In this document: positions 1 to 55,227 of the stretch, piece by piece
Position numbering within the stretch: position 1 is the stretch's first letter
Layout: each line of letters begins with the position of its first letter
Assembly: GCA_903862845.1 (NCBI GenBank)
Contig: CAIOZS010000098.1
Span: 1 to 55,227 of the forward strand
Source: an uncultured Thermoleophilia bacterium
Lineage (GTDB): Bacteria; Actinomycetota; Thermoleophilia; UBA2241
DNA length: 55,227 nt
Direction: 5' to 3'
Translations under genes and position numbers: made by a program
Notes under the pieces: model-generated
Databases searched by the model: none
What the model was told of the DNA's origin: nothing
What the model saw: the letters and a program-made list of their open reading frames with translations, nothing else

Positions 1-1859
1 CGGCCCGCCTGCGGATGCTGCTTGATGAGGGCGTACTCCATGTCCGTGAGCGCCGCCGGCTTGCTGAGGATCTCGGCGGGCACGCCGATCTTGCCGACGT
101 CGTGCACCTCGGCGGCGAAGGCGAGCCCTTCGCGGGCCTCCTCATCGAGCCCCAGCTCGAGGGCGATGGCCGTGGCCAGTTCGGTGACGCGCCGCTCGTG
201 GGCGGCCGTGTAGGGGTCGCGCAGGCCGACGATCGCGCCCATTGCCCTTACCGTGTCTTGCAGCTGCTCGCGGAGCTGCACGGAGCTGCGCGCGAGCGCC
301 TCCTCCGCCTGCTTGCGCTCGGTCAGTTCCGTCTGCACCTGGGCATAGAGCAGTGCGTTCTGCTGGGCAGACGCGATGTGCAATGACAGCGCCTCCAGCA
401 GTCGCAGCTGATCTTCGGTGTACGCGTCAAGGCGACAACTCATCACCTGCATCACCCCGCGGACCACGCCCCCGGTCTTGAGCGGGACGATCAGCGCCGA
501 ACGCGTGACGTCCTCATCTGACGGGGTCTCTTCGAGGACCTCGTTCGTCTCGGCGTCGACATAGAACTTGCTCCGCGCCGTCTTGTGCTGCGCCTGATAA
601 TCGTTGATCAACAGGGATCGGCCCATGCGGATGACGATGCTCTGCGTGCCTCTCCCCTCTTCTTCGAGGGGTATGGGCGGGAAGGAGCTGACGTCCAGCC
701 ACTTATCGTCGATCCGGCAGGCACGGCAGGTGATCAGCTGCGTTTCCTGGTCAAAGGCAGAGATGAAAAAGCTGTCGTGGGGCGCGATGATGGACATGGA
801 ATCGCAGATCGCTTGATAGATGTCATCCAGATCGAGTGTTCTGTTCAAACGCTGGCTGGCTTCATACAGAAGGCGCAGTTGGTCGCCTTGCTGGGTCGCC
901 AGCTCCTCGACCTGACGTCGCTCGCTGATGTCGGTGAGGAAGTTCAAGGTCGCGGGGCGCCCTTCCCACTCGATGGCGACCGCGTTCATCTCAGCCCAGA
1001 GTGCACTTCCCTGCTTCGTCAGCAGCCGGATTGCGTACCGGGCAGGGACAGCTTCACCGCGCAGCCTCTTCTGATAGTGCTCCGCCACCGTGGCGCGATC
1101 GTCGGGATGAATGAACGACATGAAAGGGGCCGTCGTGAGCTCCTGCTCCGAGAAGCCTGTGGTTTCCACGATCATGCGATTGACCAGGCGAAGCATCCCG
1201 TCCTGAGCCACGAGGATCGCCTCGCTGGCGCTGTCCACCAGCAGGCGGTACTTCTCCTCGCTCGTTCGGAGTGCTTCATCTGCCACGACTCTCTCGTGGA
1301 CATCGGTGAAGGTCAGGTGGTAGCGCAGCGGCTCGCGGCCGGCGGCGCCCTGCGGCCGCGACTCGAGGTGTGCCCAGAAGGGCTCGCCGCCGGCGGGCCG
1401 GAGGCGCAGCTCACTGGTCTGCGGCTTGCCGCTCTGCGTGAGCAGCAGGCGATGCCGGTAGTACGCATCCTGGTCCGCCGCGAGGATGAAGTCGCTGAAC
1501 GGCTGCCCGACGAGCAGCTGCCGCTCGACGCCCAGCAGCTGTGCGGCCGTCAGGTTGGCGTCGCCGATGATGCCACAGTCGCTCAAGGTGAGGAAGCCGA
1601 CCGGCGCCATGTCGAAGAGCTCGAAGTACTTCTCGCGCTGCTCCTCCAGCTCAAGCTGAGCGCGGCGCAGCTCCTCGTTCTGCGTCTCGAGCTCGATCTG
1701 GTGGACGCGTAGCTCGTCGACGGCAGCGGTGAGCTCCTCTGGCACCGGCGAGGCGGGCAAGGCGGCGGAGAGCCCGGCGGGGCCCTCCTCGGCCTGCCGG
1801 CGCATCTCGCCGGAGACGCGCGGCGCGGCTTTCTTGCGCGGACGCCGGGCGTCGGCCAT
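1..1859 (-). CDS. PAS-PAS-GAF-HD-GYP c-di-GMP phosphodiesterase-type sensor (3' end cut by window edge)
   Basis: About 619 residues are visible; the C-terminus, including the GYP motif, lies beyond position 1. In order I read a low-complexity and coiled start (1-75), PAS (about 76-185, beginning near KYFELFDMAPVGFL), a second PAS (about 200-315, ending in DISERRQ), GAF (about 335-490), a short coil and the first part of an HD-GYP domain with the metal-binding HDVGKIGVP motif. No membrane segment is seen, so it is probably a cytoplasmic sensor that hydrolyses cyclic-di-GMP. ATG at 1859 is chosen because it overlaps the stop of a 37-codon upstream ORF (TGATG). It is a paralogue of the gene ending at 7405: bases 1-125 are identical to 7712-7836 and similarity continues ungapped to about 355. 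Family assignment is firm; activity is inferred. Confidence 0.9.
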   Translation of the reverse strand, partial: MADARRPRKKAAPRVSGEMRRQAEEGPAGLSAALPASPVPEELTAAVDELRVHQIELETQNEELRRAQLELEEQREKYFELFDMAPVGFLTLSDCGIIGDANLTAAQLLGVERQLLVGQPFSDFILAADQDAYYRHRLLLTQSGKPQTSELRLRPAGGEPFWAHLESRPQGAAGREPLRYHLTFTDVHERVVADEALRTSEEKYRLLVDSASEAILVAQDGMLRLVNRMIVETTGFSEQELTTAPFMSFIHPDDRATVAEHYQKRLRGEAVPARYAIRLLTKQGSALWAEMNAVAIEWEGRPATLNFLTDISERRQVEELATQQGDQLRLLYEASQRLNRTLDLDDIYQAICDSMSIIAPHDSFFISAFDQETQLITCRACRIDDKWLDVSSFPPIPLEEEGRGTQSIVIRMGRSLLINDYQAQHKTARSKFYVDAETNEVLEETPSDEDVTRSALIVPLKTGGVVRGVMQVMSCRLDAYTEDQLRLLEALSLHIASAQQNALLYAQVQTELTERKQAEEALARSSVQLREQLQDTVRAMGAIVGLRDPYTAAHERRVTELATAIALELGLDEEAREGLAFAAEVHDVGKIGVPAEILSKPAALTDMEYALIKQHPQAG

Positions 1860-1972
1860 CAGGTGCCGCAGTCCATGTCGGTGATCGCATGTGGCACGAG
1901 GTGTCGCTGCCCGGGCAGAACCTCCGGCAGCAGATGGCGCGGGTCGGCCGGGGAATGCTCACCGCTCGCCAT
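1859..1972 (-). CDS. 37-aa upstream ORF, translationally coupled to HD-GYP gene (copy A)
   Basis: A small ORF starts at ATG 1972 with a strong ribosome-binding site (AAGGGGG, about 6 nt upstream). Its TGA overlaps the ATG of the HD-GYP gene. A second ORF of exactly the same length stands in the same place before the paralogue at 9069-9182. Both peptides end in a shared pattern: DxRHxxxEVLxxQRHLxP, then TD(M/I)DCG(T/A). Conserved length, Shine-Dalgarno sequence, stop/start overlap and peptide similarity argue that it is translated. It may be a coupling leader or a small functional protein. I do not recognise the family. Confidence 0.55.
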   Translation of the reverse strand: MASGEHSPADPRHLLPEVLPGQRHLVPHAITDMDCGT

Positions 1973-2109
1973 GCGTCGCCCCCTTACGTCGCCCACTCTC
2001 CATCGGCGCAGTTGCCGGCCGGGAGCCTCCGGATCGTCCAGGCCCTGCGCGGCGGCGCGCCGCGGCGCGATGCCATTTTCATAGACTGTCCCGCAGGCCC
2101 GCATGGCAA

Positions 2110-2137
2110 TCATCGGCATGCCCTTCCGCGGAGTTGA
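2110..2137 (-). promoter_or_regulatory. Sigma-28 (FliA/WhiG)-like promoter, HD-GYP locus A
   Basis: Reading the minus strand: TCAAC (2137-2133), 15 nt, GCCGATGA (2117-2110). This fits the sigma-28 class pattern (TAAA or TCAAG, N15, GCCGATAA). The same element, spacing and surrounding bases occur at 9317-9344 before the paralogue. The implied start near 2103 gives a leader of about 130 nt before the 37-codon ORF. It is a motif match only. Confidence 0.55.
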
Positions 2138-2536
2138 GCCGGCTTCGCCTGGGCCTGCGGTGTCGGCAAGACGGACAGAGCCGACGATTCGCGACGGCCG
2201 ACCGGGCACGCGTCGCTCAGGCGTTGCACAAGCTCATGTCCCGGCGGGAGCCCGTCAACATGGTGGTCAAGACGACCTGTGAACCGTCGCCGGCGTCGGG
2301 GGGCATCAACGTGAGCCAGCTCGGCCTGCTCTTCGGCGCCGAGACCGACCTCGACAAGGCCGTGCCGGCCGCTGACCCCCTTGTCAAGAACGGCCACCGT
2401 TACGAATCCATGCCAACATGGCGTGCACTCACGGTGTCGACATGAGCGAGCCCGAGCGTTTCCGCGGTCCTGCGAACCTCGAGGAGCTCGCCATTAGCCT
2501 CGGCCGCTACGATCCCGCCGTCAGAGCCGCCGCCGA

Positions 2537-2576
2537 TTCTCAGCTTGTTCTCAGGTGAATCCCATATCATTCTCAG
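2537..2576 (+). promoter_or_regulatory. Phased TTCTCAG heptamer array (OmpR/PhoB-type operator) before ABC efflux operon
   Basis: TTCTCAG occurs exactly at 2537, 2548 and 2570. A degenerate copy (ATCCCAT) sits at 2559, so four heptamers run head to tail with 11-bp periodicity. That is the usual layout of binding sites for OmpR/PhoB-family response regulators. It lies 140-180 bp upstream of the ABC ATPase start. No cognate regulator is in the window. Confidence 0.6.
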
Positions 2577-2716
2577 GGCAGGATGGCAGTGTTGAGCGGC
2601 TAGATCACCGATGCGCGGGGAGATCCTTGACGGGGGGACGCGAGCGTGATGGTTCGAGCAATGACGCCGGCACGCCGGGCGGGGTTCCCGTCGGCGCAGA
2701 GAAGGCGCGCCGCTTC

Positions 2717-3421
2717 ATGAGCACGGCAGACGCCCTCCTCGAGGCTCACGGCATCGTGCGCACCTATCGGCGTGGCGACATCGCGGTACCCGTCTTGAAG
2801 GGTCTGGACCTCGAGGTGAGGCGCGGTGAGTGGGTCGCCTGTACCGGCCGGTCGGGCTCCGGCAAGTCGACCCTGCTCAACGTGCTGGGTCTTCTCGACA
2901 GCGCCGATGCCGGCACGTACCTGCTTGCGGGGCACGATGTGTCGGACCTCGACGATACCGCCAGAGCGCGGCTACGCAACCGCTTGCTTGGTTTCGTCTT
3001 TCAGCTCCACAACCTGTTGCCGCGCACGACAGCGCTCGAGAACGTGGCGACGCCTCTCGTGTACCGCGGCGTGCGGCGTGCGGAGCGTCTGCGCCGCGCC
3101 GAGGCGGCCCTGAAGGCCGTCGACCTGGCCGACCGCGCCGATCACGACCCGAGCGAGCTATCCGGCGGCCAGATGCAGCGCGTGGCCATTGCCCGTGCCC
3201 TCGTCGGCGACCCGGAGGTGCTGCTCGTCGACGAGCCGACGGGCAACCTCGACCTCGCGGCGACCCGGGAGGTCCTCGAGATCCTCGATCGGCTGCATGC
3301 CGACGGCCGCACCATCTTCATGATCACGCACGAAGAAGACGTCGCCGAGCACGCCGATCGACGGCTCATCCTCAGTGACGGCAGGCTGCACGACCACGAC
3401 TTCGCGGAGGCACATCTATGA
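2717..3421 (+). CDS. MacB/LolD-type ABC transporter ATP-binding protein
   Basis: This 234-residue ATPase powers the permease encoded at 5995. Visible motifs are Walker A GRSGSGKS (about 44-51), a Q-loop in FVFQLHNLLP (about 93-102), signature LSGGQMQR (148-155), Walker B VLLVDEPTGNLD with D172/E173, and the switch histidine H205. This is the pattern of the LolD/MacB/FtsE subfamily. The reading frame stays open back to 2555, but ATG 2717 is chosen because homology starts there and the upstream part overlaps the operator array. Its TGA overlaps the ATG of the next gene (ATGA). First gene of an efflux operon of four. Confidence 0.93.
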   Translation: MSTADALLEAHGIVRTYRRGDIAVPVLKGLDLEVRRGEWVACTGRSGSGKSTLLNVLGLLDSADAGTYLLAGHDVSDLDDTARARLRNRLLGFVFQLHNLLPRTTALENVATPLVYRGVRRAERLRRAEAALKAVDLADRADHDPSELSGGQMQRVAIARALVGDPEVLLVDEPTGNLDLAATREVLEILDRLHADGRTIFMITHEEDVAEHADRRLILSDGRLHDHDFAEAHL

Positions 3422-4365
3422 AGGCATTCGGCCGGCGCCCAACGGGGTTTCGTGCCCCCGGACGTCGCAGCGGCATCCTGATCGTCCTCATCCTCTTCCT
3501 GACGGCCGCCACCGCGAGCGCCGCCGGATGTGGCGGCTCGGGCGGCTCCGGCGGCACCCCCTCCGTGGGCCAGGGCGGCGCCACGTCCATCCAGGTCCTC
3601 ACTCCCGTGCAGCGCGGTGACCTCGTCGAATCGGCGATGGGGAGCGTCAAGCTTGTCGTCGCGAACGGCAAGACCACGGTCGTCGCGACGGTCCCGCAGC
3701 AGAGCGCGACCTCCGTCGCCGTCGGGCAGACGGCGACCCTGATGTTCTTCCCGGCGGGCGCAAACGGCCAGGGCGGATTCCCGAGTCCGCCGGCCGGCGC
3801 AAACGGCCAGGGCGGTCAGAGCGGCGCCCCGTTCGGCCAGGGCGGTCAGAGCGGCGCACCGTTCGGCCAAGGCGGCCAGAGCGGCGCACCGTTCGGCCAA
3901 GGCGGCCAGAGCGGCGCCCCGTCTGACCAGGGAGGGTTCGGCCAAGGGAGGTTCGGTGGTCGCGGCACGCCCGGCACGGTGACCGCCGTCAAGACCAACA
4001 CCGACGGTTCCGCGGCCGTGACGATCGCGGTCAAGAAGCTGCCCGCCGGCGTCACGATCAAGTCCGGCGGCTTCGCGAGCATCCAGACCCAGGTACTCGC
4101 CGCCGACGCCATCATCATCCCCACCGCCGCCATCAAGGGCAGCGGCAGCTCGGCCACCGTCCAGGTGCTGGCGGACGGCAAAACGAGCACGCGCTCCGTG
4201 GTGGTCGGCAAGCAGTCGGGCGCGGAGTCCGAGATCGTCTCCGGGCTCAGCGTCGGCGAGAACGTGGTCTGGGAACGTTCGTTCCAGGGCGGCGGGTTCC
4301 CTCGCAGCGGCAACAGTCCCTTCCCCGGCCAGAGCGCGCCCGCGGCCGGCGGAGGCTCCCAGTGA
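3418..4365 (+). CDS. Secreted adaptor-like protein with tandem Gly/Gln-rich repeats
   Basis: The 315-residue product has a twin-arginine-like basic start, a hydrophobic segment (about 18-35) and a weak lipobox-like AAGC, so it is probably exported or lipid-anchored. The middle holds four tandem copies of a 10-residue Gly/Gln/Ser-rich unit (3811-3930). Sequence on both sides resembles periplasmic adaptor (HlyD/MacA) beta-barrel and membrane-proximal domains, including a segment like VTIKSGGFASIQTQVLAADAI. It overlaps the ATPase gene by 4 nt and precedes a second adaptor-like gene. It probably helps link the transporter to the envelope. The repeat insertion is unusual. Function rests on context. 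Confidence 0.7.
   Translation: MKAFGRRPTGFRAPGRRSGILIVLILFLTAATASAAGCGGSGGSGGTPSVGQGGATSIQVLTPVQRGDLVESAMGSVKLVVANGKTTVVATVPQQSATSVAVGQTATLMFFPAGANGQGGFPSPPAGANGQGGQSGAPFGQGGQSGAPFGQGGQSGAPFGQGGQSGAPSDQGGFGQGRFGGRGTPGTVTAVKTNTDGSAAVTIAVKKLPAGVTIKSGGFASIQTQVLAADAIIIPTAAIKGSGSSATVQVLADGKTSTRSVVVGKQSGAESEIVSGLSVGENVVWERSFQGGGFPRSGNSPFPGQSAPAAGGGSQ
3811..3930 (+). repeat. Four tandem 30-bp coding repeats
   Basis: Units begin at 3811, 3841, 3871 and 3901. Each encodes GQSGAPFGQG-like ten residues; the last unit diverges (SDQ instead of FGQ). The units keep frame, so copy number can change without a frameshift. Confidence 0.95.
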
Positions 4366-4426
4366 TCGGCCGCGCCGGCGCCCGCGCGGCGCCGGCCGGC
4401 GAGCCGCCCAACGAAGGAGAGCAGAC

Positions 4427-5998
4427 ATGAAGAGGCGCAAGCGCTGGTGGCTCATCGCCCTGGTGGTCGTGCTCATCGCCGCCGCCGGCGCGACTGCCGG
4501 CGTGCTGTGGTTCGGCCGCAGCAAGGCGCCCGCCGTGCGCTATCTCACGTCCGCGGCGGCCACCGGGACCATCTCGCGCACCGTCCAGGCGGACTTCACG
4601 CTGGCCACCGCCAAGGACCAGATGACGATCGTGCTGGGCGGCGGCGGCTCGACGACCAGCAGCAGCGCGACGACTAGCGGCGGCTCAACGACCAGCAGCA
4701 GCTCAACGACCAGCAGCACCACGGGCAGCGCGTCCACGACCTACAGCGCGCTGACCACGGTCAACGCGACTTCTCCCACGCCGAGCCCGACGGCAAGCGG
4801 CACCCCCACTCCTTCACCGACCCCGTCGAGAAGTGGCACGCCTACTCCTTCACCGACCCCGTCGAGAAGCGGCACGCCTACTCCGTCGCCGATGCCGTCG
4901 GGAAGCGGCACGCCTGCCCCCACGCCGACTTCGTCGGGAAGCAGAAGCAGCGGAAGCGGCTCGTCCACCAGCTCGGGGAGCGGCAGCTCGACGACCTCGA
5001 CAAGCGTGAGCGGCGTGGTGACCCGCATCGCGCTCCCCGCCGGAGCCACGCCGCGCACCCTGCAGGCGCTGCTCAAAGTCTCCGGGAAGCCCATCTTCGC
5101 CTTCGTGAGCTCCACGCCGCTCTACAAGACGCTCTCTGTCGACCTTTCGTCGGGTACCCAGGTGGCTAACATCACGGTCTTGCAGCGTGCGCTCAAGGAT
5201 CGCGGCTACTACGCCGGCAGCATCAGCGGCACCTTCAATGCGAAGACGCAGACCGCTCTCAAAGCCTGGCAGGCCGATCACGGTGTCAGCCAGACCGGCA
5301 AGGTCTCGACCTCGCAGTTCGTCTGGGTGCCGCAGGGCGCCGTGCTCAGCGCCTGGCAGGTCGATGTGGGCAGTCAGGTCAGCGGCCAGGCGGCGCTCGC
5401 CACCGTCGGCTTCCCGCAGGAACTGGTGGCGCAGGCATTGATCACGCAGGCCGACATCGCCAGTCTCAAGGTCGGCCAGAAGGCCCAGCTCACAATTGAC
5501 GGCTATACCGGCGATGCGTTCACCGGCACCATCAGCCACATCGACGACCAGCCCGCGTCGGCGACCTCGTCTGCGGGGTCGTCGAGCTCAACGCAGTACT
5601 CCATCACGCTCAGACCCAAGGGCATGCCCAAGCTCGCGAGGTCGGGGATGACCGGGACGCTCGAGGTCGTCATCGCGCAGCGCAAGAACGTGCTCCTCGT
5701 GCCGACGAGCGCCGTCTCCGGCACGTCCAGTGTGCCGTACGTGCGCGTGATGATGAACGGCAAGGCGGCCTTCAGGCAGGTGCAGACGGGCATGGCGACC
5801 TCTGCGTCCACGCAGATCACCGGTGGGCTGACCGCGGGTGAGGTCGTGATCACCGGCCAGTACAGCAACGCGGCCTCGAGCACCACCACCAGCGGGTCCG
5901 GCGGCTTCGGCCTCCCGGGGCTCGGCGGTGGCCCCGTCCGCAGTTCCGGCGGCTCAAGTCAGGGCGGGTTCCAGCCCCCGGCCGGCGGCGGTCAATGA
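4427..5998 (+). CDS. Membrane fusion/adaptor protein with peptidoglycan-binding domain
   Basis: The 523-residue protein has one N-terminal membrane anchor (about 6-28), then a long Ser/Thr/Pro linker (about 80-190) with repeats such as GTPTPSPTPSRS. A peptidoglycan-binding-1 domain follows (about 246-294; LQRALKDRGYYAGSISGTF), and the C-terminal half is HlyD/MacA-like (VDVGSQVSGQAALATVG; a beta-barrel near residues 340-420). It should bridge the ABC permease and the cell wall. Adaptors with this wall-binding insertion are typical of Gram-positive MacAB-like systems. ATG 4427 has AAGGAGAG upstream. The TGA overlaps the permease ATG. Confidence 0.88.
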   Translation: MKRRKRWWLIALVVVLIAAAGATAGVLWFGRSKAPAVRYLTSAAATGTISRTVQADFTLATAKDQMTIVLGGGGSTTSSSATTSGGSTTSSSSTTSSTTGSASTTYSALTTVNATSPTPSPTASGTPTPSPTPSRSGTPTPSPTPSRSGTPTPSPMPSGSGTPAPTPTSSGSRSSGSGSSTSSGSGSSTTSTSVSGVVTRIALPAGATPRTLQALLKVSGKPIFAFVSSTPLYKTLSVDLSSGTQVANITVLQRALKDRGYYAGSISGTFNAKTQTALKAWQADHGVSQTGKVSTSQFVWVPQGAVLSAWQVDVGSQVSGQAALATVGFPQELVAQALITQADIASLKVGQKAQLTIDGYTGDAFTGTISHIDDQPASATSSAGSSSSTQYSITLRPKGMPKLARSGMTGTLEVVIAQRKNVLLVPTSAVSGTSSVPYVRVMMNGKAAFRQVQTGMATSASTQITGGLTAGEVVITGQYSNAASSTTTSGSGGFGLPGLGGGPVRSSGGSSQGGFQPPAGGGQ

Positions 5999-7188
5999 TT
6001 ATCGTCCTCGAGTCGCTGCGCCTGGCGTTCACCAGCCTGCGCGCCAACCCGCTGCGCGCGATCCTCACGATCCTCGGGATCGTGATCGGCGTCGCCGCCG
6101 TGGTCGCGCTCACCTCGATCGGCGGCGGCTCTACGCGCGCCGTCGAGAACCGGTTCAACGCCTTCGGGACCGACACAATCACCGTCCAGAGCAGCCGCTT
6201 CTCTTCGAACGCCACACCGTTGACCACGAGCGACCTGGCCGCAATCGCCGCGACGCCCGGGGTCAAGACGACCGTCTACACCGTCGACACCAACGCCAGT
6301 GTCAGTGCCGGCTCCACCACAGCTATGGAGACGGTCACCGGCACCTTCCCCCAGATCCGCACGATTGATCAGCTCACGGTCGACGCGGGCACGTTCTTCA
6401 GCCAGTTCGCTGTCGCCAACAGCTTACCGGTGGCGGTGCTCGGATCGACCGCGGCGAGCGACTTGGGCCTCACGCCGCTCCGCGCCGTGGGCCAGACGAT
6501 CGCCGTCGGCGGCGTCCGCTTCAAGGTGATCGGCGTGCTGGCGTCGCAAGGTGGCATCAGCTTCGGTTCGGTCGACTCGAGCCTGCTCGTACCCCTCGGC
6601 TCGATCGAGGGGCGCCTGGTGGGTTTCCACCCAGACATCTCCTCGATCCGCGTGCAGGCCACTCCGGCGGGCGTGGACACGTTTGCGTCGGCCGTGGAGA
6701 GCACGCTGCGCACGCAGCACGATCTGACGTCGAGCGAGCAAAACGACTTCCAGATCATCAATGCGAGCTCGATCGCCTCGGCCGTCTCGTCGAGCACCAA
6801 GACCCTCACCGAGCTGATGGCGGCCATCGCCGCCATCAGCCTCATCGTCGGCGGCATCGGCGTCGCCAACGTCATGCTCGTCACGGTGCGGGAGCGTACC
6901 CGCGAGATCGGCGTGCGACGCGCCGTCGGGGCCACGCGCCGCGACATCGTCACCCAGTTCCTGGTGGATGCCGTTGTCATCAGCCTGATCGGCGGCGTCG
7001 TCGGGCTGGGCGTGGGGTTCGGCAGCGCGTTCGCCGGCGGATCGGCGCTCAGCGTGACGCCGGTCTTCTCCTGGACGGCCGTGATCCTCGCCATCGTAGT
7101 CGCCGTAGTGGTGGGCGTTGTGGCCGGCATCGGCCCAGCCCTCCAAGCGTCGTCTGTGGAGCCCACGATGGCGCTGCGGTACGAGTGA
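5995..7188 (+). CDS. MacB/FtsX-type ABC transporter permease
   Basis: The 397-residue permease has the classic MacB layout: a first membrane helix at about 20-42 after LRANPLRAILTILGIVIG, a large extracytoplasmic domain (about 45-270), then three helices near 275-300, 320-350 and 360-385. The terminal motif ALRYE is typical of the family. With the ATPase at 2717 and the two adaptors it forms a complete tripartite-like exporter. The substrate (peptide, antibiotic or signal) cannot be read from sequence. ATGA overlap with the adaptor gene indicates coupled translation. Confidence 0.93.
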   Translation: MIIVLESLRLAFTSLRANPLRAILTILGIVIGVAAVVALTSIGGGSTRAVENRFNAFGTDTITVQSSRFSSNATPLTTSDLAAIAATPGVKTTVYTVDTNASVSAGSTTAMETVTGTFPQIRTIDQLTVDAGTFFSQFAVANSLPVAVLGSTAASDLGLTPLRAVGQTIAVGGVRFKVIGVLASQGGISFGSVDSSLLVPLGSIEGRLVGFHPDISSIRVQATPAGVDTFASAVESTLRTQHDLTSSEQNDFQIINASSIASAVSSSTKTLTELMAAIAAISLIVGGIGVANVMLVTVRERTREIGVRRAVGATRRDIVTQFLVDAVVISLIGGVVGLGVGFGSAFAGGSALSVTPVFSWTAVILAIVVAVVVGVVAGIGPALQASSVEPTMALRYE

Positions 7189-7404
7189 CGACGACGCGGA
7201 GGCCGCCGCGGTCGTCTCGGTGCCCTGCGCCTCGGGCATGGAGCGCGGCCGGCGCGCTCGACATCGTCGCGCGGGGCTTGGCGCCACGGCGTGACGACGG
7301 CGACCCGGGTCCTCGTTGCCGCCGCCCACAAGCCCGGTGCTCGCTGTGACCCAGCGGCATTGGTTGGGGTTCAGCGTCACCCGAGGGCTTCTGCGCGGCG
7401 GCGG

Positions 7405-9069
7405 TCAAGGCTCCGGGAAGACGAACCCCTGGGCGAACACGCGCTCGCAGGCGGCGACGGCGCTCGCGTCGTAGCGCACGCCGGCGCCGCCCCGCACCTC
7501 GGCGAGGGCGGCCTCGAGGCCCAGCGCCGCCCGGTAGGGCCGGTGCGAGGCCATGGCCTCGACGACGTCGGCGACCGCGAGGATGCGCGCCTCAAGCATG
7601 ATCTCGTCGCCCTTCAGCCCGGCTGGGTAGCCCGAGCCGTCGAGGCGCTCCTGGTGCTGGCCGACGATCTCGGCGACCGGCTGGCGAAAGCGGATGGCGG
7701 CGAGCAGCTCACGGCCCGCCTGCGGATGCTGCTTGATGAGGGCGTACTCCATGTCCGTGAGCGCCGCCGGCTTGCTGAGGATCTCGGCGGGCACGCCGAT
7801 CTTGCCGACGTCGTGCACCTCGGCGGCGAAGGCGAGACCCTCACGGGCCTCCTCGTCGAGCCCCAGCTCGAGGGCGATGGCCGCCGCCAGAGCGGTGACG
7901 CGCCGCTCGTGGGCGGCCGTGTAGGGGTCGCGCAGGCCGACGATCGCGCCCATCGTTTTCACCATGTCGTGGAGCTGCTCGCGCAGCTCATGGGCGCTGC
8001 GCGCGAGCGCCTCCTCCGCCTGCTTGCGCTCGTTCAGTTCGATCTGCACCTGGGCATAGAGCAGTGCATTCTGCTCGGCCTCCTTGCGCTCGGTGATGTC
8101 GCGAGCCGCCGCGAACACGCCGAGGACGGCACCGTGTTCATCTCGGTAGACTGAGGCGTTGTAGAGCACCTCGGTGATTGCGCCGGAGCTATGGCGAATG
8201 GCAAGCGGATAGTCGACCACTTGCCCCGCTGAAAACGCCTCCAGGTACCCGGCGCGCGCCATCTCTGGTTCGGTGAAGTAGTCCGCGAAATCACTGTCGA
8301 TGAGCGTCTCCCGGCTCTTGCCGGTGATCTTCTCGGTGGCCGTGTTGACGTCGGTGATTCTCCCGTCTGCGCTGATCGTGACCAATGGATCCAGGCTGGT
8401 CTCTATGAGATTACGTGAGTAGATCGAAGCCTCGCGGACCGCCTTCTCGGCGAGGACTCTTTTGTGGACGTCGGCAAAGGTCAGCTGGCAGCGCAGCGGC
8501 TCGCCGCCCGAGGAACCTTGCGGGTGCGACTCGAGGTGCGCCCAGAAGGGCTCGCCGCCGACCGGCTGGAGGCGCAGCTCGCAGGTCTGCGGCGCGCCGC
8601 TCTTCTCGAGCTTGCGGAGGTGCAGGTAGTACACGTCCCGGTCCGGCGCGCAGACGAAGGCGCTGAACGGCTGCCCGACGAGTTGCTGTCGCTCGTCGCC
8701 CAGCAGGTGCGCGGCCGTGAAGTTCGCGTCGCCGACGATGCCCTTGTCGCTCAGGGTCAGGTAGCCCACGGGCGCCAGATCGAAGAGCTCGAAGTACTTG
8801 TCGCGCCGCGCGTCCAGCTCGAGCTGGGCGCGGCGCAGCTCCTCGTTCTGCATCTCGAGCTCGATCTGATGGACGCGTAGCTCGTGGACGGCGGCGGCGA
8901 GCTCCTCGGGCATCGTCGAGTCAGCAGCGGCGGCAGAGGCTGCGGCGGAAAGCCCGTCGAGGTGCTCCTCAGCCTGCCGGCGCAGCTCCTCGGCCGAGAG
9001 CGGCTGGCGCACCTCGTCGGCCGCACGCGGCGCGGCTTCGCTCTTGCGCGGACGCCGGGCATCGGCCAT
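7405..9069 (-). CDS. PAS-PAS-HD-GYP c-di-GMP phosphodiesterase-type protein (paralogue B)
   Basis: The 554-residue soluble protein has a coiled N-terminus (about 30-85), PAS (about 86-185), a second PAS (about 205-325, ending DITERKEAEQN), a coil and HD-GYP (about 350-550). HDVGKIGVP is intact, and the GYP segment reads HQERLDGSGYP where most family members have HHE. The second histidine, normally a metal ligand, is glutamine (codon 7651-7653). ATG 9069 overlaps the stop of the 37-codon ORF; an in-frame TTG at 9081 is an alternative. It faces the ABC operon tail to tail. The GAF domain of paralogue A is absent here. Confidence 0.92.
   Translation of the reverse strand: MADARRPRKSEAAPRAADEVRQPLSAEELRRQAEEHLDGLSAAASAAAADSTMPEELAAAVHELRVHQIELEMQNEELRRAQLELDARRDKYFELFDLAPVGYLTLSDKGIVGDANFTAAHLLGDERQQLVGQPFSAFVCAPDRDVYYLHLRKLEKSGAPQTCELRLQPVGGEPFWAHLESHPQGSSGGEPLRCQLTFADVHKRVLAEKAVREASIYSRNLIETSLDPLVTISADGRITDVNTATEKITGKSRETLIDSDFADYFTEPEMARAGYLEAFSAGQVVDYPLAIRHSSGAITEVLYNASVYRDEHGAVLGVFAAARDITERKEAEQNALLYAQVQIELNERKQAEEALARSAHELREQLHDMVKTMGAIVGLRDPYTAAHERRVTALAAAIALELGLDEEAREGLAFAAEVHDVGKIGVPAEILSKPAALTDMEYALIKQHPQAGRELLAAIRFRQPVAEIVGQHQERLDGSGYPAGLKGDEIMLEARILAVADVVEAMASHRPYRAALGLEAALAEVRGGAGVRYDASAVAACERVFAQGFVFPEP
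7712..8066. repeat. Direct repeat of 1-355 (HD-GYP coding)
   Basis: Bases 7712-7836 are identical to 1-125. The rest to about 8066 aligns without gaps at a constant offset of 7711 with scattered changes. The repeats have the same orientation and bracket the ABC efflux operon. Confidence 0.95.
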
Positions 9070-9182
9070 CAGGCGCCGCAATCGATGTCGGTGGTCGTCT
9101 GCGGCATGAGATGTCGCTGCCTGCGCAGGACCTCCCGCGGCACATGGCGCAGATCGGCCAAAGTGCGCTCAGCGGTCCGCAT
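9069..9182 (-). CDS. 37-aa upstream ORF, translationally coupled to HD-GYP gene (copy B)
   Basis: ATG 9182 is preceded by AAGGGGG (7 nt spacing). The TGA overlaps the ATG of the HD-GYP gene (TGATG). It has the same length as the ORF at 1859-1972 and a similar peptide, with the shared ending TDIDCGA versus TDMDCGT and a common EVLxxQRHL core. It is probably translated and couples or modulates expression of the downstream phosphodiesterase. The family is unknown. Confidence 0.55.
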   Translation of the reverse strand: MRTAERTLADLRHVPREVLRRQRHLMPQTTTDIDCGA

Positions 9183-9498
9183 ACTTCGTCCCCCTTGCGT
9201 CGCCCCCTCTCCCTGGACGCTGTCACCGATCGCGAGCGTCCATACTGTCAAGGCCCCCAAACGGGGGGGGGTAGATCCGGCTTCGGTCTAGATTACCCCT
9301 CGTGCCCGCACGGCAATCATCGGCATGCCGTTTCGCGGAGTTGAACCGACTCCACTTGGGTCGACCCAAACTGCGAAAACGACGGAACCTGCGACTCACG
9401 AGGGCATCGGCAAGGCCGGAGGCGCTGCCATGGGCGGCCACGAGCGTCCCCAACCCTAGTGTTGTCTTGTGCGTGCTGTCTGCCCAGCATCGTCAGAA
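9183..9498. other. Intergenic region holding promoter B; no gene seen
   Basis: Apart from the sigma-28-like element and the leader of locus B, I see a TTGACA at about 9258-9263 (minus strand reading) without a convincing -10 box, and a poly-G/C run near 9265-9271. Weak similarity to locus A continues to about 9370. Confidence 0.4.
9317..9344 (-). promoter_or_regulatory. Sigma-28 (FliA/WhiG)-like promoter, HD-GYP locus B
   Basis: Minus strand: TCAAC (9344-9340), 15 nt, GCCGATGA (9324-9317). About 41 bp around it differ from locus A at only three positions. The 128-nt leader downstream is otherwise mostly different from locus A, so the promoter itself is what is conserved. Confidence 0.58.
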
Positions 9499-9651
9499 GT
9501 GAGCAAGCTGGTGCTGTGCACCGACTGCTGTTGGCGCCCCGCCCACATCGAGCGTTCCTTCCGCAAGGCGCAGGCGCTGGGCTTCGTGCCCTACGCTGCC
9601 GCGCGCGACCTCGACAAGATGGTCGTGAACGTGGGCCACGCCCCCGCCTGA
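9499..9651 (+). pseudogene. C-terminal fragment of a GH114/MJ1477-like protein
   Basis: About 50 residues from GTG 9499 read VSKLVLCTD, then IERSFRKAQALGFVPYAAARDLDKM. This resembles the last strand-helix unit of the endo-alpha-1,4-polygalactosaminidase (GH114/TM1410/MJ1477) TIM barrel, where GFxPYxxxRxLD is common. No upstream part of such a gene is present, and there is no clear ribosome-binding site. I take it as a remnant; a genuine small protein cannot be excluded. Confidence 0.4.
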
Positions 9652-9735
9652 GGCGCGGGAAGGATCCGCGCTCGCGCGGCAAGCGTCGCCGCGGGATGCG
9701 GCCGGCGGGGCGAAGCCCTCGCCGCCGTGGCGCCG

Positions 9736-10044
9736 TCAGAAGGAGCGCGCCTCGCCGCCCGGGGCGGCCGGCCGCGGCTGCGCAGCGGCCGCCTCCTCGG
9801 CGGCGAGGCGTTCCCTCTCCGACTCCTCGATCTCGACGAGCGTCTTGGGCGCCAGGCCTTCGGCTTTGCGCCCGGCCCACCACTCGTCCAGAGGCTGGTT
9901 CTTGAACTGGACCCAGCGGATGTACAGAAGGACGACCAGCGCAAGCAGCACCACCTCGACCACGAGCAGGGCGATAAGCCTGACGACCAGGGGCGGCGCC
10001 AGAGGGATGCCCTGAGCCAGCAGGATGTGCAGCGCGCCGCTCAC
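9736..10044 (-). CDS. Small single-span membrane protein of the bc-complex operon
   Basis: The 102-residue product has one strong membrane helix (about 18-42, rich in L/V) and a charged, Glu/Ala-rich cytoplasmic tail with KNQPLDEWWAGRKAEG. The GTG start at 10044 overlaps the stop of the dihaem cytochrome gene (GTGA), so it is the last gene of the quinol-oxidising operon. No visible Shine-Dalgarno sequence implies coupled translation. I do not recognise the family. Position suggests an accessory or assembly subunit. Confidence 0.65.
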   Translation of the reverse strand: MSGALHILLAQGIPLAPPLVVRLIALLVVEVVLLALVVLLYIRWVQFKNQPLDEWWAGRKAEGLAPKTLVEIEESERERLAAEEAAAAQPRPAAPGGEARSF

Positions 10045-10919
10045 GGCGACCCCGAGGGCGACGGAGAGGCGCCGCCCGCCGGCGCGGCGCCGCCCGCCAG
10101 CGGCAGCGGCGAGGCCGCAGGCGGCGCCGGCAGCTTCGTCGCTGCCTTTCCGTCGGCGATGTACGGCAGGATCAGGTCGATCTGGTCGACCGAGAGGATC
10201 TGGCCCCAGGCCGGCATGAAGATCACGCCTTTGGTGCCGGGGTCCGGAATCGAGCCGTCCACGAGGAAGCTTCGCATCTCGCTCTGCGGCACCGGGTCGT
10301 CGGGGTTCCGCAAGCCGGGCACTTCCTTGTCCGCCGTCTTGGGGTTGGGCGCCGGCGGCGGCGTGGCGTTCAGCCCCACCTGCCCGTGGCACTGCATGCA
10401 GGCGTAGGCCTCGTAGATGTCCGGAGCCTTGGCCGGATCGGGATCGTAGGTCACGCCGACGTGCGGGAACCCGGCCAGGATGTACGCCGCGAGAGCGTCG
10501 GCCTGGGCGCTGTTGACGACGCCTTTCCACGACGGCATGTTGACGATGCCGGGTTTCTTGGACACGATGCCGCCCTCGTCGAGGACCTGCGTGATCTGCA
10601 TCGGGTTCGTGAACTGCTCGTCACTGGAGCGATACGTGTTGTTCAGCGGCGGGACGGTGCTGTCGCCACCGACGTTGAGCCGGTTGGGGATGCCGCCCAC
10701 GCCGTCCGGCGCGTGGCAGCGGACGCAGGCGAGGTTCACGTAGAGTTGCGCGCCGTCCTTGACCTGCTGGCTGGCCTGTACCGTTCCGCCGCCGCTCGCG
10801 GCCGGCGACGGCGAGCCCGACCCGGGGGCTTCGGGGGTCGCCAGGCTGGCGCAGCCGGCGGCGACGAGCAGGGCGGCCGTGGCGGCGGCGAGGCCGAAGC
10901 CCAGCAGGACTCGCTTCAT
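10041..10919 (-). CDS. Dihaem c-type cytochrome lipoprotein
   Basis: The 292-residue protein has a lipoprotein signal (hydrophobic run ending LLVAAGCAS) and two haem-binding motifs, CVRCH (about 69-73) and CMQCH (about 182-186). Each is followed by a mono-haem cytochrome c fold with candidate distal Met in NMPSW and FMPAW. A Ser/Pro/Gly linker follows the lipid-anchor cysteine and the C-terminus is Pro/Gly-rich. ATG 10919 has GGGAGGGAG upstream. Directly after the cytochrome b genes, it should accept electrons from the Rieske centre, like the dihaem QcrC of actinobacteria. Confidence 0.9.
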   Translation of the reverse strand: MKRVLLGFGLAAATAALLVAAGCASLATPEAPGSGSPSPAASGGGTVQASQQVKDGAQLYVNLACVRCHAPDGVGGIPNRLNVGGDSTVPPLNNTYRSSDEQFTNPMQITQVLDEGGIVSKKPGIVNMPSWKGVVNSAQADALAAYILAGFPHVGVTYDPDPAKAPDIYEAYACMQCHGQVGLNATPPPAPNPKTADKEVPGLRNPDDPVPQSEMRSFLVDGSIPDPGTKGVIFMPAWGQILSVDQIDLILPYIADGKAATKLPAPPAASPLPLAGGAAPAGGASPSPSGSP

Positions 10920-10936
10920 GGTGCTCCCTCCCGAGA

Positions 10937-11386
10937 TCACGACGACACCGCTCCCCAGATCGTCAGCGCGACGAGGGCGACGATGATGACCAGAGCGATC
11001 GTCGTCGTCAGCGGCTTGTAGCGCGGGTTGCGCTCGGGGCCGCGGTCGACGAACGGCAAGACGACGAGGAGAAGAACGACGATGCCCACGAGCACGAGGC
11101 CGACCACCTCCGGGATGACCTTGATGAGCTGAAAGAGCCCGAGGAAGTACCACTCCGGCTTGATGCCCGCCGGCGTCACGAGGACGTTGGCGCGCGGCGC
11201 CAGGTCCGCCGGCCAGAGCAGTGCGAGGCCGCCCATGATGCCGAGGAACAGGAAGAGGATCATCGCCTGCGAGATCAGTTCCTCCCAGAAGTACGGGATG
11301 TACTTCTGCGTGGGGTCGCGCCACAGCTCCCAGTAGAAGCGCGGCGGCTCGTTGGTGGGGATCTGGGCGAGGGGGCGCTTGCTCAC
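10937..11386 (-). CDS. Cytochrome b C-terminal subunit (subunit IV-like)
   Basis: The 149-residue membrane protein has three hydrophobic helices and the quinol-site PEWY motif inside GIKPEWYFLGLFQLIK. It corresponds to subunit IV (PetD) of b6f or to the C-terminal half of cytochrome b. GTG 11386 is the start; the N-terminal cytochrome b gene ends 10 nt upstream. Together they make a split b6-type cytochrome b. Confidence 0.93.
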   Translation of the reverse strand: MSKRPLAQIPTNEPPRFYWELWRDPTQKYIPYFWEELISQAMILFLFLGIMGGLALLWPADLAPRANVLVTPAGIKPEWYFLGLFQLIKVIPEVVGLVLVGIVVLLLVVLPFVDRGPERNPRYKPLTTTIALVIIVALVALTIWGAVSS

Positions 11387-11396
11387 GACGGCATTC

Positions 11397-12104
11397 CTAC
11401 AGCCGGCCGCTGATGCCGTGGCGGCGGATCATGAAGAAGTGCCCCAGCAGCAGGATGATGATGATGGCCGGCAGCACCAGCACGTGGAGGTCGAAGAAGC
11501 GGCCGAGCGTGGCGGCGCTGATCTGCTCGCCGCCGCGCAGGCTCACGAGAAGGAAGTGACCGAAGATGGGCACCGAGCCGGCGATGTCGGTGCCGACCTT
11601 GGTGGCCCAGTAGGCCTTCTGGTCCCAGGGCAGCAGGTAGCCGGTGAAGCCGAAGCCCATGGTGATGAGCAGCAGCGCCACGCCCGTGAGCCAGTTGAGC
11701 TCGCGCGGCTTCTTGTACGCGCCGGTGAAGAACACGCGCAGCATGTGCACGAATACCAGCAGCACCATGCCGCCGGCCGACCAGCGGTGGATGGAGCGGA
11801 TCCACCAGCCGAACTGCACGTGCGTGGAGATGTTGAGGACGCTCTGGTAGGCCGTGTCCGGGGTGGGCTGATAGTACACGGCCAGCATGATGCCGGTAGC
11901 AGCCAGAATGACGAACAGCACGAGAGCGATGCCGCCGAAGCAGTAGATGTAGTTGGTGGCGTGGAACGGGACGACGCGGTTGTATTGGTCTTCCATGAGG
12001 TCGTCCATGCCGAGCCGGTTGACGACCCAGCCCACCAGGCCGGGCTTCCTTCTCTTCGCCTCGGACGGCGTCTGCTGGGGCACAGGGCCCGCGGATGCGC
12101 TCAC
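11397..12104 (-). CDS. qcrB: Cytochrome b N-terminal subunit (b6-type)
   Basis: The 235-residue subunit carries four membrane helices and two pairs of haem-ligating histidines: IHRWSAGGMVLLVFVH (13 residues between) and LHVLVLPAIIIILLLGH (14 between). The 14-residue spacing in the second pair is characteristic of cytochrome b6 and Firmicutes-type cytochromes rather than mitochondrial-type. The GTG at 12104 overlaps the Rieske stop codon (GTGA), with GGGAG upstream. The open frame further upstream is the shadow of the Rieske gene. Confidence 0.93.
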   Translation of the reverse strand: MSASAGPVPQQTPSEAKRRKPGLVGWVVNRLGMDDLMEDQYNRVVPFHATNYIYCFGGIALVLFVILAATGIMLAVYYQPTPDTAYQSVLNISTHVQFGWWIRSIHRWSAGGMVLLVFVHMLRVFFTGAYKKPRELNWLTGVALLLITMGFGFTGYLLPWDQKAYWATKVGTDIAGSVPIFGHFLLVSLRGGEQISAATLGRFFDLHVLVLPAIIIILLLGHFFMIRRHGISGRL

Positions 12105-12565
12105 GTGAACTCTCCCTTGTACCAGGTGGGGTACGCAGCGTGGCTGAGGTCGATGGGCCCCACCAGCAGCGAGCCGTTCTGCACCTGCGAGTGATAGGTC
12201 GGCAGCGGCAGCGTGGCCGGCCCGTGCGTCACGGCCCCGGTCGGTGAGAACTCGCTGCCGTGGCAGGGGCACGTGAAGGAGTCGCCGCTGATTCCGGTCA
12301 CGCACCCGAGGTGCGTGCAGATCAGCGAGTACACGGCGTACTTCCCGTTCAGGTTCTGTACCGCCGCGGGCTGGTCGTGGACGGTGAGGAGCGTGAGCCG
12401 GCCGGCGGGGAACGAGCCGAGAGCGCCCGCATTGACCACCTGACCGATGGCGCTCGATACGGCGGCCGGTGGCTTGAGGAAGCGCAGCACCGGATAGACG
12501 ACCCCGGCTACGGCCGCCACGCCGAAGATGCCGATCAGCCACTTGAGGAAGCTTGACCTCGTCAT
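12101..12565 (-). CDS. qcrA: Rieske 2Fe-2S protein of the bc complex
   Basis: The 154-residue protein has an N-terminal membrane anchor (about 10-30) and the Rieske cluster motifs CTHLGC and CPCHGSEF, giving two Cys and two His ligands. ATG 12565 is preceded by GAGG at 6 nt; an in-frame longer reading exists but is unsupported. It is the first gene of a five-gene operon running to 9736. Confidence 0.95.
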   Translation of the reverse strand: MTRSSFLKWLIGIFGVAAVAGVVYPVLRFLKPPAAVSSAIGQVVNAGALGSFPAGRLTLLTVHDQPAAVQNLNGKYAVYSLICTHLGCVTGISGDSFTCPCHGSEFSPTGAVTHGPATLPLPTYHSQVQNGSLLVGPIDLSHAAYPTWYKGEFT

Positions 12566-12620
12566 CAATGCCTCGTTCCACACGTCGCCGCGGGATGCGG
12601 ACTGTGCGTTGTTCAGGACA

Positions 12621-12648
12621 CTACTACTTGTGACGCACGGCTTGTCAA
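12621..12648 (-). promoter_or_regulatory. Probable housekeeping promoter of the bc operon
   Basis: Minus strand: perfect TTGACA at 12648-12643, 16 nt, then TAGTAG at 12626-12621. The start would lie about 50 nt before the Rieske ATG. The -10 match is only moderate. Confidence 0.4.
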
Positions 12649-12752
12649 CAGTGCAGTGGCCGGAGCGGACTTCGCTGCCCCGCCCGCACCGAGGTTGTCG
12701 CGCTGTGCTACGCTGATTGCGCATGTCGTACGGGCACTACAAGGGGGTAGTT

Positions 12753-14429
12753 ATGGCTGCCATTGGAGGAGCTCTTCCCGCACACACGATGAGGCTCCGG
12801 CTCACCGCCGCTCTGGGGTGCCTTCTCGTCGCGGTGGTCATGGCGATCGCCGGGCCGGCGCCGGCGCGGGCGACCATTCTCGAACGCCTGTCCATCGAAC
12901 AGCTCTCGCGGCGCGCGACCACGGTCGCCGAGGGCACCGTGATCTCCACCGACGTCGAGCAGACGCCCGCCGGCGTGCGCACGGCCGTGCGCCTCCGGGT
13001 GCGCGACTCACTGAAAGGCATGCCTTCTGCGCTCAAGACCGTGTACGTGCCCGGCGGCAGGCTCCCGGACGGCACCCAGGTGGTCGTCGATGCCATGGCT
13101 GCGTTCCGCCCGGGCGACGCGTGCTACGTGTTCGTCGACGCGCGCGGCTGGGTCATGGGCGGCTTCCAGGGCAAGCTCGACGTCGCCGCCGGCCGCGTGG
13201 TGGGCAGCGGCGTCACCACGGCGACCATGAGTCGCCGCATCGAAGCGGCGCTGCTTCCCGGCCGGCCGGCGGCGCGTCCGGCCTCCGCCGAGCGGCTCCA
13301 CCCGGTCACGTTCCCCCTGTCAGACGGGCCGACAATCTTGTCGATCACGCCGGATGAGGCCTCCGCCGGCACGGACACTATGGTGACGATCGATGGGTTC
13401 GGCTTCGGCTCCGCGCGCGGCAAGGTCGAGTTCTCCTATGGGGGCGACAACATCATGCGCATCAGAGCCGACGACGTCTCGTCGTGGACGGACGAAAGCA
13501 TCGACTGCGTTGTTCCGACCGGCGTCATCGCGCGCTACGACGCGTCCGCCGGTACCGGACCGGTGGTGGTCACCAGTTCAGGCGGAGAAGAGTCCAACGC
13601 CTACGACTTCGTCGTGCCGTTCGGCTACGGCGCGTCCAGGTGGGCGAACGCGGGGGCCACGTACCTGGTCAACCCGTCGGGCATCGACGACGCCCTGCGC
13701 GAGAGCCTCGTGGACGCCGGCGCCGACGTGTGGAACGCCGCCGGCTCGGGCTTCTGGTTCACGGATGGTGGCATCACGACCCTGGGCGAAGCCAAGGACG
13801 GCAAGAACGTGATCTCGTGGTCCGATGATCTCCCGGACGGCGTGATCGGCCAGGCGTCGTCGTACGAAAACGCCGCGGGCGACATGACCGAGACCGACGT
13901 CCAGTTCAGCAATGCCTATGACTGGGCCGACGGCGCTCCCGGCTCGGGCACCATGGACGTCCAGTCCATCGCCATGCACGAGATCGGGCATTGGCTCGTG
14001 CTCCTCGACCAGTACATGGACGGCGACTCGGACAAGGTGATGTACGGCTTCGGCGACGAGGGCGAGCAGAAGCGCACCCTCGCTCCCGGCGACGTCGCCG
14101 GCATCACCTGGATCTATCCCGTCGACACCGTCGGTCCCGTGTGCGCCGCGAAGAATGCGACCGTGAGGCATAACGGTACCGTCAAGCTGTACTTCCGGGT
14201 CTATGACGCGCAGAGCGCGAAGGTGATGAAGCAGCTCGTGATCGCCACCCCATCCGGCGTCGTGAAGCAGAAGTGGACGTGGGGCTACCGCGAGAGCTAC
14301 GACGGCTGGTGGTCCGTCCCCTACACCTGCAGGCTGACCCGGGGTAGCTATGAGATCCTGGTCACCGGCAAGGATCTTGCCGGCAACAGCGCCAGCAAGG
14401 TTGGCAGGGCGACGCTGACGGTGAAGTAG
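12753..14429 (+). CDS. Secreted matrixin-like zinc metalloprotease with IPT/TIG domain
   Basis: The roughly 558-residue protein has a signal peptide (cleavage after about ARA), a beta-rich region (to about 185), an IPT/TIG Ig-like domain (about 190-280; ITPDEASAGTDTMVTIDGFGFG), then a metalloprotease domain with HEIGHWLVLLDQY. The HExxHxxxxxD ending is close to the HExxHxxGxxH of matrixins but with Asp in the third ligand position. A Met-turn-like VMYGF follows. The C-terminus is a beta domain. ATG 12753 is chosen for GGGGG at good spacing; frame-compatible upstream codons exist. Likely acts on extracellular protein. Confidence 0.8.
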   Translation: MAAIGGALPAHTMRLRLTAALGCLLVAVVMAIAGPAPARATILERLSIEQLSRRATTVAEGTVISTDVEQTPAGVRTAVRLRVRDSLKGMPSALKTVYVPGGRLPDGTQVVVDAMAAFRPGDACYVFVDARGWVMGGFQGKLDVAAGRVVGSGVTTATMSRRIEAALLPGRPAARPASAERLHPVTFPLSDGPTILSITPDEASAGTDTMVTIDGFGFGSARGKVEFSYGGDNIMRIRADDVSSWTDESIDCVVPTGVIARYDASAGTGPVVVTSSGGEESNAYDFVVPFGYGASRWANAGATYLVNPSGIDDALRESLVDAGADVWNAAGSGFWFTDGGITTLGEAKDGKNVISWSDDLPDGVIGQASSYENAAGDMTETDVQFSNAYDWADGAPGSGTMDVQSIAMHEIGHWLVLLDQYMDGDSDKVMYGFGDEGEQKRTLAPGDVAGITWIYPVDTVGPVCAAKNATVRHNGTVKLYFRVYDAQSAKVMKQLVIATPSGVVKQKWTWGYRESYDGWWSVPYTCRLTRGSYEILVTGKDLAGNSASKVGRATLTVK

Positions 14430-14509
14430 GGGCAGCCGGCAGCGCTCGAGGAATCGAGGGACTCGGCCGCGCGCGTGGAACGAAAGAAGCGTCGACCATC
14501 CGGAGCCCC

Positions 14510-16942
14510 ATGAAGAAGACCCTGCTCTGCTTTGCCATCGCCGTGACGACCTGCCTGGGCGCAATCTGGGCGGCGCCCTTTGCCGACGAGGCGGTGGCCG
14601 AGTCGCTACAGGCGCCGCCGGTGCACCTGCGCACGCTGCAGATCGCGGGCGACCTACCGGTCACGCAGGTGCCGTCGGCCGGCGCTCAGGCGCCGGCCGA
14701 CGCGGGGCGCCCGAACGTCCGGCGCCTGGGCGCTGCGCCCAGGCTCGACGCCGGCATGCGGTTCACCATGGTCGGCGTGATCTGCGGCGTGCCGCCCTCG
14801 CCGGGCGCCGTGACCCTGCGGCTGCGCACGAGCACCGACGGCCGCTCGTGGAGCCCCTGGCAAGAGGCACCCCTTGAGCTCGCCGGCGAGGCCGGAGGCC
14901 CCCCACGAGCGTTCACTGAGCCCGTCTGGACGGGGACGGCGCGGTACGTCCAGGTAGTAGCCGTGGCGGCCGGCGCCGCAGGCCCACCTGCCGCCCTCAA
15001 GAACGTGCGCCTCGTGGCGCTCGACCCCACCGAGGACGCCGCTGCCCTTGAGGCCGTGCGCCGCGCGTCCGCGGGCGCGGCCGACGTCGGCTCCGCCGCG
15101 CCGGGCGCGGCCGCCTCCGGCGCTCCGCAGATCGTCACCCGGCACCAGTGGGGGGCCGACGAGTCGCTGCGCACGAGCCGCCCGGCCTACGCCGCCGTCA
15201 AGATGGCGTTCGTTCATCACACGGCCACCGGGAACACGTACACCGCCGCGGAAGCGCCCGCCATCGTGCGCGCCATCTACGCCTATCACACCAGGTCTCT
15301 GGGCTGGAGCGACATCGGCTACAACTTCCTCATCGACCGCTTCGGGACGATCTACGAAGGCCGCTACGGCGGCATGAAGAAGGGCGTCGTTGGCGCCCAG
15401 GTGCTCGGCTTCAACACGGGGAGCACCGGAGTCTCGGTGATTGGCAACTTCGCCGAAGACGCCCCCCCCGCCGCGGCTCTGGCCGCGCTGGAGAGGCTCC
15501 TCGCCTGGAAGCTCAAGATCCATCACGTCAGTCCGCTGGGGACCGCCACGCTGACGTGTGATGCCTCCGAGAAATACGCGCGCGGTGCCAGAGTGTCGTT
15601 TCCCGCCGTCGCCGGCCACCGCCAGGCCAACTTCACGGAGTGCCCGGGCAACATCCTCTACCCGCTGCTCTCCACGGTCCGCCAAGAGGCGGCCGGCCGG
15701 CCGCAGGCGCCCATCATCGCGCTGGTCAAGGCCCTCCCTGAGAGCTTCAGCCCGAACGGCGACGGCGTGCTCGACGCGACAACCCTGAGCCTGTCCCTGA
15801 CCAGGACGGCAAGCTGGAGCATCGAACTGCGTGACGCCGACGGCCGCCGACTGGGCAGCTACAGTGGTGAGGGAGCCTACGACGAGGTCACGTGGCCGGG
15901 TACCGACGCCGACGGTACCAAGTACGCCGACGGCGTCTACACGGCAGTGGTCACGGCATCCTCGGCGCTCGGCAAGGCGACCCCCAAGACAGTCGAGGTC
16001 ACCATCGACACGGTGCCTCCGGGGATCACGAGCACCGCCGTCCGCCCCGACGCCTTCAGTCCCAACGGCGACGGCTGCGACGACACCACCAAAGTCCGCT
16101 ACGTCCTCGCGGAGCGCTGCGCGGTGCGCGTGTCGATCGTCGATGCCGACGGCAAGGTGGCGCGCCGCCTCAGCGAGTGGCAAAGCCAAGTCTCGGCGGC
16201 GCACTCGGCGACCTGGGACGGAACCGTGGCGGAAGGCGGCAAGTCGGTAGCCGCCGCCGAGGGCGAGTACGCGTTCTCCATCGAGTGTCGCGACGCGGCC
16301 GGGAACACCTCGCAGGCCACCGCCAAGGTCAGCGACGATCGCACCCTGGGATTCCCCACGGCCACGCCGGGGACCATCTCACCGAACGGCGACGGCGTGA
16401 ATGACGGCACGACGCTCGGCTTCAAGCTCACGCGAGGCGCCACAGTGCGCATCGTCGTGAAGGTCGACGGCAAGACGGTGCGCGCCTTCGATCTCGGCTC
16501 CCTGGAGGCCGGGCCTCACGCGGTGGCGTGGGACGGCGCGAACGGCGCCGGCGAGCCGCTGGGCAGCGGTCGTCCAACCTTCACGGTGACCGCGAAGTCG
16601 GCGCTGGGCGTGACGACGGTGTGGCGAGAGGTGGTCATCGACCTCGTTCGCCCAACGCTCTCGACGGCTGCGGCGCAGACGGTCGCGCTGGGCAAGACGG
16701 CGACCTTGGCGTGCACGGCGCAGGATCCGTATAGCGGCAAGGTCGACCTGTCGTACACCATCGCCGACGCCGTCGGCGCGACGGTGGCCACGGGGCGACC
16801 CGGCCGGGTCGCCGCCGGCAAGGCGACCACGGTGACGTGGAAGCCGCCGGCGCGCGGGGTCTACACCGTGACGTTCCTCGCTACCGATCTGGGCGGCAAC
16901 CGGGAGCAGGCGCCCGCCGTGACGCTGCTTACCGTTCGCTAG
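14510..16942 (+). CDS. Secreted N-acetylmuramoyl-L-alanine amidase (PGRP type) with FlgD-like Ig repeats
   Basis: The 810-residue protein has a signal peptide, a beta-sandwich-like N-terminal region (about 60-175), then an amidase-2/PGRP domain (about 203-395). Zinc ligands are visible in VHHTATGNT and AGHRQANFTECPG, with the recognition motif GYNFLIDRFGTIYEGR. Three FlgD-Ig/CHU-C-like repeats follow, each opening with the signature SPNGDG (near 410, 520 and 625), and a final Ig-like domain. It should cleave or bind peptidoglycan at the cell surface. It follows the metalloprotease by 80 nt in the same direction. Confidence 0.9.
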   Translation: MKKTLLCFAIAVTTCLGAIWAAPFADEAVAESLQAPPVHLRTLQIAGDLPVTQVPSAGAQAPADAGRPNVRRLGAAPRLDAGMRFTMVGVICGVPPSPGAVTLRLRTSTDGRSWSPWQEAPLELAGEAGGPPRAFTEPVWTGTARYVQVVAVAAGAAGPPAALKNVRLVALDPTEDAAALEAVRRASAGAADVGSAAPGAAASGAPQIVTRHQWGADESLRTSRPAYAAVKMAFVHHTATGNTYTAAEAPAIVRAIYAYHTRSLGWSDIGYNFLIDRFGTIYEGRYGGMKKGVVGAQVLGFNTGSTGVSVIGNFAEDAPPAAALAALERLLAWKLKIHHVSPLGTATLTCDASEKYARGARVSFPAVAGHRQANFTECPGNILYPLLSTVRQEAAGRPQAPIIALVKALPESFSPNGDGVLDATTLSLSLTRTASWSIELRDADGRRLGSYSGEGAYDEVTWPGTDADGTKYADGVYTAVVTASSALGKATPKTVEVTIDTVPPGITSTAVRPDAFSPNGDGCDDTTKVRYVLAERCAVRVSIVDADGKVARRLSEWQSQVSAAHSATWDGTVAEGGKSVAAAEGEYAFSIECRDAAGNTSQATAKVSDDRTLGFPTATPGTISPNGDGVNDGTTLGFKLTRGATVRIVVKVDGKTVRAFDLGSLEAGPHAVAWDGANGAGEPLGSGRPTFTVTAKSALGVTTVWREVVIDLVRPTLSTAAAQTVALGKTATLACTAQDPYSGKVDLSYTIADAVGATVATGRPGRVAAGKATTVTWKPPARGVYTVTFLATDLGGNREQAPAVTLLTVR

Positions 16943-17027
16943 CCTCCCCGCGCCCGCCCTGCGAATGGGTCTCGCGTCATCACCGCGTTCTCGAGGCTAG
17001 GGTCTTCACCCCGACGTTCTCCTACCC

Positions 17028-17056
17028 TTGAAACCCTAGAGTCGGCACGCTAAGCT
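17028..17056 (+). promoter_or_regulatory. Candidate promoter of the nonahaem cytochrome leader
   Basis: TTGAAA (17028-17033), 17 nt, TAAGCT (17051-17056). An inverted repeat CTAGGGT (16997-17003)/ACCCTAG (17033-17039) brackets the -35 box and could be an operator. The start near 17063 would lie just before the first leader hairpin. Confidence 0.35.
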
Positions 17057-17062
17057 CTGCAC

Positions 17063-17360
17063 AAGAGCCACGACGCCAGGTGCAGCATCGCCTGAGGAGG
17101 ATGATGCACCTGGCGATCAAGACTTCGCCGGAGGGTCAGGGCATCCGCTGGCGTCGTTCCCTCCGCGCCAGGCGCACGGCGAGAGCTCGTGCCGCACGTT
17201 CGGGCGACCCGGGAAGTGCCCGGGCGCGCTGAGCCGTGAGCACGCGGGGGGTGACCATGGCAGGTCTGTGGCCGCGCCTTTGGCGCGACGTGACCTGCCC
17301 GGGGAGGGAGGTAGACATCATTCATACGCTTCAAGTGGGCAATCTGTGAACGGAGGGAGT
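17063..17360 (+). other. Structured 5' leader of the nonahaem cytochrome gene
   Basis: There is no convincing gene between 16943 and 17360. Four hairpins stand in a row: 17075-17114 (GCCAGGTGCA paired with TGCACCTGGC, extended by four pairs); 17149-17170 (TGGCG/CGCCA); 17208-17224 (CCCGGG, 5-nt loop, CCCGGG); and 17259-17299 (GGCAGGTC/GACCTGCC enclosing CGCGCC-TTT-GGCGCG). The last ends about 50 nt before the ribosome-binding site. None is followed by a T tract, so they are not ordinary terminators. I could not match it to a known riboswitch class. Confidence 0.5.
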
Positions 17361-19595
17361 GTGGGGAAGAAAACACTAGTGATGCTGGCGGTAGCCCTCG
17401 TCGCGCTGGCAGTCCTGCCGGCGATGGCCTTCGCCAGTCTCACCAACGAGTACGGCCTGAACTGGGCCGGCCAGACGACGTGCCAGGGGTGTCACGGCAC
17501 GGGCGCCGACGCCGCCAAGTTCTCGGCCCTGCACAGCGGCTTCGCGACGCCGGGCCTCACGCCGACGACCTTGCCGGACACCTGGACGATGATCCGTGCC
17601 GCCGGCGATCCGCCGCAGGTCCCGGGCACCCTCGGTGCCGTGTGGGACGGCGGCGGCGAGTACAGCATCGCCGGCCTCAAGTGGGTCACGCTCGGCAACT
17701 TCGCTGCCAACTCAGGCACGGAGTATCTGTTCTGGACGGGCAGCACCGTCCCGACGGTGATCCCGTGGAACCTCGTCGAGGGTCTCTCGGCTGCGGCGGA
17801 CGGCACCTGGACCATCGCCGCAGACGCGCCCGACACGGGCCTCTACGACGCCAAGTACGGGTGCCAGCGCTGCCACATGCTGGGCGCCACGACGCCTCTC
17901 GCGAGCGCCACCACCGTCGCCGCCGTGCCCAACCCGGCGGCCACCATCGCGGTCACCGACAAGACCGCAATGCAGTGGGCGCGCGATGCCGGCAAGTCGG
18001 TCACTGACTTCATGACCGACCCCACCGTGTCACAGGCCGGCATGAGCATCCAGTGCGAGTCCTGCCACGGCACCGGCGCCAAGGTCGCCGGCGGTCACAT
18101 GGGCACCGGCATCAACGTCAACACCACGCTCGAGGTCCTCGGTCAGTCGCAGGTGTGCGGCCAGTGTCACGGCAGCTACACGACGGTCGCGGGCACGGCC
18201 GGCCTCAACTACGGCTACACCCCCAACCAGCCGTTGTACAAGTTCGTGAACGTCAGCGGCGTATCCGGCGGCCAGTCGTACACCAAGATCCCGACGGTCG
18301 CCGAGTTCATGGCGAGCCCGACGGCCTACTGGATGTACCCCAACGGCAGCAACGCCAAGGGCAACCACTACTACTACAACGAGTGGGCGGCCTCCGCGCA
18401 CTCGTATCGCAGCGCAGAGACCAGCTCGTCGCCCAACGCCATGGCGTTCCAGGCCGCGGGCAACGGTCACTACTCCACGAAGGCCATGGACCCGACGCTC
18501 AGCGGCTGCTACAAGTGCCACACGGGCGAGGGGTATCTCAAGAGCAAGGACGCCACGATCGCCCAGAGCTTCACGCCCACCGCCGCCAACGTGGGCTACA
18601 TGGGCCAGGAGTGCGCGGTCTGCCACAACGGCCATCCGTCCGCGCTCGGCGCGGCCGACGTGGTCCGCACGCCCGACCCGGCCGGCGTGCGTAGCGCCAC
18701 CGGCCTTTCTGTCGGCAACACCAGCATCTGCGAAGACTGCCACAACTGGCAGTACGAGGTGCTCGGCACCAAACCGGCATACACGCCGATGGCCGATCTG
18801 TCGGGTCACGCGTCCCCGAGCCACCCGCAGCGCGAGACGCTCGAGGGCTACTCGATGGTGGAGATCAACAACTACGGCGAGTTCATGCCCGGCGCGGTCT
18901 GCGAAGACTGCCACATGCCCAAGACCAACAAGACCGCCAACCGCATCTCCCACGGCATGAAGCCCATGCTGCCGGGCGACGCGGCGACGTGGATGACAGC
19001 GGCGGGAACCGGCTACGACGGCCAGGACTCCTGCTCCACGTGCCACGCCGGTGCCACGCGCACCGAGCTGCAGGACAACATCGACGCGTGGCAGACCAAC
19101 ACTGCTCTGGCGGCCACGCGCGTCGCCGATGGCATCAAAGCGGCGCAGAAGCGCAGCGAGTTCTCGCTGACCGACGCGAAGACGGCCGGCTACATCCTCG
19201 TCGGCAAGGCTACGTGGAACTACAAGGTCTGGGAGAACGACGCGTCGCAAGGCGTCCACAACCCCGAGTACGTGCTCGCCGGCCTGAACAAGGCAGAGGA
19301 GCTCGCGGCTTCCGTGGGCGGCTCGTTCAAGGTCATCCATGCCAGCGAGAACGTGAAGCGCCGCGGCATCGGCGTAGTCTCCGGCATCGTCGTCAACGGC
19401 GACGGCGGTCCGGCGTGGAACGCCAAGCTCGTCCTGTTCAGGAACGGCAAGGCTACCGACAAGTACGTCGAGGCCGACTTCCGCGGCGGCTTCACCTTCG
19501 CCGTCCCGGCAAAGAAGGCCAGGTACAGCGTGGAGTGGATGCGTGCCTCCGAGAAGGCCACGCACATCATGAGCGCGAAGGTGTCCGTCAAGTAG
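17361..19595 (+). CDS. Secreted nonahaem c-type cytochrome
   Basis: The 744-residue product from GTG 17361 (GGAGG at 4-8 nt) starts with a signal peptide and holds nine CXXCH haem sites: CQGCH, CQRCH, CESCH, CGQCH, CYKCH, CAVCH, CEDCH twice, and CSTCH. Long spacers between the early sites and a beta-rich C-terminal domain (about 660-744, like carboxypeptidase-regulatory folds) follow. There is no membrane anchor or sorting signal at the C-terminus. Such proteins carry electrons outside the membrane, to metals, humics or partners, or reduce small N/S compounds. I do not recognise a characterised subfamily. A strong terminator follows. Confidence 0.9.
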   Translation: MGKKTLVMLAVALVALAVLPAMAFASLTNEYGLNWAGQTTCQGCHGTGADAAKFSALHSGFATPGLTPTTLPDTWTMIRAAGDPPQVPGTLGAVWDGGGEYSIAGLKWVTLGNFAANSGTEYLFWTGSTVPTVIPWNLVEGLSAAADGTWTIAADAPDTGLYDAKYGCQRCHMLGATTPLASATTVAAVPNPAATIAVTDKTAMQWARDAGKSVTDFMTDPTVSQAGMSIQCESCHGTGAKVAGGHMGTGINVNTTLEVLGQSQVCGQCHGSYTTVAGTAGLNYGYTPNQPLYKFVNVSGVSGGQSYTKIPTVAEFMASPTAYWMYPNGSNAKGNHYYYNEWAASAHSYRSAETSSSPNAMAFQAAGNGHYSTKAMDPTLSGCYKCHTGEGYLKSKDATIAQSFTPTAANVGYMGQECAVCHNGHPSALGAADVVRTPDPAGVRSATGLSVGNTSICEDCHNWQYEVLGTKPAYTPMADLSGHASPSHPQRETLEGYSMVEINNYGEFMPGAVCEDCHMPKTNKTANRISHGMKPMLPGDAATWMTAAGTGYDGQDSCSTCHAGATRTELQDNIDAWQTNTALAATRVADGIKAAQKRSEFSLTDAKTAGYILVGKATWNYKVWENDASQGVHNPEYVLAGLNKAEELAASVGGSFKVIHASENVKRRGIGVVSGIVVNGDGGPAWNAKLVLFRNGKATDKYVEADFRGGFTFAVPAKKARYSVEWMRASEKATHIMSAKVSVK

Positions 19596-19643
19596 GGCAC
19601 GGCAGACGCGAGACGCCCGGGCCGGCTCGGCCGGGTCAAGACC

Positions 19644-19680
19644 GGGGCCGCGGCGGACTCTGTCCGCCGCGGCCCCTCTT
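19644..19680 (+). terminator. Rho-independent-like terminator after nonahaem cytochrome
   Basis: A perfect 15-bp stem (19644-19658 with 19662-19676), a TCT loop, then TCTT. The short T tract makes it moderate as an intrinsic terminator, but the stem is very strong. Confidence 0.75.
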
Positions 19681-19792
19681 GCGGCTTCGGCCCCGCGGCC
19701 AAGCTTCACGCGTGCCTGACTGGTTGCGGCGGCCACCCGAAACCGCCAGACTGACACGCGATCGTCACCGCGAATCCCAGTCGAGGCGCCCC

Positions 19793-20791
19793 TTGAACGG
19801 TCATGTCGCACACCGCATCTCTCGCGCCGCCGCCGGCCTGCTCGTCGTGCTGGCCGTGGCCGCCGGGCTCGGGATCGGCGCGCCCCGGGCACCGGCATAC
19901 GGGGCCTACATGCACGGCGGCATCGTCACGTGTGCGACCTGCCATCTTGATGGCCACACGCGCTGGAAGCCGGTGAACGAGGTCTGCAACACCTGCCACC
20001 CCGGCTACGCCGTCCCGGGCGCGTCGGCGATGTGCTGGACGTGTCACACGCCGGGTCAGGACATGAGCGGCTTCCGCAGCGACGCCGTCTGCACGGCCCC
20101 CTGCCACCTGGCAGACGGCACGACGGTCACGCACGTCGCGCACGCCGACCGGTCGGCGACGTGCACCGCCTGCCACCCCCTGACCGCATCCGTGACCGAC
20201 GCCGCGGGCAGCCCGCACCACGTGTCGCCACCGCCGCCGCCGCCGACCATCGACGGCTTCCTGCCCGCGGCGGCGGCCGTCGGCGATCTGGTGACTGTGA
20301 CCGGCACGGGGTTCGCCGGCGCCGGCGCCGTGGGCTTCAACGGCACGCCGGCGACTGTGTTCACGGTGGTCTCCAGCGTGCGGATCACGGCCGTCGTGCC
20401 CGTAGGTGCCACCTCAGGCGCGATCACGGTGACGACGTTCGCCGGAGTCGGCACGAGCGCGGCGGACCTGAGCGTGAGCGCCGTGATCGGCGCGAAGCTC
20501 ACGCTCAGGGCCGAAGCCGCGTCGGTCGCGCGGGGCAGCACAATCCGGCTGAGCGGGCGGCTGACGCCCCTCGCGCTCGCCGGGAGCACCATCCGCCTCA
20601 GCGTGGCCCTGCAGGCTAACGACCGGTGGACGACGGTCCGGACCTTTTTCGTGAAGACCACGCCCGCCGGCGACTATGCGCGGGCGTTCAGGCCCTGGCG
20701 GAAGGGCCGCTATCAAGCTCTGGCCGCGATCGCCGCGACGGCCGCGCACACGGCGGCCCATTCCCCGGCGGCCGGCTTCACTGTGCGGTAG
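19793..20791 (+). CDS. Secreted multihaem cytochrome with IPT/TIG and Ig-like domains
   Basis: The 332-residue protein has a signal peptide (about 1-38), then a compact c7/c3-like region (about 45-145) with CATCH, CNTCH, CWTCH and CTACH, plus CTAPCH, a CX3CH variant. A proline run joins it to an IPT/TIG domain (about 157-235) and a C-terminal Ig-like domain. TTG 19793 is the best start (GAGG upstream); there is no ATG or GTG before the signal peptide. It lies next to the nonahaem cytochrome but behind a terminator. It is probably an extracellular electron-transfer partner. Confidence 0.82.
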   Translation: MNGHVAHRISRAAAGLLVVLAVAAGLGIGAPRAPAYGAYMHGGIVTCATCHLDGHTRWKPVNEVCNTCHPGYAVPGASAMCWTCHTPGQDMSGFRSDAVCTAPCHLADGTTVTHVAHADRSATCTACHPLTASVTDAAGSPHHVSPPPPPPTIDGFLPAAAAVGDLVTVTGTGFAGAGAVGFNGTPATVFTVVSSVRITAVVPVGATSGAITVTTFAGVGTSAADLSVSAVIGAKLTLRAEAASVARGSTIRLSGRLTPLALAGSTIRLSVALQANDRWTTVRTFFVKTTPAGDYARAFRPWRKGRYQALAAIAATAAHTAAHSPAAGFTVR

Positions 20792-20880
20792 CCGGCGGCA
20801 CTGGTCGGCGGGGATCCGCTGTGCGCAACGCGACTAGCCTCGAACGCTCGGGGTAGGACATCCACAAACGCGAGGACGCC

Positions 20881-22272
20881 GTGAAGATCCGTCTCATAGA
20901 GCCCGAACCACCCAGCGTTCATCTCATGTCTCCGTGGCGCTATCCGCGGCTCGGCCTGCCGATGATCGGCGCCGCCCTCTCGGCCGCCGGCCACGATGTG
21001 TGCATCTACTGCACCCACCTTGCGCCGGTCGTTTGGGACGACGTCTACGACGCGGACCTGGTGGGCTTCTCCACGACCACCTCCACGGCGCCGGCCGCCT
21101 ACGGTATGGCAGACGATCTGCGCGCCCGCGGCCTGCCGGTGATCATCGGCGGATCCCACGTCACGTTCATGGCCGACGAGGCGTTGGCTCACGCCGACTA
21201 TGTGGCCCGCGGCGAGGGCGGCGAGCAGCTCATGCTCGAGCTCATCGCCGCCCTGGGCGGCCGCCGCGAGCTCGACTCCATCCGCGGTCTCTCGTTCGTG
21301 CGCGACGGCTGCGCAGTGCACAACGACGCGCGCGAGCCCTGCGCCGACCTCGACGAACTGCCGGTGCCCGATCTCTCCCTGATCGTCGGGCATCAGCGCA
21401 TGCACTCGACCCCCATCATGACGAGCTGGGGCTGCCCGTTCGCCTGCAGCTTCTGTTCGGTGACGGCGATGTTCGGACGCAAGTACCGCTTTCGCAGCGC
21501 CGAGAGCGTCGTCGCCGAGATCGCCCAGAAGCGGCCCCGCCACATCTTCTTCTACGACGACAACTTCGCCGCCGACGTGAAGCGGCTCAAGGTGCTCTTG
21601 CGCACGATGATCGATCGCGGTCTGGTGGTGCCGTGGCAGGCCCAGGTGCGCACCGACGTGGTCCGTGACGGCGAGCTTCTCGATCTCATGGCGCGCTCCG
21701 GGTGCCACACCGTGGGACTCGGTCTGGAGTCGGTCGACCAGGCCACCCTGGATGCCTACCGCAAGTCGCAGACGGTCGAGGACATCGTCAGGGCCGTCGG
21801 CGCCTTACACCGCCACGGCATCAGGGTGCACGGCATGTTCGTTCTCGGCGCAGACACCGACGACGCGACCACCGTGCGCGACACGGTAACGTTCGCTCTG
21901 GAGCACCGCATCGACACCATCATGCTGAACATCCTCACGCCGGCCCCCGGCACCGAGTGGTTCGCCGAGATGGACGCCTCGGGGCGCATCTTCGACAAGC
22001 GCTGGGACCTCTACGACGGCCAGCACGTCGTCATCACGCCGCGGCGCATGGCGCCCGCCGAGCTTCAGCACGAGGTGCTCGAGGGATACGCCCGCTTCTA
22101 CTCTGCCGGCCGGTGGCTGGGGCACATCGGGCGGCTTTACTGGGCCGGCGTGCGCAATCACGCCTGGTGCTGGTGGTTCGCGCGCCGCTGGGCGAGGGAC
22201 CAGCGCAATCGTCTGTATCTGGCGAGCCTCGCGCAGATGCCACCCGCCCCGCAGTTCCGGCTCGCGCGCTAG
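20881..22272 (+). CDS. B12-binding-domain radical SAM protein
   Basis: The 463-residue enzyme has an N-terminal Rossmann domain of the cobalamin-binding type (about 1-140), although the usual DxHxxG ligand motif is not evident. A radical SAM domain (about 175-390) has the cluster motif CPFACSFC. A C-terminal extension rich in Trp and Arg (about 400-463) follows. Members of this broad class (BchE/P-methylase type) modify lipids, cofactors or natural products; the substrate is unknown. The GTG start at 20881 has GAGG upstream. Confidence 0.88.
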   Translation: MKIRLIEPEPPSVHLMSPWRYPRLGLPMIGAALSAAGHDVCIYCTHLAPVVWDDVYDADLVGFSTTTSTAPAAYGMADDLRARGLPVIIGGSHVTFMADEALAHADYVARGEGGEQLMLELIAALGGRRELDSIRGLSFVRDGCAVHNDAREPCADLDELPVPDLSLIVGHQRMHSTPIMTSWGCPFACSFCSVTAMFGRKYRFRSAESVVAEIAQKRPRHIFFYDDNFAADVKRLKVLLRTMIDRGLVVPWQAQVRTDVVRDGELLDLMARSGCHTVGLGLESVDQATLDAYRKSQTVEDIVRAVGALHRHGIRVHGMFVLGADTDDATTVRDTVTFALEHRIDTIMLNILTPAPGTEWFAEMDASGRIFDKRWDLYDGQHVVITPRRMAPAELQHEVLEGYARFYSAGRWLGHIGRLYWAGVRNHAWCWWFARRWARDQRNRLYLASLAQMPPAPQFRLAR

Positions 22273-22348
22273 AATCCCTCGCGGACCCCTCGACGGCGTG
22301 GGCATCGAGGGCGTGGGTCTCGAGCTCGACTGAGGGAAGGTGGACAGC

Positions 22349-22846
22349 GTGAAGGCCGTCGTCGTCTATGAGTCACTGTGGGGGAACACTGCGCGGATCG
22401 CCGGCGCCATCGCCGAGGGAATCGGGCCGGAGGCGCAGGTGCTTTCCACCGCCGCGGCGACCGCCGCAGCGATCGCCCACGCGGATCTCATCGTGGCCGG
22501 CGCCCCGGTGCTCGGGTTCAAGCTGCCGACCGAGAAGATGCGCGAGAGCATCCGTGCGAACCCGGGCAAAGCGCCGGCGCCGCCGGACCTCTCGCACCCG
22601 GCGATGCGCACGTGGCTCGACGCTCTGCCGGCGGGGCAGGGCGCGGCGGCGGCGTTCGACACGCAAGTGCGCGGTCCGTTCGGCAGCGCCGCGCCGGCCA
22701 TCGCCGAGGCGCTGGAGAAGGCCGGGTACACCGCGGTCGCGAAGCCGGCCGGATTCATCGTGGCGGGCAAGTTCGGCCCGCTGCGCGACGGCGAGATCGA
22801 GCGCGCGCGGGCGTGGGGCGCCGAGCTGGCGCAAGCGCTGGCGTAG
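22349..22846 (+). CDS. Flavodoxin-like protein
   Basis: The 165-residue protein opens with AVVVYESLWGNTARIAGAIAEGI, the FMN phosphate-binding loop of flavodoxins, and keeps the fold through IVAGAPVLGF and GFIVAGKFGPLRDGE. GTG 22349 is preferred over GTG 22340 because GGGAAGG abuts the latter. It is probably a small electron carrier or flavodoxin-domain regulator of the MioC/WrbA-like type. Confidence 0.82.
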   Translation: MKAVVVYESLWGNTARIAGAIAEGIGPEAQVLSTAAATAAAIAHADLIVAGAPVLGFKLPTEKMRESIRANPGKAPAPPDLSHPAMRTWLDALPAGQGAAAAFDTQVRGPFGSAAPAIAEALEKAGYTAVAKPAGFIVAGKFGPLRDGEIERARAWGAELAQALA

Positions 22847-22854
22847 GGCGCTGC

Positions 22855-23493
<639 letters not shown>

Positions 23494-23501
23494 GCGGCGC
23501 C

Positions 23502-23762
23502 TCAGGTGCGGACCGCCACCAGCGAGAGGCCCAAGGTCTCCTCGGCCTCGCGGATCCGGCGGAGCTGCGCTTCGTCCGGCACGGCCGGCTCGGCCTGAAG
23601 CAGCGGCCCAAGCTCCGCCATGATCTCGCGGAGCCGCTGCTCCCGCGCCGGGTCGAGAGAGCGGCAGGCAAACGCCACGATGGTCAGCCCGAGGTCCTCC
23701 TCTAGCGCCTCGATCCGCCGGAGCTGCTGCTCGTCGAGGTTCCTCGCGATGTCGCAGAACAT
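23502..23762 (-). CDS. Small protein made of two homologous halves
   Basis: This 86-residue protein contains an internal repeat. Residues about 9-31 (LDEQQLRRIEALEEDLGLTI) recur at about 62-84 (PDEAQLRRIREAEETLGLSL). The halves are predicted helical with a hydrophobic LGL(T/S)(I/L)VA tail, which suggests a helical pair or a dimer in one chain. It lies upstream of the methyltransferase. The family is unknown to me. Confidence 0.75.
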   Translation of the reverse strand: MFCDIARNLDEQQLRRIEALEEDLGLTIVAFACRSLDPAREQRLREIMAELGPLLQAEPAVPDEAQLRRIREAEETLGLSLVAVRT

Positions 23763-23824
23763 GGGGCCTCCTTCTCTCGCCTCGCGCGATCAGTGTACCC
23801 GGTGTGCGCGGTCGCTCGCGCGCC

Positions 23825-25093
23825 TCAGCCGACCGGCATGTCGGCCGACGCCTCCTCCGGGGTGTCGAGGATCGGCGTCAGCGTGCGCGTCCGGGTGGCC
23901 ACCGCCGCGAACGCGGCGAGGGCGGCGGCGCTCGAGACGGCGATGACGATCGCCATGGGCAGGCCGCTCACCGCGCCGCCGATCCCGACCAGCGGGGTGG
24001 CCAGGGCGCCGAGGCCCAGGCGGAAGGTGCCGAAGTAGGCAGAGGCGGAGCCCGCCACGTCCGGGTGCAGCGACAGTGCCAAAGCGGTGGAGTCGGGGAA
24101 GACGAAACCCAGACTGGCGACGAGCACGAACAGGGGGATGGCCAGCGCCACGATGCCGAGGCCGCCGACGAGCGTCACGGCCAGAACCACGAGGCCGGAA
24201 AGGCAGCCGAGCGCCAGGCCGGCGCCGAGAAGCTGCCGCGGCGTGAAGCGCGCGAGAAGGCGGTGGTTGAGCTGGTTGACGGCGAGCATCCCGATGGCGT
24301 TCGTCGCGAACAGCAGGCTGAAGAGGACCGGTGAGGCTCCGTACAGGTCCTGGTATACGAAAGACGAAGCCGCCAGATAGGCGAAGAAGGCGACGAACGC
24401 GAGAGCGCTGGTCGTCGAGAGGCCCATGAACCGCAGGTCGCGCGAGAGCATGCCCATGGTGCGCAGCGTTTGCGTGGCGCCCTTTGCCTGCCGCTTCTCG
24501 CGCGGCAGGCTCTCGCGCAGCCCCAGCGCCACGGCGAGAAACATCAGGATGCCGAGGCCGGTCAGCACCACGAAGATGCCGCGCCAGGAGGTGACCCGCA
24601 GGAGCTGGGCGCCGAAAAGCGGAGCCACGATCGGCGCCAGGCCGCTCACCAGCGCCAGGCGCGAAAGCAGGCGAGCCGCCTGACGGCCGCGCGAGTAGTC
24701 GGTGACGACGGCGTTCGCGATGGCCATGCCGGAGGCGCCGGCCAAACCCTGCACCAGCCTCACGACGACGAGCACGCCGGCCGATGGGGTCAGCGCGCAG
24801 ACCAGCGAGGCCGCCGCGAAGATGGTGAGGCCCACAAGGAGCGGCAGGCGCCGGCCGTACGTGTCGCTCAGAGGACCGGCGAGCAACTGGCCAAAGGCCA
24901 GCCCCACGAGAAAGGTCGTCACGGTGAGCGCGATCGCCGACGAGCTCGCGCCCAGGTCGGCGGCGACCGTCGGGAGCGCGGGCAGGTAGAGGTCCGTCGA
25001 GAAGGGGCCGATGGTGCAGACGCTGCCGAGGACCACGATGAGGACGAGGCGCCGGGACCGGCTCAGGCGGCTGAGGTGAAAAGTCGTCTCCAC
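23825..25093 (-). CDS. Bcr/CflA-type MFS drug exporter
   Basis: The 422-residue MFS protein has about 12 helices and the Bcr/CflA N-terminal signature DLYLPALPTVAADLG, followed by GPLSDTYGRR at the loop 2-3 motif. It should export hydrophobic drugs or small metabolites by proton antiport. GTG 25093 is chosen as the only start close to the first helix; the longer upstream reading is not MFS-like. Confidence 0.9.
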   Translation of the reverse strand: METTFHLSRLSRSRRLVLIVVLGSVCTIGPFSTDLYLPALPTVAADLGASSSAIALTVTTFLVGLAFGQLLAGPLSDTYGRRLPLLVGLTIFAAASLVCALTPSAGVLVVVRLVQGLAGASGMAIANAVVTDYSRGRQAARLLSRLALVSGLAPIVAPLFGAQLLRVTSWRGIFVVLTGLGILMFLAVALGLRESLPREKRQAKGATQTLRTMGMLSRDLRFMGLSTTSALAFVAFFAYLAASSFVYQDLYGASPVLFSLLFATNAIGMLAVNQLNHRLLARFTPRQLLGAGLALGCLSGLVVLAVTLVGGLGIVALAIPLFVLVASLGFVFPDSTALALSLHPDVAGSASAYFGTFRLGLGALATPLVGIGGAVSGLPMAIVIAVSSAAALAAFAAVATRTRTLTPILDTPEEASADMPVG

Positions 25094-25305
25094 GGCGGGC
25101 AGACTACTCCGCCGCCCGCCGGGGTGCCACTGAGGTGGGCAAGAAGAGCAAGGCCGTAGGCGCCACGCCGGCCGGTCGATGATCGTTACCGGCTCCGGCG
25201 TTTTCGCCTGCCGCGCACGGGGGACATCGAGGAACACGAGGCGGAAGCAAAGGTCGCGACCGGCCACGCGCCTCGCGCGCAGCCGGTCCTGCAGAGGGAG
25301 AGATC

Positions 25306-25725
25306 ATGGCCACTCATGAAGCCGAAGGCAAAGGGACTCGCGAGAGCCCGTGGGTCCTGAAGACGCCGCCCGGAAAGTCCGAGTACGTTGCCTACCGCGA
25401 CGAGACGACCGATCCGCCGGCTCTCGTCGTGATCGTCGGCAAGACGGAGCTGCGCTACAGGCTCCGTTGTCTGACCGATCTGCATGACATGCTCAAAGCG
25501 CGAGGCGTCTGGGTGGCGCTCGGCAGCGCCGACGAGCAGAAGCCGGCTGCCGACGGGACGGTGGAGGCCTGGGGCCGGGCGCCCGACAACCCGGTGGGCG
25601 GTTGGTACGGCCTCAAGAAGGGCCTGCGCGGGCGCTTCGCCAACTACGTGCCGCCGGTGATGGAGGTGCTCGGGCTGGCCGAGGTCGAGCACGAGGCGCG
25701 CAACAACCGCATGCGCGCCGTGTGA
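25306..25725 (+). CDS. Small conserved soluble protein (DUF6855-like)
   Basis: The 139-residue protein has a conserved core: PWVLKTPPGKSEYVAYRDE, then WVALGSADEQK and DNPVGGWYGLKKGLRGRFANY. I recall this as a family common in actinobacteria and listed as a domain of unknown function; the exact number is from memory. Start ATG 25306 has AGGGAGAG upstream. No signal or membrane segment. The function is unknown. Confidence 0.75.
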   Translation: MATHEAEGKGTRESPWVLKTPPGKSEYVAYRDETTDPPALVVIVGKTELRYRLRCLTDLHDMLKARGVWVALGSADEQKPAADGTVEAWGRAPDNPVGGWYGLKKGLRGRFANYVPPVMEVLGLAEVEHEARNNRMRAV

Positions 25726-25816
25726 ACGCGACGCAGATCAGACTGAGCCGCGCCGCGCCGCGGGCGCGCGGGGCGGCGGCCGGCACGGTTGCCGCCGATA
25801 TCGTTTGCCTCCTAAT

Positions 25817-25832
25817 CGTTAGTCTGCTAACG
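25817..25832. promoter_or_regulatory. Perfect palindromic operator CGTTAG-N4-CTAACG (MarR autoregulation)
   Basis: Two 6-bp half-sites, inverted around TCTG, lie 45 nt upstream of the MarR gene. Size, symmetry and position fit a MarR-family dimer site covering the promoter. Confidence 0.7.
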
Positions 25833-25876
25833 TTTCTCGGCGCAGGAGTCCGAACATCTTGAGAAGGAGGAGCCGC

Positions 25877-26398
25877 GTGCCGAAGTGCCTGTCGCCCCAC
25901 GGCGAGAGCCCGGACCCGTCGCGGCTCGTGCTCGAAGGCGTAGACGATCTGTCTTCGCGGGTCTTCCTCGCGTTTCTCGGCACGCTGCGTCTTCACAAGC
26001 AATTGATGCGTAGGACGCTGGCCGGCCAGGGCACCCACCCGGGCCAAGTCTTCTGCCTTCACGTGCTCGCCGGCCGCGACGGCATCTCTCAGCGCGACCT
26101 TGCCGACGCCTTGCGCTTGTCGCCGCCGACGGTCAGCAAGATGCTCCAGGCGATGCAGAAGGCAGGCGCTGTGGAGCGGCGCCCCGACGCCGCCGACCAG
26201 CGCCTGACGCGCGTCTTCCTGACGGCCGCCGGCCGCGACCTGGAGGGGCAGCTCCGCGGCGTCGTGGCCGAGCTCGTCAACGAGACGATCGGCGAGCTGC
26301 CCGGGAACGATCGCCGGGAGCTCGCGCGGCTGCTGGGCGAGCTGGGCGAGCGCATGTCGCAGGCGCTCGTCCGGCGTGAGCTGGAGGCCGCCCCGTGA
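25877..26398 (+). CDS. MarR-family transcriptional regulator
   Basis: The 173-residue protein has the winged helix-turn-helix of the MarR family: ISQRDLADALRLSPPTVSKMLQAM as helix-turn-helix and RRPDAADQRLTRVFLT as the wing. GTG 25877 has AAGGAGG at 7 nt; the frame-compatible TTG 25859 lacks one. The stop overlaps the first ABC exporter gene (GTGA). It probably represses this operon and responds to an exporter substrate. Confidence 0.92.
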   Translation: MPKCLSPHGESPDPSRLVLEGVDDLSSRVFLAFLGTLRLHKQLMRRTLAGQGTHPGQVFCLHVLAGRDGISQRDLADALRLSPPTVSKMLQAMQKAGAVERRPDAADQRLTRVFLTAAGRDLEGQLRGVVAELVNETIGELPGNDRRELARLLGELGERMSQALVRRELEAAP

Positions 26399-28128
26399 TC
26401 CGTCTCGTCCGCGAGCGCCTGAAGCCGTACTGGCGCCAGATCGCCGTCGTCATGGTGCTCCTGCTGATCCAGGCGATCGCCAACCTCTATTTGCCCACGC
26501 TCAACGCCGACATCATCAACAACGGCGTCGTGACCGGCGACACGGCCTACATCATCAAGACGGGCGCCCTGATGCTGGGCGTGAGCCTCGTCTTCGTGAT
26601 CGCCGCCATCGTCGCGGTGTACTGGGGCTCCAAGGTCGCCATGGGCTTCGGCCGCGACGTGCGCGGCGCCCTGTTCCGCCGCGTGCAGAGCTTCTCCCAG
26701 GCCGAGGTCAACCACTTCGGCACGCCGTCCCTCATCACGCGCACTACCAACGACGTGCAGCAGGTGCAGATGGTGGTGCTCATGATGCTCAACGTCATCA
26801 TCTCGGCGCCCATGATGGCCATCGGCGGCATCATCATGGCGCTGCGCCTCAACGTGCCGCTCAGCGCCGTGATCCTGGTGGCCATCCCCGTCATGGCCGT
26901 CTTCATCGGGCTCGTCATGATGCGCGCCATCCCGCTCTTCATGTCCATGCAGAAGAAGATCGACCGCATCAACCAGGTCACGCGCGAGATGCTCAGCGGG
27001 GTGCGCGTGATCCGCGCCTTCGACCGCACCGCGTACGAGGAAGAGCGCTTCGACGTAGCCAACACGGACCTCACCACGACGACGCTTAGGGTGGGCCGCC
27101 TGTTCGCGCTCATGATGCCGATCCTGATCCTGATCCTGAACCTGTCCATGGTGGCCATCATGTGGTTCGGCGGCATCCAGGTCGCCGATCACGGCATGCC
27201 CATCGGCGACCTGACCGCCTTCCTCACCTACATCGTCCAGATCCTGCTCGCAGTGCTGATGGCAACGATCATGTTCGTCATGGTGCCGCGCGCCGCCGTC
27301 TCCGCCAAGCGCATCCAGGAGGTGCTGGAGACGCAGCCCAGTATCGTGGACCCGGAGCAGCCGGCCGTTGCCGAGACGCAGGCCGGGAGGGTGGAGTTCC
27401 GCGACGTCGAGTTCCGCTACCCCGGCGCCGAGGAGCCGGTGCTGAGCGCGATCAGCTTCACGGCGCGGCCCGGCGAGACGACCGCTATCGTGGGCAGCAC
27501 CGGCAGCGGCAAGACCACGCTCATCAGCCTCATCCCGCGCTTCTACGACGTCACCGCCGGCGCCGTGCTCCTCGACGGCGTCGACGTGCGCGAGATGGCG
27601 CAGCAGGACGTGTGGCGCCGCATCGGCCTCGTGCCGCAGAAGGCGTTCCTCTTCAGCGGCACAGTGGCCGACAATCTGCGCTACGGCGACGAGCAGGCGA
27701 CGGACGAGGGCCTCTGGCATCAGCTCGATGTGGCCCAGAGCCGCGAGTTCGTCGAGGAGATGCCCGACAAGCTGGAGGAGCACATCTCGCAGGGCGGCGC
27801 CAGCGTCTCCGGCGGGCAGCGGCAGCGGCTCGCCATCGCCCGGGCGCTGGCCAAACAGGCACCCATCCAAATCTACGACGACAGCTTCTCGGCCTTGGAC
27901 TTCACTACCGATGCGCGCCTGCGCGCGGCGCTCCACAAGCACACGGCCGACGCCACGGTGATCATCGTCGCCCAACGCGTGGGCACGATCATGCACGCCG
28001 ACCAGATCATCGTCCTCGACGACGACGGCACGATCGCCGGCGTCGGCACGCACGAGGAACTGCTCCACACCAGCGACACCTACCGCGAGATCGTCGCATC
28101 TCAGCTCGGCGAAGAGAGCGTGGCGTGA
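26395..28128 (+). CDS. Heterodimeric ABC exporter subunit with degenerate ATPase site
   Basis: The 577-residue half-transporter has six membrane helices (1-320) and an ATPase domain (about 330-577): Walker A GSTGSGKTT (about 365), LFSGTVADNLRYG, signature VSGGQRQR. Walker B ends IYDDSFSALD, so Asp496 replaces the catalytic glutamate. This is the known pattern of the inactive-site partner in heterodimeric exporters (TM287, BmrC). The next gene has a normal Walker B. Confidence 0.93.
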   Translation: MIRLVRERLKPYWRQIAVVMVLLLIQAIANLYLPTLNADIINNGVVTGDTAYIIKTGALMLGVSLVFVIAAIVAVYWGSKVAMGFGRDVRGALFRRVQSFSQAEVNHFGTPSLITRTTNDVQQVQMVVLMMLNVIISAPMMAIGGIIMALRLNVPLSAVILVAIPVMAVFIGLVMMRAIPLFMSMQKKIDRINQVTREMLSGVRVIRAFDRTAYEEERFDVANTDLTTTTLRVGRLFALMMPILILILNLSMVAIMWFGGIQVADHGMPIGDLTAFLTYIVQILLAVLMATIMFVMVPRAAVSAKRIQEVLETQPSIVDPEQPAVAETQAGRVEFRDVEFRYPGAEEPVLSAISFTARPGETTAIVGSTGSGKTTLISLIPRFYDVTAGAVLLDGVDVREMAQQDVWRRIGLVPQKAFLFSGTVADNLRYGDEQATDEGLWHQLDVAQSREFVEEMPDKLEEHISQGGASVSGGQRQRLAIARALAKQAPIQIYDDSFSALDFTTDARLRAALHKHTADATVIIVAQRVGTIMHADQIIVLDDDGTIAGVGTHEELLHTSDTYREIVASQLGEESVA

Positions 28129-30146
28129 GCGCCGCGGCGAGCGGCGGCGGGAGCGGCGCGCGGCCCACGGGCCCCGTCGGCCCTCCTCGCGGCCCCGGCC
28201 CCGGTCGTGGCCCGGGCGGCCCCGGCCCCGGCGGACCCGGCGGTCACGCGCTCGTCATGCCGACGGCCAAGGCCAAGGACTTCAAGGGCACGATGCGCCG
28301 GCTCGGCGGCCAACTCAAGGCCGAACGCCTGCGCATCGGTCTCGTCGTCGCGCTCGCTGTGGTCAGCGTGACCTTCGCGGTGCTGGGCCCGAAGATCCTG
28401 GGCACCGCCACGAACATCCTCTTCGAGGGCGTCGTCAGCAAGCAGATCCCGGCCGGTGTGACCCAGGCGCAAGCCGTTGCCGGGTTGCGCGCCAAGGGGC
28501 AGGACCGCATTGCGGAGATGCTCTCCTCGATGACGCTGCACCCCGGGCACGGCGTCGATTTCGCCGCGCTGGGCCGCACGCTGCTCCTGCTCGTCGCCAT
28601 CTATCTGGTGAGTGCGCTCTTCGGCTGGCTGCAGGGGTACATCATGGCCGGCGTGACGCAGCGCACCATGTACAGGCTGCGGCAAGGCGCCGACGAGAAG
28701 CTCGCCCGCCTGCCGCTCAGGTACTTCGACGACCACCCGCGCGGCGACGTGCTCAGCCGCATGACCAACGACATCGACAACATCTCGCAGTCGCTGCAGC
28801 AGAGCATGACGCAGATCATCACCGCGGCGCTCACGATCGTCGGCGTGCTCATCATGATGCTCTCCATCAGCTGGCTACTGGCCCTCATCTCGGTGCTGGT
28901 GGTGCCGGTCTCGGTAGTCATCACCATCCTGATCGCCAAGCGTTCGCAGAAGCAGTTCGCGGCGCAGTGGGAGCACACCGGCGACCTTAACGGGCACGTG
29001 GAGGAGATGTTCACCGGCCACAATGTGGTCAAGGTGTTCGGCCACCAGCAGGCCGCCATCGAAGAGTTCGACGAACAGAACGAGAAGCTCTATCAGGCGA
29101 GCTTCAAGGCCCAGTTCATCTCGGGGATCATCATGCCGGTGATGAACTTCGTGACCAACATCAACTACGTGGCCATCGCCGTGGTCGGCGGCCTGATGGT
29201 GGCCACAGGCCGCATCTCACTCGGCGACGTGACGGCCTTCATCCAGTACTCCCGCCAGTTCACGATGCCCATCGCCCAAGTCGCAGGCATCATGAACGTG
29301 CTGCAGAGCACGGCGGCGTCGGCCGAGCGCGTCTTCGAGCTCCTCGACGAGTCCGAAGAAGAGCCCGACGCCGCCGAGTGCGTCGTGTTCGAGCACACCC
29401 GCGGCCACATCTCGCTGGAGGATGTGTCCTTCCGCTACCTGCCGGACGCGCCGCTCATCGAGGACCTCACCCTGGACGTGCGGCAGGGTGAGACCGTGGC
29501 CATCGTAGGGCCCACCGGCGCCGGCAAGACGACACTCGTGAACCTGCTGCTGCGGTTCTACGAGATCGACGGCGGCCGCATTCTGGTGGACGGAGTGGAC
29601 ACGCGCCACATCACACGCAGCGACCTGCGCCGCCTGTTCGGCATGGTGCTGCAGGACACCTGGCTCTTCAGCGGCACGATCCGCGAGAACGTCGCGTACG
29701 GGCGCGAGGGCGCGAGCGAGGACGACATCCGCGCGGCCGCGAAGGCAGCGCGCGTGGACCACTTCGTGCGCGCCCTACCCGACGGCTACGACACCGTGCT
29801 GGACGACGACGCCACCAATGTCTCGGCCGGCGAGAAGCAGCTGCTCACCATCGCCCGCGCCTTCCTCGTCGACCCAGACGTCCTCATCCTCGACGAGGCC
29901 ACCAGCTCGGTGGACACACGCACCGAGGTGCTCATCCAGCAGGCCATGGCCGAGCTCATGAAGGACCGCACCAGCTTCGTCATCGCGCACCGGCTCTCGA
30001 CGATCCGCGGTGCCGACATCATCCTTGTGATGGACAAGGGCGCGATCATCGAGCAGGGCAGCCACGTGGAACTGATGGCCGCCCGTGGCTTCTACTACGA
30101 CCTCTACGCGAGCCAGTTCGAGGAGGCGATGGGCGAGGCGTCGTGA
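28125..30146 (+). CDS. Heterodimeric ABC exporter subunit with intact ATPase site
   Basis: This 673-residue half-transporter starts at GTG 28125, overlapping the partner stop (GTGA). A Gly/Pro-rich N-terminal tail (about 15-42) precedes six helices. The ATPase domain (about 420-673) has GPTGAGKTT, signature VSAGEKQLLTIARAF and catalytic LILDEATSSVD. It is the TM288/BmrD-like partner of the preceding gene. The long open frame extending upstream is a shadow. A strong terminator ends the operon. Confidence 0.93.
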   Translation: MSAAASGGGSGARPTGPVGPPRGPGPGRGPGGPGPGGPGGHALVMPTAKAKDFKGTMRRLGGQLKAERLRIGLVVALAVVSVTFAVLGPKILGTATNILFEGVVSKQIPAGVTQAQAVAGLRAKGQDRIAEMLSSMTLHPGHGVDFAALGRTLLLLVAIYLVSALFGWLQGYIMAGVTQRTMYRLRQGADEKLARLPLRYFDDHPRGDVLSRMTNDIDNISQSLQQSMTQIITAALTIVGVLIMMLSISWLLALISVLVVPVSVVITILIAKRSQKQFAAQWEHTGDLNGHVEEMFTGHNVVKVFGHQQAAIEEFDEQNEKLYQASFKAQFISGIIMPVMNFVTNINYVAIAVVGGLMVATGRISLGDVTAFIQYSRQFTMPIAQVAGIMNVLQSTAASAERVFELLDESEEEPDAAECVVFEHTRGHISLEDVSFRYLPDAPLIEDLTLDVRQGETVAIVGPTGAGKTTLVNLLLRFYEIDGGRILVDGVDTRHITRSDLRRLFGMVLQDTWLFSGTIRENVAYGREGASEDDIRAAAKAARVDHFVRALPDGYDTVLDDDATNVSAGEKQLLTIARAFLVDPDVLILDEATSSVDTRTEVLIQQAMAELMKDRTSFVIAHRLSTIRGADIILVMDKGAIIEQGSHVELMAARGFYYDLYASQFEEAMGEAS

Positions 30147-30163
30147 GCCGCGGGCGCACGCTG

Positions 30164-30204
30164 AACGGGCCGGGGGAGGCGCTTCATGCCTCCCCCGGCC
30201 CGTT
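30164..30204. terminator. Bidirectional terminator between convergent genes
   Basis: Perfect 17-bp stem (30164-30180 with 30188-30204) around a 7-nt loop, ending in GTT on one side and beginning AAC on the other. It separates the exporter operon from the convergent gene at 30242. Confidence 0.8.
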
Positions 30205-30241
30205 TCGTCGTCCGGCTCAGATCGCCGGACCGCGCGAGGCG

Positions 30242-30844
30242 TCAGACTGCCGCGCGCTGCAGCTCGTCGTCCCTGCCCGCCGCGACGTAGTAGCCGGCGG
30301 CCACCAGAGCGACCAGGAACGGCGTGGCCAGGATCGCGAGCCAGCCGTTGGCGAGCGAGGTGAGCACCACGAATACGATCACCAGCGCCAGGTGCTCCCA
30401 GAAACCGGCCTGCTTGACCATCTGGTAGCTGGTACTCATGGCTTCGCCGAGGCCCATGCCGCGGTCGACCATGAGCGGGAACACGTACAGCCAGATGGTG
30501 GCCAGCAGGATGCCGCCGATGATCGTCAGCGAGGCCAGGCCGATGAGCAGCCCGAGCACGAGGGCCGCGGCGAAGAACGACCAGAAGCGGTTCATCTGGC
30601 CAAAGACGTCGCCGACCGTGGCCTGCTGCCCGTCCCTCACGCGCTTGACGACCATCCCGTACAGGCCGGCCGAGAGCGGCCCGGCAAGGATGCCCAGCGT
30701 CACGATGCTGAGCGCTCCGACGATGAGCGCGCCGATGATCAGCGGGCCGATGTCCTTCACGAACAGATGCCAGCCCTGCTTGAAGACGAGGCCGATGTCC
30801 AGGGTCTGCCTGCCGAGCGGCTGCGCAGTTGCGATGGTGCTCAT
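30242..30844 (-). CDS. Polytopic membrane protein of unknown function
   Basis: The 200-residue protein has about five hydrophobic segments with Gly-rich turns (GALIVGALSIVTLGILAGPL) and resembles the uncharacterised membrane domain families seen beside glycerophosphodiesterases (DUF975/YciC-like). ATG 30844 has AGGAGG upstream. It is not in an obvious operon. Confidence 0.75.
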   Translation of the reverse strand: MSTIATAQPLGRQTLDIGLVFKQGWHLFVKDIGPLIIGALIVGALSIVTLGILAGPLSAGLYGMVVKRVRDGQQATVGDVFGQMNRFWSFFAAALVLGLLIGLASLTIIGGILLATIWLYVFPLMVDRGMGLGEAMSTSYQMVKQAGFWEHLALVIVFVVLTSLANGWLAILATPFLVALVAAGYYVAAGRDDELQRAAV

Positions 30845-31124
30845 GATCCCTCCTGTTGTGAGTGGTCTGCTTGCCTTGAGACAAGCGTAGAGGAGGCGTC
30901 CCTGCAGGTCGTCACCCCAGGGGAGGAACGCGAGGTCAACCGCAGTGGGAACTTCGCGCGCGGCGGTGCACCCCTGTGGGGGGAGCCGCGCGAGGCGGAC
31001 GTGCTTCCGGTAGTCGGCGCACCGTCACCGTGGTCCGCTTCACCCGAATGGGGTGAGGACGCCGCCGCCGTGGCCTCGTAGCATGCGGAACGTCCAACGA
31101 ATCCGGTCTACGTGAGGAGGGGTC

Positions 31125-31451
31125 ATGTCTCAATGGATCCACGAGTGGAGCCACAAGCTGATCGCCGTGGCCGGTGGTATCTTCGTTTTCGCCGCACTTG
31201 CCCTTGCCGGCGCCGCGCCGGTGCTCGCCAAGGCGCTTCACGGCGGCGCTCACGGGCGCGCAAGCACTTTGGTGCAGTCGGGCCACATCGCGCCGCTCGC
31301 CACGACGGATCTCATCGCCTTGGGTGTCGCGGCAGCGGTGGCGTGCATCGCCGTGGCCGTCGAGCGGCGCCTCACCGCCCGCAAGGCGTCTCGGGTCAAT
31401 CTCCGGCCGGTGCGATCCGACCAGGCGACGAGCCGGCGGCGGGCGGCATAG
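31125..31451 (+). CDS. Small two-helix membrane protein
   Basis: The 108-residue product has hydrophobic segments at about 13-34 and 62-79 and a basic C-terminal tail. ATG 31125 follows GAGGAGG. The 280 nt before it hold the ribosome-binding site and no other feature I can support. The family is not recognised. Confidence 0.65.
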   Translation: MSQWIHEWSHKLIAVAGGIFVFAALALAGAAPVLAKALHGGAHGRASTLVQSGHIAPLATTDLIALGVAAAVACIAVAVERRLTARKASRVNLRPVRSDQATSRRRAA

Positions 31452-31571
31452 CCGCCCGCCGCAGTAGCTCAGCGTCTCCCCGGTCGCCGTGATCCACTGA
31501 ATCACGACGCGCGGGGGCCGGCTCCGAACAGGTAGACTGGCGGGGTGCATCCCCCCGTCGAAGGAGCCGAC

Positions 31572-32147
31572 ATGCCGAGCCTCAAGGGCACCCAGACCGA
31601 GAAGAACCTGCTCAAGGCGTTCGCCGGCGAGAGCCAGGCGCGCAACCGCTACACCTTCTTCGCCAAGCAGGCGGCGAAGGAGGGCTACGAGCAGATCGCC
31701 GCCCTCTTCCTCGAGACCGCCGAGAACGAGGGCCAGCACGCCAAGATCTACTTCAGGCACCTCGAGGGCGGCATCGTCGAGATCACCGCCTCCTACCCGG
31801 CCGGCAAGATCGGCACCACCGCCGAGAACCTTCTGGCGGCCGCCGAGGGCGAAAACGAGGAGTGGACGGATCTGTACCCCGCCTTCGGCGACATGGCCGA
31901 ATCCGAAGGCTTCAAGGAGGTTGCGAGCTCGTTCCGCCAGATCGCCAAGGTCGAGGCCTGGCACGAGAAGCGCTACCGCACGCTGCGCGAGAACGTCGAG
32001 AAAGGGCTCGTGTTCGAGAAGCCCGAGCCGGTCAAGTGGGTGTGCCGCAAGTGCGGCTTCGTGCACGAGGGCACCAAGGCGCTCAGGGTCTGCCCGGCCT
32101 GCCAGCACCCGCAGGCCTATCAAGAGGTCTACGCCGAGAGCTTCTGA
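31572..32147 (+). CDS. Rubrerythrin
   Basis: The 191-residue protein has an N-terminal ferritin-like di-iron domain (Glu and His ligands in [17 protein letters not shown] and [19 protein letters not shown] in the last helix) and a C-terminal rubredoxin domain with CRKC and CPAC. It reduces peroxide in anaerobes and microaerophiles. ATG 31572 has AAGGAG at 7 nt; the GTG at 31545 is less likely. Confidence 0.97.
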
Positions 32148-32209
32148 GCCGATAGCCGCCGGTCAGCGCGTGTGCGTGACGGCGACGACCAAGCGGGTAT
32201 CGACCGAGC

Positions 32210-32803
32210 TCAGACCTCCGGCGTGCCGCCGGCGCCCGCGGCGACCTTGCCGCGGAGCGACAGCAGGACCCCGGCCATCACCACGATGATGGTCGCGTCG
32301 ATGAACGTGAACACCGTGTTGATGTCGACGCCCTCGTCGAAGACCCCGGCGGGAAGCTGCCACGGGTTCGTGGCCCCATTGGCGATGTGGTAGTTGAGGT
32401 TCATCGCCAGAGCGGCGGCGGCGGCCAGGACGATGAGGCCGACGAGCACACGTCGCGCCGCCGGCGACAGCGACTCCCAGCGCACGAGCCATACGATGGC
32501 GGTTGCGATCAGCGTGACGCCCACGAAGAGCTCGCCGATGACGATGAGATAGCCGAACAGGCTCGCGTTGGGGATGATCACGCTGTCGGCGAGTGAGCGA
32601 TACCAGCCCGGCGCCGCCTGCACCCGGTCGTGCAGGTCCGCGGCGAGGCCGGAGACGAAGCCGCCGCGCACGATCTTCACCAGCACCGTCCAGAAGAACT
32701 CGAAGCCCACGATGATCTGCACCACGAGAAGGCCGGCGACGGCGCGGCTCTTCCACGCGGCCGTTTCCGCCGGCAGACCCGCGGCTTGCGCCTGTGTGGC
32801 CAT
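32210..32803 (-). CDS. DoxX-like membrane protein
   Basis: The 197-residue protein has about four membrane segments and the DoxX/DoxD-type N-terminus (VVQIIVGFEFFWTVLVKIVRG). ATG 32803 has GAGGGG upstream. It lies downstream of, and in line with, the sulfur-transfer operon 32930-35567, with a gap of 126 nt. DoxX/DoxD proteins are linked to thiosulfate:quinone oxidoreductase or thiol redox chemistry, which would suit this neighbourhood, but the assignment is by fold only. Confidence 0.7.
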   Translation of the reverse strand: MATQAQAAGLPAETAAWKSRAVAGLLVVQIIVGFEFFWTVLVKIVRGGFVSGLAADLHDRVQAAPGWYRSLADSVIIPNASLFGYLIVIGELFVGVTLIATAIVWLVRWESLSPAARRVLVGLIVLAAAAALAMNLNYHIANGATNPWQLPAGVFDEGVDINTVFTFIDATIIVVMAGVLLSLRGKVAAGAGGTPEV

Positions 32804-32929
32804 AGTGCCCCTCCCTCGGTAGACCGTTCCCCGTGTCCGTTCGCCAGGCGACGGCGCATGCCTGTGTCCGCACCTTGTGCGGCGAGCCCCGGAGGTCATC
32901 CCAGGGCTCGCCTCGTCGTCCGCCGCGCG

Positions 32930-33733
32930 CTACTCCAGCACCACGAGCGCGTCGGCCGTGAGCTCGTACTCCTCGTCCTCGTTGAGGTCGTGCACGCGGA
33001 TGCGCTCGAGCTCGCCCTCGCCCTTGAGCTCCAGCGGCTGCGCTTCGGTGAGCAGCTTCACATCGCTGAGGCGGAGGGCCGAGCGCACGGCGCTGCTGAC
33101 GCTCGGCTCCTTGCCGGTGGTCATGAGCACCACCCGGCTGGTGTGGTCGGTGAGGTCAATGGCCAGTTGCGCGGCCCGGTCGCCGGTGTCGAGGACCACC
33201 ACGCGCTGATCGGCCAGCGCGGACAGGTCGTCGACGCGCGTGTACGCGCCGCTTCCCTTGTAGTCGTCGAGGTTGGCGATCTCGACGACGGCCACTTCAG
33301 CGGGCCGCGGGTGGCACGACTTCTCCACCGGCGTCGTGGTCGCGTCCTCCGGCCTGACGCCGGCGCGCCAGTTCTTGATGGCCTCATGCAGGGCGTCGGC
33401 GGCCAGGTTGCTGCAGTGCATCTTGATCGGCGGCAGGCCGTCCAAGGCGTCGGCCACGTCGCCGCGGCTAACCTTCAGGGCCTCGTCGAGCTGCATGCCG
33501 ACGACGAGCTCGGTGATCATGCTCGAGGTGGCCACGGCCGAGCCGCAGCCGAAGGTCTGGAACTTGATGTCCTTGATGCGGTCGTCCTCAACGTCGATGT
33601 AGATGTCCATCATGTCGCCGCACACGGGGTTGCCGACGCGGCCGACGGCAACGTTGGGACCCTCGAGCGTGCCGACGTTGCGCGGGTTACGAAAGTGCTC
33701 GAGCGTCTTTTCGCTGTACTGGGTGGATTTCAT
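32930..33733 (-). CDS. IscU Fe-S scaffold fused to thioredoxin-reductase-like domain
   Basis: Residues 1-125 are IscU/NifU-N: the three cluster cysteines are in PVCGDMMD, FGCGSAVATSSM and KMHCSNLAAD, with the conserved Asp after the first. Residues about 155-267 resemble the NAD-binding half of thioredoxin reductase (a VVVLDTGDRAAQLAIDL strand and a DALVVLE end) but lack a redox CxxC and a full dinucleotide GxGxxG motif. The 267-residue length is about twice a normal IscU. It follows the IscS-like gene by 25 nt. The fusion suggests that cluster assembly is tied to an electron or FAD/NAD-dependent step. Confidence 0.88.
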   Translation of the reverse strand: MKSTQYSEKTLEHFRNPRNVGTLEGPNVAVGRVGNPVCGDMMDIYIDVEDDRIKDIKFQTFGCGSAVATSSMITELVVGMQLDEALKVSRGDVADALDGLPPIKMHCSNLAADALHEAIKNWRAGVRPEDATTTPVEKSCHPRPAEVAVVEIANLDDYKGSGAYTRVDDLSALADQRVVVLDTGDRAAQLAIDLTDHTSRVVLMTTGKEPSVSSAVRSALRLSDVKLLTEAQPLELKGEGELERIRVHDLNEDEEYELTADALVVLE

Positions 33734-33758
33734 GAGCGGTGCCTCTCGGTCTGGTTGG

Positions 33759-34946
33759 TCACGCGTGGGCCTTTGCCTTGTAGAGCGGCGAGAGCACCCG
33801 CAAGCGGGTGATCACGCCGGGCAGCACGGCCATGATGCGGTCCACGTCGTCGTCCTTGCTGAAGCGCCCGAAGGTGAACTCGAGCGAGCCGTGCGCCTCC
33901 TCGTGCAGGAGCCCGCAGGAAATGAGCGTGTGCGACGGCTCCAGGGTCTTGGAGCTGCAGGCCGAGCCTGTCGCCGCGGCCACGCCTTGGTCGCGCAGCG
34001 ACAGGATCATGGCCTCGCCTTCCACGCCGTCGAAGCGGAAGTGCGCGTTGCTCGGCAGGCGCCCATCAGAAGGCTCCAGTGGGGCGCCGTTCAGGTGCGA
34101 GTCCGGGATCTCGGCGAGCACGCGCGCGACGAGGCGGTCGCGGATGCCGGCGATGCGCGCCACCTCCGCCGGCATCTCTGCCGTCATGATCTCGGCGGCG
34201 GCGGCCATGCCGGCGATGGACGCGAGGTCCTCGGTACCCGAGCGCAGGCCGTGCTCCTGGCCGCCGCCGAGCAGCACGGGCGCCACCTGCACGCCCTTGC
34301 GCACGTACAGCGCGCCCAGACCTCGCGGCCCGTAGATGTCGTTGGCCGAGAGGCTCATGAGGCTCACCGGCACGAGGCTCATGTCGATCGGCACGAGCCC
34401 TTCGGCGGCCACGGCGTCGGTGTGGAGCGCGACGCCGGTGCCGCCCAGCATCTCGGCGATCTCGGCGATGGGCTGCACGGTGCCGATCTCGTTGCTCGCC
34501 CAGCCGACGCTGACCAAGATGGTCTCGTCGGTGATGCGGGCGCGCAGCTTCTTGGCTGACACGCGCCCGTGGAGGTCGATCGGCGCGCGCGTCACCCGGA
34601 AGCCGTTCTTCTCCAGATACTTGGCGATGTTGAGCACCGAGATGTGCTCGGCCTCCGTGATGATCACGTGGTCGCCCTTGCGCCGGTTGCGCATGGCGTA
34701 CCCGATGATCGCGAGATTGTTGGCCTCGGTGGCGCCCGACGTGAAGATGATCTCCTGAGGCTGCGCGCCGAAGAAGCCGGCGACGACGGCGCGCGCGCGT
34801 TCGAGCGCCGCCGTCGCCTCGTCGCCCACGGCGTGCAGCGAGGCCGCGTTGCCGAAGGTGCCGGCGAAGTACGGCAGCATGGCCTCGACAACGCGCGGGT
34901 CGACGGGCTTGGACGACTGGTAGTCGGCGTAGACGACGTCGGGCAT
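33759..34946 (-). CDS. IscS/NifS-like protein lacking the PLP lysine
   Basis: The 395-residue protein has the cysteine desulfurase fold: SGATEANN, His101, Asp177, RSGTED and the persulfide-bearing loop with Cys330 (TGSACSSKTLEPSH). The PLP-binding segment, SxHK in desulfurases, reads LSANDIYGPRG, so Asp203 (codon 34338-34340) replaces the Schiff-base lysine and Asn202 replaces His. The same change is known in Archaeoglobus fulgidus IscS, reported to lack desulfurase activity and supply a cysteine for cluster assembly. ATG 34946 overlaps the stop of the DsrE-like gene (TGATG). Confidence 0.93.
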   Translation of the reverse strand: MPDVVYADYQSSKPVDPRVVEAMLPYFAGTFGNAASLHAVGDEATAALERARAVVAGFFGAQPQEIIFTSGATEANNLAIIGYAMRNRRKGDHVIITEAEHISVLNIAKYLEKNGFRVTRAPIDLHGRVSAKKLRARITDETILVSVGWASNEIGTVQPIAEIAEMLGGTGVALHTDAVAAEGLVPIDMSLVPVSLMSLSANDIYGPRGLGALYVRKGVQVAPVLLGGGQEHGLRSGTEDLASIAGMAAAAEIMTAEMPAEVARIAGIRDRLVARVLAEIPDSHLNGAPLEPSDGRLPSNAHFRFDGVEGEAMILSLRDQGVAAATGSACSSKTLEPSHTLISCGLLHEEAHGSLEFTFGRFSKDDDVDRIMAVLPGVITRLRVLSPLYKAKAHA

Positions 34947-35308
34947 CAGAACCACATGGTGGCGCCGGCATCCAGCGCAAGGTCGTTCAGTGTGGCGGCG
35001 CCGACGATCTTGACGCCGTCGATCAGCTCAACGCTCTCCCAGCCGAGCATCTGCTTGGAGGCCTCGCACACGTACACCGTGATGCCCATGTCGATGGTCT
35101 TCTTGAGCAGCTCGGCAACGGTCGGGAAGCTCCCGAGCTGCATCTCCTCGGCCACGCCGGGCTTAAGGACCGTGAGGCCCATGCCCAGGTAGTACACGGC
35201 GGCGTCGATGCCCATGGCCTTGGCGCTCTGCGCCAGAACGAGCGGCGAGTACTGCTTTTCGGGGAGATTGCTGGTCTGCACGTACAGGATCGAATTCTCG
35301 TTCTTCAT
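34946..35308 (-). CDS. DsrE/DsrF-like sulfur-relay protein
   Basis: The 120-residue protein has a DsrE/F-like alpha-beta fold: VQTSNLPEKQYSPLVLAQSAKAMG, then YYLGMGLTVL and VYVCEASKQMLGW, where the cysteine occupies the sulfur-accepting position of this family. ATG 35308 has AAGGAG upstream. It stands between TusA and the IscS-like gene, consistent with persulfide hand-over. Confidence 0.88.
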   Translation of the reverse strand: MKNENSILYVQTSNLPEKQYSPLVLAQSAKAMGIDAAVYYLGMGLTVLKPGVAEEMQLGSFPTVAELLKKTIDMGITVYVCEASKQMLGWESVELIDGVKIVGAATLNDLALDAGATMWF

Positions 35309-35324
35309 GGTCGTCTGCTCCTTG

Positions 35325-35567
35325 TCATTTGAGGCGGCGGATGAGGATGTGAAGCTGGCCGCCGTCGTTCTCCACGGCGACGACCTCGTGCCCGGCGCGC
35401 TTGGCGAAGCGCGTGAGGTCTTCCTCGGCGGCCGGGTCGTCGGCGTAGACTTCGAGCACCTCACCGATCGCGATGGAGTCGATGCTCTCTCTGGTCTGGA
35501 ACAGCGGCTCGGGACAGTAGAGGCCCACGCAATCTAGCGTCTGCGCGGGGGTAGCGTCGTCGGTCAT
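35325..35567 (-). CDS. tusA: TusA/SirA sulfur carrier protein
   Basis: The 80-residue protein has the TusA signature DCVGLYCPEPLFQTR, with the CPxP sulfur-carrying cysteine. ATG 35567 follows AAGGAG by 7 nt. It is the first gene of the operon running to 32930 or beyond, and an imperfect palindrome sits just upstream. Confidence 0.93.
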   Translation of the reverse strand: MTDDATPAQTLDCVGLYCPEPLFQTRESIDSIAIGEVLEVYADDPAAEEDLTRFAKRAGHEVVAVENDGGQLHILIRRLK

Positions 35568-35586
35568 GCAATCTCCTTCGGGCCTT

Positions 35587-35615
35587 GGATACCCAACCAC
35601 TGTGGTCGGTATTCC
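35587..35615. promoter_or_regulatory. 29-bp imperfect palindrome upstream of tusA
   Basis: The core ACCACTGTGGT (35596-35606) is flanked by GGATACC and GGTATTCC, giving symmetry over 29 bp. It ends 19 nt upstream of the tusA start, a good position for an operator of a sulfur- or redox-responsive repressor. Confidence 0.5.
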
Positions 35616-35809
35616 CCGTGAGCGGGATCCAAACGCATCGGGGACGGCCCGTTGCCGAACGGCGAGCCTGTTCTGCGGCACTGTGTCCCGCCGGGCGCCG
35701 TCGCGGCAGGGTTCGCCGGCGGTGGCGCGAAGCCCTAGGTCGCCCGCCGCAGGCGGGAGCGTCGCCGCGCCCCGGCTCATGAGGCGCGGCCGGAGGTCGA
35801 TACACTCTC

Positions 35810-36886
35810 ATGGACATGGACGCGCGAAGTCTCACAAAGCGCTCTCTGAAGACGGCCCTTGCCGTCGCCGTTCTGGCGGCGGCCGGCGCCGTCTGCCTCG
35901 CCGCGCCCATGCCCGCCGGGTCCGCGGTCGTGGCGGACGGACGCGGCGCGACGAGCCTTCTCGGCCGCGCGCCGGACTCTCTGGCCGCGCTGCAGAAGGA
36001 GGCCCGCCGCACGCGCGCGCAGATGGAGCGGCTGAACGCCGAGATGCAGGTCGTCACGCAGAAGTGGGAGGCCGCGCGCCAGCGGCTCGACGAGGTCAAC
36101 GCCACGCTCGTCCAGGCCCGGCGCCAGCTGGCCCGCTCCCGCACCGAGCTCGACCGGCAGCGCGCCCTCGTCGCCGGGCGCATGCGCACCATGTACAAGA
36201 CCGGCGATTTCACGTGGCTCGATATCGTCACCTCCGCGTCCAGCCTTGCCGACGCGGAGACCGTGCTCGATTTTCTGCGCAAGATCTCCTTGCAGGACCG
36301 CCACGAGGAGACCGATCTGCAGCGCCTCACCGGCCTCGCGCGGCGCGACGAGCACGCGGTCGAGGCCGATCGTCAACAGGCCGTGCAGGCGCAGGCCGAG
36401 GTCGAGAATCAGCGCTTCGCGGTGGATCAGAAGATCGCGGAGCGCGCCGCGTTGCTCAAGGACGTCGTGGCGAGGATCAAGAAGATCCTCTCCGCCCCCG
36501 AGCTGCTCATGAAGGCCGGCGGCAAGATCACGCAGGTCACGTGGGCGCAGGCCTTTCTCAAGAGCCTCGGCGTGCCGCTGACCGCCGACAACGTCGCCGC
36601 CATCGTGGCCTGGGAGATGGCCGAGGGCGGCCACTGGTACAACACCGCCTACTACAACCCGCTGAACACCACGCAGTCGATGCCCGGGGCGACCGTGTTC
36701 AACTCGGTCGGCGTCAAGGCCTACACGAGCTGGCTGCAGGGGCTGAAGGCCTCCGTCATCACCATACGCAACGGCTACTACGGCGGCATCCTCGACGCCC
36801 TGCGCCGCGGCAACGACGCGCAGGCGGTGGCCGATGCGGTGGCGGCCTCACCGTGGGGGACGGGGTCGTTCACCCCGAAGCACTAG
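35810..36886 (+). CDS. Secreted coiled-coil protein with C-terminal lysozyme-like domain
   Basis: The 358-residue protein has a signal peptide (about 1-40), a long coiled coil (about 55-235) like PcsB/CwlO-type proteins, and a C-terminal domain (about 250-358) with AWEMAEGGHWYNTAYYNPLNTT, the pattern of phage-type lysozyme-like domains found in actinobacteria. It may act in cell-wall hydrolysis or its control. ATG 35816 is an equally possible start; a GTCGATAC box ends 7 nt before 35810. It overlaps the next gene by about 34 nt. Confidence 0.78.
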   Translation: MDMDARSLTKRSLKTALAVAVLAAAGAVCLAAPMPAGSAVVADGRGATSLLGRAPDSLAALQKEARRTRAQMERLNAEMQVVTQKWEAARQRLDEVNATLVQARRQLARSRTELDRQRALVAGRMRTMYKTGDFTWLDIVTSASSLADAETVLDFLRKISLQDRHEETDLQRLTGLARRDEHAVEADRQQAVQAQAEVENQRFAVDQKIAERAALLKDVVARIKKILSAPELLMKAGGKITQVTWAQAFLKSLGVPLTADNVAAIVAWEMAEGGHWYNTAYYNPLNTTQSMPGATVFNSVGVKAYTSWLQGLKASVITIRNGYYGGILDALRRGNDAQAVADAVAASPWGTGSFTPKH

Positions 36887-37770
36887 ATTCCGCGGGTCCG
36901 TCCTCGACGCGCCGCGGCGCCGGCACGGCCGCGCTGCTCGTGGTCGTCATCGCGCTGTCCATGCAGGTCGGCTCGGCGGTGGCGGTGCGGGTCATCGGCT
37001 CCGTCGGGATCGTCGAGGCTCTCTGGCTGCGCACGGCGATCGCGGCGCTCGTGCTCGCGGCCTTGCGGCCGCGCTCTCTGCGCTTGCCCCCGCGCGGCAA
37101 GCGCTTGCCGGTGGCCGGCCTCACCGTCGCGCTGCTGGCCATGAACCTCAGCTTCTACGGCGCCATCACTCAAGCGCCCGTGGGCCTCGTCGTGGCCATC
37201 GAGTTCCTGGGGCCGCTGGCCGTGGCGGTCTTCGGCACCAGGCGCCCCATCGACGCCGTCTGGATCGTTCTTGCCGGCGCGGGAGTGGTTCTGCTCGGCG
37301 GCCCCTCGAGCTCGGTCAGCGGCCTCGGGCTGGGGCTTTCGTTGGTCGCCGCCACCTCCTGGGCGGCCTATCTTCTGCTCGCCAAGCGCGCCGTGCGCGA
37401 CATGGACCCGCTGCCGGTGACCACGCTGATGCTCGCCGGCTCGGCGGCGCTGCTCACGCCGGCTCTCTTCGTCAGCGGCGTGCAGCTCGCCGGTCACGCC
37501 TCCGCGATCGCCCTCGGCGCTCTGGTCGCGGTGCTCTCGTCGGCCTTCCCGTACTTCCTGGAGCTGGTCGCGCTGCGCCTCGTGCGCGCCGCCACCTACG
37601 GCGTGCTGCTGAGCGTCGAGCCGGCGGTCGCCGCCCTCGCCGGCTTTCTCATCCTCTCCCAGCGGCTGACCGCGCTCGAGATCGGGGCGATGGTGGCCGT
37701 CATGATCGCGGCAGCCGGCGCGAGCTGGACGAGCGGCGCCGGGCGCGAGCTCGAGGTTCCTACGGTCTGA
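36853..37770 (+). CDS. EamA (RhtA-like) amino-acid/metabolite exporter
   Basis: The 305-residue membrane protein has ten hydrophobic segments in two EamA repeats. GTG 36853 is the only plausible start before the first helix, and it overlaps the preceding gene. Features such as ITQAPVGLVVAIEFLGPLAVAV and SAFPYFLELVALRLVRAATYG match the RhtA branch that exports threonine and homoserine; the true substrate is unknown. Confidence 0.85.
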   Translation: MGDGVVHPEALDSAGPSSTRRGAGTAALLVVVIALSMQVGSAVAVRVIGSVGIVEALWLRTAIAALVLAALRPRSLRLPPRGKRLPVAGLTVALLAMNLSFYGAITQAPVGLVVAIEFLGPLAVAVFGTRRPIDAVWIVLAGAGVVLLGGPSSSVSGLGLGLSLVAATSWAAYLLLAKRAVRDMDPLPVTTLMLAGSAALLTPALFVSGVQLAGHASAIALGALVAVLSSAFPYFLELVALRLVRAATYGVLLSVEPAVAALAGFLILSQRLTALEIGAMVAVMIAAAGASWTSGAGRELEVPTV

Positions 37771-37806
37771 CGGCACATGCCGGCGAGGGTGCCGTCCCGC
37801 TCCGAC

Positions 37807-37834
37807 TCAAGCGCTGCCGCAGGGAAGTCGATAC
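37807..37834 (+). promoter_or_regulatory. Sigma-28-like promoter variant before OFA transporter
   Basis: TCAAG (37807-37811), 15 nt, GTCGATAC (37827-37834), in the same arrangement as the HD-GYP promoters. The transporter ATG is about 85 nt downstream. The T in GTCGAT weakens the match. Confidence 0.4.
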
Positions 37835-37923
37835 ATGTCCGTGGGCACGCTCTCACGTGCCGGCATTTGACGGTTCCCGGCGATGGTTCTTGCCGCCGCC
37901 GCGCGCTGAGGAAGGGGGCCTCG

Positions 37924-39408
37924 ATGACGACGATGTCGATGGGTCACGAAGGGCCGGCCAGGCCCGGTTTGCTCTCGCGCGCACGCATCGTCGCGCGTCC
38001 GGGCTTCAAGCGCTGGCTGGTGGTGCCCTGCGCGCTCGCCATCCATCTCTGCATCGGTCAGGTGTACGCGCTCAGCGTGTACAAGATCCCGCTCACGCAG
38101 GTGCTCGGGATCAGCTCCTCGGCGGCCGGCGACTGGACCCAGGGGCAGATCGCCTCGCTGTTCCAGATCGCCATCGTCTTCCTCGGCCTCTCAGCCGCTT
38201 TCGGTGGCAAGTGGGTGGAACGCGTCGGGCCGCGCACCAGCGGTTTCGTCGCGGCCTGCTGCTGGGGCGCCGCCTTTCTCATCGCGGCGTTCGCCATCTC
38301 CATTCACAACATCTGGCTGCTGCGCCTGGGCTACGGCGTGGTCGGCGGCTGCGGCCTGGGCATCGGGTACATCACTCCGGTCTCGACGCTCATCAAATGG
38401 TTCCCCGACCGCCGCGGCCTGGCGACGGGCCTCGCGATCATGGGCTTCGGCGGCGGCGCCATCATCGCCAGCCCCTTCTCCAAGTGGCTCATGGACCTGT
38501 ATTCGTCGCCGACCTCCACGGGTGTGATCGCTGCTTTCGCGACCATGGGCGTCGTGTACATCACCGTGATGATGGCCGGCGCCTTCGGCTTCCGCGTACC
38601 GCCGGCCGGCTGGAAGCCGGCCGGCTGGACCGAGCCGGTGGCCACGAAGCGCCACATGAGCACGCGCCGCAGCGTCAGCCCCGGCGAGGCCATCAAGACA
38701 CCGCAGTTCTACCTCCTCTGGCTGGTGCTGCTGCTCAACGTCACCGCGGGCATCGGCATTCTCGAGCAGGCCTCGCCGATGATCCAGGACGTTTTCGCCG
38801 GCCGTGTGACGGCCGGCGGCGCGGCCGTCTTCGTGATGGTGCTCAGCCTGTTCAACATGGGCGGGCGCTTCTTCTGGTCGTGGGCCTCCGACTCGCTGGG
38901 GCGCAAACGCACCTACGCCGTTTTCTTCCTCCTCGGGCCGATCCTGTACGCGACCATCCCGTTCGCCAACCGCATCAACAGCCTCTTCCTGTTCGCCGCC
39001 TGCACGTGCCTCATCATCTCGATGTACGGCGGTGGCTTCGCGACCATCCCGGCCTACCTCAGCGACGTCTTCGGCACGCGCAACGTGGGGGCCATCCACG
39101 GCCGCCTGCTGACCGCCTGGTCGGTAGCCGGCCTCCTCGGCCCGGCCCTGGTGAACGGCATCCGCGAGCGGCTCATCGCCGGCGGCGTGGCGCCCTCCGA
39201 CGCGTACAACCCGACCATGTACCTGATGGCAGGGCTGCTCCTTGTGGCCCTGGTCGCCGATCTGCTGGTGCGCCCGGTGGCGGCGCGCCACTACCTGCCA
39301 GAGGCGGAGGACGAAGGGGCGGTGATCGCGGCGGCGCAGAGGCAGGCGGGCGTGACGGGCGCGGCGGTGGTCCCCGAGGTCGCCGCGGAGGCGGAGACCA
39401 GCGCGTAG
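37924..39408 (+). CDS. OFA-family MFS transporter (oxalate/formate antiporter-like)
   Basis: The 494-residue protein has 12 helices and OFA-type features: an N-terminal WLVVPCALAIHLCIGQVYALSVY segment, KWVERVGPR and KWFPDRRGLATGLAIMGFG. It should exchange small organic or dicarboxylate acids such as oxalate or formate. ATG 37924 has AAGGGGG upstream. The C-terminal tail (about 455-494) is acidic and Ala-rich. Confidence 0.88.
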   Translation: MTTMSMGHEGPARPGLLSRARIVARPGFKRWLVVPCALAIHLCIGQVYALSVYKIPLTQVLGISSSAAGDWTQGQIASLFQIAIVFLGLSAAFGGKWVERVGPRTSGFVAACCWGAAFLIAAFAISIHNIWLLRLGYGVVGGCGLGIGYITPVSTLIKWFPDRRGLATGLAIMGFGGGAIIASPFSKWLMDLYSSPTSTGVIAAFATMGVVYITVMMAGAFGFRVPPAGWKPAGWTEPVATKRHMSTRRSVSPGEAIKTPQFYLLWLVLLLNVTAGIGILEQASPMIQDVFAGRVTAGGAAVFVMVLSLFNMGGRFFWSWASDSLGRKRTYAVFFLLGPILYATIPFANRINSLFLFAACTCLIISMYGGGFATIPAYLSDVFGTRNVGAIHGRLLTAWSVAGLLGPALVNGIRERLIAGGVAPSDAYNPTMYLMAGLLLVALVADLLVRPVAARHYLPEAEDEGAVIAAAQRQAGVTGAAVVPEVAAEAETSA

Positions 39409-39522
39409 GCCGCCCGAATGCCCCGCGCTCCCGGGAGCCGCGAGCTCGTCCAGGGGAGCCTGCCGCCGGGGGCCCAGAGAAGGGAGAGCGCGCCGGCGGC
39501 CCCCCGAGCGCGACGGGCGGAT

Positions 39523-39550
39523 TCAAGTGCGCCGCCCCGCCTGTCGATTC
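39523..39550 (+). promoter_or_regulatory. Sigma-28-like promoter variant before papain-like protease
   Basis: TCAAG (39523-39527), 15 nt, GTCGATTC (39543-39550). It is 59 nt upstream of the GTG start. It is the weakest of the four matching sites in its -10 box. Confidence 0.33.
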
Positions 39551-39608
39551 ATTGTCCGAAGGGCGCGCGTGAAGCGATGCCGAAGGCATGGTTCGCAAGG
39601 AGGAAGTC

Positions 39609-41060
39609 GTGAGGCTCTTGAGAAGAGGTTCGCCGATCGCTCTGGTCGCCGCGATCATCGCGTCGCTTCTGGTGCTTGCGTGGCCGGCCGCGGCGCCCGC
39701 CGGGCCCGTGGTCGTCAGGGCCCCCGTCTCTCCGGCCTTCTCGGACTACCTGCAGCGCAGGGCAGCGGACCCGGGCGCCGCCCTGGGCCTCACGGTGGAG
39801 GACCTCCTGGGTCTGGGCACGATCCCAAGCCCCGTGGTGGCCGGCGGCGGGCCGGGCCTCGCGGCGTATGCCGCGAGCACGCTGCCCGCCGCCTTCGACC
39901 TGCGCGAGCAAGGCACGCTGCCGCCCGTCCGCAACCAGAATCCGTACGGCACCTGCTGGGCGTTCGCCACCATGGCGGCGTTGGAGACCGCACTCACGCC
40001 GCCGAGCTCGCTGGACCTCAGCGAGGACAACCTCGTGAACTACTCGGGGTTCGGCTACGACGACCCATACAACAACGGCGGCACCTTCACCAACGCGCTC
40101 GCCTACCTCCTGCGCGGCTCGGGTCCGGTGCTCGAGGCCGCGGACGTCTATGCGACGCCGCAGCTGACGCTCGGCGCCACGGCGGTCGAAGCGGTCCAGG
40201 ACGTCGTGCTGCTGCCCCGGTTCACGGAGCCGGGGGTCACCGAGGCCGTCAAGACGCTCATCATGCACACGGGCGCCGTGGCGACGTCGTTCACCTGGAA
40301 GTCAGACCCGGTCTGCTACGACAAGGAGCACGCCTCCTACTACTACTCCGGCGCTGAGGCGGCCAACCACGGCGTGACCATCGTCGGCTGGGACGACGGG
40401 TACCCGCGCGAGGACTTCCTCGCGGGCTCCCAGCCGAAGCACGACGGCGCCTGGATTGTGCGCAACAGCTGGGGACCGGCCTGGGGCGAGGCCGGCTACT
40501 TCTACGTTTCCTACGAGGACACGATGTTCGGCACCGAGGGCAACAACATGGCCTTCACGCGTCTCGCCGTACCGTCCGCGGCGACCCGGATCTACGGCTA
40601 CGACGCCCTCGGCTGGGTGACCTCCCTCGGGTACGCCTCGACGAAGGGGTCCAGCAGCGGCTGGATGGCAAACATCTTCCGCGCCACCCGCGACGAGCGC
40701 CTCTCGGCCGTGGGCTTCTATCGCACCGCCGCGGCCGGCAGCTACACGGTGTACGCGGGCAGCTCGCTGGCGCGGCTGCGTGAGGTCGCGAGCGGAAGCA
40801 TCGAAGTCGGCGGCTACTTCACGGTGCCGATCGAGAAGGGCATGCGCCTGGCCAAGGGACAACGCTTCGTCGTCGCGGTGCACCTGGACACGTCCGGCTG
40901 GTCGTTTCCGATCCCCGTGCAGGCTCCGCTGGCCGGCTACGCGCAGCCCCGCGGCGTTCCCGACGTGAGCTTCATCAGTCCCGACGGGCAGCGCTGGACG
41001 GACCTCGCCAGGGTATCGCCGCGCAGCAACGTGTGCCTCAAGGCGATGACCGTGCACTGA
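39609..41060 (+). CDS. Secreted papain-like (C1A) cysteine protease
   Basis: The 483-residue protein has a signal peptide (about 1-33), a propeptide-like stretch, then a C1A protease domain (about 95-325). Catalytic residues are visible: Cys in NPYGTCWAFATMAALE, His in ANHGVTIVGWDDGY, Asn in VRNSWGPAWGEAGYF. A C-terminal beta domain (about 340-483), like the lectin-type tail of bacterial C1A enzymes, follows. GTG 39609 is preferred (AAGGAGG at 4-5 nt). Likely an extracellular peptidase for scavenging or surface processing. Confidence 0.92.
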   Translation: MRLLRRGSPIALVAAIIASLLVLAWPAAAPAGPVVVRAPVSPAFSDYLQRRAADPGAALGLTVEDLLGLGTIPSPVVAGGGPGLAAYAASTLPAAFDLREQGTLPPVRNQNPYGTCWAFATMAALETALTPPSSLDLSEDNLVNYSGFGYDDPYNNGGTFTNALAYLLRGSGPVLEAADVYATPQLTLGATAVEAVQDVVLLPRFTEPGVTEAVKTLIMHTGAVATSFTWKSDPVCYDKEHASYYYSGAEAANHGVTIVGWDDGYPREDFLAGSQPKHDGAWIVRNSWGPAWGEAGYFYVSYEDTMFGTEGNNMAFTRLAVPSAATRIYGYDALGWVTSLGYASTKGSSSGWMANIFRATRDERLSAVGFYRTAAAGSYTVYAGSSLARLREVASGSIEVGGYFTVPIEKGMRLAKGQRFVVAVHLDTSGWSFPIPVQAPLAGYAQPRGVPDVSFISPDGQRWTDLARVSPRSNVCLKAMTVH

Positions 41061-41123
41061 CGTGGGCGGGCCGGTCGCGGCCGCCGCCGACAAGCCGGCG
41101 TGGTTGTGGGAGAATCCCAGCCC

Positions 41124-41759
41124 ATGAGCGCTGCCGATGTCGACCGCCGCTTTCGCGCCGCCTGGGAACGGGCGCGCGCGGAGTGGGCCGCAGCAGACCC
41201 TGCGCGGCGCGCCGCGCAGGCGGGCTGCGGCCTCTCGGGCGGCGGGGTCGACGTGCCCTTCTTCGGGCGCCCGCACCTGGTGACGCACCCGGGCGGCGAG
41301 GTGAGCGCCGCCGGCGCTCCGGCTCACGTCGCCGTGAGCATCCTGCTACTGCACTACCTGCTGCGGGCGGACGGCACGCCGCCGGCCGGCGAGTGGCTCG
41401 CCTTTCGCGAGCTGCCCGACGGCCTGTTCTACGCGGCGTCGTTCGCGCAGCGCGTCGAGGCGCCGCTGGCGCAGGCCTTCGGCGCATCTTCGCCGGCTGG
41501 CTCGAAGGAAGGGCTCGGGCGCTTTCGCGCTGCGGCAGCGGCCGCCGGCGGCCTGCCGCTCGAGCCGGCGGACGCGGCCTTCGCCTTCCAGGCCCTGCCG
41601 CGTCTCGCCCTCGCGGTGCTGCTGTGGGCGGGCGACGACGAGCTCCCCGCCCAGGCGAGTGTGGTGTTCGATGCGGCCGCCGGGCACTGCCTGCCCGCCG
41701 AGGATCTTGCCGGTCTCGGCGGGCTGCTGGCCCGGCGCCTTACCGGCAGCGCGAGCTGA
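41124..41759 (+). CDS. DUF3786-family protein
   Basis: The 211-residue protein matches the DUF3786 pattern: an ILLLHYLLRADGTPPAGEWLAFREL core, a middle helical part and a C-terminal LPRLALAVLLWAGDDELPAQASVVFD, then LPAEDLAGLGGLL. It is soluble. The family appears in anaerobes near corrinoid or C1 genes, but nothing here fixes a role. A GTG at 41100 is an alternative start. Confidence 0.8.
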   Translation: MSAADVDRRFRAAWERARAEWAAADPARRAAQAGCGLSGGGVDVPFFGRPHLVTHPGGEVSAAGAPAHVAVSILLLHYLLRADGTPPAGEWLAFRELPDGLFYAASFAQRVEAPLAQAFGASSPAGSKEGLGRFRAAAAAAGGLPLEPADAAFAFQALPRLALAVLLWAGDDELPAQASVVFDAAAGHCLPAEDLAGLGGLLARRLTGSAS

Positions 41760-41763
41760 CGGC

Positions 41764-41785
41764 CCGCGGGACGCCCGCGGCCTAC
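41764..41785. terminator. Possible terminator between convergent genes
   Basis: A CCGCGGG/CCCGCGG hairpin lies between the stop of the DUF3786 gene and the convergent gene ending at 41782. It has no T tract. Confidence 0.35.
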
Positions 41786-42264
41786 GCCGCGCGTCTACCT
41801 TCGCGAGCGCGCTCGATGGCCGCCAGCAAGGCATCCGGCTCGTTCGTGCCGATGGTGAACCGGCGGCCGCCGGCAAAGCGGAGCTGCACCGCGCCGTGAC
41901 CCCAGGCGTTGTAGAGCCAGCCCTGGGGCGTGAGGCGGATGCCCCAGCCGGCGAGCCACGAGGTCTTGATGGCGCTCGCCGCCTCGATGGAGTGCAGCTC
42001 GAAGTGCCGCCTGGCCAACCCGCCACCGAAGCCGACCGAGACGCGCGTCTCGTCGACGACCACGGTGAGCCGCGAGAACGCCAGCATCAGCGCCGCGAAC
42101 GCGAGCCATCCGGGCACGTGCCACCACCAGCGCGGTCTGCCCGCGCGCTTGTCGCGGACGAGCGTGCGCACCTGCGTCAGCGTGCCCAGCGCCATGCCGG
42201 CGAACATCGGGTAGCCAAGCTGGGTGTGGCGGTACGGGAGCGGGGCTGTCTGCGGACCGTTCAT
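41782..42264 (-). CDS. Membrane protein coupled to a histidine kinase gene
   Basis: The 160-residue protein has two hydrophobic segments (about 17-32 and 48-66) followed by a soluble beta-rich part (SRLTVVVDETRVSVGFG, RLTPQGWLYNAWGHGAVQLRF) resembling a PH-like domain. The ATG at 42264 overlaps the kinase stop (TGATG). Coupling hints at a role with the kinase; the family is not recognised. Confidence 0.7.
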   Translation of the reverse strand: MNGPQTAPLPYRHTQLGYPMFAGMALGTLTQVRTLVRDKRAGRPRWWWHVPGWLAFAALMLAFSRLTVVVDETRVSVGFGGGLARRHFELHSIEAASAIKTSWLAGWGIRLTPQGWLYNAWGHGAVQLRFAGGRRFTIGTNEPDALLAAIERAREGRRAA

Positions 42265-44405
42265 CAGCGCGCATCTTCGCCGACGCCGGCCGACGTGTCC
42301 AGCGCGGACGCAGGCCGGGAGGGCGTCTCGCCGGCGGCGCCGGCCCGCGCCGTCTCAGGCAGCGTGAAGAAGAACGTCGCGCCCTTTTCGACCGCGCCCT
42401 CCGCCCACACGCGCCCGCCGTGTCGCCGGACGATGCGCTTCACTGTGGCCAGGCCGATACCGAGGCCCGGGAATTCGCTCGTGCTGTGCAGGCGCTGGAA
42501 AGCGCCAAAGAGCTTGTCGGAATACGCCATGTCAAAGCCGGCGCCGTCGTCGCGCACGAAGAAGACGTGCTCGTCGGCGCCGTCGCCCTCTGCGGCGCCG
42601 ACCTCAATGCGCGCAGTCTCGTGCCTGGCGGTGAACTTCCAGGCGTTGCCGAGCAGGTTGGCGAGCAGCGCCCGCGCCAGTCGCGTGTCGGCACGCGCCT
42701 CGAGGCCCTCGGCGATCCTGAGCTCGACCGTGCGCGCGGGCTCGGTCTCCGCAAGCTCGGCGGCGACGCGGCGGGCCAGCTCGGAGAGGTCGAGGCGCTC
42801 ACGCTGAAGCTCGCCGCGGTTGAGCCGCGAGAGCTCGAGCAACGCATCGATCAAGGTTCCCATGCGCTGGTCGGCGGCGCGGATGCGATCGAGGTGCGAG
42901 CGGCCTTCTTCGTCCAGCCGCGGGCCGTAGTCGTCGAGCAGGATCTTGCTGAAGCCGTCCAAGGCGCGCAGCGGCGCGCGCAGATCGTGGGAAACCGAGT
43001 AGGCGAAGGACTCCAGCTCGGCGTTGGCCGCCTCGAGCTCGGCGGTGCGCGCGGCCACGCGCTGTTCCAGCTCGGCGTTGAGACGGAGGATCTCCGCTTC
43101 GGCGCGCCTCTGCTCCGTGACGTCGCGGACGACGGTGAGAATGTGGGGTTCCCCGCCCACATCGATGTCGGCGCCGGCGATGAAGCACTGCAGCACGTCG
43201 CCCGACTTGACGCGAAAGTCGAACTCCAGGTCGCGCACACTGCCACCGGTCCGCAGAGCGGAGATCAGGCGGTCGCGGTCGCGCGAGTCTGCCCACAGAT
43301 CGAGCGCGATGGTGGAACTGCCGACTGCTTCATCCCTGGTGAACCCCGACAGCTTGACGAAACCATCGTTGACATCCGTGATGAGCCCGTCGCTGGCCCT
43401 GGTGATGAGGATCGCGTCGGGGCTGCCGTGAAATGCCTTGGAGAACTTGTCTTCGCTCAAGCGCAAGGCCTCCTCCGTCAGCTTGCGCCCGGTGACGTCC
43501 CGACCAATCCCCAGCACCGCATATGGCTGCCCGCGCCGAAGAATGACGGAGCCCTTGGTCTCGACGTCGACGTATTCACCGGTCTTGCGCCTGAGGCGGT
43601 ACTCGGTGGGCGCCTTCTGGCTCCCCGTCTCGCGCAGCTCGGCGAGGACTGCCAGAACTTTGTCCGCTTGGCCATCATCGAGCAGCGCAGCGAAACTGAG
43701 GGCCACGATCTCCTCACGCTCATACCCGAGAAGGTCCAGAGCCGCCGGGTTGGCAGCGAGAAACCGCCCCTCGAAGTCGTGCAGATAGACGAGGTCGAGG
43801 GAGCGGTCGAAGAGGGCGCGATAGCGCTCCTCGCTCTCGCGGAGCGATTCGCGCTCTCGCTCCCGCTGCAGGGCCCCGAGGCCGGTTTCGGCGAGCAAGC
43901 CGACCAGGTCGGCGAGAAAGCCGATCGTCTGCTCCACGCGCTCGTGCGAGAGCACCGGCACGCGCGCCAGCGCATCCATGCACGCGGGCTCGTCAAAGCC
44001 CAGCCGCCGGGCGCGCTCGCGGAACGCCGCCTCGTCGATCTCGTCGTCGTCGTAGAAGAACTGGCCGGCAGACAGGGTGGCGAGATGCTCTCCGTCGACG
44101 ACCAGCGGGAAGGCGGCGTCCCACAGGCCATTCGCGCATCTGCGGGCGGAGGGGGCGGGAGCGTCGGTGCCCTCCGCGAGGCTCTGGGTCATCCGCAGAT
44201 CGCTCTCGAGGCAGGCGGCGAGCGTCGCCTCATGGTGGCGGTGGAACCTGGTGCAAATGTCCTGCCGGCCGGAGGCCACCAGGACGGTGCCGTCAGGGTC
44301 GAGGACGGCGAGCGCTATGCCGTCGGCGCCGGACAGGCCGTCACAGACGCGCTGGAGGCGGTCGCGGTCGGTCAGGTCTGACAGCCGATGTGGGTCGTGC
44401 GTCAC
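42264..44405 (-). CDS. PocR-PAS-PAS sensor histidine kinase
   Basis: The 713-residue soluble kinase has an N-terminal PocR sensory domain (about 8-185; ICTRFHRHHEATLAAC, then GQFF), two PAS domains (about 191-310 and 315-440), a coil, HisKA with SHDLRAPLRALDGFS (about 475), and HATPase_c with NLLGNAWKFT, DDGAGFD and GLGIGLATVKRI. PocR domains sense small ligands such as diols. The start is GTG 44405. No regulator is directly downstream; the partner may be one of the regulators upstream. Confidence 0.93.
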   Translation of the reverse strand: MTHDPHRLSDLTDRDRLQRVCDGLSGADGIALAVLDPDGTVLVASGRQDICTRFHRHHEATLAACLESDLRMTQSLAEGTDAPAPSARRCANGLWDAAFPLVVDGEHLATLSAGQFFYDDDEIDEAAFRERARRLGFDEPACMDALARVPVLSHERVEQTIGFLADLVGLLAETGLGALQRERERESLRESEERYRALFDRSLDLVYLHDFEGRFLAANPAALDLLGYEREEIVALSFAALLDDGQADKVLAVLAELRETGSQKAPTEYRLRRKTGEYVDVETKGSVILRRGQPYAVLGIGRDVTGRKLTEEALRLSEDKFSKAFHGSPDAILITRASDGLITDVNDGFVKLSGFTRDEAVGSSTIALDLWADSRDRDRLISALRTGGSVRDLEFDFRVKSGDVLQCFIAGADIDVGGEPHILTVVRDVTEQRRAEAEILRLNAELEQRVAARTAELEAANAELESFAYSVSHDLRAPLRALDGFSKILLDDYGPRLDEEGRSHLDRIRAADQRMGTLIDALLELSRLNRGELQRERLDLSELARRVAAELAETEPARTVELRIAEGLEARADTRLARALLANLLGNAWKFTARHETARIEVGAAEGDGADEHVFFVRDDGAGFDMAYSDKLFGAFQRLHSTSEFPGLGIGLATVKRIVRRHGGRVWAEGAVEKGATFFFTLPETARAGAAGETPSRPASALDTSAGVGEDAR

Positions 44406-44533
44406 TCCTGCCCCCCTCGCGGAGACACGCGGCCTCTCGCGCGCCCGGTCGACGCGCTCCCACTCCTCCCGCTGCTGATGCTTACCCCGTCCGCCCAGCC
44501 GGTGAACTCACCGCGGCGCCAGCGGAGCACGAC

Positions 44534-45913
44534 TCAGGCGTCGCCCCACGCGAAGCCGCCGGCGAACACGCGCCCGCAGGCGGCGACCGTCTCGGCATCG
44601 TAGCGCGTCCCGGCGCCCGCGCGCACCTCGGTGAGCGCCGCCTCGAGGCCCAGCGCCTCGCGGTACGGCCGGTGGGACGCCATCGCCTCGACCACGTCGG
44701 CGACCGCCAGGATGCGCGCCTCCGGCATGATCTCGTCGTTCTTGAGTCCTGCCGGATACCCGGAGCCGTCCAGGCGTTCATGGTGCTGCACGACGATGTC
44801 GGCGACTGGGTACTCGAAGTCGATCGGCCGAAGAATCTCGTACGCCGCCGCGGCGTGACCCTTGACGAGCTCGAGCTCGATGGGGGTCAGAAGCGACGGC
44901 TTGTTGAGGATCTCAGCCGGGACGCTGAGCTTGCCGACGTCGTGCACAAGGCCGGCGAGGCGCAGACCGTGGACCGCCGACGGCGCCATGCCCAGCTCTT
45001 CGCCGATCGCCACGGCGAGCTCGGTCACGCGTTTCTCGTGGCCGGCCGTGTATGGGTCGCGCGCGGCGATCATCTCGCCCATGGCTTCGACGGCGCCGTC
45101 GACCGTGCGCCGCAGCCGCTCGGCAGCGAGCATCAAGGCCTCCACCGACTCGCGGCGCTCGGTGATGTCCTCGAACACGGCAATGAACGTACCTGGTTCG
45201 GTGCTGTACACCGCGATGTAGAGCCACGTGCCCAACGACTTGAAGTCGAGCTCGATGGTCTCGGGCGTAGCCGTCCGGGCGACGCGGCCGTAGACATCGA
45301 AGAGCTCGGGGCTCAGCTCCCTGATCCCGGGGATGACCTCCGAGACCGGCCTGCCGACCACGTCTTTCAGACCCGTCAGGCGCTCGAAGGCCGGGTTGAC
45401 GTCGAGATAGACGAAATCGGCCAGCTCTCCCGCGGCGTCGTAGATCGTCTGGCAATAAGCGTAGCCGTTCAGAAGGTTCTCGAAGAGCGAGCGGAAGCTC
45501 CGTTCGCTCCGCGCCAGTGTCTCCGCGCGGGACCTGTCGACAATGGCGCGCTGCACGGCGAACGGCAGGCGCGCCATGGCGTCCTTGAGCACGATGTCGT
45601 CGGCGCCGCGTTTGAGCAGCTCAACAGTGGCCTCCTCGCCGATCATGCCCGAGACGCAGATGAAGGGTGTCGCGGGGCTGGCGGCCTGAGCCAGCTCGAG
45701 AGCGGCGTGGGCGTCGAATCCGGGGAGGGCGAAGTCGGCGAGGACGACGTCGTAGGGCTCGCCGGCGAGAAGCTCTTCGAAGCGGCGCCTGTCCGGCGCC
45801 AGGGAAACGTCGACCTGGTAGCCGGCGCGGGTCAGCGTCGCGGTCACCAGCTCGGCGTCGAGCGGCGAATCCTCCAGGCAGAGCACGCGCAGTGGCAGGA
45901 GGCCGTCCGCCAT
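44534..45913 (-). CDS. REC-PAS-HD-GYP response regulator phosphodiesterase
   Basis: The 459-residue protein has a receiver domain (about 9-125, phospho-acceptor Asp60 in VVLADFALPG), PAS (about 135-250) and HD-GYP (about 270-455) with HDVGKLSVP and the intact HHERLDGSGYP. It should be a phosphorylation-controlled c-di-GMP phosphodiesterase (RpfG-like). It follows the Rcp1-like regulator by one base, likely cotranscribed with the kinase at 46361. Confidence 0.95.
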   Translation of the reverse strand: MADGLLPLRVLCLEDSPLDAELVTATLTRAGYQVDVSLAPDRRRFEELLAGEPYDVVLADFALPGFDAHAALELAQAASPATPFICVSGMIGEEATVELLKRGADDIVLKDAMARLPFAVQRAIVDRSRAETLARSERSFRSLFENLLNGYAYCQTIYDAAGELADFVYLDVNPAFERLTGLKDVVGRPVSEVIPGIRELSPELFDVYGRVARTATPETIELDFKSLGTWLYIAVYSTEPGTFIAVFEDITERRESVEALMLAAERLRRTVDGAVEAMGEMIAARDPYTAGHEKRVTELAVAIGEELGMAPSAVHGLRLAGLVHDVGKLSVPAEILNKPSLLTPIELELVKGHAAAAYEILRPIDFEYPVADIVVQHHERLDGSGYPAGLKNDEIMPEARILAVADVVEAMASHRPYREALGLEAALTEVRAGAGTRYDAETVAACGRVFAGGFAWGDA

Positions 45914-45914
45914 G

Positions 45915-46364
45915 CTACTCCACCCCGTTCGGCGGGCGCTCGTTGATGAGCGCCCAGAACACGCCGAGCTCCTTGACCGCGTCGATGAAACTGGAGAAGT
46001 CCACCGGTTTCACCACGTAGGCGTTGACGCCCAGGTCGTAGCTGGTGATAAGGTCCTGCTCCTCGCGCGAAGACGTGAGGATCACCACCGGCTGTCTCCT
46101 GAGGGCCGGGTCGCCGCGGATCTCGCGCAGCACCTCGAGGCCGTCCTTGCGCGGCATCTTGATGTCGAGCAGCACCACTGCCGGGTCACCGGGCTCGCGG
46201 TTGCTGAAGGCTCCTTCTCGGCGCAGATACTCCATCGCTTCCACCCCGTCGTGCGCCACCGTGACTCTGTTGGCAAGGCGGTGCCTCTCGAGTGCCTCGA
46301 TGGTGAGCTCCACGTCGTTGGGGTTGTCCTCGGCGAGCAGGATGGCGGGGACGTCGGCTTTCAC
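45915..46364 (-). CDS. Rcp1-like single-domain response regulator
   Basis: The 149-residue receiver has an acidic pocket LLAEDNPNDVEL and Asp67 in VVLLDIKMPRKDG, plus the YVVKPVDF segment. It is of the Rcp1 type that partners phytochrome-like kinases. GTG 46364 has AAGGAG upstream and overlaps the kinase stop (GTGA), so the two are almost certainly a pair. Confidence 0.95.
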   Translation of the reverse strand: MKADVPAILLAEDNPNDVELTIEALERHRLANRVTVAHDGVEAMEYLRREGAFSNREPGDPAVVLLDIKMPRKDGLEVLREIRGDPALRRQPVVILTSSREEQDLITSYDLGVNAYVVKPVDFSSFIDAVKELGVFWALINERPPNGVE

Positions 46365-49255
46365 GATGGTGTCTCCTTTCGTCTGGGCAGCGAGAACGAG
46401 AAGGTCGCGCCGTGGTCGACTTCGCCCTCGGCCCACACGCGCCCACCCAGCCTGTTGATGATCCGCTGCACGTTGGCGAGCCCGATGCCGGTGCCTTCAA
46501 ACTCGCTGGAGTCGTGCAGTCGCTGGAACACGCCGAACAGCTTGTGCGCGTACTGCATGTCGAATCCTACCCCGTTGTCGCGCACCCAAAAGATATCCTT
46601 GTCGGCCCCGCCCGCGTGGCGGGCGCCCACCTCGATGTAAGCGGGCGCCCTCCCGCGGGTGTATTTGACGGCGTTGCCGAGGAGGTTGGCCCATACCTGG
46701 CGCAGAAGGGCTTGGTCGCCGACCACCCGCGGCAGCGGGCCGATGGCCCACTCGATCTCGCGTTCGGAGGTCTCGAGCTTCAGCGGTTCCAGGGCCTCGC
46801 GCAGCACCTCGTCCATGTCGACCGACGCGATCCTCAGCTCGGCGCGCCCGGTGCGCGAGAACAGCAGCAGGTCGTCGATGAGCACGCCCATGTCGCGCAC
46901 CGATCTCGAGATCGTATCGACGTAGTGACGGCTGCGCTCGTCGAGGCTGTCCCCAAGCCGCTCCGCGAGCAGGGCCGAGAATCCGCTGATGTGACGCAGC
47001 GGCGCGCGCAGGTCGTGCGACACCGAGTAGGCGAAGGCCTCGAGCTCCTTGTTGGCGGCGTCGAGCTGGGCGGTGCGATCGAGGACGCGCTGTTCCAGCT
47101 CGGCGTTGAGCTTGGTCACCTTGCGCTCCGCCGCGCGGCGCGCCTCGTCGGCCTGCTTGCGCGCCGTGGCGTCGTAGGCGACGCCGATGACGCCGATGAG
47201 CGCGTCGTCGGCGTCTCGCAGAGGCCCGAGGATGATGTCGAACACGAGGTCGCCGATCGGCTGTTCGTAGGCGAACGACTCGCCCGCCAGCGCGCGGCGG
47301 TGCATCGCCACGCCGAGCTCCGCTTGCGGGCCGGAGCCTCCCAGGAAGTCGCCGACGTACATGCCGAGCACCTTGTCTGGCCCAAGCCCGAGCGTCTGCA
47401 GCCCGGCGCCTCGCGACAGCGTGAAGCGCAGGTCAGCGTCCAGCGTCCAGTTGACGGTCGGGGTCTGGTCGATCAGGAAGCGCAAGCGCTCCTCGCTGTC
47501 GCGCAGCTCCTCTTCAGCGTGCTTGCGCGCGGTGATGTCATTGAACGTGACGACGAGCCTGTCCGCCAGGAAGGTGACGTACAGCTCGCAGATACGCTCG
47601 GAGCCATCGCGGCAGGCGATCCTGTATTCTCCCGTGTTAAGCGCTTGGCCGGAGCGTCGCGCTTTGTCCAGGAGAGGTTTCCAGCGATGGATCACTGCCT
47701 GGCGGTACTCGGGGTCCGGGTACGCGATCTCATACCACTCCGCTGCAGTCGGCGCCGTATGTCCGAAAAGGGTGAGGGCGCTGCGACTCCAGTAATCGAT
47801 GACGTCGTCGCGAGCATCGACCAAGGCTATGGGGAACGGTGTCGCGTCCAGAATAGCGCGGAGCGCGGCCTCACTGTCCCGCAGAACCTCGTCCGCCCGC
47901 CTGCGCTCCGTGATGTCCCGGGCGATCGCGAAGGTGTAGCCCTCCGCCACTTGCGGCTGCGATGTCCAGTCCAGCCACACGGAACTTCCGTCCTTGCGGA
48001 GGTAGCGATTCTCAAACGAAAGGACCGTATCCCCGCGCTTCAGTTTCTCCGCTATGACCTGCTCTGTCCTCTCCTTGTCTTCAGGGTGGACGAGCTCGAG
48101 GTACGGCCTCCCCAGCAGTTCCTCTTTCGAGTATCCCAGCGTCTTCGCCCAGGCAGAGTTGACCTCGCGGAAGTTGCCTTCGATATCGGCGATGACGACC
48201 AGGTCCGCAGTGAGCTCGAAGAAACGACGGAACTTCTCTTCGCTCTCACGAATCTCGGCCGAGACCTGCGATTCGCGCACCCGCCAGAAGAGCAGCGTCC
48301 CCACGCCGGCGAGGGCGACGAGGACGAGGGCGACCGCCGCGGTCATCCAGGCCTGCGTGCGGATGGGCCCGAGGACGTCGTTGGTGTCTTCCTTGGCGAC
48401 GAGATACCAGGGCGTTCCTGGCACATGTTGGAGGGCGGCCAGCACGGGGACGCCGCGGTAGTCGAGCCCTTGGACGACACCGCGGCGGCCGCGCACAGCC
48501 ATCGCCGCCGGCAGATTCGCGGCGTTCGCCGGCACCGCGAGCTTCAGCGCGGTGCCCTTGCGAAAGCGCAGATCGTTGAGATACAGGACTTGGCCTCCGC
48601 GCCGCTCCACGAGCAGCGTCTCACCGGAGCGGCTGGGCGACGGCCACGTCTGCACGAGCGGGAAGAGGAAGCTGCCGGGGTCGGCGCTCAGGGTCACGGC
48701 GGCGATCGCCGGAACGCCGCCCTGAGGGCTGAGGATCGGCGCAACAAAGTCGATGCGCGTGCGCCCGGCCCCGTCCAGGTGGAGGTCCGAGGATTGCACG
48801 ACGCCCGTCGCCGTCGCTTTCGCCACAAGGGCTGTAGTCTGCTCGTCGAGCAGTGCCGGCGCAGCTTGCGGGGCGCGCAGGAGCACTCTGCCTCCCGGCG
48901 TGGTCATCACGACCACGACGTAGCTGTAGGTACGCCGAAAGGCGTCGAGAAGGGTCTGCAGGTCGGCGCTCGCCGCAGCCGTGCGGCGCCCGGCGAGCAG
49001 GTCGGCGGCCGCGGTGGCGACGAGCGGGTCGGCGCGGAGAATCGCTGCGTCTCCGCGTCGTTCGCCGAGCCAGGAGGTGATCTGCTTGGCCTTGAGCTGC
49101 CCGACCGCGGTGAGCGTGCGATCGGCCTGCTGCTCGATGGACTGCGCCTGTTGGCGCCAGATGAAGTAGCCGGCCGCGGCGATGAGCACGGCGAGCACGG
49201 CAAAGCCGCCGATGAGCGGCCATGCGGACCGGCGATGTTGGGGCGTTGGACTCAC
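46361..49255 (-). CDS. Membrane sensor histidine kinase with extracytoplasmic sensor and three PAS domains
   Basis: The 964-residue kinase has a first membrane helix (about 10-30), an extracytoplasmic sensor of cache-like type (about 35-295), a second helix (about 300-322), three PAS domains (about 340-455, 460-575 and 588-720), a coil, HisKA with SHDLRAPLRHISGFS (about 750), and HATPase_c with NLLGNAVKYT and GIGLANVQRI. GTG 49255 is chosen for GGAG at 5 nt; the open frame upstream is not family-like. It heads an operon with the two regulators. Confidence 0.93.
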   Translation of the reverse strand: MSPTPQHRRSAWPLIGGFAVLAVLIAAAGYFIWRQQAQSIEQQADRTLTAVGQLKAKQITSWLGERRGDAAILRADPLVATAAADLLAGRRTAAASADLQTLLDAFRRTYSYVVVVMTTPGGRVLLRAPQAAPALLDEQTTALVAKATATGVVQSSDLHLDGAGRTRIDFVAPILSPQGGVPAIAAVTLSADPGSFLFPLVQTWPSPSRSGETLLVERRGGQVLYLNDLRFRKGTALKLAVPANAANLPAAMAVRGRRGVVQGLDYRGVPVLAALQHVPGTPWYLVAKEDTNDVLGPIRTQAWMTAAVALVLVALAGVGTLLFWRVRESQVSAEIRESEEKFRRFFELTADLVVIADIEGNFREVNSAWAKTLGYSKEELLGRPYLELVHPEDKERTEQVIAEKLKRGDTVLSFENRYLRKDGSSVWLDWTSQPQVAEGYTFAIARDITERRRADEVLRDSEAALRAILDATPFPIALVDARDDVIDYWSRSALTLFGHTAPTAAEWYEIAYPDPEYRQAVIHRWKPLLDKARRSGQALNTGEYRIACRDGSERICELYVTFLADRLVVTFNDITARKHAEEELRDSEERLRFLIDQTPTVNWTLDADLRFTLSRGAGLQTLGLGPDKVLGMYVGDFLGGSGPQAELGVAMHRRALAGESFAYEQPIGDLVFDIILGPLRDADDALIGVIGVAYDATARKQADEARRAAERKVTKLNAELEQRVLDRTAQLDAANKELEAFAYSVSHDLRAPLRHISGFSALLAERLGDSLDERSRHYVDTISRSVRDMGVLIDDLLLFSRTGRAELRIASVDMDEVLREALEPLKLETSEREIEWAIGPLPRVVGDQALLRQVWANLLGNAVKYTRGRAPAYIEVGARHAGGADKDIFWVRDNGVGFDMQYAHKLFGVFQRLHDSSEFEGTGIGLANVQRIINRLGGRVWAEGEVDHGATFSFSLPRRKETPS

Positions 49256-49580
49256 GGACGCTCCAAGGAGGCGCGCGGCAAGGCCGCCCCGACTCCCCCC
49301 TCGCTGCGTACCGGTCGACCGAGACTCATATGCCCCCTCTGCTGCGCATCGAGTGGTCTGGCGACCAGTGTATGCCACGGAGCTCGGCGAGCGAAGCATA
49401 TCCGGGCTCGTCGCGAGAGAGGCGGCGCGCCGCAGGTACGCCGCCCTACCTCGTGAACTGCCTCACAACGGTGACGTGCCTCCACCGTCCCTATCTACGG
49501 GTGTATCGTAGTGAGGCGGTGACGGTGGCGCGGCGGAGGGCCGCACGGCTGGGTCGCCGGTAGGTCAGGGGGCTCGGGTC
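49256..49580. other. Divergent intergenic region with inverted repeat
   Basis: The gap between the kinase operon (minus) and the Nfn operon (plus) has CCACCGTC at 49487-49494 and its inverse GACGGTGG at 49522-49529, around a shorter CTACG/CGTAG pair. It could hold an operator for either operon. No gene is seen. Confidence 0.35.
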
Positions 49581-50411
49581 ATGTACTCGATCGCAGACCG
49601 GCAGGAGCTCACCAAGCGCGACATGATCAGCCTCACCATCGAGGCTCCCCTGATCGCGCGCAAGATCGTCCCGGGGCAGTTCGTTGTCGTGCGCGTCAAC
49701 GAGACCGGCGAGCGCGTGCCGCTCACCGTGGCTTACAGGGATGCGGCCACCGGCACCATCACCATCATCTTCCAGGTCGTGGGCAAGAGCACCGCGCTGC
49801 TCGCCTCACTGGGCGTCGGCGACGCGATCAAGGATCTCTGCGGCCCGCTGGGCGCCCCCGGGCATTTCGAGAAGGTGGGCACCGTGGTGGGCATCGGCGG
49901 CGGCTCCGGTATCGCCGTGCTGCATCACCTGCTCAGCGGCCACAAGGAGGCGGGCAATCGCCTCATCGGCATCATCGGCGCGCGCGAGAAGGATCTGCTG
50001 ATCCTCGAGGACGAGATGCGGGCACTCTGCGATGAGCTGGTCGTCACCACCGACGACGGCAGCTCTGGGGAGCATGGCCTGGTGACCGACGCGCTCAAGG
50101 CGCTGGTCGAACGCCAGGAGCGCATCGACCAGGTGCTGGCCGTGGGCCCGCTGGTGATGATGCGCGCCGTCACCGAGATGACGCGTATCTACGGTCTTCC
50201 CACGGAGGTCAGCCTGAACCCGATCATGGTCGACGGCACCGGCATGTGCGGCGGCTGCCGCTGCACGGTGGGCGGCGAGACGCGCTTCGCCTGCGTCGAT
50301 GGGCCGCACTTCGACGCCTTCAAGGTCGACTTCGACGAGCTCATCCAGCGCAACCAGATGTACGGCCGCGACGAGCGCATCTCGCTGCTCACTTCGATCA
50401 AGGTGCGCTAA
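49581..50411 (+). CDS. nfnA: NfnA-like ferredoxin:NADP oxidoreductase small subunit
   Basis: The 276-residue flavoprotein has an FAD-binding barrel (about 1-100; GQFVVVRVNETGERVPLTVA), an NAD-binding domain (GIGGGSGIAVLHHLL) and a C-terminal 2Fe-2S site with four cysteines in GTGMCGGCRCTVGGETRFAC. It matches NfnA/SudB-type subunits. The partner gene starts 9 nt downstream. Confidence 0.92.
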   Translation: MYSIADRQELTKRDMISLTIEAPLIARKIVPGQFVVVRVNETGERVPLTVAYRDAATGTITIIFQVVGKSTALLASLGVGDAIKDLCGPLGAPGHFEKVGTVVGIGGGSGIAVLHHLLSGHKEAGNRLIGIIGAREKDLLILEDEMRALCDELVVTTDDGSSGEHGLVTDALKALVERQERIDQVLAVGPLVMMRAVTEMTRIYGLPTEVSLNPIMVDGTGMCGGCRCTVGGETRFACVDGPHFDAFKVDFDELIQRNQMYGRDERISLLTSIKVR

Positions 50412-50420
50412 GGAGGCGAG

Positions 50421-52238
50421 ATGGCCGAGCCCGACAACGCCGAGCTCCTGGCCCTGGAGCATGAGGGCGACCTCGCCAGCTTCTGCCCGCACTGTCACGC
50501 GCCGCTCAACATGTACGACGCGGGCACGCGGCGCGTCTGGGTCGGCTTGGCGGTGCGGGTCAACGGCGCCGCCTGCGGCTTGCTGCTCGACCCGCGCCTG
50601 GACGCGTCCGAGCGCAGGTGCTCGGACGGCTGGAATGACGGCGACCTCGCAGAAGACGTCATCTGCCCGCACTGCGAGGCCTCACTGCTCGAGGCCGACG
50701 GGAGGTGCGAGCGCTGCGAGGCGCCGGTCTTCGGCCTCGAAGTTTCGGTGCACACGCGCGTGGTGCCGCTGGCGCTCTGCACGCGCGCCGGCTGCCCCTG
50801 GCACGGCATATCGACCAGGACTCGGGCGAAGATCCTCGCGGAGTCTCCGCGCCAGAAGAAACCCGAGCAGGACGCCATGCTCCGCGTGCGCAACTTCTCT
50901 GAGGTGAGCTACGGCTACGACGGCGAGCAGGCGGTGGCCGAGGCCGGCCGCTGCCTGCAGTGCAAGAAGCCGACCTGCGTCGACGGCTGCCCCGTGGGGG
51001 TCGACATCCCCGGCTTCGTCAGCCTCATCGCCGGGAGCGAGTTCGCCGCGGCGGCGCAGCGCATCCGCCTGCGCAACGCGCTGCCGGCGATCTGCGGCCG
51101 CGTGTGCCCCCAGGACCAGCAGTGCGAGAAGCTCTGCCTGCTGGGCAAGAAGGGCGAGCCGCTCGCCGTCGGCGCGCTCGAGCGCTTTGCCGCCGATTTC
51201 GAACGCGAGACCGACCAAGTGCGGCTGCCGCGGCGGGCGACCAAGACGGGCCTCCGCGTGGCCGTGGTCGGCAGCGGCCCGGCCGGGCTTACGCTGGCCG
51301 CCGATCTCGGCGTGCAGGGCCACAGCGTCACGATCTTCGAGGCCCTACACAAGGCCGGCGGCGTGCTCGTGTACGGCATCCCCGAGTTCCGCCTGCCCAA
51401 GAGCATCGTCGAGGCCGAGACCGGCAACCTGCGCCGTCTGGGCGTCAAGTTCGAGCTCAACAGCATCGTCGGCAAGCTCTACGGTCTGCAGGAGCTGTTC
51501 GACCTGGGGTTCGATGCGGTGTACATCGCCACCGGCGCCGGCCTGCCCGGCTTCATGGGCCTGCCCGGCGAGAACCTCTGCAACGTCGTCTCCGCCAACG
51601 AGTACCTCACGCGCGTGAACCTCATGAAGGCCTACCTCTTCCCCGAGTACGACACGCCGGCGCCCAAGGGCCGGCGCGTGGCCGTGGTCGGCGGCGGCAA
51701 CGTGGCCATGGACTGCGCGCGCACCGCTCTTCGCATGGGCGCCCGCGAGGCGACCATCGTGTACCGGCGCACTCGCGACGAGATGCCGGCGCGCGACGAG
51801 GAGATCCAACATGCCGAGCAGGAGGGCGTGCGCTTTCACTACCTGACGGGTCCCGTGGGCTACGTCGGCGACGAGCAGCACTGGGTGCGGCAGCTGCAGG
51901 GCGTGCGCATGAAGATGGGCGAGCCCGACGAGTCGGGGCGACGGCGGCCGATCCCTATCGTCGGGTCCAATTTCCTGCTCGACGTGGACCTGGTGATCGT
52001 GGCTGTGGGCGCCGGCCCGAACAAGGTGCTCTTCGAGGGCGCCGAAGGGCTGGAGCGCAACGCGCGCGGCTACATCCGCACGTTCACCGAGTCAGGACGC
52101 ACGAGCGTGCCCAAGGTGTGGGCCGGCGGAGACATCGTCACCGGCGCCGCGACGGTCATCCTCGCGATGGGCGCGGCGCGCCAGGCGGCCGACGACATGC
52201 ACGCCTACTTGAGCGACGGACAAACCGCCTGGCTTTAG
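50421..52238 (+). CDS. nfnB: NfnB-like large subunit with extra N-terminal zinc-ribbon region
   Basis: The 605-residue protein carries the glutamate-synthase small-subunit/NfnB fold from about residue 150: Fe-S cysteines in CLQCKKPTCVDGCPVGVDIPGF and CGRVCPQDQQCEKLC, the first dinucleotide site VVGSGPAGLTLA and the second VVGGGNVAMDCA. The first 150 residues are an addition with CPHC, CPHC and CERC pairs, like two zinc ribbons. NfnAB bifurcates electrons between NADPH, NADH and ferredoxin. AAGGAGG precedes ATG 50421. Confidence 0.9.
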   Translation: MAEPDNAELLALEHEGDLASFCPHCHAPLNMYDAGTRRVWVGLAVRVNGAACGLLLDPRLDASERRCSDGWNDGDLAEDVICPHCEASLLEADGRCERCEAPVFGLEVSVHTRVVPLALCTRAGCPWHGISTRTRAKILAESPRQKKPEQDAMLRVRNFSEVSYGYDGEQAVAEAGRCLQCKKPTCVDGCPVGVDIPGFVSLIAGSEFAAAAQRIRLRNALPAICGRVCPQDQQCEKLCLLGKKGEPLAVGALERFAADFERETDQVRLPRRATKTGLRVAVVGSGPAGLTLAADLGVQGHSVTIFEALHKAGGVLVYGIPEFRLPKSIVEAETGNLRRLGVKFELNSIVGKLYGLQELFDLGFDAVYIATGAGLPGFMGLPGENLCNVVSANEYLTRVNLMKAYLFPEYDTPAPKGRRVAVVGGGNVAMDCARTALRMGAREATIVYRRTRDEMPARDEEIQHAEQEGVRFHYLTGPVGYVGDEQHWVRQLQGVRMKMGEPDESGRRRPIPIVGSNFLLDVDLVIVAVGAGPNKVLFEGAEGLERNARGYIRTFTESGRTSVPKVWAGGDIVTGAATVILAMGAARQAADDMHAYLSDGQTAWL

Positions 52239-52792
52239 GGCTGGCGCTCCGCGGCGGCAAGCCGGTGGGCGAGCTCCTCCCAGTAGGCTTGCACGCCCTC
52301 TTCGACCTCGTCGTAGTGGACTGCTTCGAACTCCTCCGTGAGCTCCTCACGGTCGTGCTGCGTGAGGTAGTGCTGGGCGGTGTCGAAAAAGACTGTCTCT
52401 TCGACCTCCATGTGACAGCGCACCACCTCCACGTACTCGCGCAAGTCCGCGGCGAAGGCGAGCGCCGCGTCGCTGTCGCCCTCGGGGAGCTCCTTGAGCT
52501 CCACCTGCAGCCTGTCGAGACGTCCGGCGCACCACTCGTGCTCGCCGAGCATCTGCTCGAGCGGCTCGTCGTCGTCGGTCATGCCCCGCTTGTGGCAGCG
52601 CGCGAACAGCAGGCCGTCCTCCTTGGGATCGTGCAGGCCGTCGCAGAAGAAGCGGAAGAACCCAAGGATATCGCCGACGAGGTCGGCGCGAATGGCGCCC
52701 GTGGCCGCGATGTGGTCGCACTCCTTGTCGGCCGCCTCGGCGACCTCGAGCATCAGCCGATGCTCGGCTTCGAGGATCTTCCTCCAGCCCAT
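52235..52792 (-). CDS. Hemerythrin HHE-domain protein
   Basis: The 185-residue four-helix protein has the HHE iron ligands: [28 protein letters not shown] and [10 protein letters not shown]. It probably binds oxygen or nitric oxide or stores iron. Its stop overlaps the convergent nfnB end by 4 nt. ATG 52792 follows GGAGGGAGG. Confidence 0.93.
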
Positions 52793-52980
52793 GGTGCCTC
52801 CCTCCGCGAACCATGTGCACGCACGCGCATGCCGTTACTGACAGCATACCCCTGCAAAGGGCGTCACAGGGCCGTTGGCGGTCAAGACGAGCGCGTCTCG
52901 CCGCGCCGGCCTCTGCGAACGGCCCGGCGCCGCCTGAGGCTATGATGGAGGCGCTGATGGCTGACCGGATGGGGGGAACA

Positions 52981-54534
<1,554 letters not shown>

Positions 54535-54540
54535 GGGGCG

Positions 54541-55227
54541 CTACCAGTGGGGGGTGGCGCGCGCCGTCCAGCGGCCGTCCGCGCGCGCCACGGTGACCGG
54601 GACGCCGAAGCAGGCGGAGAGGGCGTCAGCGGTGAGCACGGCGGGCGCGGCGCCGCAGGCGACCACACGCCCGCCCCTCAGCAAGAGCGCGTGCGTGGTG
54701 GTGGTCGGCAGCTCCTCCAGATGGTGCGTCACGGTGACGACGGCCGGAGCCGGCGGCGCGCCGGCCAGCGATGCCAGCGCCGCGAGAAGCGCCTCCCGGC
54801 CGGGCAAGTCGAGGCCGTCGGCCGGTTCGTCCAGAAGGAGCAGCGGCGGTCGGCGCATGAGCGCCCGCGCGAGCAGCACGCGACGCCGCTCCCCCTGCGA
54901 GCAGGCGGCGAAGGAGTGCGCGGCCACGGCCCCGCATCCGAACTGCGCGAGCAGGCTCTCGGCGCGGCGCAGGTGCGCGCCCACGACGCGTTCTCGCAGG
55001 ACCTGGATCGTGCCGGTCACGCCGGTGAGCACCACCTCGAGCGCCGTGCGCCGCGGCGAGAACGCCTCTTCAGTCCGTAGGTCGACATGGCCGATCAGCT
55101 CACGGAGGACGCGGAGGTCCACGTGGCCGACGGTCGCCCCGAGGATGTTCACGATCCCTCGGCTGGGATGGCGCAGGCCGGCGGCGACATCGAGCACGGT
55201 GGACTTGCCGGCGCCGTTCGGGCCGAG
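54541..55227 (-). CDS. ABC transporter ATP-binding protein (5' end cut by window edge)
   Basis: At least 228 residues are visible, reading in from the window end with Walker A GPNGAGKST, signature CSQGERRRVLLARAL, Walker B LLLLDEPADGLDL and switch histidine in VTVTHHLEEL. The signature is SQGE rather than SGGQ. It may belong to a molybdate/iron-type or YlmA-like ATPase family. The N-terminus and partners lie beyond 55227. Confidence 0.88.
   Translation of the reverse strand, partial: LGPNGAGKSTVLDVAAGLRHPSRGIVNILGATVGHVDLRVLRELIGHVDLRTEEAFSPRRTALEVVLTGVTGTIQVLRERVVGAHLRRAESLLAQFGCGAVAAHSFAACSQGERRRVLLARALMRRPPLLLLDEPADGLDLPGREALLAALASLAGAPPAPAVVTVTHHLEELPTTTTHALLLRGGRVVACGAAPAVLTADALSACFGVPVTVARADGRWTARATPHW

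Follow-up and report, generated by a model that had tools for sequence, protein, structure and literature searches.

A lysine-less IscS encoded with TusA, DsrE and a fused IscU in a Thermoleophilia bacterium, and a possible route to Fe-S clusters fed by persulfide carriers

The window, meaning the whole stretch of DNA that was analysed, comprises 55,227 nucleotides of contig CAIOZS010000098.1 from an uncultured Thermoleophilia bacterium (assembly GCA_903862845.1), and carries on its minus strand an operon for TusA, a DsrE-family protein, an IscS-like protein and an IscU scaffold with an additional C-terminal domain (Table 1). TusA and DsrE are persulfide carriers. At its 3' end dsrE runs into the start region of the gene for the IscS-like protein, in which an alternative GTG start at 34955 would add three codons. 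The TusA has an additional conserved cysteine, Cys13, five residues ahead of the CPEP cysteine. A downstream membrane ORF at 32213–32899 was rejected as an operon member, having no homolog near any related locus and no family match.

Table 1. Coordinates of the operon and of the adjoining rubrerythrin gene in the window
Feature	Position	Strand	Details
TusA, 80 aa, CPEP active-site Cys18	35325..35567	minus	PF01206 5.8e-24
DsrE-family protein, 120 aa, conserved Cys81	34946..35308	minus	PF02635 1.8e-13, PF13686 1.3e-14
IscS-like protein without the PLP lysine	33759..34946	minus	395 aa, ATG at 34946, stop ends 33759
Codon 203, GAC, Asp at the Schiff-base lysine position	34338..34340 (read 34340..34338)	minus	
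IscU/NifU_N scaffold with C-terminal TrxR/FNR-type remnant	32930..33733	minus	PF01592 8.4e-45, TIGR01292 9.5e-9
Rubrerythrin beside the operon, not counted as a member	31572..32147	plus	NF045767 1.8e-85

Translation of the minus-strand frame confirmed what a preliminary description of this DNA had read there, namely SAND in place of SxHK, with Asp203 for the lysine and Asn202 (codon AAC) for the histidine, and with His101, Asp177 and Cys330 kept. The protein has the fold and sequence homology of IscS/NifS and, with Asp203, lacks the PLP-binding lysine that marks group I cysteine desulfurases. Its best NCBIfam model was NifS (3e-130, 434 bits, below the model cut-off of 530.75 bits), its Pfam assignment was Aminotran_5, and Foldseek searches with an AlphaFold2 model gave a TM of about 0.9 to IscS chains, with 4eb5, 4hvk and 4r5f as best structural matches. 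The closest solved protein was Archaeoglobus fulgidus IscS2 (434 bits, 53% identity), with human NFS1 at 315 bits and E. coli IscS at about 309–315 bits.

Alignment of the lysine-less sequences showed that a second PLP contact is also lost, Ala180 replacing the Gln of the usual HTDAVQ in 79 of 81 sequences, and that the active-site cysteine of the loop motif TGSAC330SSKT is present in all 81. Thr73, His101, Asp177 and Ser200, positions that normally hold PLP in IscS enzymes, are invariant, as is S386-P387 near the C-terminus. Taken together, sequence and homology suggest a catalytically disabled IscS, without the one residue needed for desulfuration.

A sequencing error in codon 203, which the preliminary description had named among the things that would undo its reading, and a pseudogene were both rejected: the ORF is intact, a single error cannot account for Asp203 since GAC to AAA or AAG takes two substitutions, and orthologs from independent assemblies agree. 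These orthologs, from the same genus, family and class (L006–L013), were retrieved by protein similarity and not by motif, and all read S(A/S)ND. The wider set of 80 loci was gathered with two peptide patterns, one of them containing ND, so that its count of Asp in 81 of 81 sequences is biased if taken alone; the similarity-based searches are independent of the ND motif and free of this bias. Among the loci selected by similarity, every examined protein scoring at or better than about 1e-117 was of the ND type; the seven distinct proteins scoring between 1e-112 and 1e-114 were without exception of the HK type. Since these motif-free searches split ND from HK by score, the ND trait serves as a clean clade marker.

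A maximum-likelihood tree of 89 proteins placed all ND-type sequences on one side of a single branch (support 100/99), with A. fulgidus IscS2 at the base of the clade, and the clade was retained after the active-site columns were removed (SH-aLRT 98). The window protein thus groups with the A. fulgidus IscS2 type by monophyly as well as by Asp at the lysine and Asn at the histidine position, and the kinship to Archaeoglobus IscS put forward earlier is borne out by identity and phylogeny alike. Two other losses of the lysine were seen. Four Asgard genomes (G072, G063, G071, G084) encode a second lysine-less paralog (L177–L180) with DAHR or DAHH for SxHK, His101 changed to Thr or Ser, and the loop cysteine kept; in a deltaproteobacterial genome (G054), an IscS-like protein (L171) reads ASNP, with Lys changed to Pro, and represents a separate loss on the tree.

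The protein is more than a single bacterial instance of an archaeal peculiarity. The sequences place it in one clade whose members occur in many bacterial phyla and in roughly half of the Asgard genomes sampled. Carriers were found in Thermoleophilia, Coriobacteriia, Syntrophaceae and other deltaproteobacterial lineages, WOR-3/Stahlbacteria, Aminicenantes, Eisenbacteria, Fibrobacterota, Bacillota and Asgard archaea, and a scan of viral contigs gave no matches. An even draw across the window's own phylum found a lysine-less IscS in 2 of 397 genomes. The corresponding draw across the Asgard phylum gave matches at 1e-110 in 100 of 196 genomes, at least two of which (G494, G510) matched solely through an HK protein, and that for the WOR-3 phylum gave 21 of 147, two of them HK. 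Within the window's genus, one relative (G004) has a lysine-bearing IscS only; another (G003) likewise shows only a lysine-bearing IscS at the search threshold, yet the frame that holds its IscU is as long as that of a fused one.

The gene neighbourhood is conserved along with the protein. TusA lies directly upstream of the lysine-less IscS in 72 of the 73 loci with readable upstream sequence and in none of 20 control loci, which surround the other IscS genes that these genomes carry; two of the controls (L225, L226) belong to the second lysine-less Asgard type and the rest are lysine-bearing. In those two an IscU adjoins and no TusA was found. The similarity-selected loci gave the same picture, with TusA in nearly all ND loci and in none of the seven HK loci. 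DsrE is present in 60 of 80 lysine-less loci, and an IscU, usually of 250–280 aa, follows in 72 of 75. The cysteines of the operon are conserved (IscS Cys330, DsrE Cys81, TusA Cys18), as are all IscU cluster ligands. A deeper Asgard branch (L283–L285, L291–L293, L295) has a short IscU with TusA and DsrE still there, and in one Asgard branch (L282, L286, L287, L289) TusA was not found within about 1.5 kb.

The length of the IscU is explained by a fusion, a feature absent from the preliminary description. Residues 1–125 form a complete IscU, with the three cysteines, aspartate and histidine of the scaffold (C38, D40, C63, H106, C107) and LPPIK, and residues of about 151–266 are homologous to the NADP-binding domain of thioredoxin reductase/FNR, with profile matches to TrxR/FNR chains of 1.6e-13 (2zbw). 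The AlphaFold2 model of the fused protein (pLDDT 88.6) matched 4eb5_C and 3lzw in Foldseek, the fused domain superposing on 3lzw with an rmsd of 1.7 over 117 columns. The match is limited to the central NADP-domain region and does not extend to an FAD domain: CxxC occurs in the fused domain of 0 of 55 sequences, most of the nucleotide-binding motifs typical of such reductases (GGGxxA, HRRxxxR) are gone, and the nucleotide loop keeps a single invariant glycine. Ordinary NADPH-disulfide chemistry is therefore unlikely on sequence grounds, since CxxC is missing and the nucleotide loop reduced, and we infer a docking role for the domain.

As the preliminary description had proposed, the host genome was searched for other Fe-S systems. 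The 94% complete assembly encodes a lysine-bearing IscS within an Rrf2-IscS-IscU-MnmA operon (L002), as well as an additional IscS paralog with SAHK (L003), and no SufB/SufD was found in it by a search in which all 14 control genomes scored. The L003 gene (G000:C343:12269-13408) lies among genes that, judged by eye, resemble those for an ABC-type ATPase, a HypB/CooC-like GTPase and an Fe-S protein, and this neighbourhood is possibly a dedicated metallocentre maturation set. The lysine-bearing IscS-IscU operon rules out the lysine-less operon as the sole Fe-S system of this host, where it is therefore accessory. Most bacterial carriers also have a lysine-bearing IscS, and SufB/D was found in 14 of 45 carriers. 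The genomes are draft assemblies in which absences are soft, and with that reservation SufS-like group II proteins were found in several Thorarchaeota assemblies but a lysine-bearing IscS of group I was not, and in a 95% complete relative (G013) the sole NifU_N match was the fused IscU, the sole close IscS was the lysine-less one, and SufB/D was represented by a weak match.

These observations are best accommodated by a relay, which we regard as having about an even chance of being correct, in which the non-desulfurating IscS is fed with persulfide by TusA, or TusA and DsrE, and hands either sulfur or a cysteine ligand on to its dedicated IscU. The disabled IscS would have been retained as a platform for docking and for relaying sulfur. 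TusA would acquire its sulfur at another site in the cell, from a lysine-bearing IscS or from inorganic sulfur, and deliver it as a protein persulfide, together with DsrE where present; the sulfur would move on to Cys330 in the mobile loop, which would present it to the dedicated IscU and transiently ligate the nascent cluster there. The reductase-derived domain of that IscU probably recruits a redox partner for the reduction of persulfide to sulfide. In the window bacterium, this would amount to a second, accessory route of Fe-S assembly or repair beside the normal IscS-IscU. We infer the direction of sulfur flow, the identity of the TusA loader, the role of the fused domain and any role in oxidative stress. 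For the relay count the membership in the A. fulgidus IscS2 clade, the linkage to TusA and IscU, the kept cysteines and IscU ligands, the invariant S386-P387, the precedents of A. fulgidus and M. acetivorans (PMC7585200), and the lysine-bearing IscS of the host, which could load TusA; against it count the reversed direction of TusA in E. coli (PMC11302665), the supply of IscU by free sulfide in anaerobic E. coli without IscS (PMC13015791), the absence of DsrE from a sizeable minority of loci, the Asgard branch without a nearby TusA, and the redox role of the fused domain, which is a guess.

The closest competing explanation is the one applied to A. fulgidus, in which the lysine-less IscS does no more than lend a cysteine as a transient ligand of the nascent [2Fe-2S] cluster on IscU, the sulfide itself arriving by diffusion in a sulfide-rich cell. 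It draws on the A. fulgidus IscS, which according to PMC7585200 has no activity and is seen as a cluster ligand in the crystal structure, a precedent that the preliminary description gave correctly as to the lost activity and the cysteine ligand, and whose structure 4eb5 is the best match here, as well as on anaerobic E. coli without IscS, in which free sulfide can feed IscU (PMC13015791). It leaves the near-obligate upstream TusA, and the frequent DsrE with its kept cysteine, unexplained. Since Cys330, the IscU ligands and the TusA and DsrE cysteines are kept and the linkage to TusA is fixed, a persulfide relay fits better than free sulfide alone, which we regard as the less likely but still credible alternative. 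From the earlier interpretation the loss of the PLP lysine, the kinship to A. fulgidus IscS and the TusA/DsrE/IscU operon stand, the operon favouring a persulfide-fed route, and the entry of sulfur, from TusA/DsrE or as free sulfide, is its conjectural part; overall, that interpretation is partly supported.

The remaining explanations appear improbable, to a similar degree. A changed PLP/PMP enzyme, holding its cofactor non-covalently and catalysing another reaction, would agree with the invariance of the PLP-holding residues, and Lys13, which the window protein has and the main branch conserves (of 80 sequences in which position 13 is occupied, 77 have Lys and 3 Arg), might take over from the lost lysine; but the PLP-contacting Gln is gone too, and Lys13 is an unlikely substitute for the Schiff-base lysine, occurring as it does in the inactive A. 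fulgidus IscS2 and missing from the deeper ND branch, where position 13 is V, N or S. A stress or repair module, handling sulfane sulfur or repairing clusters after oxidants, or else a regulator that modulates canonical IscS by hetero-oligomerisation, is suggested by the rubrerythrin gene adjoining the window operon and by genes for rubrerythrin, desulfoferrodoxin, flavodiiron protein, peroxiredoxin or ferritin-like proteins within about 6 kb of 16 of 52 lysine-less loci, as against 0 of 20 control IscS loci, a count in which the loci are not phylogenetically independent. WOR-3 and allied lineages account for most of the 16, and the dedicated IscU and TusA speak for assembly over regulation alone. 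An oxidative-stress island as the general context was rejected, being real in WOR-3 and some other lineages but absent from the Coriobacteriia and Asgard loci. Seven WOR-3/Stahlbacteria loci (L067, L073, L075, L078, L081, L097, L105) have the operon within an island of genes for ferritin-like proteins, a flavodiiron protein, ferredoxin-thioredoxin reductase, glutaredoxin and a copper ATPase, mostly with desulfoferrodoxin and peroxiredoxin as well.

The protein type is already known from archaea. The linkage to TusA, the IscU fusion and the breadth across bacteria and Asgard archaea were not found in the open-access literature, which gave no bacterial description of a TusA-IscS-IscU operon, and an earlier account in subscription papers is possible. 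Tentatively, and with more doubt than we attach to the relay itself, the operon may represent a distinct Fe-S assembly system, TusA-(DsrE)-lysine-less IscS-IscU with a reductase-like domain, that takes its sulfur from a persulfide carrier and not from cysteine and is shared between anaerobic bacteria from numerous phyla and roughly half of the Asgard archaea sampled. The lysine-less A. fulgidus IscS had looked like an isolated archaeal curiosity; it now belongs to a conserved clade with a fixed sulfur-carrier partner. Cluster building without cysteine desulfuration can thereby be put to the test in more than one organism, among them bacteria with a normal IscS besides and Asgard archaea, for some of which the assemblies show no lysine-bearing group I IscS.

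Among known systems, MIS and SMS resemble the window operon as small gene sets in anaerobes. The accessible part of PMC12192291 describes SMS as working without a desulfurase and able to use sulfide, and MIS as including a cysteine desulfurase, and describes neither with TusA or a lysine-less IscS. SMS is SufBC-based. Of the cysteine desulfurase and scaffold by which MIS is defined, the window operon has the scaffold, together with a desulfurase homolog that is without the lysine. The IscS-IscU core of E. coli and of human NFS1 is alike in fold, IscU partner, mobile-loop cysteine and an SPL near the C-terminus, but has the PLP lysine, desulfurates cysteine and works with an unfused IscU. In E. 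coli, TusA accepts sulfur from IscS, and TusA and IscU compete for that enzyme (PMC11302665); the reverse direction is proposed for the window operon; anaerobic E. coli without IscS can supply IscU from free sulfide alone (PMC13015791). Methanosarcina acetivorans IscS1 is without the lysine and its IscU1 is oversized at 24.2 kDa, and four further genes, whose function is unknown, lie in a cluster with these two (MA0808/MA0807); this is a likeness at the level of the published description (PMC7585200). The nearest counterpart is A. fulgidus IscS2 (4eb5, 4eb7, 4hvk; D199K mutant 4r5f), for which PMC7585200 attributes the lack of desulfurase activity to the change of Lys to Asp and describes a Cys ligand given to the IscU cluster. 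It shares with the window protein the changes of Lys to Asp, His to Asn and Gln to Ala, the loop cysteine, Lys13 and an IscU partner, which in A. fulgidus has 153 residues (4eb5) and no fused domain, whereas that of the window is fused.
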